From Burkholderiales bacterium (GTDB lineage: Bacteria; Pseudomonadota; Gammaproteobacteria; Burkholderiales; Burkholderiaceae_C), in the NCBI GenBank assembly GCA_013044035.1, contig JABEVE010000033.1, positions 1 through 61,331 of the forward strand: a DNA stretch of 61,331 nucleotides, given 5' to 3'. A program made the position numbers and the translations under genes. Every line of letters begins with the position of its first letter. The stretch's first letter is position 1. Shown piece by piece: positions 1 to 61,331 of this stretch. The notes under the pieces are model-generated. The model saw only the letters and a list, made by a program, of their open reading frames with translations. It did not search any database and was not told where the DNA came from.

Positions 1-605
1 CGCCGGCAACGCAGCGCAACCCCAACACCATGATCAACGCCTGACCGCACCGCTCACGATAGTTGTCGCTGACAGCTCAAGATAGTTGACGCCGGGCACT
101 GCGTGAACAAAGGTCGCGCCGGGGAAGGTGCCCAGATCACGATTCCCAGCAAGGACTGCACGAGATTTCCAGCCGGGTTGCGCCGCACTCGGGTCAAACT
201 GACCGCCGAGCCTGGCTTTAGGCCACAGGCTCAACGATTTGGGCAAGAGATTCGTAAACCGCCCTGGATGGGACATGGTCAGACTGTCTATTCCTGTTTT
301 TGGGAACCCGAATGCTGATGGCATCGTCACATACTCGAGTGAGTCAAGCCAAATTGTTTGCGTCCTCACGGGCTGCATCAACAGCGACGGCCCGGGAGAG
401 GCAACTGGATCAGGCGGATGACCTCCAGCGGCCGGGTCAAGGACGCGGTCCATGCGCTATGGCTCGGGCCCGTCATGCCGACCGGTATTCGCATCAGGGT
501 GCCTTTCGACCACTGCAGCAAGCCGATAACTGCTGACCAACACGCGCCAGGATGCGGGCGCATAAACTGCTGCTGAATATTTGCACGACCAAGAGGTTGA
601 AGTTC
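1..605. other. Region with no recognisable gene
   Basis: No coding sequence can be supported here. A short plus-strand frame open from the left edge ends at a TGA near 42-44 and could be the tail of a gene outside the window. Open frames on both strands (for example 34-453 minus) give translations with no motif I recognise. An octamer GATAGTTG occurs twice, near 58 and 84. Codon usage does not look like that of the neighbouring genes, so this may be decayed or intergenic DNA. Confidence 0.5.
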
Positions 606-1034
606 ATGGCTCGCACAGTTCCCCAACCAACGCAATTGACGGTTCACCGCCAGTCGCGCGATCTGGAAATCGCCTTTGACGATGGCGCGGTGTTTCGACT
701 TGCGTTCGAACTCCTGCGGGTCTACTCGCCTTCCGCCGAAGTGCGTGGACATGGCCCTGGCCAGGAAACCCTGCAGACAGGCAAGCGCGATGTCATGATC
801 AATCAGTTGGAGTCCGTCGGCAATTACGCCGTCCAACCGACCTTTTCCGACGGTCACGACACGGGCATCTTTACCTGGGAATACTTGTATTTCCTGGGTT
901 CAGAACAGCAGCGGTTATGGAGCGACTACCTGGAGCGGCTTGCTGCAGCGAACGTCGACCGCGATGCCACGATGGCTACTGTCGAAGCTTCATCGAGTGG
1001 TGGCTGCGGGCATGGGGCGCACCATGGCCATTGA
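606..1034 (+). CDS. DUF971 domain protein with His/Gly-rich tail
   Basis: A 142-residue protein of the DUF971 family, the small domain also found at the N terminus of gamma-butyrobetaine hydroxylases and often implicated in iron-sulfur or metal handling. The start [10 protein letters not shown] is chosen over an upstream in-frame ATG at 552 because homologues begin there. The family core ([30 protein letters not shown]) is visible. The C terminus is [11 protein letters not shown], a likely metal-binding tail. It overlaps the start of ubiE by 11 bases, as is common in Burkholderiales, so the two are probably co-transcribed and translationally coupled. The biochemical function is unproven. Confidence 0.85.
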
Positions 1035-1773
1035 ATCCGGCGGCACGAACACGCACTTCGGCTTCGAGACCGTGCCCGAGAATGAAAAGGCGCGGCGTGT
1101 TGCACAGGTTTTCGACTCGGTCGCGCCACGCTACAACCTGATGAATGATCTGATGAGCGCGGGTCTCCATCGGGGCTGGAAAGCCTTCACGGTGGCGCTG
1201 GCAGCGGTGCGTCCCGGGTATCGTGTGCTCGACATTGCCTCGGGCACAGGCGACTTGGCGCGCGCTTTCGCGCCGCAAGTCGAACCCGGTGGCTTGGTGG
1301 TCTCGACCGACATCAATGGCGCCATGCTGGCCGAGGGGCGAGCCCGTTTGGAAGATGCGGGCCTGTGTGTGCCGGCAGCGCTCTGCGATGCTGAAATCCT
1401 CCCATTTCCCGATGACAGCTTCGATCGTGTATGCGTGGCTTTTGGCCTTCGCAACATGACCCACAAAGATCTTGCGCTCGCGGAAATGCGCCGCGTGCTC
1501 AAACCTGGCGGGAAACTGCTGGTCTTGGAGTTTTCACGGCCCTGGGGACCGTTGCGCGGCGTCTACGACTGGTACTCCTTCAGCATCCTGCCACGCCTTG
1601 GCCAATGGGTCGCTGGCGATGCCGACAGTTACCGCTACTTGGCTGAATCCATCCGCCAACACCCGGATCAAGCCAGCTTGAAAAGCTTGATGCTCAAGGC
1701 CGGATTCGTCAAGGTCGACTGGTACAACCTTTCGGCCGGAGTTGTCGCGTTGCACATCGGCCTCAAGGCTTGA
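1024..1773 (+). CDS. ubiE: Ubiquinone/menaquinone C-methyltransferase UbiE
   Basis: A SAM-dependent C-methyltransferase of ubiquinone (and menaquinone) synthesis, 249 residues, the usual size. The family N-terminal signature [19 protein letters not shown] is followed by the SAM-binding motif [11 protein letters not shown] and by [15 protein letters not shown]. The C terminus ends in the typical [12 protein letters not shown] start at ATG 1024, inside the end of the DUF971 gene; an in-frame ATG at 940 would add residues not seen in the family. UbiJ and UbiB downstream make this a ubiquinone cluster. The protein acts at the inner face of the cytoplasmic membrane. Confidence 0.96.
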
Positions 1774-1849
1774 GAGAACATAATTTTTTCGATGCAGGTG
1801 AACTTTTCCGGTGGTTTTAGTAACAAAATGTAGGTATTCACAACCGGGC

Positions 1850-2755
1850 ATGATCATGAACAAGCATTGGACCCTCCTCGTTCTCGGCATCAGCCTCGTG
1901 CTGGCCTCCACGCTTTTTGTCGCCGAGGCACAAGCCAAGCGCATGGGAGGAGGCAAAACCCTGGGGCGCCAAAACAGTGGATTGCTTCAGCGGCAACAGG
2001 CCACTCCAGCCCCTGCCGCGGCCCCACGGCAGTCAGCTGCGCCAACGGCAACCAGCCCACGCCCTGCCAACCGTTGGGGCGGCCTGCTCGGCGGCTTGGC
2101 GGCAGGCATTGGGCTGGCGGCGCTATTCCACGCGTTCGGCCTCGGCGCAGGTCTGGCCTCATTCGTCATGGCTCTTCTGATCGCCGGCTTGGCGGTGGTC
2201 GCCGGGATGTTTCTGCTGCGACTGGCCCGCCGTTCTGGTGCCACGTCCACGCCACAACCCGCCGGAATGCCACGCGGTGCCTACGATGCTGCCCAGCTCG
2301 GGCCCGAGTCTTATCTACCACCGCAGCGTTTCGAGGGGACGCAAGCCCCGGCTGCGAAGGCCACCGCGATTCAGGGCGCAATTCCGGCAGACTTCGATCA
2401 ACGCGCGTTCCTGAACAAGGCACGTGAGCATTACTACCAGCTGCAAAAAGCCTGGGATGCCGGCGACTTGCACGACATCGAGTCCTACAGCACGCCTGAA
2501 CTCTTCGCGCAACTCAAGTCCGAAATCGAACAGCGCGGGGGAGCGCAGAACCAGACCGATGTGGTCACCCTCGAAGCCGTGTTGCTTGATCTGCAAGAAC
2601 TCGGCGGTGAGTACCTTGCCAGTGTGGAATTCTCCGGGCTCGTCCGCGAAGAGAGTTGGGGTGGCGCGCAGCCGGTGCGCGAGATCTGGAACCTGGTCAA
2701 GCCGATTTCAGGCAACGGCGGGTGGCTGCTGGCGGGAATTCAACAACTGGGTTGA
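1850..2755 (+). CDS. Tim44-like domain membrane protein
   Basis: A 301-residue protein with an N-terminal signal or anchor (hydrophobic residues about 6-27, then AEAQAKRMGGGK), a low-complexity Gln/Ala/Pro stretch, two closely spaced membrane helices near residues 75-125, and a C-terminal Tim44-like (calcin) domain of about 140 residues starting near FLNKAREHYYQLQKAWDAGD. In Burkholderiales a gene like this sits between ubiE and ubiJ; its role is unknown, but Tim44-like domains bind lipid or small ligands and are structurally related to SnoaL/NTF2 folds. Two start codons are close together (1850 and 1856); a GTG at 1811 is less likely. Confidence 0.85.
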   Translation: MIMNKHWTLLVLGISLVLASTLFVAEAQAKRMGGGKTLGRQNSGLLQRQQATPAPAAAPRQSAAPTATSPRPANRWGGLLGGLAAGIGLAALFHAFGLGAGLASFVMALLIAGLAVVAGMFLLRLARRSGATSTPQPAGMPRGAYDAAQLGPESYLPPQRFEGTQAPAAKATAIQGAIPADFDQRAFLNKAREHYYQLQKAWDAGDLHDIESYSTPELFAQLKSEIEQRGGAQNQTDVVTLEAVLLDLQELGGEYLASVEFSGLVREESWGGAQPVREIWNLVKPISGNGGWLLAGIQQLG

Positions 2756-3370
2756 GTTGGTTTGCGGCCACAGGCCGATTGTCCATCTGGCGACACGTTC
2801 CCCAGCCGGTTCAGGATTGGTGCCAGGGCTGATTTCTCGGTCACCGACATGACTCCGGGGTGTGAGGCCTACGCCGGCCTGCACCCAGGCCTTGTGCCTG
2901 AAAGGGTGACGGCGAAAACCAGAGCGGGAAGTCAGCCGAGGTTGGGGTCGCGGGAATCAGGCTCCTCGGCTGTGGCCTCTGGTTTGGCGCCAAGGCGTGC
3001 AACGCCAGGCGGCAGTCGCGCCGCGCTGCTGGCGGCACAAAACTGGCATGCCGCTCAACGTCGTGCTGGCCCTGGCCCACTTCGACGCGCTGGGCCCCCG
3101 ACTGCCTGACCTCTGGCCAGCGCACCGCTCGGTGCGGACCCACGCACCAGGTGCTGTGGCAAGGGCCCGGCGCGCATGAGCCGCCCTCCCGCCGATGGAA
3201 GAAGATCGCGAGACCGACTCGAGCGGCATTGGGCGATGCCTGCTGCAGGGTTTCGCATGCATTGGCTCGGCCTCGACATGCCGTTGGAACACGACCTACT
3301 GCGCAACACTGGCCAGCCGCTCTGGGTTTATCGCAGGCTCCTAGAATGGTCTCCAGATTGCACACCGCCC
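2756..3370. other. 615-bp gap between the Tim44-like gene and ubiJ
   Basis: No protein of known family is visible on either strand. Several frames stay open because of high GC, but their translations are Arg/Pro/Ala-rich and lack motifs. A TAGAAT hexamer near 3341, about 25 bases before the ubiJ start, could be a -10 element. Nothing else stands out. Confidence 0.4.
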
Positions 3371-4030
3371 ATGCCCAGCACCGATCCAAGCCCAATATTG
3401 TCCTGGCCAGACCGCCTGCAGCAACGCGCTGCGCTGCTCGTGACCCGAGTCATCAATCACCTCGTCCGCCAGGAAGCGCTGGCCGAAGAGCGTCTACGAG
3501 CACACAGCGGCAAACACCTGTCCCTGCACGTCGCGGGCCGAAGCGCCCTGTTGCAGTTGTCCCCGACGGGCGAGTTGGCGCCAGTGCCCACCTCGTCCTT
3601 GACGCGACCACCTGAACTCAGGCTCGATCTCGACGTCTCCGCTGTTTTGGCGTCCCAATGGCGTGGACAGGCGCTGGGGCTGACGGGTGTGCGTATCACG
3701 GGCGATGCCGAATTTGCCCAGGCGGTTTCCTGGCTGCTCGGCCATCTGCGCTGGGATGCCGAGGATGACCTCGCCCAACTACTTGGCGACTTGGCGGCAC
3801 ATCGACTGGTTCGCGTCGGGCACGACGTGCTAGCTCAGGGTCGGCGCCTACGCCGGCAGGTCGAGGCCGACGCGAAGGACTGGTTGGCTGAAGCGCCACG
3901 CGCACTCGTTGGGCGCGCCGAGCTCACGGCCTGCAGTGTCGAATTGGCGCAATTGCGTGACGCCACCGCCAGGCTCGACAAGCGCGTTCAGCTGCTTGTG
4001 CGCCGTACCGCCCCAACGGCGCGGAACTGA
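3371..4030 (+). CDS. ubiJ: Ubiquinone biosynthesis accessory factor UbiJ (SCP2 domain)
   Basis: A 219-residue protein with the arrangement of UbiJ: an SCP2-like lipid-binding half (about residues 20-120, containing LRLDLDVSAVLASQ and GVRITGDAEFAQAVSWLLGHLRWDAEDDLAQ) and a C-terminal helical part with heptad character (ELAQLRDATARLDKRVQLL). UbiJ binds polyprenyl quinone intermediates and scaffolds the soluble Ubi complex with UbiK. The start MPSTDPSP is preferred; the frame stays open to 3176 but that extension is not family-like. It lies 3 bases before ubiB, so the two are clearly one operon. Confidence 0.9.
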   Translation: MPSTDPSPILSWPDRLQQRAALLVTRVINHLVRQEALAEERLRAHSGKHLSLHVAGRSALLQLSPTGELAPVPTSSLTRPPELRLDLDVSAVLASQWRGQALGLTGVRITGDAEFAQAVSWLLGHLRWDAEDDLAQLLGDLAAHRLVRVGHDVLAQGRRLRRQVEADAKDWLAEAPRALVGRAELTACSVELAQLRDATARLDKRVQLLVRRTAPTARN

Positions 4031-4033
4031 GGG

Positions 4034-5605
4034 ATGCGCCGCCTTCTGCGTTTGTTGCGTATTGCAACGGTTGCCCATCGCTACGGGCTCGATCAACTCG
4101 TCCTCAGCGGTTTTCGCCATCGCTGGCTGCGACTCCTGGCGCGTATTCTTGCTGTCGGCCGCAAGCTCGATGCCCCGAGAGGGCGGCGCCTGCGCCTGGC
4201 GCTGGAAAGCCTGGGACCGATCTTCGTCAAGTTCGGGCAGATGCTGTCCACGCGGCGCGATCTTCTGCCCACCGATATCGCCGACGAGCTTGCCAAGCTG
4301 CAGGATCGCGTTCCGCCTTTCGACTCCGATCAGGCGGTGGGACTGATCGAGCAGGCCTTGGGTCAGCCCCTAACCAAGCTGTTTGCCAGTCTCGATCGCA
4401 CACCTGTCGCCAGTGCTTCCATCGCCCAGGTGCATTTTGCGGTGCTGCCGGCCGAACAAGGCGGGCACGAAGTGGCGGTCAAGGTGCTGCGACCCGGCAT
4501 GCGCAAAATCATCGACCAGGATCTGGAGTTGATGCAGACCCTGGCTGCCTGGGTTGAGCGCGCCTGGTCCGACGGCAAGCGCCTCAAGCCGCGCGAAGTG
4601 GTGGCCGAGTTCGATAAATATCTGCACGATGAGCTTGACCTCGTTCGCGAAGCGGCCAATGCGGCGCAACTGCGCCGCAATATGGACGGCCTGGGCCTGG
4701 TCTTGATTCCGCAGATGGTCTGGGATCTCTGCACCGAAAGCGTGATCGTGATGGAGCGCATGCATGGCGTGCCTATCAGTCAGATCGACCGCTTGCGTGA
4801 TGCCGGTGTGGACATCCACAAGCTGGCGCAAAGCGGGGTCGAGATCTTTTTCACCCAGGTGTTTCGCGATGGTTTTTTCCATGCCGACATGCATCCGGGC
4901 AACATCATGGTCAGTCTTGCGCCTGAAACTTTTGGCTGGTATATCGCGCTGGATTTCGGCATCATCGGCACGCTGTCGGAGTTCGACAAGGACTACCTGG
5001 CACAAAACTTCATCGCCTTTTTCCGGCGCGATTACCGGCGCGTGGCTGAGCTGCATCTCGAATCCGGCTGGGTGCCGGCCGAGGTGCGTGTGGACGAGCT
5101 GGAGGCCGCTGTTCGCACCGTGTGCGAGCCGCAGTTCGAGCGTCCGCTGAAAGATATTTCCCTGGGACAGATTCTGCTGCGCCTGTTCCAGGTGTCGCGC
5201 CGCTTCAAGGTGGAAATCCAGCCGCAGCTCGTGCTGTTGCAAAAAACCCTGCTCAATGTCGAAGGCCTGGGTCGCCAGCTCGACCCCGACCTGGATCTCT
5301 GGACGACCGCCCAGCCTTTCCTCAAGCGCTGGATGCAGAGCCAGGTCGGCTGGCGCGCTTTGCGCGACCATCTGCAAAAAGAGGCGCCGCGCTTCGCCCA
5401 GTACTTCCCGGCCTTGCCTCGCATGATCTATCACGCCCTGGAGCAAGCGCAACAGCCGGCCGAACGTGAGCTGACACGCCAACTGTTGCAGGAACAACGG
5501 CGGACCAATGCGTTGTTGCAGGGCTTGATCGGTTTCGTCGTCGGGTTGGTGGTCTTTCTGTTGTTGTTGGCTTTGTGGAATGCGCGGCACTGGGTCGGGG
5601 TATGA
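4034..5605 (+). CDS. ubiB: Ubiquinone biosynthesis kinase-like protein UbiB
   Basis: A 523-residue member of the ABC1/ADCK/UbiB atypical kinase family, needed for ubiquinone synthesis and thought to help extract lipid precursors from the membrane by ATP hydrolysis. The KxGQ signature ([16 protein letters not shown]) is near residue 67, the Ala-rich loop region reads ASIAQVHFA, and the metal/catalytic motifs are [10 protein letters not shown] and [10 protein letters not shown]-terminal membrane anchor is visible ([20 protein letters not shown]). The length agrees with UbiB. It immediately follows ubiJ and ends 4 bases before the next gene. Confidence 0.96.
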
Positions 5606-5609
5606 AGCG

Positions 5610-6464
5610 ATGAACCTTGTGCAACTCGGGGATGTAGAGCAATGGCCTGCGCTGGGACTGGGCACATGGCGCTTCGGCGAAGCCGCGACGCGCCATGCCG
5701 GCGAAGTTGCCGCCGTGCGCCACGCCCTGGAGCTTGGCTACCGCGTGTTGGATACCGCCGAGATGTATGGCGAAGGTGGTGCCGAGCGCGTGGTGGGCGA
5801 GGCCCTGGCGGGCGCTGTGCGTGAGGGTGTGGTCAAGCGCGAGCAAGTGCTGGTGGTCAGCAAGGTCTATCCGCATCACGCCAGTGCCGCCGGGGTGCAG
5901 GCTGCTTGCGAGCGCAGTCTGTACCGGCTCGGCTTGGAGCAGATCGATCTTTATCTGTTGCACTGGCGCGGCAGCCTGCCTCTGGAAGAGACGTTGGAGG
6001 GATTCACCCGTTTGGTCGCTGCTGGCCGCATCCGCCATTGGGGCGTGAGCAATTTCGACCTGCAGGACATGCACGCATTGCGGCAATTGGACGGCGGTGG
6101 TCATTGCGCGACGAACCAGGTTTATTACGCGGCCAGCAGCCGTGGCGTCGAATTCGACCTGTTGCCCTGGATGCAAAACCAGCGCATGCCGCTGATGGCC
6201 TACAGCCCCCTGGACGAAGGCAAACTCGCGCACGACACGCGCATGGCTGCGCTGGCTCGGGTTCTCGGGCTCAGCGCGGCACAACTCGCACTCGCCTGGG
6301 TGTTGCGGCAACCCGGGGTGATGGCCATTCCCAAGGCGGGCAGTCTGCAGCATCTGCGCGACAACCTGGTGGCTGCCTCGACAACCCTGGACGCCGCCGC
6401 TTGCGCTGCCATCGATGCGATTTTTCCCGCGCCACGCCGCAAGCAGCCGCTGGCCATGATTTGA
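5610..6464 (+). CDS. Aldo/keto reductase
   Basis: A 284-residue NADPH-dependent aldo/keto reductase. The catalytic tetrad is visible: Asp and Tyr in VLDTAEMYGEGGAE, Lys in VLVVSKVYPHHA and His in DLYLLHWRG. The family phrase RHWGVSNFDLQDM and the late AIPKAGSLQHLRDN segment that binds the cofactor phosphate are also present. The start MNLVQLGDVEQW lies 4 bases after ubiB; the in-frame ATG at 5580 lies inside ubiB. The substrate is unknown, and proximity to ubiB is the only contextual hint. Confidence 0.92.
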   Translation: MNLVQLGDVEQWPALGLGTWRFGEAATRHAGEVAAVRHALELGYRVLDTAEMYGEGGAERVVGEALAGAVREGVVKREQVLVVSKVYPHHASAAGVQAACERSLYRLGLEQIDLYLLHWRGSLPLEETLEGFTRLVAAGRIRHWGVSNFDLQDMHALRQLDGGGHCATNQVYYAASSRGVEFDLLPWMQNQRMPLMAYSPLDEGKLAHDTRMAALARVLGLSAAQLALAWVLRQPGVMAIPKAGSLQHLRDNLVAASTTLDAAACAAIDAIFPAPRRKQPLAMI

Positions 6465-6489
6465 GCTTTGATGTGTCGAGCGCCCCTGA

Positions 6490-6777
6490 TCAAGCCAATG
6501 CGGTGTATCGGTGAATTTCGGGAGCTGCGGCCAGGTGCGGGCCCGCCTGCGCCATGGCAGCAGCAAGATGTGCAGTGCGCATGTGGGCATCAGCGCTGGC
6601 TTGGTCGAGCCACTGCTCCACGGTCATGAAAACGGTTGGCTCGTCGTCGCGCTGGAACAGCGTGTAGAGCTTGCATCCGGGTTCCCGCCGCGTGTGGCTC
6701 ACCAAGTCGAGCAGAGCGGCGTGAACCTGCTCGGTGCTGCCGGGTTTGGCCGTGATACGTGCCAGGATGTGAATCAT
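6490..6777 (-). CDS. Antibiotic biosynthesis monooxygenase-type (ABM) protein
   Basis: A 95-residue single-domain ABM/YgiN-like protein, a ferredoxin-like fold that usually dimerises. Visible family features are IHILARITAKPGSTEQVHAAL, SHTRREPGCKLYTLFQ and FMTVEQWLDQASADAHMRT. Members include quinol monooxygenases and proteins of unknown function. It follows icmF by 29 bases on the same strand and is probably the last gene of that unit. Confidence 0.88.
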   Translation of the reverse strand: MIHILARITAKPGSTEQVHAALLDLVSHTRREPGCKLYTLFQRDDEPTVFMTVEQWLDQASADAHMRTAHLAAAMAQAGPHLAAAPEIHRYTALA

Positions 6778-6806
6778 GGTTGTTTCCTCGATTCTTGGTT
6801 GGGGAA

Positions 6807-9800
6807 CTACATGCTGCGCCGGTACTGCCCGCCGACTTCAAACAAGGTGTTGGTGATCTGCCCCAGGCTGCACACTCGCACCGCTTCCATCAGCACGGCG
6901 AACACATTGCGGTTGTCGATCACTGCCTGTTGCAGTCTCTGCAGCATGGCCGGTGCTGCAGCGGTGTGGCGCTGGTGGAAGTCTGCCAGGCGGCGCAGTT
7001 GCGACTCCTTTTCCTCCTCGGTGGAGCGCGCTAGCTCAAGATGGTTCGAGACCGCCTCGCCATGCGGATTGCGGAAGGTGTTGACGCCGACGATGGGTAA
7101 CTCGCCAGTGTGCTTGAGCAGTTCGTAATGCATGCTCTCCTCCTGGATCTTGCCGCGTTGGTAGCCTGCTTCCATGGCCCCCAGCACCCCGCCACGGTCG
7201 GCGATGGCATCAAACTCCTTGAGCACCGCTTCTTCCACGAGGTCGGTGAGCTCCTCGATGATGAACGCGCCCTGGTTTGGGTTCTCGCACTTGGCCAGTC
7301 CCCACTCGCGGTTGATGATGAGCTGAATTGCCATGGCCCGGCGCACGCTTTCCTCGGTGGGCGTGGTGATGGCCTCGTCGTAGGCATTGGTGTGCAGGCT
7401 GTTGCAGTTGTCGTAGATCGCGATCAGCGCCTGCAGCGTGGTGCGAATATCGTTGAACGCAATCTCCTGCGCATGCAGGCTGCGACCGCTGGTCTGCACG
7501 TGGTACTTGAGCTTCTGGCTGCGTTCGTTAGCACCGTACTTGTCGCGCATCGCCACGGCCCAGATGCGCCGCGCCACGCGTCCCAGCACGCTGTACTCCG
7601 GGTCCATGCCGTTGCTGAAGAAAAAGCTCAGGTTGGGTGCGAAGTCGTCGATGTGCATGCCACGAGCCAGGTACGCCTCGACGAAAGTGAAACCATTGCT
7701 CAGCGTGAACGCGAGCTGCGAAATGGGGTTGGCTCCTGCTTCGGCAATGTGGTAGCCGCTGATGCTCACCGAGTAGAAATTGCGCACCTTGTGGTGGACG
7801 AAATACTCCTGAATATCGCCCATGACCTTGAGCGAGAACTCGGTGGAGAAGATGCAAGTGTTCTGTCCCTGATCTTCTTTCAGGATGTCCGCCTGCACCG
7901 TGCCGCGGACGTTTTCCAGCACCCAGGCCTGGATTTTTTGCGCCTCGTCGTCGGTCGGTTCGCGGTCGTTGTCAGCCAGGAATTTGGCCAGCTGCTGGTC
8001 GATGGCTGTGTTCAGGAACATTGCCAGGATGGTCGGCGCAGGGCCGTTGATGGTCATGCTCACGCTGGTGGCTGGCGCGCACAGATCGAAACCGTCGTAC
8101 AGCGCCTTGAGGTCGTCGAGCGTGGCGATGCTCACGCCCGAGTTGCCCACCTTGCCGTAGATGTCGGGGCGGCGGTCCGGGTCGGCGCCGTACAGCGTGA
8201 CCGAATCGAAGGCGGTCGACAGCCGCTTGGCGGGCATGCCGGCGGAGAGCAGCTTGAAGCGCCGGTTCGTGCGGAACGGGTCACCCTCGCCGGCGAACAT
8301 GCGGGTTGGATCCTCGTTGCCTTGACCCGAGCCACTACGTTTGAACGCAAAGGTGCCCGCGGTGTAAGGAAAGCTGCCGGGGACGTTGTCGCGCATCAAC
8401 CAGCGCAAGATCTCGCCATGGTCTTCATACTTCGGCAGCACGACTTTGCGCACCGTGGTGCCTGACAGCGTGGTGTGGGTGAGGGCAGTGCGCATTTCGC
8501 GGTCGCGGATCTTCACCACGTATTCACGGCCCGCATAGGCCTGCTGCATCTGCGGCCACATCGCCAGCAGCTTGCGTGCGGCCGGCAGCATTTTCGCCTC
8601 GCGTTGTTCCGCCAGATCGTTGACTGCCTCGACCGCGGCCACCTTGTTGGGGTTGGCCGCGCGCAGCATGCGACCGCTGGCGCGCAGCTGCTGCGCTTCG
8701 CGTGCGAGTGCTGTCTGCAGCTCGACACGGCGGTGATATCCGCGCACGGTGTCGGCGATTTCCGCCAGATAACGGCCACGTGCAGCGGGAATGATGGGGG
8801 TCTGGTGGGTGCTGTGGCGGGTGGCCGCAATCGGCAAACGCCCCTCCTTGAACTGCAGGCCGCGCTCGGCCAGACGCGGCTTGATGGCCTGATACAGCGC
8901 GGTCACGCCATCGTCGTTGAAGCGGCTGGCCATGGTGCCGAACACGGGCAGCTCTTCCGGTTTGGTGGCCCACGCTTCGCGGTTGCGCTGCAACTGCTTG
9001 GCCACGTCGCGCAGCGCATCCATCGCACCTTTGCGATCGAATTTGTTGATGGCGACGAAGTCGGCGAAGTCGAGCATGTCGATTTTTTCCAATTGACTGG
9101 CCGCGCCGAATTCCGGTGTCATCACGTACAGACTGGCATCGACATGCGGCACGATGGCGGCATCCCCTTGGCCGATGCCGGAGGTCTCGACGATGATCAG
9201 ATCGAAGCCGGCTGCCTTGCAGGCGGCGATCACGTCGGGCAGCGCCTTGCTGATTTCGCTACCCGCCTCGCGCGTGGCGAGGCTGCGCATGAACACGCCA
9301 TTTCTCCTCCCAACCTCCGCCGCGGGTGGGTGAGGGGTGAGAGACGCCCTCTCCACTTGTGGGGAGGACTGGGGAAGGGAGCCTGCCCACTGCCACGGTC
9401 CGATCGCGTTCATGCGGATGCGGTCGCCCAGCAGCGCGCCGCCGCTCTTGCGCCGAGACGGGTCGATGCTGATCACGCCGATGCGCAGGGCGTCGTCCTG
9501 GTCAAGCCGCAGGCGACGGATCAGCTCGTCCACCAGGCTGCTCTTGCCGGCGCCGCCCGTGCCCGTCACGCCCAAGACCACCCCATGCGCGGACTCGGCC
9601 TGGGTGCGCAGGTCGCGCAGCAGCGCTGCGTCGGCCACGCCATTGTCCAGTTGGGTGATCACACGCGCCAGCACGCATGCGTCCGTCCCGAGGGCCTGCA
9701 ATGCCTGTTGGTTGTTCAGTGCTGGCAGGGCGTGATCGGCGCGCATCAGCATATCGCCGATCATGCCCTGCAGCCCCAGGTGCTGGCCGTCCTCGGGGCT

Positions 9801-10184
9801 GTAGATGCGGGTCACGCCATAGGCTTGCAGCGCGGCGATTTCGTCGGCCACGATCACGCCGCCGCCGCCGCCGAACACCTGGACATGCCCAGCACCGAGC
9901 GCACGCAGTCGGTCGATCATGTAGCGGAAAAATTCCACATGCCCACCCTGGTAGCTGGAGATGGCGATGCCGTGCGCGTCTTCCTGAATGGCCGCGGTGA
10001 CGATGTCATCGACTGAACGGTTGTGACCCAGGTGCACCACCTCGGCGCCCATGCTGATGAGGATGCGCCGCATGATGTTGATGGCCGCGTCGTGCCCGTC
10101 GAACAGTGCCGCGGCCGTGACAAAGCGCAGTCGCTGTTGCGGACGGTAGGCGGCCAGCAGTTTGGCGTCGGATAAGTCGGTCAT
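6807..10184 (-). CDS. icmF: Fused isobutyryl-CoA mutase IcmF (B12-domain, G-protein chaperone and mutase)
   Basis: IcmF interconverts isobutyryl-CoA and butyryl-CoA using adenosylcobalamin and carries its own G-protein chaperone. The 1125-residue product shows the B12-binding domain (FDGHDAAINIM near 28-38, GGGGGVI near 105), the P-loop GTPase (GGAGKSS near 210-216, VETSGIGQGD, NKFDRKG) and the large mutase barrel (PYTAGTFAFKR, NFYSVSISGYHIAEAGANP). I start at MTDLSDAKLL because AAGGAG lies just upstream; an ATG 20 codons earlier is also in frame. About 30 residues (roughly 265-294) between RMNAI and VFMRSLATRE look foreign: they are the translation of a GC-rich palindromic repeat. Confidence 0.95.
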   Translation of the reverse strand: MTDLSDAKLLAAYRPQQRLRFVTAAALFDGHDAAINIMRRILISMGAEVVHLGHNRSVDDIVTAAIQEDAHGIAISSYQGGHVEFFRYMIDRLRALGAGHVQVFGGGGGVIVADEIAALQAYGVTRIYSPEDGQHLGLQGMIGDMLMRADHALPALNNQQALQALGTDACVLARVITQLDNGVADAALLRDLRTQAESAHGVVLGVTGTGGAGKSSLVDELIRRLRLDQDDALRIGVISIDPSRRKSGGALLGDRIRMNAIGPWQWAGSLPQSSPQVERASLTPHPPAAEVGRRNGVFMRSLATREAGSEISKALPDVIAACKAAGFDLIIVETSGIGQGDAAIVPHVDASLYVMTPEFGAASQLEKIDMLDFADFVAINKFDRKGAMDALRDVAKQLQRNREAWATKPEELPVFGTMASRFNDDGVTALYQAIKPRLAERGLQFKEGRLPIAATRHSTHQTPIIPAARGRYLAEIADTVRGYHRRVELQTALAREAQQLRASGRMLRAANPNKVAAVEAVNDLAEQREAKMLPAARKLLAMWPQMQQAYAGREYVVKIRDREMRTALTHTTLSGTTVRKVVLPKYEDHGEILRWLMRDNVPGSFPYTAGTFAFKRSGSGQGNEDPTRMFAGEGDPFRTNRRFKLLSAGMPAKRLSTAFDSVTLYGADPDRRPDIYGKVGNSGVSIATLDDLKALYDGFDLCAPATSVSMTINGPAPTILAMFLNTAIDQQLAKFLADNDREPTDDEAQKIQAWVLENVRGTVQADILKEDQGQNTCIFSTEFSLKVMGDIQEYFVHHKVRNFYSVSISGYHIAEAGANPISQLAFTLSNGFTFVEAYLARGMHIDDFAPNLSFFFSNGMDPEYSVLGRVARRIWAVAMRDKYGANERSQKLKYHVQTSGRSLHAQEIAFNDIRTTLQALIAIYDNCNSLHTNAYDEAITTPTEESVRRAMAIQLIINREWGLAKCENPNQGAFIIEELTDLVEEAVLKEFDAIADRGGVLGAMEAGYQRGKIQEESMHYELLKHTGELPIVGVNTFRNPHGEAVSNHLELARSTEEEKESQLRRLADFHQRHTAAAPAMLQRLQQAVIDNRNVFAVLMEAVRVCSLGQITNTLFEVGGQYRRSM
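9303..9398 (-). repeat. REP-like palindromic element inserted in frame in icmF
   Basis: On the minus strand this stretch reads CCCAGTCCTCCCCAC, then GTGGAGAGGG, and ends CGGCGGAGGTTGGGAGGAG, that is, complementary C-rich and G-rich arms around a linker. The same bounding motifs (CAGTCC..CTCCCCAC and GGAGGTTGGGAGG) recur at 60153-60285, so both belong to one dispersed repeat family. Here the element adds about 30 codons (Pro/Ser/Ala/Glu-rich) to the G-domain of IcmF without a stop or frameshift. Confidence 0.75.
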
Positions 10185-10271
10185 TGCGGTCTCCTTGAAC
10201 ACGGCGTGCATCGCGCCGTGCGCTTCGGTGTTCATCGGCATCACCTGCGGCTTGTCGCTGCAGGAGTTGTG

Positions 10272-10289
10272 ATTGACGTATACGTCAAT
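10272..10289. promoter_or_regulatory. Perfect 18-bp palindrome upstream of icmF (MerR/LiuR-like operator candidate)
   Basis: ATTGACGTATACGTCAAT is a perfect palindrome lying about 90 bases upstream of the icmF start. As I recall it, the form TTGACGTnnACGTCAA resembles operators of LiuR-type MerR regulators, which control branched-chain amino acid catabolism in proteobacteria; that would suit an isobutyryl-CoA enzyme. The match to LiuR is inference; the palindrome is seen directly. Confidence 0.6.
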
Positions 10290-10440
10290 TTGGCAATGTA
10301 ACGGATTCCATGACCCACCGACAGGCCCTCGCCTTCAGCAGTAATGCGGTGAAATGGCAAAGAACGTGGCTGTGAACACCAGTGCAATCCCACGCGGCGG
10401 GCAACGGCCCAGAGATGCAAGACTTGAGGCGACGCGCCAA

Positions 10441-11175
10441 TCAGGAACCAGATCCCGATGCAAGGGTGGCGCATGCCGGCTTGAGCGGCGGCGTCGCCCA
10501 GTCACCGAGTTTGCTGGTGCGAAGGCCCAACGTGACAAGCGATTCGACCAGTTTCACGGCCACGGCGACGCCATCGATGACAGGCGCGCCGATCTCATCC
10601 GATAGCGACCGGCACAGGTCCGTCATCCCGGCGCAACCGAGCACGATGGACTCGCAGCGGTCTTCGCGCAGGGCACGCAGGCACTCATCTCGAATCAGCG
10701 TGCGGGCGTTCTTGCTCGGATCCTCGAGGTCGAGCACGGGCAGATCAGCGGCACGGACGTTCCTGCAGAAACGCTGCATGCCGTAGCGCTCCGCCAGGTG
10801 CCAGGCCATGCCGACGGTACGTTCCAGAGTCGTCACGACACTGAAGGAGTTGGCCACCATGCTGGCGGCGTGCATCGCCGCTTCGGCGATGCCGATCACC
10901 GGGCCTCGGGCCTGCTCGCGTGCGGCGTCGAGGCCAGGGTCACCGAAGCAGGCAATGACGTATGCGTCATAGCCCTGCGCCTCGGCCTCCTGAATGCAGC
11001 GCAGCAGGCCAGGAACGCACAACGCCTCCTCGGTGTGGCACTCGATGGACGCAGGAGAGTCCGGCGGATTCACTGTCCTGACCGTCGTTCCTGGTGCCGC
11101 GATGCGCAAGGCCACCTCGCCGATTTTGTGGGTCATGCTGGCGGTGGAGTTGGGATTGATGATCAGGATCTTCAT
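10441..11175 (-). CDS. Aspartate/hydantoin racemase family protein
   Basis: A 244-residue Asp/Glu/hydantoin racemase. The N terminus MKILIINPNSTASMT is typical of hydantoin and allantoin racemases. The two catalytic cysteines of the family sit in VIACFGDPGLDAAR and SIVLGCAGMTDL. Such enzymes interconvert D and L 5-substituted hydantoins or allantoin. It lies 6 bases after the NCS1 permease gene, which belongs to the hydantoin/allantoin/nucleobase transporter family, so an uptake-and-racemisation pair is likely. No hydantoinase or carbamoylase is next to it, so the substrate stays open. Confidence 0.9.
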   Translation of the reverse strand: MKILIINPNSTASMTHKIGEVALRIAAPGTTVRTVNPPDSPASIECHTEEALCVPGLLRCIQEAEAQGYDAYVIACFGDPGLDAAREQARGPVIGIAEAAMHAASMVANSFSVVTTLERTVGMAWHLAERYGMQRFCRNVRAADLPVLDLEDPSKNARTLIRDECLRALREDRCESIVLGCAGMTDLCRSLSDEIGAPVIDGVAVAVKLVESLVTLGLRTSKLGDWATPPLKPACATLASGSGS

Positions 11176-11181
11176 GGCATC

Positions 11182-12669
11182 TCACATGGATGAACTGCGA
11201 TTGATCACCAGGTAGAGCACCGTGGCCGTGGCGCAACCGATGAACCAGGTGAAATTGGCCAGCGAGGACAACACTGGAACGAGCACCATCAGAATCGCGA
11301 TGAATGCGGCCGGAGCCAGGGCTGCCACAGCCTTTGGGTTCACTCCGCCGCGGTACCAATAGCGCCCGGTTTTCTCCATGCTGTAGAGCGCGTCGACATC
11401 GATACGCTGTTTTTTGATCAGGTAATAGTCGGTGATGAGAATCCCGAACAAGGGGCCGATGAAAGAGCCCAGGATGTCCAGGGTGTAATGGATCACGTCA
11501 GGATTGTTGTAGATGTTCCAGGGCGTGATGAAAATCGAACCCACGGCCGCGATCATGCCGCCCATGCGCCAACTGATGGTCTGCGGGGCGACGTTGGAGA
11601 AGTCGAAGGCCGGAGGCACGAAATTCGCGACGATGTTGATGCCCATCGTAGCCAGCGTGAAGGTCATGGCACCGAGCACGACTGCGAAGGTGCTGTTGAT
11701 ATGACTGACCGTCTCCACAGGATCGGTGATCAGCTTGCCGAACAAGGGCAAGGTGGCTGCCGTGGTGATGACCGTGAGAACCGAAAAACCCAGGAAGTTG
11801 ACCGGTAGTCCCCAGAAGTTGCCGGTCTTCACGGCGGGTACGCTCTTGCTGTAACGGGCGAAATCGCCGAAGTTCAACAAAGGGCCGGAGAAGTACGACA
11901 CCACTAGTGCGATGGCGTTGATCATCACCGGCAGGGCTTGCAGGCCGGTGAATTTGACCGAGCCGAGATTCATGTCGATGTTCGACAGCCCCACTTTGGA
12001 CACCAGATAAAACGCGAGAGCGAACATCACCACATAAACCGCCGGACCGGCCCAATCGATGAAGATCCGTACGGCTTCCATCCCTTTCCAGAACACCAGC
12101 GCTTGCAGCACCCAGAGCACCATGTACGCCACCCAGCCGAGGCTGGACAGGCCGACGAATCCATATTGATGCACATCGGCATAGGGGGCCAACCCGGGCA
12201 TGAACTTGAGAATGACGATGATCAGCGCGCTCGATGCGAGATAGGTCTGAATGCCGTACCAAGCGAAGGCGATCAAGCCTCGCGTGACCGCAGGGATGTT
12301 GGCTCCCAGCACGCCGAACGAGGCGCGGCTGATGACCGCGTAGGGCACGCCGGTGACTTGGCTCGGCTTGGCCACCAGATTGGCCAGCAACTGCACAATC
12401 ACGATGCCGACCAGCAGGCAGACCAGCACCTGCCAACTAGCCAGACCGAGCGCGAACAGGCTGCCTGCGGTGATGTAGCCCCCCACGCTGTGCACATCCG
12501 ACATCCAGAAGGCGAAGATGTTGTAGGCGCCCCAGCGCTGGTGCTTGAGCGGGGCGAGATCCGCATTGACCAACCGGGGGCTATAGCCGGGTTTGATGAT
12601 GATGTCTTCGTTGTCGGCATCGGGGGATGGGGCTTGGGAGACACCAAGACCTGCTGTGGACGTGTGCAT
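11182..12669 (-). CDS. NCS1 family nucleobase/hydantoin/allantoin permease
   Basis: A 495-residue polytopic membrane protein of the nucleobase:cation symporter-1 family (Mhp1, PucI and relatives), with about twelve hydrophobic segments. Typical stretches include NADLAPLKHQRWGAYNIFAF near the N terminus, ITAGSLFALGLASWQVL, GVPYAVISRASFGVLGANIP and, near the end, GPLFGILITDYYLIKK. The cargo is probably a hydantoin, allantoin or pyrimidine, taken up with a cation. It is the first gene of a two-gene unit with the racemase and is preceded by a 540-bp gap holding two copies of a GTATACAAAAATA motif. Confidence 0.93.
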   Translation of the reverse strand: MHTSTAGLGVSQAPSPDADNEDIIIKPGYSPRLVNADLAPLKHQRWGAYNIFAFWMSDVHSVGGYITAGSLFALGLASWQVLVCLLVGIVIVQLLANLVAKPSQVTGVPYAVISRASFGVLGANIPAVTRGLIAFAWYGIQTYLASSALIIVILKFMPGLAPYADVHQYGFVGLSSLGWVAYMVLWVLQALVFWKGMEAVRIFIDWAGPAVYVVMFALAFYLVSKVGLSNIDMNLGSVKFTGLQALPVMINAIALVVSYFSGPLLNFGDFARYSKSVPAVKTGNFWGLPVNFLGFSVLTVITTAATLPLFGKLITDPVETVSHINSTFAVVLGAMTFTLATMGINIVANFVPPAFDFSNVAPQTISWRMGGMIAAVGSIFITPWNIYNNPDVIHYTLDILGSFIGPLFGILITDYYLIKKQRIDVDALYSMEKTGRYWYRGGVNPKAVAALAPAAFIAILMVLVPVLSSLANFTWFIGCATATVLYLVINRSSSM

Positions 12670-13211
12670 GGGGCAGACTCCGAGTTGAGGGCGGGATCAG
12701 GCAGCATCGACACGTTGACGGTCGAGCCCGTCAACGTGAACCCGGTGGCAAGGGGCGCCGATGATGATGGGGCCGATTGACAGCGAGGGTGCGCGAACGG
12801 GGCATGGCGGCGAATGGCCATTCGCGCGAACGGTAGCACGCAAAAATTGTGCCAAACGGTATACAAAAATACAACGGCTCAGTGCGTGGGCGAGCGAGGT
12901 CGACGCCTGCACCAGCCGGATCCAATGCCCAAGCCTGCGCGGGGTTTCTAGGGTTTGGGCGACGATCATGCGGAATGGCATCCTTCACGGCAAGCATAGA
13001 TCACAACCACAAAAACTGTATACAAAAATAGGTTCAGTGTCTGCAAACAAAGTCAGCCGGAAAATCCAGGGTTTTCACGGATGATTTGTGCTCTCGGAAC
13101 CTGGCCGGCCACGGTCGCTCGATACCAATGCGGGGCCCTGGGTGCGCACCGCCGGGCGTTCGCTCGGATGACCGCTCTGGTATGGTGCACGGGATTTCGC
13201 CTGCACGACCT
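12670..13211. other. Divergent intergenic region between the NCS1 gene and coaX
   Basis: 540 bp without a supportable gene; the small open frames here lack family features. It is AT-richer than its surroundings near 12840-12880 and 13000-13040. It holds two direct copies of GTATACAAAAATA and a GCAC/GTGC inverted pair around 12837-12853. It should contain the promoters of both the NCS1 unit and coaX. Confidence 0.5.
12858..13031. promoter_or_regulatory. Two direct copies of GTATACAAAAATA (operator candidates)
   Basis: The 13-mer GTATACAAAAATA occurs at about 12859-12871 and again at about 13018-13030, 159 bp apart. TGTATACA-like cores are common in operators of FCD-type GntR regulators, and such regulators often govern hydantoin and pyrimidine uptake genes. 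Two well separated copies would permit looping or control of both divergent genes. The regulator is not in the window. Confidence 0.45.
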
Positions 13212-13973
13212 ATGATGCCTCTCCTATTGCTCGACATCGGCAACACCCGTCTCAAGTGGGGCATATGGTCTGGTGGGCGTGCCGTGCCGGAGCCCGAACT
13301 TTCGGCGCACGGTGCCATGCCACAGCAGTCCATCGAACAGCTCGGCAAGGAGCTTGAGGAGCATCCCAAGCCAAAGGCGGCGATTGGCTGCGCCGTTGCT
13401 GGCGTTGTCGCCACGGCGCGGGTGGCAGCGCAACTCGCCAGCCTGGGTTTGCACGTCGAGTGGATTCACTCGCCGCCGCAGCAATGCGGCGTGCGCAACG
13501 GCTACACCAATCCCGGGTTGCTTGGAGCCGATCGATGGGCGGCGTTGCTGGGGGCCAGGGCACGATATCGCACCGCGCCGGTTCTGGTCGTGAGCGTTGG
13601 CACGGCCGTGACCATCGACTGCCTGGCGTCGGATGGGCGCTTTCTGGGAGGCGTCATCCTCCCGGGCTTCGGGCTGATGCTCAAGGCGCTGGAAATGGGG
13701 ACTGCAGGGCTGAACGTGCCCGAAGGTGCGTTGCGCGAGTTTCCCAACAACACCAGCGACGCGCTCATGAGCGGTGGTGCCATGGCCATATCCGGCGCCG
13801 CGCGGCAAATGCACGAGCGGCTGAGCCGCCTGGAGGGTAGGGTGCCCGCCGTGCTCCTGACCGGCGGCGCCGCACCCAAGCTGGAACTGGCGCTGGGCCT
13901 GCCGCATCAGACGGCGGACCATCTGGTGTTCGAGGGTTTGCTTTGCATTGCCCAGCAGCGAGGGCTGCTGTAG
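13212..13973 (+). CDS. coaX: Type III pantothenate kinase CoaX
   Basis: This enzyme phosphorylates pantothenate, the first step of coenzyme A synthesis. The product is 253 residues. It begins MMPLLLLDIGNTRLKWG, the phosphate-binding motif of the family, has the pantothenate-binding GADRWAALLGAR and the VVSVGTAVTIDC segment of the ASKHA fold, and ends with TGGAAPKLE and LVFEGLLCIA. Two adjacent ATG codons (13212, 13215) can serve as starts; the frame open from 13086 is not family-like. In many Burkholderiales coaX follows birA, but no birA is seen upstream. Confidence 0.95.
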   Translation: MMPLLLLDIGNTRLKWGIWSGGRAVPEPELSAHGAMPQQSIEQLGKELEEHPKPKAAIGCAVAGVVATARVAAQLASLGLHVEWIHSPPQQCGVRNGYTNPGLLGADRWAALLGARARYRTAPVLVVSVGTAVTIDCLASDGRFLGGVILPGFGLMLKALEMGTAGLNVPEGALREFPNNTSDALMSGGAMAISGAARQMHERLSRLEGRVPAVLLTGGAAPKLELALGLPHQTADHLVFEGLLCIAQQRGLL

Positions 13974-13999
13974 CCCGATTGAGCGCTAGGGACATAGGG

Positions 14000-14026
14000 C
14001 CATGCCGAACACTCAGGGCGGCATGG
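14000..14026. terminator. Hairpin between convergent coaX and hslU
   Basis: CCATGCCG and CGGCATGG form a perfect 8-bp stem with an 11-base loop, in the 74-bp space between two convergent genes. There is no T-run on either side, so it is at best an imperfect bidirectional terminator. Confidence 0.4.
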
Positions 14027-14047
14027 TGTTGACTGAGGGCGCTCGAC

Positions 14048-15373
14048 TCAAAGCACGAAGCGCGACAGGTCTTCGTCGGCGGCAATGTCGTTCAGGCGCT
14101 GGTTGACGAAGGCCGTGTCGATGGTCAAGCTGCGCGGCTTACTGCCGTCGGCCTGGAACGACACATCCTCCAGCAAGCGTTCCATCACGGTGTGCAGACG
14201 GCGTGCGCCGATGTTCTCGGTTTTTTCGTTGACCGCATAAGCCACTTCAGCCAGGCGGCGTATGCCGTCGAAGGCGAATTGCAGGCTCACGCCGTCGGTG
14301 TGGAGCAGGGCCTCGTACTGCTTCACCAGGCTGGCGTCGGTGGCAGTGAGGATGGCGACGAAATCGTCCACCGAGAGACTTTGCAGTTCCACGCGAATGG
14401 GGAAACGACCCTGCAACTCCGGAATCAGGTCGGAGGGTTTGGCGACGTGAAAGGCGCCGCTGGCGATGAACAGCACATGGTCGGTGCGCACCATGCCGTA
14501 TTTGGTGCTCACCGTGGTGCCTTCCACCAGCGGCAGCAGGTCGCGCTGCACGCCCTGACGCGAGACATCGGCGCCTTGGGCGCTGCCGCGCGATGCGATC
14601 TTGTCGATCTCGTCGAGGAAGACGATGCCGCTCTGCTCCACGCGTTGCACGGCCTGGCTGCGGATCTCCTCCTCGTTCACCAGCTTGGCCGCCTCGTCAT
14701 CGACCAGCAGGCGCAGCGCTTCGCGCACCTTGAGCTTGCGGCGATGGGTGCGGCCCTGACCCAGGCCAGCGAACATCCCCTTGATCTGCTCGGCCATGTC
14801 CTCCATGCCGGGCGGGGTCATGATGTCCATCGTCGCCTGGGGCTGGGCGACATCCAGCTCGATCTCTTTGTCGTCGAGCTGACCTTCGCGCAGGCGCTTG
14901 CGGAAAATTTGCCGCGTATTCTCGTCCGACGTGGGCAGGGGCTGGCCGGCGGCGTCGCGCGGGCGTGGCAGCAGCACGTCGAGAATGCGGTCTTCGGCAG
15001 CGTCCTCGGCGTGGGTGCGATGTGCCAGCATCGCCTGCTCGCGGACTTGCTTCACCGCGATGTCCACCAGATCGCGCACGATGGTGTCGACGTCGCGTCC
15101 AACATAGCCGACCTCGGTGAACTTGGTCGCTTCGATCTTGATGAAGGGCGCGTTTGCCAGCCGCGCCAGGCGGCGGGCAATCTCGGTTTTGCCCACGCCG
15201 GTTGGGCCGATCATCAGAATGTTCTTCGGTGTGATTTCGTGGCGCAGGGGCTCTGCCACTTGCTGGCGGCGCCAGCGATTGCGCAGCGCCACGGCCACGG
15301 CGCGCTTGGCGTCGGCCTGGCCGATGACGTAGCGGTCGAGTTCGGAGACGATTTCTCGTGGGGTCATGTTCAT
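14048..15373 (-). CDS. hslU: ATP-dependent protease ATPase subunit HslU
   Basis: The unfoldase ring of the HslVU (ClpYQ) protease, 441 residues. Walker A is [17 protein letters not shown] near residue 53, the pore motif GYVGRDV follows, Walker B is [12 protein letters not shown], and the sensor region contains [13 protein letters not shown]. The C terminus LSRFVL carries the hydrophobic tail that docks into HslV. It lies 103 bases downstream of hslV, in the usual V-U order. Confidence 0.97.
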
Positions 15374-15476
15374 GGATCAGATCGGCAGTGGGTGGTGCCC
15401 GGAGCTGGACGCGCCGAGCGCCATGGGATGCGGTGGGATGTGGCAGGACCGATGGATCGGCGCACGAATCGCGCCC

Positions 15477-16016
15477 TCAGTCCCCCAGTGTTTCGATGCG
15501 CAATTCGTGGTTGGTGTAGATGCACAGGTCGGCAGCAATGTGCAGCGATTTTTCGACGATGCTGCGCGCGTCCAACTCGGTGTTCTCCAGCAGCGCGCGT
15601 GCTGCCGACTGCGCGTAGGCCCCACCCGAGCCGATGGCCAGCAAGCCGTGCTCGGGTTCGAGCACGTCGCCGTTGCCGGTGATGACCAGTGAGGCTGTGG
15701 CGTCTGCCACGGCCAGCATGGCCTCGAGGCGGCGCAGCATGCGGTCAGTGCGCCAGTCCTTCGCCAGTTCCACGGCAGCGCGTAGCAGCTGGCCGCGGTG
15801 CTCGTCGAGCTTGGCCTCGAAACGCTCGAACAGCGTGAAAGCGTCGGCGGTGCCGCCGGCGAAACCGGCCAGCACCTTGTCGTGGTGCAAGCGGCGTACC
15901 TTGCGGGCGCTGGCCTTGATGACGATATTGCCCAACGTCACCTGGCCGTCACCGCCCAGGGCGACACTGGCGCCGCGGCGCACGCTCAAAATGGTGGTGC
16001 CGTGATATTGCTGCAT
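15477..16016 (-). CDS. hslV: ATP-dependent protease peptidase subunit HslV
   Basis: The threonine peptidase of the HslVU protease, 179 residues. The N terminus [14 protein letters not shown] contains the Thr-Thr that is exposed after propeptide removal to form the nucleophile. [35 protein letters not shown] and the late [16 protein letters not shown] are standard HslV features. It is the first gene of the hslVU pair and lies 60 bases downstream of the STAS-like gene on the same strand. Confidence 0.97.
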
Positions 16017-16076
16017 CGGATAGGAAGGGTTGGGGGCGGCAGCGGGGCCGCGCGGGATCGGAACGCAGAGGGGAAC

Positions 16077-17936
16077 TCAAAACTTGCGCAGTTGGATCTG
16101 AGCCACCGAGTTGATCCCGAGAATGACGAACAGCCCGGCGATGAGCCGGTGCGTGCCTTCGAACTGCACCGTGCGTCCGGCGCTGCTCTGCGACATCACC
16201 CAATTGAGCATGATGCCGGCGCTGGCGAAGTCGAGCCGACGCAACGCGCTGAGATCGACGACCACGGCGCCATGGCCGAATGCGGCCTGATCCAGTGGCT
16301 TGAGGAAATCTTCGCTGCCACCCTTGATGTCGCCTCGCAACTGGGTGCACGCCACACCGGTGTCAGTGTTGCCAAAATGGGTGCTGAACTGGCTGGGAAA
16401 CAGGCTGCTGGCCTGTGCTTGCGAAGGCCGCGAATGCAGCGTCAGGGGTCGGCTCAGGCCAGCTGCCGCGTCGGCGGTGAGTACATGGACCTTGGCGTGG
16501 CTGGGTTCCCAGGTCGGGGGAGAAATTTCGTATGTGACACAGTAGTCCAGTGCGACATTCTCATAGGCATCCTGGTCGCCCGCCAGGCGCAGCGCCTCCA
16601 GACGCAAGCCCCACCAGCCGGGGTCGGCATCGCGCTGCATGGGAGGTGCGGCTGCGGCACAGGCCTCCGTCAGATTGGAAATGCCGGCAAGCTCGATGAC
16701 GCAGTCACTGGACGCGTTCAGCAGCTTGAAGGCCTCCAGCGAGAAAGTCTGGGCCCCAGGGGCGATGCTGGTCAGGCCGCTGAATTCGAGCACGACCTGA
16801 CGCACCCCACCACGCGCCAGCAGCAGCAGGGAGCGAGACTGCGCTGCATCGAGTTCGCCCAGGGCAGTGAAATTGGACGAAGGGCCGGCAGCGGCAGATT
16901 GAGGGGCTGGCTGGCGGGTGACTGCCTGCGCGGCATGTGAATTCTGTGACACCGGTGTGTCCCAGGACGGCGCCGAGGACTGGAAGCGATCGACGTAGTC
17001 ATTGACCAGAGCCTCGAATTTCGGGTTGTCACCACCGGCGCGATAGAGGTCGAACAAGGCCAGCCAGAACTCGTTTTCCAACTCACGCTCGGGAGAGCCG
17101 GAAATGGCATCGAGCAAGGCGCGCTCAGCGTCGCGGTCATGGCCGTTGGCGAAGTCGATACAGGCCTGGTCAAAGAGCGGGCTGGACGATACGCCTTCCT
17201 GCACGTCCACCGCCATCGGGCTTGAGGATGCGAAGCCACCTGTTTTCATCCAGGTGTCCATCGGCGGATGATCGGCAGCAAGTTGGGTCATGCCCATCAT
17301 GGTCGGTACCATTTGGGTTGGAGCCATCTGGGTTGGAGCCGGCATGGTGGCCTGGAGGATCTCGCCGGGGGCGGCGGGAGTCGGCATGACCGGCGCTGCC
17401 TGCAAATGCCGCGAGAGATGATCGGTCGGTTGGAAGCCCAGCCCTGTCTCCGCCCCGGGCCGGGGCGCAAAAACCTGTTGTGCGGCTGACCCTGACGCAG
17501 GCGCTGGTGGGGCTCCGGCGCCCAAATGAATCTGGGTGGCTTGCAAGCCAGGCCGGCTGGGGCCGCCGCGCCCCTGCTGCCCGGTTTCCTGCAGCACCAT
17601 GGATTGCTCGATCTCGTTGATCTTGCGCAGCGTGGCTTCGCGTTCGGGGGCAGATGGGCCAACGCCGGTGCCGGTGTCGGGCACATCGGTGTAGGCGTCA
17701 TCGATCGGTAGACCGTCGGCCTGGCGCTTGCGCAGACGCCGCAGCGAGGCCAGTTCGCGGCGGCGAATGAAAGCATCGAGCTTGCGCTGTTCCTCTTTCG
17801 CCTTGACCTGCTCCTGCTCCTGCAAATCGCGCAGGGCGTTCTCGTGTCGTGTGAGCGACCAGTCCTGCGTCGGGTTTTTGACGAACTCGCCGACCCGGCC
17901 CCAGAAGCTGCGCGGTTTCGAATCACTCATCGGCAT
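16077..17936 (-). CDS. Large STAS/MlaB-like domain protein, function unknown
   Basis: A 619-residue soluble-looking protein. The N terminus (residues about 3-100) is charged and helical and begins SDSKPRSFWGRVGEFVKNPT. A long Pro/Ala/Met-rich linker follows (about 120-250), with a short repeat-like PTQMAPTQMVPTMMG. A TPR-like stretch is near 260-320 (ERALLDAISGSPERELENEFWLALF). The C-terminal quarter resembles STAS folds (VVVDLSALRRLDFASAGIML), and a second STAS-like segment is near 370-420. Homologues sit beside dksA and hslVU in Burkholderiales. A role in regulation or in envelope lipid handling is only a guess. A second start at 17930 is possible. Confidence 0.75.
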   Translation of the reverse strand: MPMSDSKPRSFWGRVGEFVKNPTQDWSLTRHENALRDLQEQEQVKAKEEQRKLDAFIRRRELASLRRLRKRQADGLPIDDAYTDVPDTGTGVGPSAPEREATLRKINEIEQSMVLQETGQQGRGGPSRPGLQATQIHLGAGAPPAPASGSAAQQVFAPRPGAETGLGFQPTDHLSRHLQAAPVMPTPAAPGEILQATMPAPTQMAPTQMVPTMMGMTQLAADHPPMDTWMKTGGFASSSPMAVDVQEGVSSSPLFDQACIDFANGHDRDAERALLDAISGSPERELENEFWLALFDLYRAGGDNPKFEALVNDYVDRFQSSAPSWDTPVSQNSHAAQAVTRQPAPQSAAAGPSSNFTALGELDAAQSRSLLLLARGGVRQVVLEFSGLTSIAPGAQTFSLEAFKLLNASSDCVIELAGISNLTEACAAAAPPMQRDADPGWWGLRLEALRLAGDQDAYENVALDYCVTYEISPPTWEPSHAKVHVLTADAAAGLSRPLTLHSRPSQAQASSLFPSQFSTHFGNTDTGVACTQLRGDIKGGSEDFLKPLDQAAFGHGAVVVDLSALRRLDFASAGIMLNWVMSQSSAGRTVQFEGTHRLIAGLFVILGINSVAQIQLRKF

Positions 17937-17966
17937 GCCTGTGCTTGCAGCGGGGTGGGCGCAGAT

Positions 17967-18893
17967 TCAGTCCCCGAACATCTTCTGCTTCATCTCGCGC
18001 CGTTGTTGCGCCTCCAGCGACAACGTGGCCGTGGGACGTGCCAGCAGACGGCCGATGCCGATGGGTTCACCGGTTTCCTCGCACCAGCCGTACTCGCCGG
18101 CATCGATGAGCAAGAGAACCTGCTCGACCTTCTTCAGCAATTTGCGTTCGCGGTCGCGTGCGCGCAACTCCAGCGCGTGCTCTTCCTCGATCGTGGCGCG
18201 ATCGGCGGGATCCGGTACCAGCAAGGTGTCCTCACGCAAGTGCTCGGTGGTTTCGCCAGCACTGCGCAGGATATCGTTGCGCAGGGTGGTCAAACGGTGC
18301 TTGAAGAATTCCAACTGCGCGGTTTTCATGTACTCGCTTTCGGGCATGGCGAGCACTTCAGCGTCGGTCAGATCCTTGGGCGACTTGGATTTCCAGGCGT
18401 TGACCAGCTTGGGATCGACTTTCGCCGGGGCTTGTGTGGGGGCGAGACTGCTCATGGATTGGGTTGCTGAAGAAGCTGGAATGGGCACCACGACCTTGGG
18501 GCGTTTTGCCACGGCGGTTGCGGGATTGTGGGCTTGGGCGCGCGGCAGTGTAGCCCGAACCGGAGTTGGGGCTTGGGGCATGGCTGCCCTGACGCGGGCC
18601 TTGGTGGACGGGTTACCTTGGGTCGCTGCAGGCGGCGCATGGACCGCAGCCTTGGAGGCTACAGAACTTGCTGTCTTGGCTTTGGCCGGGCTCAGTATCG
18701 CGGTCTTCCCCGCCTTCAGGCCCGCGGACGATGTCGCCCCTGCCGTGCGCTTGGGTGCCGGCGCTTTGGCTGCCGGCACCACGGAGCGCTTGGCCACGAC
18801 GGCCTTGGCAACCGTCTTGGCTCCCCGAGCCGTTGTGGTTTTGCTGGCCGCGCTTTTTGCCCGGCCGGTTTCTGGTTTTGCCGCCTTGACCAC
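17967..18893 (-). CDS. dksA: DksA-like transcription factor with a long Ala/Lys-rich N-terminal extension
   Basis: 308 residues: about 165 of Ala/Lys/Pro-rich low complexity (KAVVAKRSVVPAAKAPAPK and similar), then a DksA core with its coiled-coil (MKTAQLEFFKHRLTTLRND, REDTLLVPDPADRATIEEE) and the globular end EYGWCEETGEPIGIGRLLAR. DksA binds the RNA polymerase secondary channel and amplifies ppGpp responses. Only one of the four zinc-ligand cysteines of classical DksA is kept, so this is a zinc-less form. I start at GTG because AGGAGG lies 4 bases upstream; an ATG 40 codons earlier is also in frame but has no such site. Confidence 0.88.
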   Translation of the reverse strand: MVKAAKPETGRAKSAASKTTTARGAKTVAKAVVAKRSVVPAAKAPAPKRTAGATSSAGLKAGKTAILSPAKAKTASSVASKAAVHAPPAATQGNPSTKARVRAAMPQAPTPVRATLPRAQAHNPATAVAKRPKVVVPIPASSATQSMSSLAPTQAPAKVDPKLVNAWKSKSPKDLTDAEVLAMPESEYMKTAQLEFFKHRLTTLRNDILRSAGETTEHLREDTLLVPDPADRATIEEEHALELRARDRERKLLKKVEQVLLLIDAGEYGWCEETGEPIGIGRLLARPTATLSLEAQQRREMKQKMFGD

Positions 18894-19114
18894 AGTTCCT
18901 CCTGGAATCTGATGCTCGCGATGTCCACGGCCGATTGCAGCCGTCCAAGATTGCAACCGTCCAACAACACGGACAGGGCACCACTGAAGCCGGCCGATTG
19001 TAGTCAGATGCATGGGGCAGGCTCCGGGGGTTTTGAACCGCGCAGTCGCGATGTCGCCTCAGCGCAACGCGCAGGGACAATCGGGGGTCCTCCAGGAAAG
19101 CGGGCCTTGACGGA

Positions 19115-20173
19115 TCAACTCACCAGTGATTGCTCCAGGCCCTGCAGGATGATGTCGCGCGGCAGGTCGATACCGATGAACACCAGCTTGCTCTGGCGGT
19201 GTTCCTGTGGCCCCCAGGCCGAGGCCAGATCGCTGCCCATGAGCTGGTGCACGCCTTGGAACACCACCTTGCGGTCGATGCCTTGCATGTGGAGCACGCC
19301 CTTGTAGCGCAGCATGCGTGGGCCATAGATCTGCACGATGGCGCCGAGAAAGTCTTCCAGCTTGGCGGGGTCGAATGCCTTGTCGGAGCGAAAGACGAAC
19401 GACTTCACATCATCGTCGTGTTGGTGGTGATGCGGGTGATTGCAGGCTTCGCCGGGTGCATGGTCGTGGTGATCATGGTCGTGATCGTGGTGGTCGTGCT
19501 CGGCCTCGTCGGCCTTGAGGAAATCGGGGTCGATGTCGAGCTTGGCGTTGAGGTTGAAGCCGCGCAGGTCGAGCACGTCCTTGAGCGGCACATCGCCGAA
19601 ATGCACCACGCTTTGTTTTGCCCGCGGATTCATGTGGGCCAGGCGGTGCTGCAGCGCGGCGAGTTCGTCAGCGCTGACCAGATCGGCCTTAGAAATGAAA
19701 ATCTGGTCGGCGAAACCCACCTGGCGTTGCGCTTCCAGCCGGGAATCGAGTTGCTGGCCGGCATGCTTGGCGTCCACCAGGGTCAACACCGAATCGAGCA
19801 GATACTGGCTGGCGATTTCGTCGTCCATGAAGAAAGTCTGCGCCACGGGGCCGGGATCGGCAACGCCGGTGGTTTCGATGATGATGCGGTCAAACACCAA
19901 CTCGCCCTTGCGGCGGCGCGTGGCGAGGTCGGCCAGGGTGACGCGCAGATCGTCGCGGATGGTGCAGCAGATGCAGCCGTTGGACATCTGCACGATCTGC
20001 TCCTTGCTGTCCTGCACCAGGATGTCGTTGTCGATGTTCTCCTCGCCAAACTCGTTCTCGATCACGGCGATGCGCGAACCATGCGCTTCGCTCAGCACAC
20101 GCTTGAGCAAGGTGGTTTTGCCGCTGCCGAGAAAGCCGGTGAGGATGGTGGCAGGAATCAGGGGTGTGGACAT
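19115..20173 (-). CDS. CobW/COG0523 family GTPase, probable metallochaperone
   Basis: A 352-residue G3E-family GTPase. Walker A is ILTGFLGSGKTTLLKRVL near residue 10, the metal-binding CxCC motif is GCICCTIRDDLR, and Walker B with the switch region gives IIETTGVADPGPVAQTFF. Between the GTPase and the C-terminal CobW domain is a His/Asp stretch (HDHHDHDHDHHDHAPGEA, then HPHHHQH), as in zinc-responsive YeiR/ZigA-like proteins. It probably delivers zinc to metalloenzymes. It lies next to dksA, as in many Burkholderiales. I start at MSTPLIPATI rather than at the ATG 21 codons upstream. Confidence 0.92.
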   Translation of the reverse strand: MSTPLIPATILTGFLGSGKTTLLKRVLSEAHGSRIAVIENEFGEENIDNDILVQDSKEQIVQMSNGCICCTIRDDLRVTLADLATRRRKGELVFDRIIIETTGVADPGPVAQTFFMDDEIASQYLLDSVLTLVDAKHAGQQLDSRLEAQRQVGFADQIFISKADLVSADELAALQHRLAHMNPRAKQSVVHFGDVPLKDVLDLRGFNLNAKLDIDPDFLKADEAEHDHHDHDHDHHDHAPGEACNHPHHHQHDDDVKSFVFRSDKAFDPAKLEDFLGAIVQIYGPRMLRYKGVLHMQGIDRKVVFQGVHQLMGSDLASAWGPQEHRQSKLVFIGIDLPRDIILQGLEQSLVS

Positions 20174-20271
20174 GGTGCGCGTGGTTGGCAGTACAGGAGG
20201 CGGCTGCCGGGAGTGAACGAACGCACGGCAACCCACGAAGCAGTTTAGGACTGCCCTGGAGATGATGCCGC

Positions 20272-21453
20272 TCAGCGGGTTTGCAAGAGCAGGCCCTTGA
20301 GGTATTCGCCTTCGGGGAACGACAGCAGCAGCGGATGGTCGGCGCCAGCGGCGGCACGCGCAACGATATCGGCTTGCACCCCAGCGTCGAGCGCGGCGCC
20401 GGCGACGATGCTCTGGAACAGCGTGGCGTCAATCCCGCCCGAGCACGAAAAGGTGAACAGCCAGCCGCCCGGCTCCAACAGCGTGAGCGCGAGACGGTTG
20501 ATGTCTTTGTAGGCGCGTGACGCCCGCGCGGCTGCGGCCGCGGTGGGGGCGAGCTTGGGCGGGTCGAGCACGATGGCGTCGAAGCGCCGACCGGTTTCAC
20601 GCAGGCTACGCAGCGTCGCATTGACGTCGGCGTCGAGCATGGGCGCATGTGCCGTGTCGAAGCCGTTGAGCCGCACATGGGCCTCGGCCTGGGCCAGCGC
20701 CGGCGCCGAGGAGTCCACGGTCGTCACCTCCTGGGCGCCGCCCGCCAGCGCCGCCAGGGTGAAACCGCCCGTATAGCCGTAGCAGTTCAGCACCTTGCGC
20801 AGTCGCTGCTCGCGCACCAGCGCGGCGAAGCGCGCGCGGTTGTCGCGCTGGTCGAGGTAGAAGCCGGTCTTGTGACCGGTGGCCACGTCCACGCTGTAGC
20901 GCAGGCCGCCTTCGGTGATGTCGACACGGGTTTGGCCCTCGCCCTGGAGCCAGCCGCTGACCGGTTGCAATCCTTCCAGCCCACGCACGCCGGCGTCCGA
21001 GCGTTCGTAAATGCGCACCCGAGGCAGCAGTTCGTGCAGTAACTCCGCCAGCATGGGTTTGATGCGCTCGATCCCGGCGGCCAGCGCCTGTATCACGACG
21101 ATGTCGCCATAGCGGTCGACGATGCAGCCGGGCAGGCCGTCGGACTCGCCATGCACCAGGCGCACCGCCTGCATATCCAGGCCCAGGCGGGCGCGGCGGG
21201 CGATGGCGGTCTGCAGCCGTCGACGGAAGAAGTCGCGGTCGATGCGCTGCTCGGCGTCGAAGCTCCACATGCGCAGGCGAATCTGCGAGTTCGGGCTGAA
21301 CGCCGCCCAGCCCAGCACACGGCCGTCGGACGCGTCCACCCGCACCGTCTCGCCAAGGTCGCCGCCGCCGCGCGCGATGGCGCCGGCGAACACCCAGGGA
21401 TGGCGGCGCAGCAGGGCGCGCTCCTTGCCTTCGTGCAAGCGGATGACTTTCAT
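20272..21453 (-). CDS. rlmI: 23S rRNA (cytosine-C5) methyltransferase RlmI-like
   Basis: A class I SAM-dependent methyltransferase of the RlmI/COG1092 family, 393 residues, which makes m5C1962 in 23S rRNA in E. coli. An N-terminal PUA domain is visible (HEGKERALLRRHPWVFAGAI), then the RlmI-type linker, then the Rossmann fold (VLNCYGYTGGFTLAALAGGA) and the catalytic FDAIVLDPPKLAPT. The C-terminal ISSMFSCSG-type segment reads WLFTFSCSGGIDATLFQSIV. It is in the same direction as xerC and cobW. Confidence 0.9.
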   Translation of the reverse strand: MKVIRLHEGKERALLRRHPWVFAGAIARGGGDLGETVRVDASDGRVLGWAAFSPNSQIRLRMWSFDAEQRIDRDFFRRRLQTAIARRARLGLDMQAVRLVHGESDGLPGCIVDRYGDIVVIQALAAGIERIKPMLAELLHELLPRVRIYERSDAGVRGLEGLQPVSGWLQGEGQTRVDITEGGLRYSVDVATGHKTGFYLDQRDNRARFAALVREQRLRKVLNCYGYTGGFTLAALAGGAQEVTTVDSSAPALAQAEAHVRLNGFDTAHAPMLDADVNATLRSLRETGRRFDAIVLDPPKLAPTAAAAARASRAYKDINRLALTLLEPGGWLFTFSCSGGIDATLFQSIVAGAALDAGVQADIVARAAAGADHPLLLSFPEGEYLKGLLLQTR

Positions 21454-21506
21454 GACGGGTTCCGTGACGAGCCAGGTTGTGCCGGCCCGGGGTGATGGCT
21501 TGGGAA

Positions 21507-22529
21507 TCAGCGCTTTTTCGCGCGGGGATGGGCGGCGTCGTAGACCTTGGCCAGATGCTGGAAGTCGAGCCGGGTGTAGATCTGGGTGCTGGCGATGCTC
21601 GCATGGCCCAGCAACTCTTGCACCCCGCGCAAATCGCCGCTGGACTGTAGCAAATGCGAGGCGAAGGAATGCCTCAGCATGTGCGGGTGCACGGCCGTGG
21701 GCAGGCCCGCGGCGCGGGCGCGATCGCGCAATTCCACCCAGACGCGCTGCGTGGTGATGCGTCGGCCGCGCGGACCCAGGAACAAGGCCGCGTGGTCGCC
21801 AGTGTCGCCCTGCAGGGCAGGCGCCGGGCGCAGCGCCAGCCAGTCGCGCAGGGCTTGCAGGGCGGGGGCGCCCACCGGCACGCTGCGGCGTTTGCCGCCT
21901 TTGCCGAGCACGGTCACTTCGGCGGCGTCCCAGTCCACCCAGCCGGCCGATTCGTAACCGGGGGCGCGGGAGTAGTGAATGTCGAGGCTGGTGAGTTCGG
22001 AGACACGCAAGCCGCTGGAATAGAGCAACTCGGCAATCGCACGGCCGCGTGCGAGGCTCAGGGCCCAGGCCTGTTCGCTGCGGCGATCAGCGGTCGCCGG
22101 CGCTTGGCCTTGCGGTGCGTACGCGGCCAGGGCCACGGCCTGATCCACGCTGATGGCCTTGGGCAAGGGCCTTGCGGCGCGCGGGGCGCGCACGTCTTGC
22201 AGCGGATTGCTGGCCACCAGGCCTTGCATCCCCAGCCAGGCGAACAGTCCGCGCCAGGCCGACAGCCGGGCGGCGATGGCGCGCGGCGTCATGCCGCCCC
22301 CATGCAGTGCCGCAACCCAGGTGCGGATGTGCCGCGGGCCGATGCCACGAAGCTTGACGTTCGCCACTTCGGCGCGCTGACGCAGATCGCCTAGGTCGCG
22401 CTCATAGTTCACCAGGGTGCGTGGCGAGAGCCGGCGCACATGCCGCAGCATGTCGAGATAACGAACGCAGGCGTCGGCGAGATCGGCGGTCCCGGCAGGT
22501 GCTGGAACTTCGGTGGGAACGTCGGGCAT
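21507..22529 (-). CDS. xerC: Tyrosine recombinase XerC
   Basis: A site-specific recombinase that resolves chromosome dimers at dif with XerD, 340 residues. The SAM-like DNA-binding N domain (RYLDMLRHVRRLSPRTLVNY) is followed by the catalytic domain with Arg in LLYSSGLRVSELTSLD, the HxxR box MLRHSFASHLL, His in ELLGHASIASTQ and nucleophile Tyr in QIYTRLD. It is slightly longer than the usual 300 residues because of a 30-residue insertion around YSRAPGYESAGWVDWD. It sits just downstream of DUF484, the usual xerC partner. Confidence 0.95.
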   Translation of the reverse strand: MPDVPTEVPAPAGTADLADACVRYLDMLRHVRRLSPRTLVNYERDLGDLRQRAEVANVKLRGIGPRHIRTWVAALHGGGMTPRAIAARLSAWRGLFAWLGMQGLVASNPLQDVRAPRAARPLPKAISVDQAVALAAYAPQGQAPATADRRSEQAWALSLARGRAIAELLYSSGLRVSELTSLDIHYSRAPGYESAGWVDWDAAEVTVLGKGGKRRSVPVGAPALQALRDWLALRPAPALQGDTGDHAALFLGPRGRRITTQRVWVELRDRARAAGLPTAVHPHMLRHSFASHLLQSSGDLRGVQELLGHASIASTQIYTRLDFQHLAKVYDAAHPRAKKR

Positions 22530-22567
22530 GGGGGTGGTCGCGGCAAAAAATGGCCCGGCGCTCGGCT

Positions 22568-23254
22568 TCAGCCGCCGCGCACCAGGCGTTGCAAGCCAGC
22601 CGAGGCGAGGTGGCCGATGCGGGTGAGGAACTCCGTGCCCATGTCGGCGGTGAACCGGTCGGCTTGCGGCGAACCCAGGACCAGCAGGCCAAAGGCCGGC
22701 GTCTCATCGGACGCGCGCAGGGCAATCATCGCCATCGACTGCGGCGGCGCTCCAGTGCCCAGCCAGCGCGCCGCTTCAAACCCTGCATTCGCACCGCAAT
22801 ACGGCTGGCTCAGGCTGTTGGCCAGCACCGGGATGTCGGCACCCACGTCGGCAGCGTAATCCTGCGTGGTGTAGGCCGGCAGCAGGTTCCACAGCCGTAA
22901 GGCAGCCTGCGGCAATTGAAACTGCTGCTGCATGTCACGCACCAGGGTGTGGGGCAGGGCAGCGGCGTCTGCCTCGCGCAGCATGGCGCGAACCCAGTCG
23001 AGCAGGCGGCCGGAGATGGCTTCGTTCTCGGCGGCGTGGCGCATCATGTCGGCCAGGCGGTGTTCGAGCACGCGCATCTTGTCGCGCAGCATCTCGATCT
23101 GCCGCTCCTGCAGCGACACGGCGCGGTTGCCGTGCGGACTTTGCAATTGAACCCCGGCCAGCAACTCGGCGTGACGCTCGAAAAAGTCGGGATGTTCCGC
23201 CAGGTAGGCAGCGAGGTCCTGTTCGGTCAGTTGCATGGTCGGTGTCTCGGTCAT
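22568..23254 (-). CDS. DUF484 family protein
   Basis: A 228-residue DUF484 protein, a GAF-like family of unknown function nearly always found between dapF and xerC. The N terminus LTEQDLAAYLAEHPDFFERH is the family signature, followed by a coiled-coil-like region (SLQERQIEMLRDKMRVLEHR) and a GAF-like C-terminal half ending FLTRIGHLASAGLQRLV. It lies 24 bases downstream of dapF. Confidence 0.93.
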   Translation of the reverse strand: MTETPTMQLTEQDLAAYLAEHPDFFERHAELLAGVQLQSPHGNRAVSLQERQIEMLRDKMRVLEHRLADMMRHAAENEAISGRLLDWVRAMLREADAAALPHTLVRDMQQQFQLPQAALRLWNLLPAYTTQDYAADVGADIPVLANSLSQPYCGANAGFEAARWLGTGAPPQSMAMIALRASDETPAFGLLVLGSPQADRFTADMGTEFLTRIGHLASAGLQRLVRGG

Positions 23255-23278
23255 GGTGGTTCGTGGTGCGTGGTGCGT

Positions 23279-24157
23279 TCACAGCTCGATGTGGCCATCG
23301 AACACATGAGCCGCGGGGCCGGTCATGGTCACAGGGCTGCCGGTGCCGTCCCAGGCAATGCTGAGCCGGCCACCGCGGGTGTCCACTTCCACTGGGGTTT
23401 GCAGCCAGCCGTGGCGCATGCCGGCGACCACGGCGGCGCAGGCGCCCGTGCCGCAAGCCAGGGTTTCGCCAGCGCCGCGCTCCCAAACTCGCAGGCGGAT
23501 GTGGCGCGGGCTCATCACCTGCATGAAGCCGGCGTTGACGCGCTGGGGGAAGCGCCGGTGGTGCTCGATGCGCGGGCCGAGCGTGCCGACGGGCGCGGTG
23601 TCCACGTCGTCGACACGCTGCACCGCGTGCGGGTTGCCCATCGACAAGGCGCTGATCCAGAGGGTAGAACTTGGATTGGCGGCCGACGTGTCCGTTGCGC
23701 CGAGCTCCAGCGGCCAGCGCTCGAAGCCGGCTTCGAGTCGTGGGACCAGGCCGGCGTCGTCGAAGGGAATCTCTGCCGCCGTAAAGCGCGGAGGGCCCAT
23801 GTCCACGCTGACGCGGCCATCGTCTTCCAGGCGTGGCTGGATGATGCCTGAGCGGGTGAGCACGCGGATGCTGCGCTTGTCCGTGAGGCCGCGGCGGCGC
23901 ACGAAGGCGACGAAGCAGCGCGCGCCGTTGCCGCATTGCTCCACCTCGCCGCCGTCGGCGTTGAAGATGCGGTAGCGGAAGTCGACGTCGGCCGATGGCG
24001 CGGGCTCCACCACCAGAATCTGGTCTGCGCCCACACCGACATGCCGATCGGCCAGCAGGCGAAGCTGCTCCGGCGACAGGGCCAGCGCCTCGCGTGTGGC
24101 GTCGAGCATGACGAAATCGTTGCCAGCGCCGTGCATCTTGGTGAACTGCAGTTTCAT
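23279..24157 (-). CDS. dapF: Diaminopimelate epimerase DapF
   Basis: This enzyme converts LL- to meso-diaminopimelate for lysine and peptidoglycan, 292 residues. Both catalytic cysteines are visible: [13 protein letters not shown] and [14 protein letters not shown]. The N terminus [19 protein letters not shown] is typical. It follows the two lipid A acyltransferase-like genes in the usual Burkholderiales order. Confidence 0.97.
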
Positions 24158-24224
24158 GCGCGTGCGGTTGAAGGGCGGGATCGGTGAGGCGGCCGTCGAT
24201 GCTGGCCAGGGAGCACGGTGGCGC

Positions 24225-25115
24225 TCAGTACAACGGGGGCTCGCCGGGCGGCCGTGTCTTGAAGCGTTTATGCACCCAATGATATTGCTCGGGCATCTCC
24301 AGCACGCGCTGCTCGATGAAGTGGTTCATGCGCAGCAGGTCGGCGTCGATGTCGCCTAGGCGACCATCCAGCATGGTGGGGAAATGGTCCCACGCCGGGT
24401 GGATGGTGATCTCGTAGCCGGCGTACCCTGGCAACATCCGCGCCACCACCGGGTAGACCCGCGCCTTGCTGCTGGCAGCCAGGCGCGGCACAGCGTCGAG
24501 CGTGGCTGCAGGCACGCCGAAAAAGGCGATGAAGCGCGAGTGGCGCTCGCCGAAATCCATGTCCGGCAAGGTGTAGAACGGGGTGCCGCGGCGCAGCGCG
24601 CGCAGCATGCCACCGGCACCCTCGTGGCGCGAGACGATGCGCTCGGTGTGAAAGCGGCTGCGGCCATCGAGCACCCAGCGGTCCAGCACCTTGGATTTTT
24701 GCGGCGTGTACATACCCGAGAGCGGGCGCTGCGCCGCCAGGGTCAGCGCTGTCCAGGCCGCATCCATGCCCTCGAAGTGAATCCCCAACAGCAGCACGGC
24801 GCCACGACCATGCAGTGCGTCGTCCACCGCGCCGCGCAGATGCAGCACCCGCTCCAGGCGCGCGGGGCTGCCCCACCACAACACCACGCGCTCGAGAAAG
24901 GCGCGGCTGACGCAAACGAAATGCGCTCGCCCGACTTCGTCACGCCGTGCCTGGGTCCAGTCGGGAAAGCAAAGCTCCAGGTTGCGCAGGGTGATGGCGC
25001 GGCGCTTGCGCGCCAGAGGCCACAGCACAACCCCCATGGCGGTGCCGATGCGGCCGATCACGCCGTAGGGCAAGAGGTGCAACAGCCACAGCAGGCCAAG
25101 CCCGATGCGACTCAT
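24225..25115 (-). CDS. Lysophospholipid/lipid A acyltransferase (LpxL/HtrB family), copy 1
   Basis: A 296-residue membrane-bound acyltransferase of the LpxL/LpxM family, which adds secondary acyl chains to lipid A. The HX4D catalytic motif is [13 protein letters not shown], an N-terminal membrane segment lies in [16 protein letters not shown], and [13 protein letters not shown] and the family C-terminal [17 protein letters not shown] are present. Its ATG overlaps the stop of copy 2 by 4 bases, so translation is coupled. The frame extends to 25784, but that part overlaps copy 2 and is not real. Confidence 0.93.
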
Positions 25116-25993
25116 GATGCCGTGCCCGGTTGCACCGCCTGGCTTGGCTGCGCGTCGCGCAAGGACAGCGATCCGGGCGGCGCCTTGTAGCGGTTGTAAC
25201 CCCACAGGTATTGGTCCGGGCGCATGCGAATCAGACCCTCCACCGCGAGATTGATGCGCGTGGCCGCCTCGACAGGGTCGTCCGGAAGGGCGCCGTCGAA
25301 GGGCAGGAAATGCAGCACATAGCCCTGGCCGCGCGGCAGGCGCTCGGCAAACGCCAGGATGATGCGCGCGCCAGTGAGTTGCACCAGCCTTGCCGGCAAC
25401 GTCATGGTGTAGGCCGGGCGGCCGAAGAATGGCGCCCACACGCCCTCGCCGGCGCCTGGCGCCTGATCGGGAAGCAGGCCGACGGCTTCGCCATGGCGCA
25501 GGGCGCGCAGCAGCGGGCGCATGCCGCTGACCGTGGCCGGCGCGGTGCGTAACTGCCCGCGTGGCCTGGCCTGCACCAGGCTGTCCAGCCAACGTTTGCG
25601 CGGCGGGCGGTACAGGACCGTGATGGGAAACCATTCCGACACCGTCTGGCCAGACACCTCGAAGCAACCGAGATGCGGCGTGAGAAAGAGAGTGCCGCGG
25701 CCCTCTCGCCGGGCCCGCTCCACATGCTCCCTGCCCACCAACCGCACCCGGCGCACGGCTGCGCTGGGGCCGGCGCGGAACCACACATAAGGCATTTCAC
25801 CCACCATGCGCCCGGTGCCGCGCGCCACGTCCAGCGCCAGACGACCGGGCGTGAAGCCGGCTTGCGCCAGATTGGCGTGCAGTCGTTTGCGATAGGTGGG
25901 CGAGGCGGCGTAAACCACCAGCCCGAGCAGGGCACCCAAAGCCTGGAGCAGGCCAAGGGGCAGATGGGAAAGCGCACGGAACAGGCGCAGCAT
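25112..25993 (-). CDS. Lysophospholipid/lipid A acyltransferase (LpxL/HtrB family), copy 2
   Basis: A 293-residue paralogue of the downstream gene. The N terminus MLRLFRALSHLPLGLLQALG is a membrane anchor, the HX4E motif is LFLTPHLGCFEVSG, and GEAVGLLPDQAPGAGEGVWAPFFG and the C-terminal YLWGYNRYKAPPG are family features. One of the two copies probably adds lauroyl- and the other myristoyl-type secondary chains; which is which cannot be told here. An ATG at 26173 is in frame but gives an unlikely leader. Confidence 0.93.
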   Translation of the reverse strand: MLRLFRALSHLPLGLLQALGALLGLVVYAASPTYRKRLHANLAQAGFTPGRLALDVARGTGRMVGEMPYVWFRAGPSAAVRRVRLVGREHVERARREGRGTLFLTPHLGCFEVSGQTVSEWFPITVLYRPPRKRWLDSLVQARPRGQLRTAPATVSGMRPLLRALRHGEAVGLLPDQAPGAGEGVWAPFFGRPAYTMTLPARLVQLTGARIILAFAERLPRGQGYVLHFLPFDGALPDDPVEAATRINLAVEGLIRMRPDQYLWGYNRYKAPPGSLSLRDAQPSQAVQPGTAS

Positions 25994-26222
25994 GGATGAG
26001 CGAGGAGCGGTTCGGGTCAATGGGATGAATGGGATGAAACAAGGCCGATGAGCCAGCGGTGTCGGCCAAGCACCCTGAACCCCTGAACGCATGATGCAGC
26101 CATGGCCCGTCGTGATGTGCGGCGGTTTCAGAGCAACTCGCGAGTGTCGTGTTGAATGGCCCGTGATGAACACTTTGCCGCACCGCCAATGTTACGCATC
26201 AGCATGCTGCGAGTTCGAGGGC

Positions 26223-26320
26223 TAGAATTGAATTTGGTCGCCGAGTTAATGACAACTTGCGGGGCGACTGGCCGTACGGGGCAACCCGGAGCCGCCGAAC
26301 CCAAACCGCTAAAGCGTCGC
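26223..26320 (+). promoter_or_regulatory. metK promoter -10 element and structured leader (SAM-II-like riboswitch candidate)
   Basis: TAGAAT at 26223-26228 would place the transcript start near 26235. Directly there, GGTCGCC (26236-26242) can pair with GGCGACT (26263-26269), enclosing a loop that contains ACTTGCGG. After a second hairpin (CGGGG-CAA-CCCGG around 26276-26289) comes CCGCTAAAGCG (26306-26316), whose CCGC can pair with GCGG of the loop to form a pseudoknot. The CTTGC loop and the late CGCTAAA recall SAM-II riboswitches, as does a metK gene downstream. The 55-base distance from the gene start is unlike classical SAM-II, so this is tentative. Confidence 0.4.
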
Positions 26321-26371
26321 CGTGCGGGGTCTCAAGCGGTGACGGTACTGCAACCCAACTGGAGCACCGCG

Positions 26372-27565
26372 ATGGCTGATTCCTTCCTTTTCACCTCCGA
26401 GTCCGTGTCCGAGGGCCATCCCGACAAGGTGGCCGATCAGATCTCCGACGCCATCCTCGACGCCATTCTGGCGCAGGATCCGAACTCGCGCGTCGCCGCC
26501 GAGACTCTGGCCAACACCGGCCTGATCGTGCTGGCCGGCGAGATCACCACCACCGCGGTGGTCGACTACATCCAGGTCGCGCGCAACACCCTCAAGCGCA
26601 TCGGCTATGACGACGCCGACTTCGGCATCGACCACAAGAGCTGCGCCGTGTTGGTGGCCTACGACAAGCAGAGCCCCGACATCGCCCAGGGCGTGGACAA
26701 GGCCCACGACAACAACCTCGACCAGGGCGCCGGCGACCAGGGCCTGATGTTCGGCTACGCCTGCGACGAAACCCCCGAGCTGATGCCCGCGCCCATTTAC
26801 TACGCGCACCGCCTGGTGGAGCGCCAGAGCCAATTGCGCCGCGACGGTCGTCTGTCCTGGCTGCGTCCGGACGCCAAGAGCCAGATCACCTTCCGTTATG
26901 AAAACGGCCGCCCGGCCGCGATCGACACCGTGGTGCTCTCCACCCAGCATGCGCCGGATATCGCGCTGGCCGATCTGCGTGAAGCCGTGATCGAACACAT
27001 CATCAAGCCCGTGCTGCCCAAGGAGTTTGTGAAAGGCGAGATCAAATACCTGATCAACCCCACCGGCCGCTTCGTCGTCGGCGGCCCGCAGGGCGATTGC
27101 GGCCTGACCGGGCGCAAGATCATCGTTGACACCTATGGCGGCGCGGCTCCGCACGGCGGCGGCGCCTTCTCCGGCAAGGACCCGAGCAAGGTCGATCGTT
27201 CCGCCGCCTACGCCGCGCGCTATGTGGCGAAGAACATCGTCGCCGCCGGCCTGGCGAGCAAGTGCCTGGTGCAGATTTCCTACGCCATCGGCGTGGCCCA
27301 GCCCACCAGCATCATGGTCACCACGCAGGGCACCGGCGTGATCGACGACGTCAAGCTCGAACAACTGGTGCACCGCCACTTCGACCTGCGCCCCAAGGGC
27401 ATCGTCAACATGCTCAAACTGCTGCGCCCCATCTACGCCAAGACCGCCGCCTATGGCCACTTCGGCCGCGACGAGCCCGAGTTCAGTTGGGAAGCCACCG
27501 ACAAGGCGACACTGTTGCGGGCAGAGGCGGGGTTGGGAGAGCTGCGCGCGACAGTGGCGGTTTGA
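26372..27565 (+). CDS. metK: S-adenosylmethionine synthase MetK
   Basis: Makes S-adenosylmethionine from methionine and ATP; 397 residues. Family signatures include [20 protein letters not shown], the hexapeptide region [16 protein letters not shown] and the phosphate-binding [16 protein letters not shown]. The start MADSFLF is chosen; the frame open from 26156 runs through the leader. With ahcY and metF at 34-37 kb it forms the SAM cycle. It is transcribed away from the acyltransferase genes and has a long structured leader. Confidence 0.98.
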
Positions 27566-27588
27566 GGGCGTGCGGCGCGGACGCGTCC

Positions 27589-27936
27589 ATGATCACCCTT
27601 TACGGCATTCCCAACTGCGATACCGTCCGACAAGCACGCGTCTGGCTCGGTGAGCGGGGCGTGGCACACGCGTTCCACGACTTCAAGAAACAGGGCCTGC
27701 CCGAGGTGGTGCTGGATGCCTGGCTTGCGAGTCTGGGCTGGGAGGCGTTGGTCAACCGCAGGGGCACGACCTGGCGCAGGCTGGACGACGCTACGCGCGC
27801 CGCCGTGGTTGACGCGGCCAGCGCCCGCCGCGTGCTGCTGGCCCAGCCCAGCCTGATCAAGCGTCCGGTGGTGCAATGGGAGGATGTGGCCTTCACTGCG
27901 GGCTTTGACACCGCCGACTGGCAGCGCCGCATCTGA
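27589..27936 (+). CDS. ArsC/Spx-family reductase-like protein
   Basis: A 115-residue protein of the ArsC/YffB/Spx group. The N terminus MITLYGIPNCDTVRQAR has the single CxxT-type redox cysteine, and HDFKKQGLP and the late LLAQPSLIKRPVV are the usual substrate-binding parts. It resembles the E. coli YffB subfamily, whose role is uncertain, more than true arsenate reductase. It lies 23 bases after metK and probably shares its transcript. Confidence 0.9.
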   Translation: MITLYGIPNCDTVRQARVWLGERGVAHAFHDFKKQGLPEVVLDAWLASLGWEALVNRRGTTWRRLDDATRAAVVDAASARRVLLAQPSLIKRPVVQWEDVAFTAGFDTADWQRRI

Positions 27937-27981
27937 GCCCGGGGGCGCCGGGGCCGGCCCTAACATGGCGGCTTCGCCTTC

Positions 27982-29671
<1,690 letters not shown>

Positions 29672-29810
29672 GCGGCGCGACCCTTGTTTGCTCAAGGCTG
29701 TGTTGCGCTTGGGGGCCGGGATAGGAACGTCGGCATCGCGTGCGAACAAGCGGTCTCCGGACTTCCGAGTACCCATCGGCCGAGTGCACTGGCAGCATAG
29801 AAATCGAACG

Positions 29811-29836
29811 ATTCGCGCTATTCATGCCATTCGCGC
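29811..29836. promoter_or_regulatory. Repeated ATTCGCGC upstream of the Phd/PIN pair
   Basis: ATTCGCGC occurs at 29811-29818 and 29829-29836, an 18-bp period, followed by TAAAAT (a possible -10) about 40 bases before the antitoxin start. Toxin-antitoxin operons repress themselves through such repeats, so this is a plausible autoregulatory operator. Confidence 0.35.
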
Positions 29837-29874
29837 GGTAAAATTGCGGCATCTATCCCGCCCAGGAGCTGCCC

Positions 29875-30126
29875 ATGCAGACCTATACCGCGAACGAAGC
29901 CAAGACCCGCTTCGGCGAATTTCTCGATCGGGCGCAACGCGAGCCCGTGCGTGTCATGCGCCATGACCGCGTCGTCGGCGTGATGGTCAGCGCGCAGGAT
30001 TTCGAGGCCATGCGCGTCTTCTATGCCAACCGCCTGCAGCACGCCCTGCAGCAGTCCGCCGCGCTGGCGCATCAGTCCGGGTTGACCGAACAGGGCTTGA
30101 GCGACCTGCTGGCCGATGACAGCTGA
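29875..30126 (+). CDS. Phd/YefM-family antitoxin
   Basis: An 83-residue antitoxin. The N terminus MQTYTANEAKTRFGEFLDRA is the Phd/YefM DNA-binding and dimerisation motif, followed by PVRVMRHDRVVGVMVSAQDFE. It overlaps the PIN toxin gene by 11 bases, the usual type II arrangement. Confidence 0.92.
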   Translation: MQTYTANEAKTRFGEFLDRAQREPVRVMRHDRVVGVMVSAQDFEAMRVFYANRLQHALQQSAALAHQSGLTEQGLSDLLADDS

Positions 30127-30559
30127 GCGCGATCCGCGCCGGGTCGTTATCGACACCAACGTCTGGATCAGTGCCGCGCTCTCGCCCTCGGGCGCGCCCG
30201 CGCAAGTGGTGAGCCGCGTCTTGCAGCGTGGCGTGGTCGTGCTGACCACGCGCACCCACGCCGAACTCGAAGCCCGCCTGTGGAAGCCGAAGTTCGATGC
30301 CTACCTGAACCTCGATCTGCGGCGGCAACTCTTGCACGACCTGGGCGCCGCAGCCCTTTGGGCAGACGTGTCGCCCGAACTGGCTGCCCTGACATTCAGC
30401 CGCGATCCCGACGACGACGCCTTCATCCACGCCGCCGAAGCCGCGCAAGCCCTGTGGCTGGTGACCGGCGACAACGACTTGCTGCAGGTACAGACCCCGC
30501 CCGCTGGGCTGCGCATCCTCACGCCAGCGCAGGCCGTGCAGCATGCGGAGTTTCCGTAA
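30116..30559 (+). CDS. PIN-domain toxin (COG1569-type)
   Basis: A 147-residue PIN ribonuclease. Acidic active-site positions are visible in RRVVIDTNVWISAAL, TRTHAELEARLW, SRDPDDDAFIHAAE and WLVTGDNDLL. The protein belongs to the putative toxin PIN family typically paired with Phd/YefM antitoxins. All catalytic acids seem present, so the pair is probably functional. Confidence 0.92.
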   Translation: MTAERDPRRVVIDTNVWISAALSPSGAPAQVVSRVLQRGVVVLTTRTHAELEARLWKPKFDAYLNLDLRRQLLHDLGAAALWADVSPELAALTFSRDPDDDAFIHAAEAAQALWLVTGDNDLLQVQTPPAGLRILTPAQAVQHAEFP

Positions 30560-30661
30560 GCTCCATGCGCTGCCCGCGGTAACGCGGAAAAACGGAGGCA
30601 AAAGCGTCCGCCTACCCTTCCGAAACGCCGCATACCGCGTTTCAAACCCGCAGGAGGTGAA

Positions 30662-30724
30662 ATGCCGACCCGCTGTGACCAGGATATGGTGGCCTGGGCC
30701 CAGGAGCATTCCACCGCCCTACAC
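30662..30724 (+). pseudogene. DUF29 gene stub (N-terminal fragment)
   Basis: A strong ribosome-binding site (AGGAGGTG, 30654-30661) precedes an ATG whose first residues, MPTRCDQDMVAWAQEHSTAL, match the start of DUF29 proteins. DUF29 proteins are about 150 residues; after residue 21 the frame leaves the family and ends at 30943. The break coincides with the end of the minus-strand HicB remnant, so a recombination or deletion joined two broken genes. Confidence 0.6.
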
Positions 30725-30865
30725 GTGGCATTCTCGACGCCCCAGGCCTTCTGCGATGAACGTGAGAACAAGCGAGTTCAAGGAAACTCCTTCGGCCTTG
30801 GCACGCGTTGCCAACTGGGCATTCACGGTTTTTGGCGCGCGGGCTACAAACTTTCCGGAGGCCAC
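30719..30865 (-). pseudogene. HicB-type antitoxin, C-terminal remnant
   Basis: The minus strand encodes VASGKFVARAPKTVNAQLAT, then RAKAEGVSLNSLVLTFIAEG and LGRR before a TAG. This is the C-terminal ribbon-helix-helix segment of HicB antitoxins (SGKFVxRxPxxLHxxLAxxA, EGVSLNxLV). A TGA lies one codon before the GTG at 30865, so the N-terminal HicB domain is missing and no HicA is adjacent. It was found by reading the minus strand; it is too short for usual gene calling. Confidence 0.65.
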
Positions 30866-30959
30866 CTCTCAGCCACAGCCTTGCTCCGTCGTGGATCGCC
30901 TCACAGCGTCACAGGTGCCAGTGACGGCCGCTTGTTATCGTAGATACAATAACCTAGCG

Positions 30960-31233
30960 GCAATCACTTTTGATCCGACGAAGCGCGCTGAAGCACTCGC
31001 GACGCGAGTGCCTCGACTTTCAGGATGCGGCAATCGTCTTTGCAGGTCCGACGTTCGAGACGGAAGACCTGCGAAAGGACTACGGCGAAAAGCGAGTCAT
31101 CTGCTTTGGAATGCTTCGTGACCGCATGGTGGTGGTCGGCTACACGCCGCGTGGCGCGGATCGCCATGTCTTCAGCATGAGGACAGCAAATGACAGAGAG
31201 CAAGCGCGTATCGCGCCACTCCTTGGGCTCTGA
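30960..31233 (+). pseudogene. brnT: BrnT-like toxin, frameshifted
   Basis: Residues ITFDPTKRAEALATR (from 30963) match the start of BrnT ribonuclease toxins, and LDFQDAAIVFAG, KDYGEKRVICFGML, MVVVGYTPRGADRHVFSMR match the rest, but the two parts lie in different frames. At about 31008-31012 the sequence CGAGTGCCTCGAC would read R-G-L-D if a single T were removed, so one inserted base explains the break. No good ATG precedes the first part. The antitoxin gene downstream is intact. Confidence 0.75.
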
Positions 31234-31471
31234 CCTGACCCAAGTCGCTGCGCATGTCATTCAGCCGGAAGAGTACGAAGAGCTTCCGGAGTTGACCGAT
31301 GACATGCTGGCTCGCGGAATCGTCAACAAAGGCGGGCGGCCGCGATCGTTGAATCCGAAGCGGCTGATTTCGATCCGCCTGACTGAAGATGTCATCCAGC
31401 GTTGGCGGTCTACGGGGCCAGGCTGGCAGACACGCATGGCCGAAAAGCTGAGTCGCTTGACACCGAAGTGA
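31190..31471 (+). CDS. brnA: BrnA-family antitoxin
   Basis: A 93-residue antitoxin with the BrnA C-terminal motif (ISIRLTEDVIQRWRSTGPGW, then QTRM), which is a ribbon-helix-helix DNA-binding domain. It overlaps the end of the broken brnT by 44 bases, so its start is fixed by ATG 31190. An intact antitoxin beside a dead toxin is a common end state of decaying toxin-antitoxin loci. Confidence 0.9.
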   Translation: MTESKRVSRHSLGSDLTQVAAHVIQPEEYEELPELTDDMLARGIVNKGGRPRSLNPKRLISIRLTEDVIQRWRSTGPGWQTRMAEKLSRLTPK

Positions 31472-31487
31472 CGTCCCGCTCAAACGC

Positions 31488-32498
31488 ATGACGCGAACCC
31501 TAGCCCCTGACGCGCCGGCCACTGAGAACCCCGTGCGCGCCTGTGTCGCCTACGACCGCAGCGGACGGCGGGTGGGCGACATTGCGCTGGAGGCCATCAG
31601 CGACATGCTCGCCCTGCCCGACCGCTTCGTCTGGGTGGGGCTGTACGAGCCCGACGCGGCCTTGCTGGCGCAGATGCAGACGGAATTCGGCCTGCATCCG
31701 CTGGCGGTGGAAGACGCAGGCAACGCGCACCAGCGGCCCAAGCTGGAGGCCTATGGCGAGTCGCTGTTTGTCGTGGCGCGCACGGCGTCGCGCAGCGGCG
31801 TGCATGTGCGGTTCGGCGAAACCCATATCTTCATGGGCCCTAACTACATCCTTACCGTGCGGCATGGCAATGCGCCCGGCTACACCGCGGTACGTCGCAG
31901 CGCCGAGCAGACTCCCGCGCTGCTCGCGCAGGGGCCGGGGTATGCGCTGTACGCGGTGCTCGATGCGATCGTCGACGGCTACTTGCCCATCGTCGAGGCT
32001 TACCGGACCGAGCTGGAGGAACTGGAGGGCGAGATCTTTGCGCGCCAATGGCGGCGCAGCACGCTCAAGCGGCTGTACGCGATGCAGCGCGAGCTCACCC
32101 GGCTGCGGCTGGCGGTGGCGCCCTTGCAGGACGTGCTGGCGCAACTCCAGCGTCTTCACGCCGATGTGATGCCCGAGGCCGTGCGGCCTTACTTCCGCGA
32201 TGTCAACGACCACGCCAACCGCATCAACGACACGGTGGGCGCGCTGCGCGAAATGCTCTCGGCGGCGATGAACGTCTCGGTCTCGCTCGTCACGCTGGAG
32301 CAGAACGAGGTGGTCAAGCGACTGGCGGGCTGGGCCGCGCTGTTGGCCGTACCCACGCTGCTCACGGGCTGGTTCGGCATGAACTTCCGGCACATGCCCG
32401 AGCTGGACTTCCCCTGGGCCTATCCGGTGCTGATCGTCTTCACCTTGAGCCTGTGCGGCGGCCTCTATTACTGGCTCAAGCGTTCCCGCTGGCTCTAG
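31488..32498 (+). CDS. corA: CorA family magnesium/cobalt transporter
   Basis: A 336-residue CorA-type divalent cation channel. A large cytoplasmic N-terminal domain leads to two C-terminal helices. The signature GMNF is in LLTGWFGMNFRHMPELDFPW, and VVKRLAGWAALLAVPTLLTG is the pore helix. The terminal WLKRSRWL is basic, as usual. It follows the toxin-antitoxin cluster on the same strand. Confidence 0.95.
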   Translation: MTRTLAPDAPATENPVRACVAYDRSGRRVGDIALEAISDMLALPDRFVWVGLYEPDAALLAQMQTEFGLHPLAVEDAGNAHQRPKLEAYGESLFVVARTASRSGVHVRFGETHIFMGPNYILTVRHGNAPGYTAVRRSAEQTPALLAQGPGYALYAVLDAIVDGYLPIVEAYRTELEELEGEIFARQWRRSTLKRLYAMQRELTRLRLAVAPLQDVLAQLQRLHADVMPEAVRPYFRDVNDHANRINDTVGALREMLSAAMNVSVSLVTLEQNEVVKRLAGWAALLAVPTLLTGWFGMNFRHMPELDFPWAYPVLIVFTLSLCGGLYYWLKRSRWL

Positions 32499-32553
32499 CC
32501 TGAGGCCGCCCATAAAGCCACCGTACTGACCCGTTTCCAGCGGATTCCTGTCC

Positions 32554-33201
32554 ATGCCCGACATCCACCACTTTGCCCTATTCCTGCTCTCCGGCCTGTT
32601 GCTCAATATGACGCCAGGGGCGGACATGTTGTTCATCATCTCGCGCAGCGCCGGGCAGGGAGTGCGGGCGGGTGCGATGGCGGCGCTGGGGGTGGGCGCG
32701 GGTTGTCTGGTGCATGTCACGGCGGCGGCGGTGGGGCTGTCGGCGTTGATCGCGGCGTCGGATGTTGCGTTCGGCGCGGTGAAGTGGCTGGGGGCGGCGT
32801 ATCTGGTGTGGCTGGGCATTGGCCTGCTGCGCGCCAGGGCGGGTGAGGGGCCGCAACAGGTCGTGCAACAGGCGGCGCCCGTGGCCTTGGTGCCGCTGCG
32901 CACGGTGTTTTTGCAGGGGGCGTTGACCAATGTGCTCAACCCCAAGGTGGTGCTGTTTTTCCTCGCTTTCCTGCCGCAGTTCGTCGGCCCGGCGCCGGGC
33001 GGGCAGGGCTGGGCGTTTCTGTTGCTGGGCGCGGTGTTCACATTGAACGGCACCTTGTTCAATCTGGGCGTGGCCTGGGTCGCGGCGCGGGCGCGCAGCC
33101 GCATGGGGCGTATGCAGCGGGCGGCGCTGTGGCTGCGGCGGGTGACGGGGCTGGTGTTCGTCGGCCTGGGGCTGCGGCTGGCGCTGGCGTCGCGGTTGTA
33201 G
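32554..33201 (+). CDS. LysE/RhtB family exporter
   Basis: A 215-residue amino acid exporter with about six membrane segments. The family signature NMTPGADMLFIISRSAGQG lies near the N terminus, and GALTNVLNPKVVLFFLAFLP in the middle. Export of homoserine, threonine or another amino acid is expected; the substrate is unknown. Confidence 0.93.
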   Translation: MPDIHHFALFLLSGLLLNMTPGADMLFIISRSAGQGVRAGAMAALGVGAGCLVHVTAAAVGLSALIAASDVAFGAVKWLGAAYLVWLGIGLLRARAGEGPQQVVQQAAPVALVPLRTVFLQGALTNVLNPKVVLFFLAFLPQFVGPAPGGQGWAFLLLGAVFTLNGTLFNLGVAWVAARARSRMGRMQRAALWLRRVTGLVFVGLGLRLALASRL

Positions 33202-33233
33202 TCCGGCCGCAGCAAAGTCACATCAAGGCTGCA

Positions 33234-34142
33234 TCACTCGTCCGTGCGGACCCGCAGATAGCGGGCGAATCGCGGGACTCCGGCTTGGGTGAGGGCCTGG
33301 TAGCGGTAGGTGATGAGGGTGCCGATGGGGGGCGGATTGCGGCGCAGAGCGTCGCTCAGGCCGGAGCCGATGCGGAAGGTCTGACCGCCCGGCATGCGCA
33401 TCTGCAGCGCGCCAGTCAGCCCCAAGTATTTGCCTTTGCCCGGCGCGTAGCCAATGACGGTGGCTTCGGCGTCCTGCCAGGGTTTGAGCTTGAGCAGCAC
33501 GTCCTGGCGGCCGGTGCGGTAGGGCGCGTCGGCGCGGTGCAGCATCAGGCCCTCGCCGCCGTCCTTCACGACCTGATCGAGTTGCCGCCTCAGCGCGGCG
33601 GGGTCGGATACGCGGAACTGCGGAACCATGCTCAGCCAGGGCGCCTGCGCCCGTTCCACCAGCGTGCGCATGCGGGCGAGGCGATCGGTGAAGCTGCCCG
33701 GAGCATCGGGGAGTTCGAACACCATGTAGCGCACCTGCTTCCAGTCGCGGTCGTCGGGCGGATGGCTGCGGACGATGCCCGAGACCTGGTCGAAGCGCTC
33801 GCGTGCGATCCACAGCTCGCCGTCCAGCGGCTGTGGGGGCAGTGGGGCGGTGAACCATGCAGGAGCGGGCACCAGGTTGCCGCTGCGAAAACGCAGTACC
33901 CGACCGTCCCAGAAGGCGCGCACACCGTCGAGTTTTTCGCTCACCCAGTAGGGCGCCGGATCAAGCTTGCCCGAGGTGGTTTCGGCCAGCAGCAGAGCAG
34001 GGGGCTGAGGGTTTGGCGCCTCGGCCAGCGCCCAAGGCAGTCCGGCCAGCAGCAGGCAACACAGCAGCAGCGGGTGTAGCCCCCCGTAAGACGGGACAGG
34101 ACAGAGGCGTAGCGGATGGCGCATGGCGTGGGGTGGAGCCAA
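33234..34142 (-). CDS. ATP-dependent DNA ligase with a signal peptide (LigE type)
   Basis: A 302-residue minimal ATP-dependent DNA ligase. Motif I with the adenylated Lys is WVSEKLDGVRAFWDG, motif III LDGELWIARE, motif IV GEGLMLHRAD and motif V LLKLKPWQDAEA; an OB-fold domain follows. The N terminus has a hydrophobic stretch ending in Ala-x-Ala-like residues (LLLAGLPWALAEA), so the enzyme is probably exported to the periplasm, as known for LigE proteins of naturally competent proteobacteria. It would seal nicks in incoming or extracellular DNA. Confidence 0.9.
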   Translation of the reverse strand: MAPPHAMRHPLRLCPVPSYGGLHPLLLCCLLLAGLPWALAEAPNPQPPALLLAETTSGKLDPAPYWVSEKLDGVRAFWDGRVLRFRSGNLVPAPAWFTAPLPPQPLDGELWIARERFDQVSGIVRSHPPDDRDWKQVRYMVFELPDAPGSFTDRLARMRTLVERAQAPWLSMVPQFRVSDPAALRRQLDQVVKDGGEGLMLHRADAPYRTGRQDVLLKLKPWQDAEATVIGYAPGKGKYLGLTGALQMRMPGGQTFRIGSGLSDALRRNPPPIGTLITYRYQALTQAGVPRFARYLRVRTDE

Positions 34143-34212
34143 AGAGGAGAGAGTTCGCGGGGTGATCTTATGGGCCTCGATGGGGCCGCGGCAAACCGAT
34201 AGAATGACATAG

Positions 34213-34350
34213 TCCCCGAGGAGCGTTGCAACGCACGGCGGGCCGCGTGACGACGTTCACCGACCCATGCAGGCCGTCGCCAGGCTCGGGGCATTGATCG
34301 CAAGTGACCCGCTCAAGGCTGGGCCGCTTTCCTTCAACGGCGCTCACCCA
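34213..34350 (+). ncRNA. S-adenosylhomocysteine riboswitch
   Basis: The conserved SAH riboswitch blocks are all present in order: CCCCGAGGAGCGTTGCAACG (34214-34233), CCAGGCTCGGGG (around 34272-34283) and CAACGGCGCTCACCC (34335-34349). CCCCGAG pairs with CTCGGGG to close the core, and GAGCGTTG can pair with the CAACGG-CGCTC block as the pseudoknot. It turns on ahcY when the inhibitory by-product SAH builds up. It lies 62 bases before the ahcY start. Confidence 0.95.
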
Positions 34351-34411
34351 ACCCGTGCCGGGCGCGGGATGCGGTGTGCATCCGTTCCCGGCCACTTTGT
34401 TCGGAGTTTGT

Positions 34412-35830
<1,419 letters not shown>

Positions 35831-35859
35831 TCACGTTGGATCGCTGGTGTTTCGCCGCA

Positions 35860-35899
35860 TGTGGGGCCTGCCCCGGCCGAGGCTGGAGTCGGCCCCACA
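35860..35899. terminator. Stem-loop between ahcY and metF
   Basis: TGTGGGGCC and GGCCCCACA form a perfect 9-bp stem around a 22-base GC-rich loop, 30 bases after the ahcY stop and 36 before metF. No T-run follows, so it may set mRNA stability or attenuate read-through rather than end transcription. Confidence 0.45.
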
Positions 35900-35935
35900 G
35901 GCCATTGATTGGCATGTTTCACGGCTTTGGCACGC

Positions 35936-36769
35936 ATGAATCTCTCCCATCTCAGCTTCGAATTTTTCCCGCCCAAGACGCCCGAAGGCGCCGTGAAGCT
36001 GCGCGCCGCACGGCAGCGCCTTTACGCCCATGACCCCGAGTTTTGTTCCGTCACCTTCGGCGCCGGCGGCTCCACCCAGGACGGCACCCTGCATGCCGTG
36101 AAGGAGATTGCCGAGGAAGGCGTGGCCGCCGCGCCGCACCTCTCCTGCGTCGGCGCCAGCCGCGACAGCGTGCGCGGCCTGCTGCAACGCTACCGCGCCG
36201 CGGGCATCCGCCGCATCGTCGCCCTGCGCGGCGACTTGCCCTCGGGCTACGGCCTGGGAGGCGAGTTCCACCATGCGCGCGACCTGGTGGAATGCATCCG
36301 CGCCGAGACCGGCGACTGGTTCCACATCGAGGTGGCCGCCTACCCGGAAGTCCACCCGCAGGCGCGCAGCCCGCAGGACGATCTGCGCCATTTCGTCGAC
36401 AAAATGCAGGCCGGCGCGAACTCCGCCATCACCCAGTATTTTTTCAACAGCGACGCCTACTTCCGCTTCGCGGACGACGTCCTGGCGGCGGGTGTGGGCG
36501 CGCCTGTCGTGCCCGGCGTCATGCCCATCACCAACGCCAGCCAGTTGCTGCGCTTCTCCGAGGTGTGCGGCGCCGAAGTCCCGCGCTGGATCCGCCTGCG
36601 CCTGCTGAGCTTTGGTGACGACCGCGCCAGCATCCTCGCCTTCGGCCGCGAGGTGGTGGCCGACCTGTGCGATCAACTCGTCTCGGGCGGCGCGCCCGGC
36701 CTGCACATCTACACCCTCAACCAGGCCGAACCCACGCTCGGCCTGCTGGCCGATCTCGGCATGCGTTGA
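35936..36769 (+). CDS. metF: Methylenetetrahydrofolate reductase MetF
   Basis: A flavoprotein that reduces methylene-THF to methyl-THF for methionine synthesis, 277 residues. Family features are LSFEFFPPKTPEGAVKLRAA, SVTFGAGGSTQDGTLHAV, RIVALRGDLPSGYG, GANSAITQYFFNSDAYFRF and VPGVMPITNASQLLRFSEVC. It lies in the SAH-riboswitch transcript after ahcY. Its end overlaps the convergent DUF2917 gene by 61 bases. Confidence 0.97.
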   Translation: MNLSHLSFEFFPPKTPEGAVKLRAARQRLYAHDPEFCSVTFGAGGSTQDGTLHAVKEIAEEGVAAAPHLSCVGASRDSVRGLLQRYRAAGIRRIVALRGDLPSGYGLGGEFHHARDLVECIRAETGDWFHIEVAAYPEVHPQARSPQDDLRHFVDKMQAGANSAITQYFFNSDAYFRFADDVLAAGVGAPVVPGVMPITNASQLLRFSEVCGAEVPRWIRLRLLSFGDDRASILAFGREVVADLCDQLVSGGAPGLHIYTLNQAEPTLGLLADLGMR

Positions 36770-37104
36770 GCGCTGCGGTGGGCGTCGAGCCGCCTGAGGA
36801 TCGGCGGAGTCAGGCGCGCTTGCGGGGACGCAAGCGCGACCACCCGCAGATTGATGGGCCCCCAGGCGCTGGCCACGGTGCGGCCTCGGCCACGCAGCAC
36901 ATGGCTTTCGCCCGGGCGCAGGAACACATCGTCCGCTTCGCCTTCTTCGGTCAGCCACAGCAGCGGCGCCTGCTGCCCCGAGCAGGGCGGCGCAGCCGCC
37001 TCCACCCGCAATCCGGGAGCGCCGCGCAAGAGCAGCGAGTCGCCGGTTTGCAAGGCCACCCAGGCGCGTTGCACCTGCAGGGTATCTTGATTCCATTCGC
37101 GCAT
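36709..37104 (-). CDS. DUF2917 domain protein
   Basis: A 131-residue protein of the DUF2917 family, found mostly in Burkholderiales next to a LysR gene. The conserved region is LQTGDSLLLRGAPGLRVEAA and TEEGEADDVFLRPGESHVLR, with a late Arg-rich tail. Function is unknown; a cupin-like fold is plausible. It is divergent from the LysR gene across 160 bases and convergent with metF. The start MREWNQDTLQV is chosen over an ATG 27 codons upstream. Confidence 0.8.
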   Translation of the reverse strand: MREWNQDTLQVQRAWVALQTGDSLLLRGAPGLRVEAAAPPCSGQQAPLLWLTEEGEADDVFLRPGESHVLRGRGRTVASAWGPINLRVVALASPQARLTPPILRRLDAHRSAQRMPRSASRPSVGSAWLRV

Positions 37105-37264
37105 GATGAACTCCGTCGTTTCCAGGGTCGTGTGCAGTCGAAAGATGTCGTTGTACAGCCTGAATTCTGTTGATCTTGGATGCAAGCTTAGGCGTCAGGT
37201 GGCGCTTGCAAAAACGGTCATTTCGTATTCTTATGATGCAAAGAACGCATGATGAAGGGCGCCG

Positions 37265-38257
37265 ATGCCGGTCACTACCCCAACCCACCCGCGCCGCCCG
37301 ACACGGCGCATCGACACGGGCTTTCTGCGCGCGTTCGAAGCCGCTGCGCGCCTGGGCAGCTTCACCGCCGCGGCGCATGAGTTGTCCATCACCCAGTCGG
37401 CGCTCAGTCGGCAGATCCAGGCACTGGAGGCCGAGGTGGGATTGGCGCTGTTCACGCGCGACGGTCCGCGCATCCGTCTCGCCCCGGCGGGAGAACGCCT
37501 GGCCGCCACCTTGCGCCCGCTGCTCGCCGCGCTCGACGACACCGTGACGGCCCTGCGCCGCGGCACGCAGCGCCCCAGCGTGCGCATCACCACCTTCCCC
37601 TCCTTCGCCAGCCTGTGGCTGATGCCACGCCTGCCGCTGTTCCAGGCCGAGCACCCCGAAGTCGACATCGCCGTGGAAGCCTCCGACCGCATGGCCGACC
37701 TGGAGACTTCCGGGCAGGATGTGGCGCTGCGCCTGGTACACCCGGACAACCCGCTGGCCCGCACGCCGGGCACCCGCGCCTTGTTCGAGGAGCGCATCGC
37801 GCCCGTTTGCAGCCCGCGCCTGCAGGCCGAGTTGCAGGCGCGCGGGGGCTTGCGCAAACCTGCGGATCTCAAACGGGCCACACTGATTGCCGATGTCGGC
37901 AGCATGGGCACCCAGGCAGGCTTCGGCCAGCAGCACATCGACGCCCTGTCCTGGCCCGGCTGGTTCGCCACGATCCGCCAGCCGATGGTGGAACCGCAAA
38001 GCTGGCTGCACCTCAACTTCACCCACCAGGCGGTGCAGGCGGCGCTCGCCGGGATGGGCGTGGCAATGGGGCAGATGGTGCTGATGCGCCATCTGCTGGC
38101 CGACGGCAGCCTGGTGCTGCCGCTGGGCGAGCCGCAGGCCAGCGGCTACGTCTACCACCTGGCCCTGCGCAGCGACGCCATGCGGAGGCCCGAAGTGGCG
38201 GCTCTGGTTCAATGGCTGCAAGCGCAATTGCTGCCGGATGGTGCAGGTACGGATTGA
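37265..38257 (+). CDS. LysR family transcriptional regulator (GcvA-like)
   Basis: A 330-residue LysR regulator. The N-terminal winged helix-turn-helix reads RAFEAAARLGSFTAAAHELS and ITQSALSRQIQALEAEVGLA; the substrate-binding domain starts near residue 105 (SVRITTFPSFASLWLMPRLP) and is of GcvA type. It is divergent from DUF2917, which it probably controls. The effector is unknown. Confidence 0.92.
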   Translation: MPVTTPTHPRRPTRRIDTGFLRAFEAAARLGSFTAAAHELSITQSALSRQIQALEAEVGLALFTRDGPRIRLAPAGERLAATLRPLLAALDDTVTALRRGTQRPSVRITTFPSFASLWLMPRLPLFQAEHPEVDIAVEASDRMADLETSGQDVALRLVHPDNPLARTPGTRALFEERIAPVCSPRLQAELQARGGLRKPADLKRATLIADVGSMGTQAGFGQQHIDALSWPGWFATIRQPMVEPQSWLHLNFTHQAVQAALAGMGVAMGQMVLMRHLLADGSLVLPLGEPQASGYVYHLALRSDAMRRPEVAALVQWLQAQLLPDGAGTD

Positions 38258-38381
38258 TGGCCCCCAGCCTGTTGCGAGGCGGGTTTCAGGCTGCCGAGGC
38301 GGCAGACCGTCATCATTCAGGCAGCAGGGCTTCAGAGCCATCGGCAACGCCAACCACGACTTCAGCGACACCCACCCGACC

Positions 38382-39878
38382 ATGTCCCACCCCACCGCCC
38401 CGAGCACCCAACACACCAGCGCCGACAGCGCACTAGCCCAGGTTCAGACCCTTTACGCCCAGGGCGTGGCGCGGCTGCACGAGGCGCTGCATCGTTTTCT
38501 GGCCGGCGACGAGCCGGTGCGGCCGGTGCATGCCTACTACCCCTGCGTGCGCATGCGCACCACCAGCAGCGCCCATGGGGACTCGCGCCTGAGCTACGGT
38601 TTCGTCTCGCGCCCCGGCGCGTTCGAGACCACGCTCACCCGGCCCGATTTGTTCGGCGACTATTTCCGCGAGCAGTTCCAGCTGCTGCTGCGCAACCACG
38701 GTGTACCGCTGCAGGTGAGCGAGAGCACCACCCCCATCCCGCTGCCCTTCACCTTCGCTGACCACGAGCCCTTCCAGTCCCAGCTCACGCCGGCGCAGCG
38801 CGACCGCTTGCGCGACTTGTTCGACGTGCCCGATTTGTCGGTGATGGACGACGGCATCGCCAACGGCACCTTCGAGCCGCAGCCCGGCCAGCCACGCCCG
38901 CTAGCCCTGTTCAATGCCCCGCGCGTGGACTACTCCTTGCACCGCCTGCGCCACTACACCGGCTGCGATCCCGCGCATGTGCAGAACTTCGTGCTGTTCA
39001 CCAACTACGGTTTCTACATCGACGAGTTCGTGCGCTTCGCCCGCGATCTCATGCGCACGCCGGCGCGAGGCGCCGACGACTACATCGCCCTCGTCGAGCC
39101 GGGCAACGTCGTCACCCGCCGCCTGGGTGAGGCCGCCGAGGCCTGCGACGCCCTGGGCACAGGGCCTGCGCGCATGCCGCAGATGCCCGCCTACCACCTG
39201 CTGCGGCGGGATCGCAGCGGCATCACCCTGGTCAACATCGGCGTCGGCCCGGCCAATGCCAAGACCATCACCGACCACATCGCCGTGCTGCGCCCGCATG
39301 GCTGGCTCATGCTCGGTCACTGCGCCGGCCTGCGCAACAGCCAGCAACTGGGCGACTACGTGCTCGCCCACGGCTATGTGCGCGAAGACCATGTGCTCGA
39401 CGAAGACCTGCCGCCCTGGGTTCCCATTCCGCCGCTGGCGGAGGTGCAGGTTGCCATCCAGGAGGCCGTCGCCGAGATCACCCAGTTGCAGGGCTACGAG
39501 CTCAAACGCGTGATGCGCACCGGCACCGTCGCCACCACCGACAACCGCAACTGGGAGCTGCAACCCTTTCACGGCCCCCTGAGCACGCCCGAGCGCCGCT
39601 TCAGCCAGAGCCGCGCCATTGCCCTCGACATGGAAAGCGCCACCATCGCCGCGAACGGCTTTCGCCTGCGCGTGCCTTACGGCACCCTGCTGTGCGTGAG
39701 CGACAAGCCGCTGCACGGCGACATCAAGCTGCCTGGCATGGCCGACCGCTTCTACCGCGAGCGCGTCGACCAGCACCTGCGCATCGGCATCCGCGCCCTC
39801 GAAAACCTGCGCCGCCAGCGCATGGAGCAACTCCATAGCCGCAAGCTGCGCAGCTTTGACGAGGTGGCGTTTCAGTAG
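38382..39878 (+). CDS. amn: AMP nucleosidase Amn
   Basis: Hydrolyses AMP to adenine and ribose 5-phosphate; 498 residues, near the E. coli length. The N-terminal regulatory domain (PVHAYYPCVRMRTTSSAHGD) is followed by the nucleoside-phosphorylase fold (LVNIGVGPANAKTITDHIAV, HGWLMLGHCAGLRNSQQLGD, IALDMESATIAANGFRLRVP). The start MSHPTAPSTQ is chosen; an ATG at 38238 lies inside the LysR gene. Confidence 0.96.
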   Translation: MSHPTAPSTQHTSADSALAQVQTLYAQGVARLHEALHRFLAGDEPVRPVHAYYPCVRMRTTSSAHGDSRLSYGFVSRPGAFETTLTRPDLFGDYFREQFQLLLRNHGVPLQVSESTTPIPLPFTFADHEPFQSQLTPAQRDRLRDLFDVPDLSVMDDGIANGTFEPQPGQPRPLALFNAPRVDYSLHRLRHYTGCDPAHVQNFVLFTNYGFYIDEFVRFARDLMRTPARGADDYIALVEPGNVVTRRLGEAAEACDALGTGPARMPQMPAYHLLRRDRSGITLVNIGVGPANAKTITDHIAVLRPHGWLMLGHCAGLRNSQQLGDYVLAHGYVREDHVLDEDLPPWVPIPPLAEVQVAIQEAVAEITQLQGYELKRVMRTGTVATTDNRNWELQPFHGPLSTPERRFSQSRAIALDMESATIAANGFRLRVPYGTLLCVSDKPLHGDIKLPGMADRFYRERVDQHLRIGIRALENLRRQRMEQLHSRKLRSFDEVAFQ

Positions 39879-39947
39879 CGCCAGCGGGCGTGGCCACGCG
39901 CCGCGCCGACCGCAACCGCGCTCGCAATGTCAGCCGCACGACCCCTC

Positions 39948-40442
39948 ATGTTGACCATCCATCCCGCGCACACGCCACGCGACATCGACATCGCGCGTCG
40001 CCTGTTCAGCGCCTATCAGGCGCAACTCGGCATCGACCTGTGTTTCCAGGGCTTCGCCGCCGAACTCGCGCAGCTGCCCGGCGCTTATGCGCCACCGCGT
40101 GGATGCCTGCTGCTGGCCTGGAGCGCGGAGCAAGCCGTCGGCTGTGTCGCCTTGCGGCCGCTGGACGGGAGACGCGGCGAAATGAAGCGCCTGTTCGTGC
40201 AACCTTCCGCCCGCGGCCTGGGTGCGGGCCGGGCGCTGGTGCAGCGCATCGTTCGCGAAGCGCAAACGCTGGGTTATGCCGAACTGGTGCTCGACACCCT
40301 GCCGGGTATGGCCGCAGCGCAGGCGCTGTACCGGGAATTCGGCTTTCGGGATGTCGCCCCGTATGGCCACAACCCGCTGCCGGGCGTGCGCTTTCTGGCC
40401 ATGGGCCTGGGCGCCGCGGCTGATCCCGGCCGGCATGGCTGA
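39948..40442 (+). CDS. GNAT family N-acetyltransferase
   Basis: A 164-residue GNAT protein. The acetyl-CoA loop is RGLGAGRALVQRIVREAQTL, preceded by VALRPLDGRRGEMKRLFVQP and followed by YRE-FGF-type motif ALYREFGFRDVAPY. The substrate is unknown. A start 7 codons earlier (39927) is also possible. Confidence 0.88.
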   Translation: MLTIHPAHTPRDIDIARRLFSAYQAQLGIDLCFQGFAAELAQLPGAYAPPRGCLLLAWSAEQAVGCVALRPLDGRRGEMKRLFVQPSARGLGAGRALVQRIVREAQTLGYAELVLDTLPGMAAAQALYREFGFRDVAPYGHNPLPGVRFLAMGLGAAADPGRHG

Positions 40443-40554
40443 AGCGGTCTTGCGTGGCAACTTCGCGCGGCGATCGTCGTCCAATCCAGGCATCTCATGG
40501 CGCCGCTGCAAGCTCGGCGTTCCAACCATCCACCCCTTTGCCGGCAACCCGACC

Positions 40555-41013
40555 ATGACGAGGACCACGCTTTTGCGCAATGCCTGGATACGTGCCGGCC
40601 TGCTGCTGGTGGTCGTCGGCTGGGTCCCGTGGTCGCTGATCACCCTGGTGGTGGCGCTGGGCGGCTGGCCAGGTCTCAACCCCATCGTGCCCCGGTTGCT
40701 GTTCATGTTCACCGGCTGGCCGGCAGTGGCTTGCCTGATCATCGGGTCTTTCCAGGTCAAGCGCGATCTGGCACTGCGCTCGTTGGCCGCTGCGGCTGCG
40801 CCGCACCCGCAACGCACAGCCACGCCGCTGCCCTGGATGCAGCGCCCGGCGGCGCGCCGGGCCTTGGGCGCCATCGGCCTGGGGTTGGTGATGTACGGCA
40901 CGAACGGCATGCTGCACCGCCAAGGGCGCAGCGCTGCCGTGGCGCTGGCGGTGGGCGTGGTTGCCGTGTACTGGGCTTTCGTTGGACGCCTGCCGCTGCG
41001 CTTGCGGCGCTGA
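40555..41013 (+). CDS. Small membrane protein, function unknown
   Basis: A 152-residue protein with about four hydrophobic segments: AGLLLVVVGWVPWSLITLVV, LLFMFTGWPAVACLIIG, ALGAIGLGLVMYG and AVALAVGVVAVYWAFVG. No family is recognised. The frame is open upstream to 40222, but that part overlaps the GNAT gene and is not hydrophobic, so I start at MTRTTLLRNAW. It may be in an operon with the GNAT gene. Confidence 0.6.
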   Translation: MTRTTLLRNAWIRAGLLLVVVGWVPWSLITLVVALGGWPGLNPIVPRLLFMFTGWPAVACLIIGSFQVKRDLALRSLAAAAAPHPQRTATPLPWMQRPAARRALGAIGLGLVMYGTNGMLHRQGRSAAVALAVGVVAVYWAFVGRLPLRLRR

Positions 41014-41028
41014 GCCGAGCGACCGGTT

Positions 41029-43095
41029 TCAGGCACCCTGGGTGTCGAGGCGCAGCAATCGGCGCAGGCCGAAGCGGCCAGGGGCCAGTGCCGCCAGCAG
41101 GTCGCGCTCCAGCGGGGCCGGCTCGCCTTCGATGTGGCTGGCGATGCACTCGGCCGCCAGGGCCGCCAGGGTCAGGCCGCGCGAGCCCATGGCGGTGCTC
41201 AGGAAGAGCCCCGGCTGAGGTGGCAGTTCATCGGCCGGACGCTGCCGGGCTGCGGGTCTGGCGTGCGCCAGGGCCTCCCAGTCGGGCCAGGGGCCGGCGC
41301 AGGGCAGGCGATCAACAGCCACGGCGCGCACACCCCGGAACACGCGTGCCCCGTCGGGAGGCGCAGCGGGCAACGCACCCACCAGCGGCTCGAGTTCCCG
41401 GGTGATGTGCGCCCAGGCCGCAGCGACTGGCATCAGCGCCTCGGGGTCGTTCTCGTAGGTCGCGCCGAGGAGTTGCCAGGATTCTCCGGCAGGCAGCTCC
41501 AGCGCCTGCAGCGCGGCAGGCGGCAGTGGCAGAACATAAGCGTCGCCGACCAGGGGCCGTTGCAAGCGTGCCAGCCGGGGCAGGGAAGAGGCAGGCACGA
41601 GAAAGGCCTGTCCTGCCTGGGCGCGCAACGGCAAACCCTGCGAATCCTGCAGGCAAGGACCACTTGGGTCGAGGCCGCTGGCGCTCAGCAGCCGGGCCGT
41701 GTCCAGCGCGCTGGCCAGGATGCAGGCCGGCGCTTGCGCCAGGACGCACCCAGCCGCGTCCAGCGCCTGCCAAGGTGCCATGGCATGACCTGAGCTGGCA
41801 GGGTGCGTGGCGGGGAAGCCCGGCGCGCGCCGCAAGCGCTGCACCCGGACACCGCCTTGCAGCCGTACGCCGGGCGTGGCCAGCCAGGCGCGCACCAGGC
41901 AGCCGGCCGCGGCCACGCCACCGGCCTGCCACCAGCCGCCCTGATCGACTTGCGCGCCTGTGCGCCAGCTCGCCTCGCCGGCGTCCACGACCTCGGCGAC
42001 GCTGGACGGAAGCGCCAGGGTCGTGGCGATGGCGGCAAGGTCGGGCAGGGCGGAGTTTGGCTCCGCCAGCAGCAGTCCACCGCCCTGCCACAGGGCATGG
42101 CGCTCGGATCCGGGCAGGGCGGCGACCAGGGCCGCCAGGCCGGCGCGGCCGAGGCGGGCGAGGCGATCATCATCGGCGGAGATGCGCGCATGCGCCAACC
42201 CGGCCGGCAGTGCCGAGGCGCCTGCCGCAGCGCCGCCGGCGTCGAGCACGTCCACCGTCCAGCCCCGCCTGGCCAGGGCCTGCGCGCTTGCCGCTCCTGC
42301 CAGTCCCGCACCAATGACCAGGGCGTGACGCTCGACCCCTGTTGCAGCGTCGCGCGGCTCCAGGCGCCGGGTCCGCCAGCGCGGCGCATACACGCCTTGC
42401 AGGCGCTCGGCCTGGGTGTTTTCGCATGGCAGTTTGCGCAGTGTGAATCCGGCTTGTCGCAACGTGGCGCACAGCGCAGGGGCCACGCTGGCGCTGGCCA
42501 GCCGCGCACCGGGTCGCGCCAGCCGGGCCGCGGCCTTGATGACGCCGGGGTCCCGCAGGGCCGGGTTGCCCAGGGCGGTGAAGCCGTCGAGGTAGATGGC
42601 ATCGGCGCCGAGGTCGAGCCGCGGCAGCAGCTCGCGCACGTCGCCCAGAGCCAGCGTGAGCTTGACGTGCCCTGCGGCGAATTGCAGTTGGTGCAGCCCG
42701 CGCATGGCGGGCGGCCAGGCGCTGGCGAGCTGGTGTGCCAGGGGCAGCAGGGACGGGTCGGTGCACGCCGCGATCAGGTCCGTGGCCGCGAGGGGATGCC
42801 ACTCCACGCAGACGCAGTGCAGCATGTCGGGGCGCGCCGCGTCGGCCAGCCAGGCTTGCCAGGTGGCGAGGAAGCGGGTGCCCGGGCCGAAGCCGGTATC
42901 CAGCACCACGAATTGCCGCCGCCCGGCCCATGCCGAGGGCGAATCGAGCAGGCCGCAGCCATCGAGGTACACAGCGCGCGCCTGCTCCAGCGCCGCGGCG
43001 CCGCCGACACGCGTCTCGCTAGCGCACGCGCTGCAGGGCTGGTCCTCGGCGTTGCACCCCAGGGGCTCTGGATGGATGGGCGTGGGGCGGCTCAA
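41029..43095 (-). CDS. mnmC: Bifunctional tRNA modification enzyme MnmC
   Basis: Completes 5-methylaminomethyl-2-thiouridine at tRNA position 34: an FAD-dependent C-terminal domain removes the carboxymethyl group and a SAM-dependent N-terminal domain methylates. The 688 residues show the methyltransferase (FVVLDTGFGPGTRFLATWQ, GADAIYLDGFTALGNPALRD) and the oxidoreductase (ALVIGAGLAGAASAQALARR, then AAGASALPAGLAHARIS). No ATG fits; I start at a TTG whose last two bases form the TGA of the upstream cyclo-ligase gene (TTGA overlap), giving LSRPTPIHPEP. Confidence 0.9.
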   Translation of the reverse strand: MSRPTPIHPEPLGCNAEDQPCSACASETRVGGAAALEQARAVYLDGCGLLDSPSAWAGRRQFVVLDTGFGPGTRFLATWQAWLADAARPDMLHCVCVEWHPLAATDLIAACTDPSLLPLAHQLASAWPPAMRGLHQLQFAAGHVKLTLALGDVRELLPRLDLGADAIYLDGFTALGNPALRDPGVIKAAARLARPGARLASASVAPALCATLRQAGFTLRKLPCENTQAERLQGVYAPRWRTRRLEPRDAATGVERHALVIGAGLAGAASAQALARRGWTVDVLDAGGAAAGASALPAGLAHARISADDDRLARLGRAGLAALVAALPGSERHALWQGGGLLLAEPNSALPDLAAIATTLALPSSVAEVVDAGEASWRTGAQVDQGGWWQAGGVAAAGCLVRAWLATPGVRLQGGVRVQRLRRAPGFPATHPASSGHAMAPWQALDAAGCVLAQAPACILASALDTARLLSASGLDPSGPCLQDSQGLPLRAQAGQAFLVPASSLPRLARLQRPLVGDAYVLPLPPAALQALELPAGESWQLLGATYENDPEALMPVAAAWAHITRELEPLVGALPAAPPDGARVFRGVRAVAVDRLPCAGPWPDWEALAHARPAARQRPADELPPQPGLFLSTAMGSRGLTLAALAAECIASHIEGEPAPLERDLLAALAPGRFGLRRLLRLDTQGA

Positions 43096-43718
43096 CGTTC
43101 CCGCTCGTCCAGCAGGCCGGCACCCAGGCCGAAGCGTCCGGTTTCGGTAAGGACGAGGTCGAGCAGATGGTCGTGCGGTTCGGCGCGCAGCGCGTCGAGT
43201 TCGCAGAGGTCGAAGGCCAGGCCGATGGTGTAGACATCGCCTCGGCCGGCCAGGTAGCGGTCGTAGTAGCCGCCGCCATAGCCCAGGCGCAGGCCGGCAG
43301 GGACGAAGCCGACACAGGGCAGCAGCAGTGCATCGGGCTCCACCTCGCGGCTTTGGTCCACCGGCACGGCAATGCCGTAGGTCCCGGTTTGCAGCGCCGC
43401 GTCCGGCGCCCAGGCCATGAAGCGCATCTGCCGTGCCACCGCATCCACCACCGGCAGGGCGAATTGCATGTCGGGCAGGGCTTGCGCCAGTTGCCGCAGC
43501 GCGGGCATCGGGTCGAACTCGCCGCGCGTGGCGCAATAGGCCCCGAGGCAGCGGGGTTCGATCGCCGTGACGGTACGCACCACGGCGGCGGTGAGTGCGG
43601 CTTCCTTCGCACTGCGGTCGGGCAGTTGTTCGCGCCGCGCGAGAAGGGAGCGGCGCAGCGCGGCACGGTCTTCACCTGCGCTTTCGCGGGGAATGGGTGT
43701 CAGGGAGGAGGGGCTCAC
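43092..43718 (-). CDS. 5-formyltetrahydrofolate cyclo-ligase
   Basis: Converts 5-formyl-THF to 5,10-methenyl-THF with ATP; 208 residues. The signature GLRLGYGGGYYDRYLAG is near the C terminus, and ALLLPCVGFVPAGLRLG and the N-terminal ALRRSLLARREQLPDRSA also fit. I start at GTG 43718; an in-frame ATG at 43760 is possible but would overlap the divergent slt gene. It is translationally coupled to mnmC. Confidence 0.9.
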   Translation of the reverse strand: MSPSSLTPIPRESAGEDRAALRRSLLARREQLPDRSAKEAALTAAVVRTVTAIEPRCLGAYCATRGEFDPMPALRQLAQALPDMQFALPVVDAVARQMRFMAWAPDAALQTGTYGIAVPVDQSREVEPDALLLPCVGFVPAGLRLGYGGGYYDRYLAGRGDVYTIGLAFDLCELDALRAEPHDHLLDLVLTETGRFGLGAGLLDERER

Positions 43719-43733
43719 GCTAAGCTTCGGTCT

Positions 43734-45836
43734 ATGGAGTTTGCCGACATGGTCTTGCATATTGTGCCCTCGCCCAAGCGTCTCTCGCGGCGAGGAGGTT
43801 GGTCCCGGTTGGGTGCGTTGGTGCAGAGTCTCGCATTGAGCCTTGCGCCCCTCGCCGTCACCGCAGGCACCGCCTGGGCACAGATGCCGGCCAGCGCCCC
43901 CGACACCATGCAGACGGCCAGCCAGCCGTTCGCCAACGACGCCGCTGACCAACTCATCCTGCAAGCCTCGCAAGGCTTCCAGCGCGGTGACCCCAAGCCG
44001 GCCCAGGACGCGCTGTCGCAGTTGCGCGGCAATCTGCTCGAGCCCTGGGTGGCATACTGGGCGACCCAGCCCGACCTGATGCGCATGACCCAGGCCGATT
44101 TCGACCGTTTTGCGCAGCGCTACCCCAACACCTATCTGCTCGACCGCCTGCGCAACGACTGGCTGCTCGAACTCGGCCGGCGCCAGGACTGGGACGATTT
44201 TGCCAAGGTCTACCCCGACTTCATCATGCGCGACGACCCACAGGTGCAGTGTTACGACCTGCAGCGCCAGTTCGAGACCCGTAACCGCGACACCAGCGCC
44301 GAGGTGCTCAAACTCTGGACCGGGCAGAAGTACGGCGGTGCGGGCTGCAACAGCGCCGCGCGCAGCCTGCTGGCGGCCGGCAAGATCAGCCAGCATCAAC
44401 TCTGGCTGCGCCTGCGGCGGTTTTTCGAGGACGAGCAATTCAAGGCCGCCTTGAGCTTCGCTCCGAACCTGCCGGTCGGCGCCTGGCAAGGCATCGACGC
44501 CGCCGCCCGCAACCCCTTGCGTCTGGTGCTGAACGATGCGCGTCAGGGGGTGCCACGCAGCGGCCTGCATCGCCAGTTTCTGGTGCTGGCGCTCCTGCGG
44601 CTGGGGCAGCAGGACCCGGAACAGACCATGCGTCTGCTGCTGAACAGCTTCACGGCACTGCCGATCGAAGACCGCGCCGCCATCGCCTACCGTGCAGCCC
44701 GCAGCGGCGCGCTGCAACTCTCGCCCAACGCCGCCATGTGGTTCTCCCAGGCGCGGCACATCGATCCCGACTATCGCCCCGCCGACTCCACCCTGGAATG
44801 GATGGTGCGCGCAGCCCTGCGGGAGCATGACTGGAAGCTGGTCGAACAAGCCAGCCGCCAGCTCACCGGAGCCGATGCGCAGCGCCCCGACTGGACGTAT
44901 TGGCACGCGATGGCACAGCGCGAACTCGGCCATCCCATCGAGGCCCAGGCGCTGTTCGCGCAGGTGGCCAGCCCGTGGAGCTACTACGGTCAACTGGCCA
45001 CCGAGGCGCTGGGCATGAAGATCAGCCTGCCCGCCAGCCTGCCGACGCCGCCGCAGCGGGAGGTTCTCGAGCAGGCCCGGCAGCCCGGCTTCCAGCGCGC
45101 GCTGGCGCTGTTCCAGCTCAACCTCTACACCCCGGCGGTGCGCGAGTGGAACTTCACCCTGCGCGGCTTGAGCAATGAGCAATTGCAGGCTGCCGCGCAA
45201 GTGGCTTGCAACCAGCAGGTCTGGCTGCTCTGCATCAACACCAGCGAGCGCGTCAAGGGCGGGGTCGACTGGTCGCAGCGCTACGCCATGCCCTACCGTG
45301 ACGCCATTGGCGCCGCGGCGAAATCCGCCAACGTGAACGAGGCCTTCCTGTTCGGCCTCATCCGGCAAGAGTCGCGCTTCATTGCCGGCATTCGCTCCTG
45401 GGTCGGCGCCAACGGGCTGATGCAGCTCATGCCGGCCACGGCGCGCTGGGTGGCGAACAAGATCGGCATGGGCGACTACGCCCCCGACCGCATCGCCCAT
45501 GTCAACACCAACGTCACCCTGGGTTCGGCCTATCTCGACATGCTGCTGCAGCGCTTCGGCGGCTCCGAGGCGCTGGCCGCGGCGGGCTACAACGCCGGCC
45601 CGGGGCGCCCGGCGCGCTGGCGCAACATGGGCCTGCCCGACCAGCCCGACCTGTCCGGAGCCATCTTTACCGAGAACATTCCGATTCCTGAAACGCGCGA
45701 CTATGTCAAACATGTGCTGGCCAATGCCACGGTGTACGCGGCCCTGCTCACCGGCCAGCCGCAATCCTTAAAATCGCGTCTGGGCCAGGTGGGGCCGCAA
45801 GCGCAGCAGCAAGCCGACGTCGAAGCGCTACCCTGA
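43734..45836 (+). CDS. slt: Soluble lytic murein transglycosylase
   Basis: A periplasmic peptidoglycan lyase of the Slt70 type, 700 residues. An N-terminal signal (ALVQSLALSLAPLAVTAGTA, cleavage after WAQ) precedes a long helical superhelix and the C-terminal catalytic domain, with Glu in FLFGLIRQESRFIAGIRS and GANGLMQLMPATARWVA and AAAGYNAGPGRPARW. Starts at 43734 and 43749 are both possible; the latter gives a more typical signal. It is divergent from the cyclo-ligase gene across 15 bases. Confidence 0.95.
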   Translation: MEFADMVLHIVPSPKRLSRRGGWSRLGALVQSLALSLAPLAVTAGTAWAQMPASAPDTMQTASQPFANDAADQLILQASQGFQRGDPKPAQDALSQLRGNLLEPWVAYWATQPDLMRMTQADFDRFAQRYPNTYLLDRLRNDWLLELGRRQDWDDFAKVYPDFIMRDDPQVQCYDLQRQFETRNRDTSAEVLKLWTGQKYGGAGCNSAARSLLAAGKISQHQLWLRLRRFFEDEQFKAALSFAPNLPVGAWQGIDAAARNPLRLVLNDARQGVPRSGLHRQFLVLALLRLGQQDPEQTMRLLLNSFTALPIEDRAAIAYRAARSGALQLSPNAAMWFSQARHIDPDYRPADSTLEWMVRAALREHDWKLVEQASRQLTGADAQRPDWTYWHAMAQRELGHPIEAQALFAQVASPWSYYGQLATEALGMKISLPASLPTPPQREVLEQARQPGFQRALALFQLNLYTPAVREWNFTLRGLSNEQLQAAAQVACNQQVWLLCINTSERVKGGVDWSQRYAMPYRDAIGAAAKSANVNEAFLFGLIRQESRFIAGIRSWVGANGLMQLMPATARWVANKIGMGDYAPDRIAHVNTNVTLGSAYLDMLLQRFGGSEALAAAGYNAGPGRPARWRNMGLPDQPDLSGAIFTENIPIPETRDYVKHVLANATVYAALLTGQPQSLKSRLGQVGPQAQQQADVEALP

Positions 45837-45928
45837 TTGCCTGCGACCCGGGATACGGCCAACCGTATCGGCACGCAGCAGGCCGTCGGCGTTCAACGCG
45901 CGCAAGCAAACAGCTCATAGGGATATCG

Positions 45929-46915
45929 ATGCAGAACATCGTGGTTTTCGGAGGCTCGGGTTTCCTCGGTTCGCAACTCGTGGCGCGCCTGAGCGCGGCG
46001 GGTTGCCGGGTGCTGGTGCCCACGCGGCGGCGTGAACGGGCCAAGCATCTGCTGCCCCTGCCCACGGTGGACGTGGTGCAGATCGACACCTTCGACCCTG
46101 CCACGCTGGAGCGCCTCATGCACGGGCAGGATGCGGCGGTGAACCTCGTCGGCATTCTTCACGGCCGCGGTGGCAAGCCTTATGGCGGTGACTTTGCCCG
46201 TGCCCATGTGCGCCTGCCGCAAAACCTGGCCGCCGCCTGCATGGCCAGCGGCGCCAGCCGTCTGGTGCATGTCAGCGCCATCGGCGCCGATCCGAACGGC
46301 CCCTCCATGTACCTGCGCTCCAAGGGCGACGGCGAAACCGCGGTGCGCGCGCAGGACGGCCTGCACTGGACCATCCTGCGGCCCTCGGTGGTGTTCGGCC
46401 CAGGCGACAGCTTCCTCAGCCTGTTCGTCCGCTTGCAGCGCCTGCTGCCGGTGGTGCTGCTGGGCGGGGCCAACGCACGCTTCGCCCCGGTGTATGCCGG
46501 CGACGTGGTGCAGGCCATGCAGCACGCGCTCATCGGTCCGCAGGCGGATGCCACCATTGGCAAGACCTACGAACTCACCGGCCCACAGGTTTACACGCTG
46601 GCCGAACTGGTCAAGCTCTCGGGCCAGTGGGCGGGCATCAACCAAGGTCGGGGCCGTCCGGTCATCGCGCTGCCCGCGCCGTTGGCCAGACTCACGGCGC
46701 TGCTGATGGAATGCGCCCCCGGCGAGCCGCTGATGAGCCGCGACAACCTCGACTCCATGCGTGTGCCCAACGTCGCCGGCGGCCAGTTTCCGGGTTTTGC
46801 CCCCGAACTCGGCGTGACCCGACCCTACGGCCTGGAGGCCATCGCCCCGGACTACCTCTCCGGGCGCGACCCCGAGACGCGCTACAGCCAACTGCGCGCC
46901 ACCGCCGGGCGCTGA
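45929..46915 (+). CDS. NDUFA9-like NAD(P)-dependent sugar epimerase/dehydratase family protein
   Basis: A 328-residue atypical short-chain dehydrogenase. The Rossmann motif is NIVVFGGSGFLGSQLVARLS, and RLVHVSAIGADPNGPSMYLR and WTILRPSVVFGPGDSFLSLF follow the pattern of NDUFA9-type complex I-associated proteins. Its role in bacteria is unknown; NAD(P) binding is expected. Confidence 0.9.
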   Translation: MQNIVVFGGSGFLGSQLVARLSAAGCRVLVPTRRRERAKHLLPLPTVDVVQIDTFDPATLERLMHGQDAAVNLVGILHGRGGKPYGGDFARAHVRLPQNLAAACMASGASRLVHVSAIGADPNGPSMYLRSKGDGETAVRAQDGLHWTILRPSVVFGPGDSFLSLFVRLQRLLPVVLLGGANARFAPVYAGDVVQAMQHALIGPQADATIGKTYELTGPQVYTLAELVKLSGQWAGINQGRGRPVIALPAPLARLTALLMECAPGEPLMSRDNLDSMRVPNVAGGQFPGFAPELGVTRPYGLEAIAPDYLSGRDPETRYSQLRATAGR

Positions 46916-46928
46916 AGGCGCGCAGTTC

Positions 46929-47594
46929 ATGTTCACCCTCATCATCGGCAGCAAGAATTACTCGTCCTGGTCGATGCGGCCCTGGGTCTTGCTGCGCCAC
47001 TTCGGCATTGCCTTCGCCGAGCGCAAACTGCGTCTGGACAGCCCCGAGTTTTACGCCGCGCTGGCGCCCATCACGCCGACACAGACCGTCCCCGTGCTGT
47101 TGGATGGCGACCTCGTCGTGCCCGATACCCTGGCCATCGTCGAGTGCCTGGCCGAGCGTTTTCCGCAGCATGCCATCTGGCCTGCCGATGCCACGCAGCG
47201 CGCTCGCGCCCGCGTGCTGTGCGCGGCCATGCACGCGGGCTTCCAGTCCCTGCGCCAGCAGATGCCGATGAACATCGAGGCCGAATGTCCAGGCCTGGGC
47301 TGGAATCTGGCAGTGCAGCGCGACATCGACCGCATCTGCGCCTTGTGGGATGGCGCGCTGCGCGCCAGTGGCGGCCCGTTCCTGTTCGGCGCCTTCGGCG
47401 CGGCCGATGCGTTCTATGCGCCGGTCTGCGCCCGCTTCCACACCTATGCCCCCAAGCTGCCCGACTTTGCCGCGGCCTATGCCCGCCGCGTGCTCGACGT
47501 GCCGGCGGTGCGCCAGTGGTGCGACGAGGGCCGTGCCGAACACGACTTTATCCCCGCCGACGAGCCTTATCGTTCGCGGCCGGACTGGTCCTAG
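46929..47594 (+). CDS. Glutathione S-transferase
   Basis: A 221-residue cytosolic GST. The N-terminal thioredoxin-like domain starts TLIIGSKNYSSWSMRPWVLL, with the Ser/Tyr-rich active-site start and TQTVPVLLDGDLVVPDTLAI; the helical C-terminal domain contains FLFGAFGAADAFYAPVCARF. It begins 13 bases after the NDUFA9-like gene. The substrate is unknown. Confidence 0.93.
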   Translation: MFTLIIGSKNYSSWSMRPWVLLRHFGIAFAERKLRLDSPEFYAALAPITPTQTVPVLLDGDLVVPDTLAIVECLAERFPQHAIWPADATQRARARVLCAAMHAGFQSLRQQMPMNIEAECPGLGWNLAVQRDIDRICALWDGALRASGGPFLFGAFGAADAFYAPVCARFHTYAPKLPDFAAAYARRVLDVPAVRQWCDEGRAEHDFIPADEPYRSRPDWS

Positions 47595-47676
47595 CCGCCA
47601 GCCGCGACACCGGCGCCGAACCCGGCCGCCCGGGTCGGGGCTTTCCCCATTCGCTCTCGCTCCATCCCAAACCTCC

Positions 47677-49665
47677 ATGCTCAACGCTGCCCAGGAACGT
47701 GCCGTCTCGCATCTCGGCGGCCCCTGCCTGGTGATCGCCGGCGCCGGCAGCGGCAAGACCCGCGTCATCACCCACAAGATCGCGCGCCTGCTCCAGGCTG
47801 GCTATGCGCCCACGGAAATTGCCGCCATCACCTTCACCAACAAGGCCGCCGCTGAAATGCGCGAGCGTGCCAAAGTTCTGCTCGATGACCGCAAGGCGGC
47901 GCAGGGCCTGGTCATCGCCACCTTCCACGCCCTGGGCGTGCGCATGCTGCGCGAGGACGGCCAGGCGCTAGGCCTGAAGCCGCAGTTCTCCATCCTGGAT
48001 GCCGACGATGTCGGCGGCCTGCTGCGCGAGGCCGGCGGCACCACCGACGCCAAGCTCGCCCGCAGTTGGCAGTGGCGCATCAGCCAGTGGAAAAGCGCGC
48101 TGCTCGACCCGCATGATGCCGCGCGCCAGGCGCAGACCCCGGAAGACGCGCAGGCGGCCAAGGTCTGGCTGCGCTACGCCGAGCAGCTCAACGCCTACCA
48201 GGCCGTGGACTTCGATGACCTGATGGTGCTGCCCCTGCGCCTGCTGCAGCAGCACGCGGATGTGCGCGAGCGCTGGAACACGCGTCTGCGCTACTTGCTG
48301 GTCGATGAGTACCAGGACACCAGCGATGCGCAGTACCAGTTGCTCAAGCTGCTTGCGGGCACGCAAGGCCGTTTCACCGCGGTGGGCGACGACGACCAGA
48401 GCATCTATGGCTGGCGCGGCGCCACGCTCGACAACCTGCGCCAGTTGCCCATCGACTACCCCACGCTCGAGGTCATCAAGCTGGAGCAGAACTACCGCTC
48501 GACCAACGCCATCCTGCGCGCCGCCAATGCGGTGATCGCCGCCAACCCCAAGCTCTACCCCAAAAGCCTGTGGAGCGACCACGGCGAGGGCGACGCCGTA
48601 GAGGTGCGCGAGGCCGACAGCGACGACGACGAGGCCGAGCGTATCGTCGCCCGCGTCCAGGCGCTGCGCGGCGGGCGCGGCGCGAAGCTGTCGGATATTG
48701 CCGTGCTGTATCGCGCCAACCACCAGAGCCGCCCCATCGAGCAGGCGCTGCGCCGCGCCAACATTCCTTACGTGGTCAGTGGCGGTCAGAGTTTTTTCGA
48801 GCGTGCCGAGATCAAGGACGTGTGCGCCTACTTGCGCCTGCTGGCCAACCCCGACGACGATCCCGCCTTCCTGCGCGCCGTCACCACGCCCAAGCGCGGC
48901 ATCGGCGCGGCCACGCTCAAGAGCCTGGGCACGTTCGCCACGCAGTGGAAGGTGTCGCTGTTCGACGCGCTGTTCCGCGAGGCCCTGCCCGGCATCGTCG
49001 GTGCGCGCCACGCCGAGGGCCTGCGCGAATTCGCCCGACTGATGCACGACATCGACTGGCGCGAACGCACCGAGCCCGCCGGCCCCTTGCTGCGCGAGTT
49101 GCTCGCGGCCATCGGCTACGAGGCGCATCTGCGTGAAACCGCCGACAACGAGCGCGAAGCCAGCCAGCGCTGGAGCAACGTCGGCGACTTCTGCGACTGG
49201 ATCACCCGCAAGGCCGAGGAAGACGGCGCCAGCCTCAAGCGCATGGCGCAGATGGTCGCGCTCATCACCCAGCTCGCCGAGCGTGGCGACCGGCAGGACG
49301 CCGTCACCCTCTCCACCCTGCACGCCGCCAAGGGCCTGGAGTGGCAGCATGTGGTACTGGCCGGGTGCGAGGAAGGGCTGCTGCCGTTTTTCACCGAAGA
49401 CCGGCCGCTCACCGACACCGGCCTGGAGGAGGAGCGCCGCTTGATGTATGTGGGCGTGACACGCGCGCGCCAGACCCTGGTGTTGAGCCACTGCCGCAAG
49501 CGCCGGGCCGCCGGCCGCAGCAGCCGCAGCCCCGAACCCAGCCGTTTCCTCACCGAGCTGCGCGCCGAGCTGCCCAAGGTGGATGGCCGTGCCGCGGCGC
49601 TGGCGCGGATCGCGGCGATGAAAGTGCGCAAGCAGGGCGAGACAGACGGCGTCGCGGCGATGTGA
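47677..49665 (+). CDS. rep: UvrD/Rep-type ATP-dependent DNA helicase
   Basis: A superfamily 1A helicase of Rep type, 662 residues. Walker A is LVIAGAGSGKTRVITHK near residue 20; YLLVDEYQDTSDAQYQL is motif II; AVGDDDQSIYGWRGA is motif III; VTLSTLHAAKGLEWQHVVLA is motif V and RRLMYVGVTRARQTL motif VI. Rep helps the replication fork past obstacles. The start MLNAAQERAV is chosen; earlier ATGs in frame overlap the GST gene. Confidence 0.95.
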   Translation: MLNAAQERAVSHLGGPCLVIAGAGSGKTRVITHKIARLLQAGYAPTEIAAITFTNKAAAEMRERAKVLLDDRKAAQGLVIATFHALGVRMLREDGQALGLKPQFSILDADDVGGLLREAGGTTDAKLARSWQWRISQWKSALLDPHDAARQAQTPEDAQAAKVWLRYAEQLNAYQAVDFDDLMVLPLRLLQQHADVRERWNTRLRYLLVDEYQDTSDAQYQLLKLLAGTQGRFTAVGDDDQSIYGWRGATLDNLRQLPIDYPTLEVIKLEQNYRSTNAILRAANAVIAANPKLYPKSLWSDHGEGDAVEVREADSDDDEAERIVARVQALRGGRGAKLSDIAVLYRANHQSRPIEQALRRANIPYVVSGGQSFFERAEIKDVCAYLRLLANPDDDPAFLRAVTTPKRGIGAATLKSLGTFATQWKVSLFDALFREALPGIVGARHAEGLREFARLMHDIDWRERTEPAGPLLRELLAAIGYEAHLRETADNEREASQRWSNVGDFCDWITRKAEEDGASLKRMAQMVALITQLAERGDRQDAVTLSTLHAAKGLEWQHVVLAGCEEGLLPFFTEDRPLTDTGLEEERRLMYVGVTRARQTLVLSHCRKRRAAGRSSRSPEPSRFLTELRAELPKVDGRAAALARIAAMKVRKQGETDGVAAM

Positions 49666-49692
49666 GGCGGAGTGCCGGGGGAGGGCAGTGGT

Positions 49693-51051
49693 TCAGTCCG
49701 CCGCGTCCTGCCGATGCACGTCGTGCGTGACGAAGGGGCGATCGGCGCTGGGCAGGTCGAACCAGTGGGTGTGGGCGAGGGTGCGTTGCACGGTGTGCAG
49801 GCCGCTGTTCCAGTGGGCGCGCATGGTGGCGCGGCCGAACTGGAAGTCCTTGTCCTGGCCGTCGTAGGGCTTGTCCTTGTAGATCAGGTGGATGACGTTG
49901 TAGCGCTTGTCGCGCGCCATCTCCTCCACCTGGCTGTACAGCGGGTCGCGGCTGCGGCCGGCAGGCGGAATTTGCGCCAACAGGCCGCGCAGGATGCTGC
50001 GCTGCTCGTGCGCCCGCTCCAGGATGTCGGTCACGGCACGGGTGCGGCTGGAGTATTGAATGTCCTTCACCCGTTCGCCCACCTCGCTCAGGTTGCGCGG
50101 CGCATCGCCCTGGGCGCTCCACAAATCCACCTGGAACACCAGGGTGTGGGCATGGGGGTGTCCGCCCAGCACCTGCGTCAGGGGGGTGTTGGACACCAGG
50201 CCACCGTCCCAGTACAGATCGTCGCCGATGCGCACCGCCGGGAAGCCGGGGGGCAGCGCCCCCGAGGCCATGAAATGCTCCGGGCCCAGGCGCTGTTCGG
50301 TGGTGTCGAAATACTCCAGGTTGCCGGTGCGCACGTTCACCGCGCCCACCGAGACGCGCATCTCGCCGTTGTTGAGCCGGTCGAAATCCACCAGTTCCTC
50401 CAGCGTGGCGCGCAGCGGCGAGGTGTCGTAGACGCTGGCCTGGTCGGGGCCGATGCCGGGCAGGGCGCGCGGCACGAAGAACCCCTTCTGCCCTTCGGCC
50501 AGGGCCCGCAGGCTTTGCAGCGGCGCCATCCACGGCAGCGCGTCCTCCGGCAGCAGCGACACCCAGGGTTCCTGCTCCCACAGTGTGGGAGGCAGCACCG
50601 GCTGCTGCGTCACGCGGTGCCAGAACTCGCGCAGGCGCGGCGCCCGCAAATGCGGTGGATTGCCGGCGATGATGGCGCAGTGAATGGAGCCGATGGAAAT
50701 GCCCGCCACCCAGGTGGGCTGGATGCCGGCTTCCGCCAGCCCTTGCACCACCCCGGCCTGGTAGGCCCCCAAAGCGCCGCCGCCCTGCAGCACCAGCGCG
50801 ATGTGCTCGTACGCGGCCACGCGCGCGAGCAGCGGGTTCGCGTCGGTGGGCTCGGTCGCCAACTCGGTCTGCGCCCGCTCAAGGGCCACGCCAACGCGAC
50901 GCGCAGGCGAGGATGCCGATTTGGCTGGCGCCTTCGCCACCCGCCTGCCTGGAACCGGAGCCTGTTCGGGCTTGGGCACCGTGGCGGCGTCCATGGCGGC
51001 AGCAATGGCGCTGCGTGCACGTGTTGGAGCAGTCTTGCTCTTGGTGCTCAT
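49693..51051 (-). CDS. Patatin-like phospholipase
   Basis: A 452-residue patatin-fold lipase. The oxyanion loop is [16 protein letters not shown] near residue 86, the nucleophile elbow GISIGS, and the catalytic Asp in [13 protein letters not shown] lysine/alanine-rich N terminus of about 75 residues precedes the domain. Its ATG overlaps the stop of the hydroxybutyrate dehydrogenase gene by 4 bases, so the two are co-expressed. The substrate is unknown; lipid or polyhydroxybutyrate granule turnover is possible given the partner. Confidence 0.92.
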
Positions 51052-51845
51052 TGCATGCACCAGCCGTGGCTGACGATGACCGATTGCCCGGTGAGCGCAG
51101 CCGTGGGGAAGGCGGCAAGAAACAACGCCACCTGCGCCACATCGTCCACCGTGGTGAATTCACCGTCCACCGTGTCCTTCAGCATCACGTTCTTGATCAC
51201 CTGGTCCTCGGTGATGCCCAGTTCCTTGGCCTGCTCCGGAATCTGCTTGTCCACCAGCGGCGTGCGCACGAAGCCGGGGCAAATGACGTGTGAACGCACA
51301 CCCTTGTCGCCGCCCTCCTTCGCCAGCACCCGCGCCAGGCCCAGCAGGCCATGCTTGGCCGCGACGTAGGCGCTCTTGAGCTTGGAGGCCTCGTGCGAGT
51401 GCACCGAGCCCATGTATATGACCACGCCGCCGCGCTTGTCCGCATACATGCTTTTGAGCGCCGCCTTGGTGGTGAGGAAAGCGCCGTCGAGGTGGATGGC
51501 GAGCATTTTTTTCCAGTCGGAAAAGGCGTAGCTCTCGATCGGGTTGACGATCTGGATGCCGGCGTTCGACACCAGAATGTCAATCGGCCCCAGCGCCGCC
51601 ACCGCCTTGTCGAAGCCGGCGTTCACCTGCTGCTCGTTGGTCACGTCCATCGCCACGCCCACGGCCTTGCCACCGGCGTCGATGATCTCCTTCGCCGTAG
51701 CGTCGGCGCCGTCCTGGTTCAGGTCGGCCACCGCCACCGCGCAGCCCGCCTTGGCGAACACCAGCGCCATGTTCTTGCCAATGCCGCTGGCCGCCCCCGT
51801 GATGAGGGCGGTCTTGCCGTTCAAGCTGGTCTGGGTGATTTGCAT
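51048..51845 (-). CDS. bdhA: 3-hydroxybutyrate dehydrogenase
   Basis: A short-chain dehydrogenase that oxidises 3-hydroxybutyrate to acetoacetate with NAD, 265 residues. The cofactor motif is [20 protein letters not shown], the catalytic Ser follows [13 protein letters not shown] and the YxxxK is [12 protein letters not shown]. The C terminus [12 protein letters not shown] is typical of the bdhA group. It is the promoter-proximal gene of a pair with the patatin. Confidence 0.93.
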
Positions 51846-52189
51846 AGGAATCTCCGGTTTGGGTTTGTTCGAATCGAGGCCGCACGCGCCGCATGGCGCT
51901 CGCCGGTCCTGGGAGCACTGCACGCCTGTGTTTTGGTGCAGAGCACCATTCGAGTGTAAGACCGCCCCCGGCGCCGTGCCACCGCGCCGGAACTGGTCTT
52001 GTCAGCAGACATGACAGACCTCTACATTCTCGGCTCACCGCCTTAAGGGCCCCTGAAGCGGCGCCCAGGGGCTTACTTCCATCTCGAGTCGAAGCCAACC
52101 CGCCGGTGTCAGACCAGGCCCGCAGGGACGACAACGAGGCTGCGCCCGGCGCCGCGGGGGCCGACCGGCGAGCTGAGTCGGGCCAACGC
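51846..52189. other. 344-bp gap upstream of bdhA with a 15-bp inverted repeat
   Basis: No gene is seen. TGGTGC-AGA-GCACCA (51934-51948) is a perfect 6-3-6 inverted repeat about 90 bases upstream of the bdhA start and close to a TACACT that could be its -10 element on the minus strand. It is a candidate operator for bdhA and the patatin. The remainder shows no feature I can name. Confidence 0.45.
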
Positions 52190-52726
52190 CTAGGGTTTGC
52201 CGTGGCTCAGGCCGCGGCCGAGGAAGGCGAGGATTTCGGCGCCCTGGTTGTCGGCCGGTGGGGTGTTCGCGGTGCTGGGTGTGGCGCGGCGGCGTTCGAT
52301 TTGCACCCCGACGGATTCCACGTCGGCGAACTTGTGGGGCTTGGCCACGCTGACCCGTGCCCAGTCGGCGCCGAACTCGTCGAGCAGGATGGCGGCGACG
52401 CTTTCGGCGAAGGCTTCGAGCAGGCGGTGCTGGTGGCTTTGCAGGTGCTGCAGCAGACGCGTGCGCACGGCGCCGTAGTCGATGGTGTCGCCGATGCGGT
52501 CGGAGCCGCAGGCTGGCAGGTGCAATCGGCCAGCGGTCACGTCGATCAGCACGGGTTGGGGTCGGCGCAACTCATCGTCGAAGATACCGATCACGGTCTC
52601 GCCCCGCAGGCCGCGAATGAAGACGGTGTCGAGCGGCGGCGCAGTGGATGCAGCCTCCACCTGGGTCTCGGATCGAGCCGCGGAATCGACCTGCTGCCGG
52701 GTTGAGAGGGCGTGGATCTTGGGCAT
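52190..52726 (-). CDS. Dihydroneopterin aldolase-like protein (FolB family) in the H4MPT cluster
   Basis: A 178-residue FolB-like protein. The family region runs VFIRGLRGETVIGIFDDELR, then DTIDYGAVRTRLLQHLQSHQ and RVSVAKPHKFADVESVGVQI. An extra stretch of about 35 residues precedes the domain. A dihydroneopterin aldolase inside an fhc cluster presumably serves pterin supply for methanopterin synthesis rather than folate. It ends the fhc transcript, 105 bases after fhcC. Confidence 0.85.
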   Translation of the reverse strand: MPKIHALSTRQQVDSAARSETQVEAASTAPPLDTVFIRGLRGETVIGIFDDELRRPQPVLIDVTAGRLHLPACGSDRIGDTIDYGAVRTRLLQHLQSHQHRLLEAFAESVAAILLDEFGADWARVSVAKPHKFADVESVGVQIERRRATPSTANTPPADNQGAEILAFLGRGLSHGKP

Positions 52727-52831
52727 GGAACATCTCCGGGGAGGGACGGATGGGTGGCGGGTGTCAATGGCATTAACCGACGGTGCGCCGTGACTCGTGG
52801 GTCATGGCGGAGGTCACGGCGCCGGTGCGGG

Positions 52832-53641
52832 TCATGGCGCCAGCACCAGGATCTCGCCTTTGCCGCCGCAGGCCAGGTCGCCGCAGTGGCGCTGGGCCTG
52901 GCCATGCAGCGGCAGCAGGCCGGGCAGCCATGCAGCGGCGGCACGCGCCAGCAGCCGCAGCCAGGTGAGGTCGACAGCGCCGCAGGCGTTGTAGGTGATG
53001 GGGAACTCGGGCGCTTGCCGCAGCAGCAGGCTGCCGCGCCGCAGGCCCAGGCCGGGCAGGGGGCCGCAGCGCGGTGTGACGAGAGTGCCGGCCAGCATGC
53101 CGGCGCCGCAGGCCGCGCCGCAGCCCTCGGCCACCAGCACCAGGCCACGGCGCATGCGGTGGCCGGCGCGGTCGCCCGCGCTGCCGTGCACCACCAGTGC
53201 TCCGCCAGCCATGCCTTGGCGCGCGTCGTGCAGCGCTGCGGCGAGGCAGTGGCCGGCGTCACCGAGCACGCGGATCAGGCCACCGTGCATGCCGCTGCCG
53301 GCGAAGTCGCCACAGTCGCCATCGACGATGATTTCCCCCGCCTGCATGTCCTGGCCGAGCGCCGCGCCGGCATGGCCTTCGACGCGCAGGCAGCCGCCGT
53401 CCAGGCTCCGTCCCAGGCCGTCCAGGCGGCGCGTGCCGGTGCGCACGATCAGCAGCTCGGGGTTGTCGCTGCCGTTGTCGCCGACCTTGAACAGCGTGCC
53501 GATGTCGCCGGTACCAGGGCGCGGCGACAGCGGCTGGCGGGCCGCAGCGTCTGGCGTGAGCGCGCCGAGCAGGCGCGGGGTCAGGCCGCGCAGATCGTCG
53601 GGCGCGGGGGCCTGTTCACGCAGTGTGAGAACCAGGCTCAT
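52832..53641 (-). CDS. fhcC: Formyltransferase/hydrolase complex subunit C (FhcC)
   Basis: A 269-residue subunit of the Fhc complex, homologous to FwdC/FmdC. It shows the repeated GxxGxxx(A/G)G beta-helix units (GDCGDFAGSGMHGGLIRVLG, then ARQGMAGGALVVHGSAGDRA and AGMLAGTLV) of glutamate synthase-like domains. It is a structural partner of FhcA in the complex that turns formyl-H4MPT into formate. The gap to fhcD is 25 bases. Confidence 0.93.
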   Translation of the reverse strand: MSLVLTLREQAPAPDDLRGLTPRLLGALTPDAAARQPLSPRPGTGDIGTLFKVGDNGSDNPELLIVRTGTRRLDGLGRSLDGGCLRVEGHAGAALGQDMQAGEIIVDGDCGDFAGSGMHGGLIRVLGDAGHCLAAALHDARQGMAGGALVVHGSAGDRAGHRMRRGLVLVAEGCGAACGAGMLAGTLVTPRCGPLPGLGLRRGSLLLRQAPEFPITYNACGAVDLTWLRLLARAAAAWLPGLLPLHGQAQRHCGDLACGGKGEILVLAP

Positions 53642-53666
53642 CGCGGACGCTCCAGCGTGCCGGCGT

Positions 53667-54614
53667 TCATGCCAGGATCTCCCGCAGGGGGTAATGGAAT
53701 TTGCCGAGTTTGCCGCCGTAGTTGCCGGCGGACAGGCGCAGCACCCCGGCGGCGGCGCCGAGGGTGCAGATGGCCAACATGGCGGCGCGCATGGCGGCGC
53801 GCATCTCGGCGTCGCTCAGGGCGTCGAGCACGATCTCCATCACGCCGCCCACCACGGCGTCCAGCGCGCTGTCGGTGACGCCGCGCAGGGTGGGGCAGTA
53901 GCGGTCGTTGGTCGATGCCGGCAATTTGGCATAGCGCGAGCCCACCTTGGAGCCCGAGCGCGCGATGCCGCCGGGGAAGGGCGCGATCACTCCGGGCAGC
54001 GCCGCGATGGCGGCGACGGCCGCCTCGCACGCCGCCAGCGCCTGGGCGCGGCTGCGCCCCAGCACCAGCACATTGCCGCCGCCGATGGCGCGCAGCAGGC
54101 CGGTGCTTTCCTCGGCGAGGAATTCGCCGTCCATCACCGGGATGCGCCAGTGGCGCCGCCCGTCCACGATCTTCGACATCTGCCAGCCGTCTCCGAAGTA
54201 GCGCAGGTTGCGGCCCAGCGCGATGCGCTCCTCGCTTGTGCAGCCGGCGTACACGGCGGTGGTCGGGCAGGTCAGCACGCATTGGCCGACACGGCGCTCG
54301 ACCTGCTTGGCCAACTCCTGCGTGGATACGGCGAACAGCAGCACCGCCACGCCGGGACGGCCATCGGGCGTGATGGCAGCGTCGAGTTCGCGTTCGATGC
54401 CGGCTTCGCAGCCGCAGCCGATGACCGAGGTGGCGAAGCCGCAGGCGGAGGTGGCCGCCTGACGTGCCCAGGCCAGGGTGTCCGCAGTGATGAGCAGGCG
54501 CGTGGCCTTCATGCCGAAGGCCTCGGCGAAGGTGTCGTCGATGGCCACGCCGTTGCGCAGGAGCGGCTCGCCCGTGCTTGGGGTGCCGGTCTCGGTGCGT
54601 TGGAGCGCAGTCAT
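53667..54614 (-). CDS. fhcD: Formylmethanofuran:tetrahydromethanopterin formyltransferase (FhcD)
   Basis: A 315-residue formyltransferase subunit (Ftr type) that moves the formyl group from formyl-H4MPT to the methanofuran analogue on the complex. It starts about residue 18 with PLLRNGVAIDDTFAEAFGMK, a family signature, and contains CPTTAVYAGCTSEERIALG and ANVLVLGRSRAQALAACEAA-like segments. It overlaps fhcA by 4 bases (ATGA), so translation is coupled. Confidence 0.94.
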   Translation of the reverse strand: MTALQRTETGTPSTGEPLLRNGVAIDDTFAEAFGMKATRLLITADTLAWARQAATSACGFATSVIGCGCEAGIERELDAAITPDGRPGVAVLLFAVSTQELAKQVERRVGQCVLTCPTTAVYAGCTSEERIALGRNLRYFGDGWQMSKIVDGRRHWRIPVMDGEFLAEESTGLLRAIGGGNVLVLGRSRAQALAACEAAVAAIAALPGVIAPFPGGIARSGSKVGSRYAKLPASTNDRYCPTLRGVTDSALDAVVGGVMEIVLDALSDAEMRAAMRAAMLAICTLGAAAGVLRLSAGNYGGKLGKFHYPLREILA

Positions 54615-56302
54615 GGCCCGGCTCTCCTGCAGGCGTGGGCCAAGAGCCGGCTGCTGCCGCAGGCGCAGAGGTCGTCGGCGCTCAGCTTGAGGTGGTCGAG
54701 CCTGAGCGTCATGGTGCGATCGAAGTGCGCGGCCAGCGGCTGCTCGATGGCATGGTCATACTCGGGTTTGACGGCGTGCACCGCGCCCTGCACGGCGCGC
54801 ACCACGGCACCGTCGCGCACGATCAGCTCGCCGTCCTTGAACACATGGCTGGGGCGGGCGAACATGGCTTCGCGGTCGGGGTCATCGCGGTAGGCGACGA
54901 TGTCCGCCGCCGCGCCGGGCGTCAGGTGGCCGCGGTCGGCCAGGCCCAGCGAACGCGCCGGGGCGGCGCGTGTCATGGTGGCGATCTCGGCCAGTGTGTA
55001 TTCACGCTCCAGGCTGCGCAACTGGCTGTGCGCGGCGACGTCGGGATGCACGGCGTCGAGCATGCGGTTGCGAAAGTCGCGGTCCATCAGCAGACGGATG
55101 AGATGGGGGTAGCCGGTGAAGGGCGCGCCGTTGGGATGGTCGGTGGTGAGGAAGATGCGCCACGGGTCGCGCACGCGCAGGAACAACTCCAGGCCGATGG
55201 CCCATTGCAGCGCGTTGACGAAGTTCTGGTCGCGGTAGTGAAACGGCACCACGCCGCAACCAGCGTCGCATTCGATGTCCATGCACATCCAGCTTTTCGG
55301 GCTGGCGTGGCGGTGGTTGCGGTACTGCGCCATGGTGTCGCCCGAGGCGGTGATGGTCTGGCCGAACATGATCTGGCCGACATCGATGGACACGTTGGGC
55401 TGGGCGTTCACCGCGTCGGCAATGCGCTCGGCCTCGGAGGAAAAGCGTCGCTCGCCTTCGGTGCCGTAGCTGTGGAACTGGATGTGGGTGATGTGGATGG
55501 GCAGGCCCTCGGCCGCCAGCATCGTCGCCAGCGTGGTGTCGGCATTGCCCGGCACGCCCAGGTTGCTGGCATGCACATGCAGCGGGTGCGGCACGCCCAG
55601 GGTGTGCACCGCCCGTACCAGGGCTTGCAGCACCTGGCGCGGGCTGATGCGGTAATGCGGGTGCAGGTCGTCGAAGTCGAGCGCGCGGGCGTTGAACTTG
55701 AAGGCCGAAATGCCGCCGGGGTTGACCACCTTCAGCGCCATCGCCTGGGTGTGATCCAGGGTCCAGCCGACATAGTCGGCCAGGGTCTGCGGCTCGGCGC
55801 CGCCAGCCAGCAGATGCAGGAAAAAATCGTCGTTGCCCAGCATGGCGTAAGCGCCCTTGTCCACCATGGGCGTGTCGCCCAGTTCGAGGTGGGTCTGGCG
55901 CGCGTTGGTTGGCAGCATGGCGGGTTCGAAGCAGGTGGTGTAGCCCATCTCGGCGTAGCGGTAGCCGGTGGCCCAGGTGGTGGGCGTGGCGTGGCCGCAG
56001 CCCGCGTGCTGCCAGCCGCCGCCCTCCAGCAGGCGGCCCGCGCGCCGGTTCAGCAGATGGTCTTCGCCCAGCAGGGTGCGGGCGATGTTGACCTTGCCAC
56101 CGCCGATATGGGTGTGGATGTCGATGGCGCCGGCCATGACCACGGCGCCGGCCAGATCGATGTCGTGGTCGATCGCCGCCTGCGGTCCGGGGTCGGCCAC
56201 CATGCGCCCGGCGTCCACGAACAGGCTGCGCCTGGTGCCGGCGGCGACATCGTCGAGACCCTGCGCGGGGTCGATGACCCGGGCGTTACGCAGCTGCAGC
56301 AT
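54611..56302 (-). CDS. fhcA: Formyltransferase/hydrolase complex subunit A (FhcA)
   Basis: A 563-residue amidohydrolase-superfamily subunit that hydrolyses formyl-methanofuran to formate. Zinc-site motifs are seen in AGAIDIHTHIGGGKVNIAR, PHPLHVHASNLGVPGNADTT, ITHIQFHSYGTEGERRFSS and FLTTDHPNGAPFTGYPHLIR. It is similar in length to FwdA/FhcA. It overlaps both fhcB (17 bases) and fhcD (4 bases). Confidence 0.96.
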   Translation of the reverse strand: MLQLRNARVIDPAQGLDDVAAGTRRSLFVDAGRMVADPGPQAAIDHDIDLAGAVVMAGAIDIHTHIGGGKVNIARTLLGEDHLLNRRAGRLLEGGGWQHAGCGHATPTTWATGYRYAEMGYTTCFEPAMLPTNARQTHLELGDTPMVDKGAYAMLGNDDFFLHLLAGGAEPQTLADYVGWTLDHTQAMALKVVNPGGISAFKFNARALDFDDLHPHYRISPRQVLQALVRAVHTLGVPHPLHVHASNLGVPGNADTTLATMLAAEGLPIHITHIQFHSYGTEGERRFSSEAERIADAVNAQPNVSIDVGQIMFGQTITASGDTMAQYRNHRHASPKSWMCMDIECDAGCGVVPFHYRDQNFVNALQWAIGLELFLRVRDPWRIFLTTDHPNGAPFTGYPHLIRLLMDRDFRNRMLDAVHPDVAAHSQLRSLEREYTLAEIATMTRAAPARSLGLADRGHLTPGAAADIVAYRDDPDREAMFARPSHVFKDGELIVRDGAVVRAVQGAVHAVKPEYDHAIEQPLAAHFDRTMTLRLDHLKLSADDLCACGSSRLLAHACRRAGP

Positions 56303-57548
56303 GGCCCAGTTCCTGGGTGATGCGGGCCAGCACCTCGGCCACGGTGGGGAGGTCGGCCGGGGCCGGGGCCATCAGCGGCAGCGTGACCACCTGGTCCATG
56401 CGGCTGAGCATGCCAGGGGCCTGCACCCCGGGCACGGCCACCGGGATGAACACGTCCGGCGCGGGGTCAAGGCGCAGGTCGGCGCGGCCCAGCACGATGC
56501 GCGGGCAGCGTGCCGGTGGGGGCGTGCGCGCCGGGTCGAAGGCGCTGATCCACAGCAGCGCATCGGCCTCGCCGGCGGCCAGCAGGGTGTCGGCACCGCG
56601 TTGCAGGGGGTCGCTCTGCGCCATGCCGTTGACGAAGCGCAGGCGCGGCGGGTAGCCCGCCAGCCAGGTGCAGACCTGGGCGGCACTGGTGCCGCCGTCG
56701 CCTCCACCCAGCGGCAGCACCGACCAACGCGTGCGGGTGTTGAGTTCGCGCACCAGTTCCGCCATGGCGCGCACCGCCAGGTCGGCATGCGGGAAGTCCA
56801 GCTCGGCGGCGCTCCAGATCAGTACGCCGTAGCGCGCGGAATGCATCGTCTCCAACAGCGCGTCGAAGCGTTCGAGCGCGACGCCGTGCAGCGCCGTGGC
56901 GTCCAGGCGCTGGCCGGCGAGGCGCGCGCGCAGCAGGCCAAACGCCTCGGCCAGGTGTAGGTTGGGCAGGTCGATGATGTTGGCGAGGTCTGCACCGGCG
57001 GGCCATGCCGCAGGCCGGAGGAGAGCAGAACCGATGGCGATGATCCGCCGGTGCAGTTCGCCAAACGGGGAGGACAGCGTGGGGGCCAGGCAGCGCTCGA
57101 CCAGGCGCGGCTGGTAGGCCCCCAGCGTGCCCGCGAGCACCACCACGTCGGCGCGGTTGCGCAATTCCGACAAGGTGGTGGACATCCAGCCGCTGTCCTG
57201 AAAGGGGAACGGGTTGCGCTGCTGCGCGGTGCTGTCCATCGGGTCCAGCGCCGCATCCACGCGCTCGGCCAGCATCACCGCGGCGCGCTGCCCGGCGATG
57301 TCACAGCCCAGTCCGGCGATCAGCGGCTGCCGGGCCTGCGCCAGCAGGGTGGCGGCGGCACGCGCGGCTTGCGGCCAGGTGGCAGGGCTGCCGTCGACGC
57401 GCGCCTGACCTTGCGGCGGCGCAGGGAACAGGGCCACCGCGCGGGCGCAGCCCGCGGCCTCGACCCGTGCACGGCCGTCGCGCAGGCCCACCACGAGGTC
57501 GTCGCAGAGCAGGCCGCAGAACGGGCAGGTCACGGAGGAGGCGGGCAT
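56286..57548 (-). CDS. fhcB: Formyltransferase/hydrolase complex subunit B (FhcB)
   Basis: A 420-residue subunit homologous to the large molybdopterin subunit FwdB. The N terminus SSVTCPFCGLLCDDLVVGLR keeps a Cys-rich start, and WSVLPLGGGDGGTSAAQVCT and the late VAVPGVQAPGMLSRMDQVV follow. In bacteria FhcB is thought to have lost formate dehydrogenase activity and to be structural. It is the first gene of the leftward fhc unit, with a sigma-54-like promoter 100 bases upstream. Confidence 0.94.
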   Translation of the reverse strand: MPASSVTCPFCGLLCDDLVVGLRDGRARVEAAGCARAVALFPAPPQGQARVDGSPATWPQAARAAATLLAQARQPLIAGLGCDIAGQRAAVMLAERVDAALDPMDSTAQQRNPFPFQDSGWMSTTLSELRNRADVVVLAGTLGAYQPRLVERCLAPTLSSPFGELHRRIIAIGSALLRPAAWPAGADLANIIDLPNLHLAEAFGLLRARLAGQRLDATALHGVALERFDALLETMHSARYGVLIWSAAELDFPHADLAVRAMAELVRELNTRTRWSVLPLGGGDGGTSAAQVCTWLAGYPPRLRFVNGMAQSDPLQRGADTLLAAGEADALLWISAFDPARTPPPARCPRIVLGRADLRLDPAPDVFIPVAVPGVQAPGMLSRMDQVVTLPLMAPAPADLPTVAEVLARITQELGHAAAA

Positions 57549-57646
57549 GGTCGGGAGCGAGGCGTCGGGGGTCGAGGTGCGGCGTTGGGTTGGCTGGAAA
57601 TGCCACGTCCGCCGGCGCGGGCCGCTCGGGTGGCTGCTCGTGCTCG

Positions 57647-57662
57647 TGCAGATTCCGTGCCA
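57647..57662 (-). promoter_or_regulatory. Sigma-54-type -24/-12 promoter for the fhc unit
   Basis: On the minus strand this reads TGGCACGGAATCTGCA, preceded by C. Against the sigma-54 consensus YTGGCACG-N4-TTGCW the -24 block matches fully and the -12 block has one mismatch (C for the first T). GG and GC are 10 bases apart, as required. The start of transcription would be near 57636, about 88 bases before the fhcB start. Confidence 0.7.
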
Positions 57663-57760
57663 GACCCGGCTGCGGCACGCAAGCCTGAAAAATCAAGTGC
57701 TTCGGGCGTTTGGGTGCTTGAGCGCGCTGGGGCTTGGTGTCCCACGGCTGTGCGCGTGGC

Positions 57761-57801
57761 CGTGACAGAGTGTCACGTCTGAGACCGTCTGATGCGTCTG
57801 A
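57761..57801. promoter_or_regulatory. Inverted repeat and three phased GTCTGA repeats (shared enhancer candidate)
   Basis: CGTGACA-GAG-TGTCACG (57761-57777) is a perfect 7-3-7 inverted repeat. It is joined to GTCTGA at 57777, 57787 and 57796, spaced 10 and 9 bases, close to one helical turn. The repeat centre is about 133 bases upstream of the predicted fhc start and about 98 bases upstream of the mptG start, right for an enhancer-binding protein acting on both sigma-54 promoters. Confidence 0.6.
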
Positions 57802-57840
57802 AAACCCCCTAGGCGCTTGATTGTGAAGGCCTTGCGCCGA

Positions 57841-57856
57841 TGGCATGTCCTTTGCT
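57841..57856 (+). promoter_or_regulatory. Sigma-54-type -24/-12 promoter for mptG
   Basis: TGGCATGTCCTTTGCT matches the sigma-54 consensus TGGCACG-N4-TTGCW with one difference (T for C at the sixth base). GG and GC are 10 bases apart. Transcription would start near 57867, about 23 bases before the mptG ATG at 57890. Confidence 0.7.
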
Positions 57857-57889
57857 TCCAAAGGGTTCACAACAAGGCCACGACACGCC

Positions 57890-59017
57890 ATGCACGACTC
57901 CCTGGAATTCCTGCGCGAACCCCTTTCCCAGCGGGTGGAGGTGCAGGCGCATGCCCGCTTGCACCTGGGTTTCTTCGACCTTCACGGAGGTCTGGGCCGC
58001 CGTTTCGGCAGTCTTGGAGTCGCGCTCGACGGCCTGAGCACGCGCTTGCTGGCCCGACCCGCGGACGAGACCAGCGCCAGCGGCCCGCGCGCCGAACGCG
58101 CCGTGGCCTACGCGCGTCTGGCGCTGGCCCATCTGGACCAGTCCCTGGGCCGGCGCGAAGGCGCGCGGCATGGCGTCGCCATCGAACTGAGTCAGGCCCT
58201 GCCCGAGCATGCCGGCCTGGGGTCCGGAACCCAGCTTGCGCTGGCCGTGGGCAGTGCCGTGGCGCGGCTGCAGGGCTTGCGCTGGCCGGGGCGGAGCATG
58301 GCCGCCGTGCTCGACCGGGGCCGGCGTTCGGGCATCGGCCTGGGCACCTTCGAGCAGGGTGGTTTTGTGGTCGACGGCGGCCATGCCGAGGCCGACTCGC
58401 GCCCGCCCAGCGTCATCGCCCGCTTGCCGTTCCCGCAGGACTGGCGCTGGGTGCTGGTGTTCGACGACCACCACCAAGGCCTGAGCGGCCCGGCCGAACG
58501 CCAGGCCTTCGCGCGCCTGCCCTGCTTTCCCGAGGACCAGGCCGCGCAGTTGTGCCGGTTGGTGCTGATGCAGTTGCTGCCGGCATTGGCCGAAGGGGAC
58601 ATCGACGGTTTCGGCCGGGCGGTCACCACGCTTCAAGACAGCGTCGGCGACCATTTCGCTGCGGCCCAGGGCGGGCGCTACGCCAGCACCCGGGTGGCGC
58701 GCGTTCTGCAGGTGCTTCGCCGCGCCGGCGCCGCCGCCGTCGGTCAAACCTCGTGGGGGCCGACGGGCTTCGCCTTGGCTGAGGGCTTGACGCAGGCGCG
58801 TGCGCTGGTGGATGCCGCCCGCGCGTCGCGGCTCGAACCCGGCCTGCGCTTGCAGATTTGCGCCGCGCGCAACCGTGGCGCCGACATCGTCGCCCACACC
58901 ATCCGGCCCGAGCACGCGGAACTGGCGCCGTCCACGCTTCTTCCCCATGCGCATGCCGCCCGTGCGGCAGGCCAGGCATCGGCCGCCGCGCCCGCACGCA
59001 CGCCGGCACGGGTCTGA
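57890..59017 (+). CDS. mptG: Beta-ribofuranosylaminobenzene 5'-phosphate synthase MptG
   Basis: The first committed enzyme of methanopterin synthesis: it joins p-aminobenzoate to PRPP with loss of CO2. The product is 375 residues with a GHMP-kinase-like fold (HARLHLGFFDLHGGLGRRFG, ELSQALPEHAGLGSGTQLAL, GIGLGTFEQGGFVVDGGHAE, AAAVGQTSWGPTGFAL). The ATG at 57890 is preferred over in-frame upstream starts because it lies just after the sigma-54-like promoter. It is followed by mtdB after 33 bases. Confidence 0.94.
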   Translation: MHDSLEFLREPLSQRVEVQAHARLHLGFFDLHGGLGRRFGSLGVALDGLSTRLLARPADETSASGPRAERAVAYARLALAHLDQSLGRREGARHGVAIELSQALPEHAGLGSGTQLALAVGSAVARLQGLRWPGRSMAAVLDRGRRSGIGLGTFEQGGFVVDGGHAEADSRPPSVIARLPFPQDWRWVLVFDDHHQGLSGPAERQAFARLPCFPEDQAAQLCRLVLMQLLPALAEGDIDGFGRAVTTLQDSVGDHFAAAQGGRYASTRVARVLQVLRRAGAAAVGQTSWGPTGFALAEGLTQARALVDAARASRLEPGLRLQICAARNRGADIVAHTIRPEHAELAPSTLLPHAHAARAAGQASAAAPARTPARV

Positions 59018-59050
59018 GCCATCACGCATCCGCCATCGAGACCCAGCCGC

Positions 59051-59962
59051 ATGGACAAACCGTATCTGCTGCACTTCGCCACGCCTGGCCCGCGCGTCAG
59101 TCCCTTCGACGTGAACATGGCCTACGACGCCGGCTGGGACGCGGTGATTCCCTACGCCGGCGTGGGGCTGGACGACATCGCCGGTTTCACCCAGGACGCC
59201 ATCTTCTCGCGCGGCCCGCGCGGTGCGCGGCGCACCGGGTTGTTCATCGGCGGGCGCGATGCGCTGCTCGCCACCGACATGCTGGAGGCTGCGCGCGGCG
59301 CCATGGTGCCGCCCTTCGAGGTGTCGGTGTTCGCCGATCCCAGCGGTGCCTACACCACCGCCGCCGCCATGCTGGCCAAGGTCGAGCAGGCGTTGGCGGC
59401 GCGCTTCGCGCAGGACATGAATGGTCGCAGCGTGCTGCTGCTGGGCGGTACCGGCCCGGTGGGCCTGGTGGCCGCCACGCTGGCGGCGCAGGCCGGCGCG
59501 CAGGTGCGCATCGCCAGCCATCACGGCGCCGCGCAGGCCGGCAAGGCGGCAGCGCTGTTGCGGCAGCGCTTCGCCCTGGATGTCGAGGCGGTGGACTCCG
59601 GTTCGGCCGAGGCCCGTCGGCGCCAGCTCGAGGATGTCGAGGTGGTGCTGGCCGTCGCCAAGGCCGGCGTGCAGGTGCTGTCGGCCGCCGAACTGGCACA
59701 GGCGCCACGGCTGCGCGTGGCCGCCGACCTCAACGCCGTGCCGCCCGCCGGCCTCGAACCGGTGGGTGTGATGGACGATGCCAAGCCCCTGGCCACGCAT
59801 GCCGAGCGCGAGGCGCCAGCCGTCGGCATCGGTGCGCTGGCCATCGGCAACCTCAAGTACAAAACCCAGCAAGTCCTGCTGCAGCGCATGCGCGAGACCG
59901 AAACCCCGGTCTACCTCGACTTCGCCGAATGCCTGGCCGAAGCCCGCCGCCAACGGACCTGA
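59051..59962 (+). CDS. mtdB: Methylene-tetrahydromethanopterin dehydrogenase MtdB
   Basis: Oxidises methylene-H4MPT to methenyl-H4MPT with NAD(P); 303 residues. It begins KPYLLHFATPGPRVSPFDVN and MAYDAGWDAVIPYAGVGLDD, and the nucleotide-binding motif is VLLLGGTGPVGLVAATLAA. The C terminus with IGALAIGNLKYKTQQVLLQ and VYLDFAECLAEA is typical. It lies in the rightward unit with mptG; the next reading frame starts 7 bases later. Confidence 0.95.
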   Translation: MDKPYLLHFATPGPRVSPFDVNMAYDAGWDAVIPYAGVGLDDIAGFTQDAIFSRGPRGARRTGLFIGGRDALLATDMLEAARGAMVPPFEVSVFADPSGAYTTAAAMLAKVEQALAARFAQDMNGRSVLLLGGTGPVGLVAATLAAQAGAQVRIASHHGAAQAGKAAALLRQRFALDVEAVDSGSAEARRRQLEDVEVVLAVAKAGVQVLSAAELAQAPRLRVAADLNAVPPAGLEPVGVMDDAKPLATHAEREAPAVGIGALAIGNLKYKTQQVLLQRMRETETPVYLDFAECLAEARRQRT

Positions 59963-59969
59963 GGCCGAG

Positions 59970-61331
59970 ATGACGATCCTGCGGCCGCATTCGCAACAAC
60001 CAAGCCCAGCGCCGGGCCGTCCCAAGCTGGGCTTGCCCCCTCGGGGGGCGGTTGCCGCGTGCGGCAACACGGGGGTGGTGACGACGCCAGCGCCGGGCCG
60101 TCCCAAGCTGGGCTTGCCGTTTGCCGATGCCGTTGTTTCCCGGGTTCGCGGCAGTCCCCCCCCTCCCCACGCATGGGGAGGGGGGCGGCACCTGTTCTGC
60201 CATGCCGACGAGCCTGCGAACGGCAACCCGCAAGTTCGCGCGGCGTTGTTCTCTCCTCCCCCGCGCGTGGAGGAGGTTGGGAGGGGCAGCAGCGCGCGCC
60301 GCTTCGTGCCTGCCGCCCAATCCGGGACATTCGAGCAGGGGGCTCTCGTCGTGGTTTCCACCAGCGCCAGAACCCTGGCGCAGGCAGCGCACCGCGCCGG
60401 GCTGGCGGTGTGGGCGGTGGATGCGTTTGGCGATGTCGACACGATGGTCCTGGCCCAGCGCTGGCAGCGGGTGGGTCTCGGGCCGGCGGGCGGGCTGGAT
60501 GCCGGCGCGGTGCTGCGCGCGCTCGCCGACCACGCTCCGGCGCCCGCCAAGGTGGTGCTGGGATCGGGGCTGGAGGCCAGCCTTGACGCCATCGAACAAC
60601 TGGCTGCGCGCCATGTGCTGGTCGGCAACCACCCCAGTGTCTGGCGCGTGGCGCACGATCCCGGGCTGTGGTTCGCGCTGGCGCGGAGCCTGGGCCTGCC
60701 GACGCCGGCCATCCGCCATGCCGATCCCACCGATCCCGAGGCATGGTTGCTCAAACGCGCCGGCAGCAGCGGCGGGCAGCATGTGCAGGCCATCACCTCG
60801 CAGGCCAGAGCCGACGCCCGGGCCTCGGGTGCCTGGTACTACCAGCGGCGTATCGCGGGCGAGGCGCATTCTTTGCTGTTCCTGGCGAACGGGCGCGACA
60901 TCCGCACCGTGGGCTTCAACCGCATGTTGCCGGCTCCGCCCGAGGCGGCCACGCCCTGGGTCTGGGCGGGTGCGGTGCGGCCAGCCAGTCTGCCCATGGC
61001 CTTGTGCGTCCGGGTGGCGGCGGCGGCGCTGGCGCTCACCACCGCGCTCGGTCTGCGCGGGCTCAACGGGCTGGATTTCATCGTGCAGGGCGACGCCTGG
61101 TTCCTGCTTGAACTCAACCCACGGCCCACCGCCACGCTCGACCTGTGGGATGTGGAACCCATGCCGCCGCTGTTTGACCTGCATCTGCGCGCCTGTGCCG
61201 GCGATCTGCCGGACCTGCGGCAGCACCAGCCGCTCCACCAATGGCTTCACCAAGCGCAACAAGCGCAACAAGCGCAACAAGCGCAACAAGCGCAACAAGC
61301 GCAACAAGCGCAACAAGCGCAACAAGCGCAA
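59970..61331 (+). CDS. ATP-grasp protein of the H4MPT cluster, partial (runs off the right edge)
   Basis: The frame is open from ATG 59970 to the window end, 454 codons with no stop. From about residue 120 it matches a DUF201-type ATP-grasp enzyme: SARTLAQAAHRAGLAVWAVD, WLLKRAGSSGGQHVQAITS, RGLNGLDFIVQGDAWFLLEL and NPRPTATLDL. ATP-grasp genes occur in bacterial H4MPT clusters and probably serve cofactor synthesis (ligation of amino acid side groups). The first 110 residues are translations of repeats (TPAPGRPKLGLP twice, then Pro/Gly/Arg-rich), so the true start may be GTG 60306 or 60351. The visible C terminus is nine copies of a 9-base repeat. Confidence 0.8.
   Translation, partial: MTILRPHSQQPSPAPGRPKLGLPPRGAVAACGNTGVVTTPAPGRPKLGLPFADAVVSRVRGSPPPPHAWGGGRHLFCHADEPANGNPQVRAALFSPPPRVEEVGRGSSARRFVPAAQSGTFEQGALVVVSTSARTLAQAAHRAGLAVWAVDAFGDVDTMVLAQRWQRVGLGPAGGLDAGAVLRALADHAPAPAKVVLGSGLEASLDAIEQLAARHVLVGNHPSVWRVAHDPGLWFALARSLGLPTPAIRHADPTDPEAWLLKRAGSSGGQHVQAITSQARADARASGAWYYQRRIAGEAHSLLFLANGRDIRTVGFNRMLPAPPEAATPWVWAGAVRPASLPMALCVRVAAAALALTTALGLRGLNGLDFIVQGDAWFLLELNPRPTATLDLWDVEPMPPLFDLHLRACAGDLPDLRQHQPLHQWLHQAQQAQQAQQAQQAQQAQQAQQAQQAQ
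60006..60118 (+). repeat. 32-bp direct repeat, two copies, in the ATP-grasp 5' region
   Basis: CCAGCGCCGGGCCGTCCCAA followed by GCTGGGCTTGCC occurs at 60006-60037 and 60087-60118, identical in both. The first copy is followed by CCCCTCGGGGGG, a palindrome. The spacing of 81 is a multiple of three, so both copies read as the same peptide. Similar GGGCCGTCCCAAG...GGGC elements are common between genes in Burkholderiales. Confidence 0.8.
60153..60290 (+). repeat. REP-like palindromic element, second copy
   Basis: CCCCCTCCCCACGCATGGGG and AGGGGG form a near-perfect hairpin (60159-60186), and CTCCTCCCCCGCGCGTGGAGG (60254-60274) a second one, ending GGAGGTTGGGAGGGG. It shares its bounding motifs with the element inside icmF, though the centre differs. 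No stop codon is created in the ATP-grasp frame. Confidence 0.7.
61251..61331 (+). repeat. Nine tandem copies of a 9-bp unit at the window edge
   Basis: CAAGCGCAA is repeated exactly nine times (81 bases) up to the last base and continues beyond the window. In the ATP-grasp frame it encodes Gln-Ala-Gln repeats (QAQQAQ...). Such exact short repeats vary by replication slippage, so the copy number may differ between strains, or may be affected by assembly. Confidence 0.95.

Follow-up and report, generated by a model that had tools for sequence, protein, structure and literature searches.

What switches on the two halves of a formaldehyde-oxidation gene cluster that are read away from each other, and might they share a single switch? 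The question is raised by a short gap in the window, by which we mean the whole 61,331-bp stretch of DNA that was analysed, and which is contig C71 of its source genome (G000; 3.7 Mb in 108 contigs, 95% complete). To our knowledge, little is known about the regulation of the H4MPT formaldehyde pathway in bacteria. Our answer, to which we would give a probability of roughly 85%, is that the gap is a divergent pair of sigma-54 promoters with a shared dyad for an AcoR-like activator, so that a C1 substrate would start both operons together. What we report on sites, geometry, conservation, rpoN and activator genes and linkage in relatives is computed from the sequences.

The gap itself spans 341 bp (57549-57889), beginning next to the fhcB start at 57548 on the minus strand, and the genes on its two sides are these:

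52190-52726, minus strand: FolB-like dihydroneopterin aldolase gene, possibly part of the fhcBADC operon (TIGR00526, 68.4 bits; PF02152)
52832-53641, minus strand: fhcC (TIGR03122, 164.3 bits, cut-off 130.65)
53667-54614, minus strand: fhcD, formylmethanofuran:H4MPT formyltransferase (TIGR03119, 419 bits, cut-off 292.6)
54611-56302, minus strand: fhcA (TIGR03121, 695.9 bits, cut-off 392.75)
56286-57548, minus strand: fhcB, first gene of the leftward operon, formylmethanofuran dehydrogenase subunit B-like (TIGR03129, 244 bits, below the curated cut-off of 327.8)
57890-59017, plus strand: mptG, first gene of the rightward operon, beta-RFAP synthase family (TIGR00144, 159.8 bits, above the cut-off of 113.5; NF040726, 179.1 bits, below the cut-off of 328)
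59051-59962, plus strand: mtdB-like gene, methylene-H4MPT dehydrogenase (PF09176 Mpt_N, 118.8 bits)

The identities of fhcB and mptG are hardly in doubt despite the scores below cut-off, because gene order and the other models agree. The longest mptG frame opens further upstream, at an in-frame ATG at 57845 that lies within the predicted mptG promoter, and a sigma-54 transcript would therefore need a later start, for example the ATG at 57890. At the far end of the window, the last 80 or so bases before 61331 are a contig-end repeat whose translation in the open frame is a run of Gln-Ala-Gln-Gln units, and it may be this repeat that broke the assembly of the H4MPT cluster.

Are there really sigma-54 promoters here? 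Both of the -24/-12 sites claimed by the earlier note, one on each strand and each with the GG-GC spacing, are found when the gap is checked:

57647-57662, minus strand (read 57662-57647): predicted sigma-54 promoter of fhcBADC, TGGCACG-GAAT-CTGCA (TGGCACGGAATCTGCA), GG-N10-GC
57841-57856, plus strand: predicted sigma-54 promoter of mptG-mtdB, TGGCATG-TCCT-TTGCT (TGGCATGTCCTTTGCT), GG-N10-GC

Both agree with the consensus TGGCAYR-N4-YTGCW with GG-N10-GC, and they predict transcription starts at about 57636 on the minus strand, 88 nt ahead of the fhcB ATG, and at about 57867 on the plus strand, 23 nt ahead of the ATG at 57890. A scan of the 61,331 bp for TGGCAYGN4YTGCW returns two matches, both in the gap, against 0.19 expected, and two or more matches occur in 2 of 100 shuffles of the window. 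Scored with a rough weight matrix, the gap sites rank first and second in the window at 19.4 and 17.1 bits, the next site reaching 14.3; among 3000 dinucleotide shuffles of the gap, at least 19.3 bits on the plus strand was reached once and at least 17.0 bits on the minus strand six times, and no shuffle had both strands at 17.0 or above. Across the whole source genome the same pattern has 26 matches, compared with four for a reversed control, and the genome does encode sigma-54 itself (RpoN; PF04552, 213.5 bits, contig C27). Two other kinds of element were considered for the gap and set aside: a sigma-70 promoter, since a simple consensus scan of the gap gave no sigma-70-like site, and an RNA element, since an Rfam search of 57300-58100 came back without a match.

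Between the two sites lie three further features, of which the first is the one that matters most for the idea of a common switch:

57761-57777, strandless: perfect dyad CGTGACA-GAG-TGTCACG (CGTGACAGAGTGTCACG), the predicted activator binding site (UAS), between both sigma-54 sites
57776-57801, plus strand: three copies of CGTCTGA, starting at 57776, 57786 and 57795 (spacing 10 and 9)
57810-57822, minus strand: IHF-like sequence AATCAAGCGCCTA, between the dyad and the mptG promoter, one of two matches in the window to the rule WATCARNNNNYTR, which is written from the IHF consensus

The dyad is centred at -98 from the predicted mptG start and at -133 from the predicted fhcB start, in line with an inverted repeat about 100-130 bp from each, as had been described, and CGTGACA-N3-TGTCACG is found in a single copy in the source genome when up to one mismatch is allowed. 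By itself, however, such a dyad is not improbable in a GC-rich gap, and the case for it rests on conservation: some perfect dyad with 7-bp arms and a 1-10 bp spacer turns up in 690 of 3000 gap shuffles, and the dyad pattern with up to two mismatches in 27 of 100 window shuffles. The nearly one in four gap shuffles that hold a perfect 7-bp dyad, and the 2 in 100 window shuffles with at least two sigma-54 pattern matches, are also the best argument for seeing in all of this a chance resemblance in a GC-rich gap whose true promoters are of some other type, a view to which we return once the relatives have been heard. On the fhcB side of the dyad there is also, at 57688-57706, a sequence (AAAAATCAAGTGCTTCGG) that is IHF-like with one mismatch to the rule; it falls within an inverted match of 76% complementarity with 29-nt arms (57683-57711 and 57802-57830) that spans both sides of the dyad.

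What, then, has evolution kept? Within the genus, mptG has a match at E<=0.001 in seven of 28 genomes, those in G016 and G019 being weak and short (E about 1e-4), and the five genomes with a strong match are the same five that carry the dyad combined with the mptG-side sigma-54 site (G000, G004, G009, split across two contigs, G014 and G015). All four congeners with the gap keep both sigma-54 sites as well as the dyad, although their alignment with the window shows that the remaining gap sequence largely differs; their minus-strand site is TGGCATGGAACRTGCA, with RTGC rather than YTGC as its -12 box, and stands 75-76 bp from the dyad, as against 99 bp in the window. These kept elements, together with the rpoN and activator genes in the genome, support the proposal made before this analysis of two divergent sigma-54 promoters with a shared upstream element.

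Beyond the genus, the best 80 of 571 loci were taken from an mptG alignment scan of named genomes, and a match to the sigma-54 rule within 160 bp upstream on the mptG strand was found at 13 of 79 mptG loci, compared with 20 of 8417 background windows taken from the same loci. Where such a site is present, GNNACAN3TGTNNC lies within 260 bp in 8 of 13 cases, and where it is missing, in 0 of 65; relatedness makes the counts over mptG loci non-independent, and one locus with too little upstream sequence (L142) was left out of the 79, while a second (L088) was also left out of the dyad comparison, which thus covers 78 of the 80. The weight matrix instead of the rule gives an mptG-side site within about 120 bp at 14 of 80 loci, L100 being the difference. 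The loci with a site include those of Thiobacillus thioparus DSM 505 (L076), Parasulfuritortus cantonensis (L077), a Thiobacillus denitrificans MAG (L081), the betaproteobacterium SCN1 (L080), UBA6910 (L086), a Rhodocyclaceae MAG (L096), Candidatus Thiodiazotropha endolucinida (L111) and gammaproteobacterial MAGs (L113, L120), so some distant bacteria, most of them sulfur oxidisers, have kept the arrangement too. It is missing in 66 of the 79 loci, including every Methylobacter, Methylovulum, Methyloversatilis and Azospirillum record, and the control is therefore restricted to certain lineages and does not extend to the pathway in general.

The other two elements follow suit in part. A divergent minus-strand site stands at the corresponding place in the four congeners (G004, G009, G014, G015) and in L076, L077, L081 and L086, while the one in SCN1 is weak only (GGGCACAGAACCTGCT). 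The exact form GTGACAN3TGTCAC occurs in the mptG gap of nine genomes and relaxed forms in five further gaps; by the criteria used there is no dyad in the gaps of L092, L100, L110, L111 and L131, though sigma-54-like sites are present, and weak off-position matches in L119, L128, L139 and L152 were not counted as support. An order-wide search of 399 genomes for GTGACAN3TGTNNC followed after 40-70 bp by a sigma-54 site gave four matches, with none in the control, and all four are the fhcB/mptG gap: the window's own, that of G129 (L275), and those of two loci that duplicate stretches of L076 and L086 (L276 being contained in L076 and L277 in L086; L078 and G015, too, are one record). The earlier note had named conservation of both -24/-12 elements and of the inverted repeat in related genomes as a check on its idea, and this came out in its favour, in a limited set of lineages.

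The geometry of the gaps adds a second kind of evidence. Fourteen gaps, chosen for a dyad (nine exact, five relaxed) plus a sigma-54 site, were aligned and measured, one of them (L275) coming from the search that itself required a spacing of 40-70 bp; TGGCA and TTGC are present in all 14, as might be expected of gaps selected for such a site. The distance from dyad to plus-strand site is 53-55 bp in nine gaps and 63-64 bp in five, the window included, with nothing between, which means that the two classes differ by one helical turn. With a period of 10.5, the Rayleigh R for seven clade representatives is 0.96, a value reached by 4 in 100,000 uniform sets drawn from 50-70, the period, range and representatives being of our own choosing, and across the 14 selected gaps it is 0.90. 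The fhcB-side spacing, by contrast, is unphased (75-114 bp, R 0.31), so that the dyad sits as a UAS would, about 80-150 bp away and in phase with the promoter, on the mptG side, and at a distance without phase on the fhcB side.

The lesser features fare differently. The three GTCTGA repeats that the earlier note had pointed to are certainly present; as conserved activator sites they had to be given up, since none was found in the 13 other aligned gaps. The additional 9-10 bp between dyad and promoter in the window coincides with these private CGTCTGA repeats, which are probably an expansion of the spacer by one helical turn and not a conserved site. The IHF-like sequence appears at an equal place relative to the promoter in five of the 14 gaps (the window, L076, L077, L081 and L120) and is absent from that place in the other nine, namely the four congeners and L080, L086, L096, L113 and L275.

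With this in hand, chance resemblance has become extremely improbable as an account of the gap. It is largely refuted by the conservation in the genus, by the 399-genome search and by the comparison of 13 of 79 loci with 20 of 8417 background windows; conservation in other genera, a combined pattern exclusive to this gap, quantised spacing and the want of a sigma-70-like site in the gap all weigh against it. We return, then, to a pair of sigma-54 promoters, and ask which activator might serve them.

In several relatives there is an attractive candidate. A class of activator with GAF, AAA and HTH_8 domains, which we call the P0001 class (domains scanned on the G063 copy, GAF 46.4 bits), is encoded on the contig that holds both the gap and mtoX, the methanethiol oxidase gene, in G060, G062 and G063, at 15 to 68 kb from the gap, and the G060 (C11, 246877-248841) and G062 copies are 76-78% identical to that of G063. 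Directly after the activator gene comes a PTPS-like gene in G060 and G070 (PF01242), a PTPS-similar gene below family cut-offs in G062, and in G063 a flavoprotein gene that resembles dihydromethanopterin reductase below cut-off. Judged by these similarities, the genes look like pterin-cofactor genes, and a dedicated role for the activator would therefore fit. Upstream of the P0001-class genes there is a sigma-54-like site (in G060 by eye only) along with a dyad (GGGACACACTGTCCC, GGGACAGTTTGTTCC or GGTACAACCTGTACC) of the type GGGACA-N3-TGTCCC, which has the frame of the gap dyad. Of 18 genomes, 10 have a homologue above 690 bits and an eleventh has a split copy; the five genomes of the window's genus have none.

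The source genome has its own activators: ten matches to the sigma-54 activator domain, seven of them above 200 bits, two being AcoR-like over their length and named here after their contigs, C84 and C88. The C84 protein (GAF 43.9 bits) is encoded beside aldehyde dehydrogenase and PQQ alcohol dehydrogenase genes (L058, 8522-14679), perhaps an ethanol-type module. C88 adjoins a PQQ alcohol dehydrogenase gene (TIGR03075, 668.8 bits) with a strong sigma-54 site (L059, 1057-2985 and 4437-6770); it has an AAA+ domain (PF00158, 199.3 bits) with GAFTGA and a Fis-type HTH (PF02954, 45.3 bits), no GAF match at E<=0.001, and a PAS match below cut-off only. Orthologues of C88 (above 830 bits) are found in eight of the 28 genus genomes, among them all five with the gap (Fisher p 0.0006, with no correction for relatedness), and lie on the H4MPT contig about 22 kb from mptG in G004 and G009 and on another contig in G000, G014 and G015. 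At six of the eight C88-type loci, GGAGCAAACTGTTCC (a GGAGCA-AAC-TGTTCC dyad) stands about 100 bp ahead of the sigma-54 site, and a PQQ dehydrogenase follows at five of these six, the fetched locus of the sixth, G023, ending too soon; this promoter dyad differs from that of the fhcB/mptG gap. In G000 we also observe CGTGAC-N12-GTCACG just ahead of the sigma-54 site. By position and co-occurrence, C88 is the best candidate for an activator that would bind the gap in the window's genome. The earlier note had advised looking for an enhancer-binding protein gene near the cluster outside the window; the candidate gene does lie outside it, on another contig of this assembly.

We cannot offer one orthologue for all. 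No single activator orthologue group covers the nine genomes with an exact dyad, the Thiobacillus type (P0001) accounting for three and the C88 type for five, and this patchiness led us to reject the idea; in Parasulfuritortus (G061) neither type was found, and a contig-end fragment there (G061:C29) was rejected as a hidden Thiobacillus-type orthologue, being closest, at 70%, to another class, G060C2. This is where a different reading gains its footing, in which the sigma-54 promoters are real and the dyad belongs to another activator (a C84-type AcoR-like protein, NtrC or a GlrR-like protein) or to a regulator outside sigma-54 control, for example a dimeric repressor that blocks both promoters. 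The patchy orthology speaks for it, as do the sole AcoR-like protein found in G061, which is of the C84 class also present in G000, and the different dyad borne by the C88-type targets. Yet NtrC binds TGCACC-N5-GGTGCA and GlrR binds TGTC-N10-GACA, neither of which matches the gap dyad; a repressor would leave the phasing with the mptG-side site hard to explain, at what is a typical activator distance; and C84 adjoins aldehyde and PQQ alcohol dehydrogenase genes and has no match of its score class in G060, G062 or G063 among the matches listed. On balance we think this reading unlikely, though it deserves to be taken seriously, and continue with an AcoR-like activator on the dyad.

Does such an activator serve only this gap? 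A search of 18 genomes for the exact dyad found it once each in G000, G004, G009, G014, G015, G060 (T. thioparus) and G061 (Parasulfuritortus), twice each in G062, G063 and G070, and not at all in the other eight. Neither of the G070 dyads (on C17 and C375) lies at mptG, and both were rejected as further targets since a sigma-54 site is missing within 300 bp at 12 bits. The second dyads of G062 and G063 are about 25 kb from the first, within another divergent sigma-54 gap. In G062 this gap separates methanethiol oxidase (NF052453, 718 bits, cut-off 650) from the gamma subunit of formate dehydrogenase (NF004638, 206 bits, cut-off 198); in G063 mtoX lies on one side and on the other an open frame (L169) that by eye resembles the G062 gamma subunit, with a formate dehydrogenase alpha fragment further on along the same strand. 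As a side observation, the loci L170 and L174 (SCN1) and L169 and L173 (T. denitrificans MAG) hold an mtoX/formate dehydrogenase divergent sigma-54 gap with at least two dyads.

Elsewhere the picture is mixed. The mtoX genes of G060 and G061 have sigma-54 sites and related dyads, and that of G070 has sigma-54 sites. Of the 18 genomes, 11 have an mtoX above the family cut-off; the five from the window's genus are not among them, and G000 has a distant homologue at 96 bits. A sigma-54 site within about 600 bp upstream accompanies five of the 13 loci above cut-off, the eight without one being six lucinid-symbiont loci and those of G064 and G066. An observation from the gammaproteobacterial lucinid symbionts may be recorded here: at G067:C86 (8030-12363) and G071:C19 (30643-33296) an mtoX copy adjoins a P0001-class activator gene or a piece of an activator gene, the distance in G067 being 1.2 kb. 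To judge from these neighbourhoods, the regulon looks wider than the window, and in Thiobacillus relatives would include methanethiol oxidase and formate dehydrogenase.

These targets also bear on another reading, nitrogen control, according to which NtrC with sigma-54 would induce formaldehyde oxidation as part of methylamine use or nitrogen scavenging. The source genome certainly has NtrC (TIGR01818, 688 bits, cut-off 558.6), and contig C64 has sigma-54 pattern matches upstream of a stretch that includes nirB (TIGR02374, 922.7 bits). The gap dyad, CGTGACA-N3-TGTCACG, nevertheless departs from the NtrC site and has no second copy in the genome, and what the relatives add as further targets are genes for methanethiol oxidase and formate dehydrogenase, with no nitrogen genes among them. 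Because the dyad is not an NtrC site and the activators linked to it in relatives are AcoR-like and not NtrC, we rejected nitrogen control and consider it very improbable. Nitrogen state, one of the signals that had been suggested earlier for the activator, is thus unlikely.

How new is all this? The earlier note knew of no sigma-54 control described for the H4MPT pathway, and we too found no such report in the open-licence PubMed Central literature, among the matches listed. A close parallel is soluble methane monooxygenase of methanotrophs, which is under sigma-54/MmoR control from a -24/-12 promoter, YTGGCACGrNNNTTGCW, and which likewise places C1-oxidation genes behind such a promoter and a sigma-54 activator, GAF-bearing in Methylocella and Methyloferula; it differs in concerning methane oxidation and not the H4MPT pathway and in having mmoR inside the operon, and the sections of the article at hand do not describe a shared divergent gap (PMC5874634). 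Among AcoR-type activators, the domain order GAF-AAA-HTH_8 is shared by P0001 and C84, while C88 has AAA and HTH_8, and the neighbours of C84 and C88, alcohol and aldehyde dehydrogenase genes, recall the known alcohol and acetoin regulons; the targets proposed here, in contrast, are methanopterin-linked formaldehyde oxidation, methanethiol oxidase and formate dehydrogenase. The frequent AcoR-type motif of Clostridiales, in the excerpt at hand, has TGT and ACA 10-12 bp apart, unlike the ACA-N3-TGT of the gap dyad (PMC6615313). AdhR with SigL at Clostridium alcohol dehydrogenases, as presented in the portion of that paper available, also pairs sigma-54 with a dedicated activator for alcohol metabolism, but for Firmicute fermentation genes of an unrelated pathway (PMC7017808).

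In Methylosinus sporium, another C1 bacterium with the H4MPT pathway, control is of the RpoD type: RpoD motifs accompany most genes of methane and central carbon metabolism, and where the part of the report at hand names RpoN motifs, they belong to nitrogen genes (PMC12403871). In Ruegeria pomeroyi, mtoX is induced by methanethiol and its precursors and is adjoined, as far as the available part of the article goes, by an IclR-type regulator and not a sigma-54 activator (PMC5739008), and a Paraburkholderia list with fhcA and ftr gives these as induced in symbiosis, RpoN dependence not being reported in the part at hand (PMC5748707). The promoter architecture, in short, is canonical; the regulon appears new.

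Putting the pieces in order, we picture RNA polymerase with RpoN waiting at both -24/-12 sites, until an AcoR-like activator, with a ligand-sensing region, an AAA+ domain and a Fis-type HTH, would bind GTGACA-N3-TGTCAC between them. The DNA would then loop, perhaps helped by IHF on the mptG side in the window's genome and in Thiobacillus, and ATP hydrolysis would open both promoters, so that the operon for formylmethanofuran dehydrogenase and formyltransferase and the operon for methanopterin synthesis and methylene-H4MPT dehydrogenase would start together with the C1 substrate. We infer that the promoters are active, and C88 would be the protein that acts on them in the window's genome. The ligand is probably a C1 compound, since the enzymes so far recognised as targets in relatives either produce formaldehyde or formate or use them up; formaldehyde, methanol and methanethiol would be the ones to consider. 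In Thiobacillus relatives, the same class of activator would also turn on the enzyme that yields formaldehyde, methanethiol oxidase, and the one that disposes of formate, formate dehydrogenase, whereas in the window's organism, with no mtoX above cut-off, the source of formaldehyde is probably the PQQ alcohol dehydrogenase that has a sigma-54 site and lies next to C88.

One may go further and ask whether a dedicated GAF-type activator senses formaldehyde or a precursor (methanethiol, methanol) and, through GTGACA-N3-TGTCAC, switches on a complete C1 oxidation regulon, from methanethiol oxidase through methanopterin-linked formaldehyde oxidation to formate dehydrogenase, in sulfur-oxidising beta- and gammaproteobacteria, with the window's genus reusing the gap for a paralogous activator tied to PQQ alcohol dehydrogenase. 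We hold this bolder version only tentatively, as something a little short of an even bet. A shared on-switch with an identifiable activator, present also in Thiobacillus thioparus, makes a sensor of formaldehyde, methanol or methanethiol directly testable, and if the ligand were confirmed, the activator-promoter pair could be used as a biosensor for formaldehyde or methanethiol. For the bacteria themselves, it would mean that the control of formaldehyde oxidation, of formate oxidation and of methanethiol degradation, a step in the dimethylsulfide cycle, is linked.
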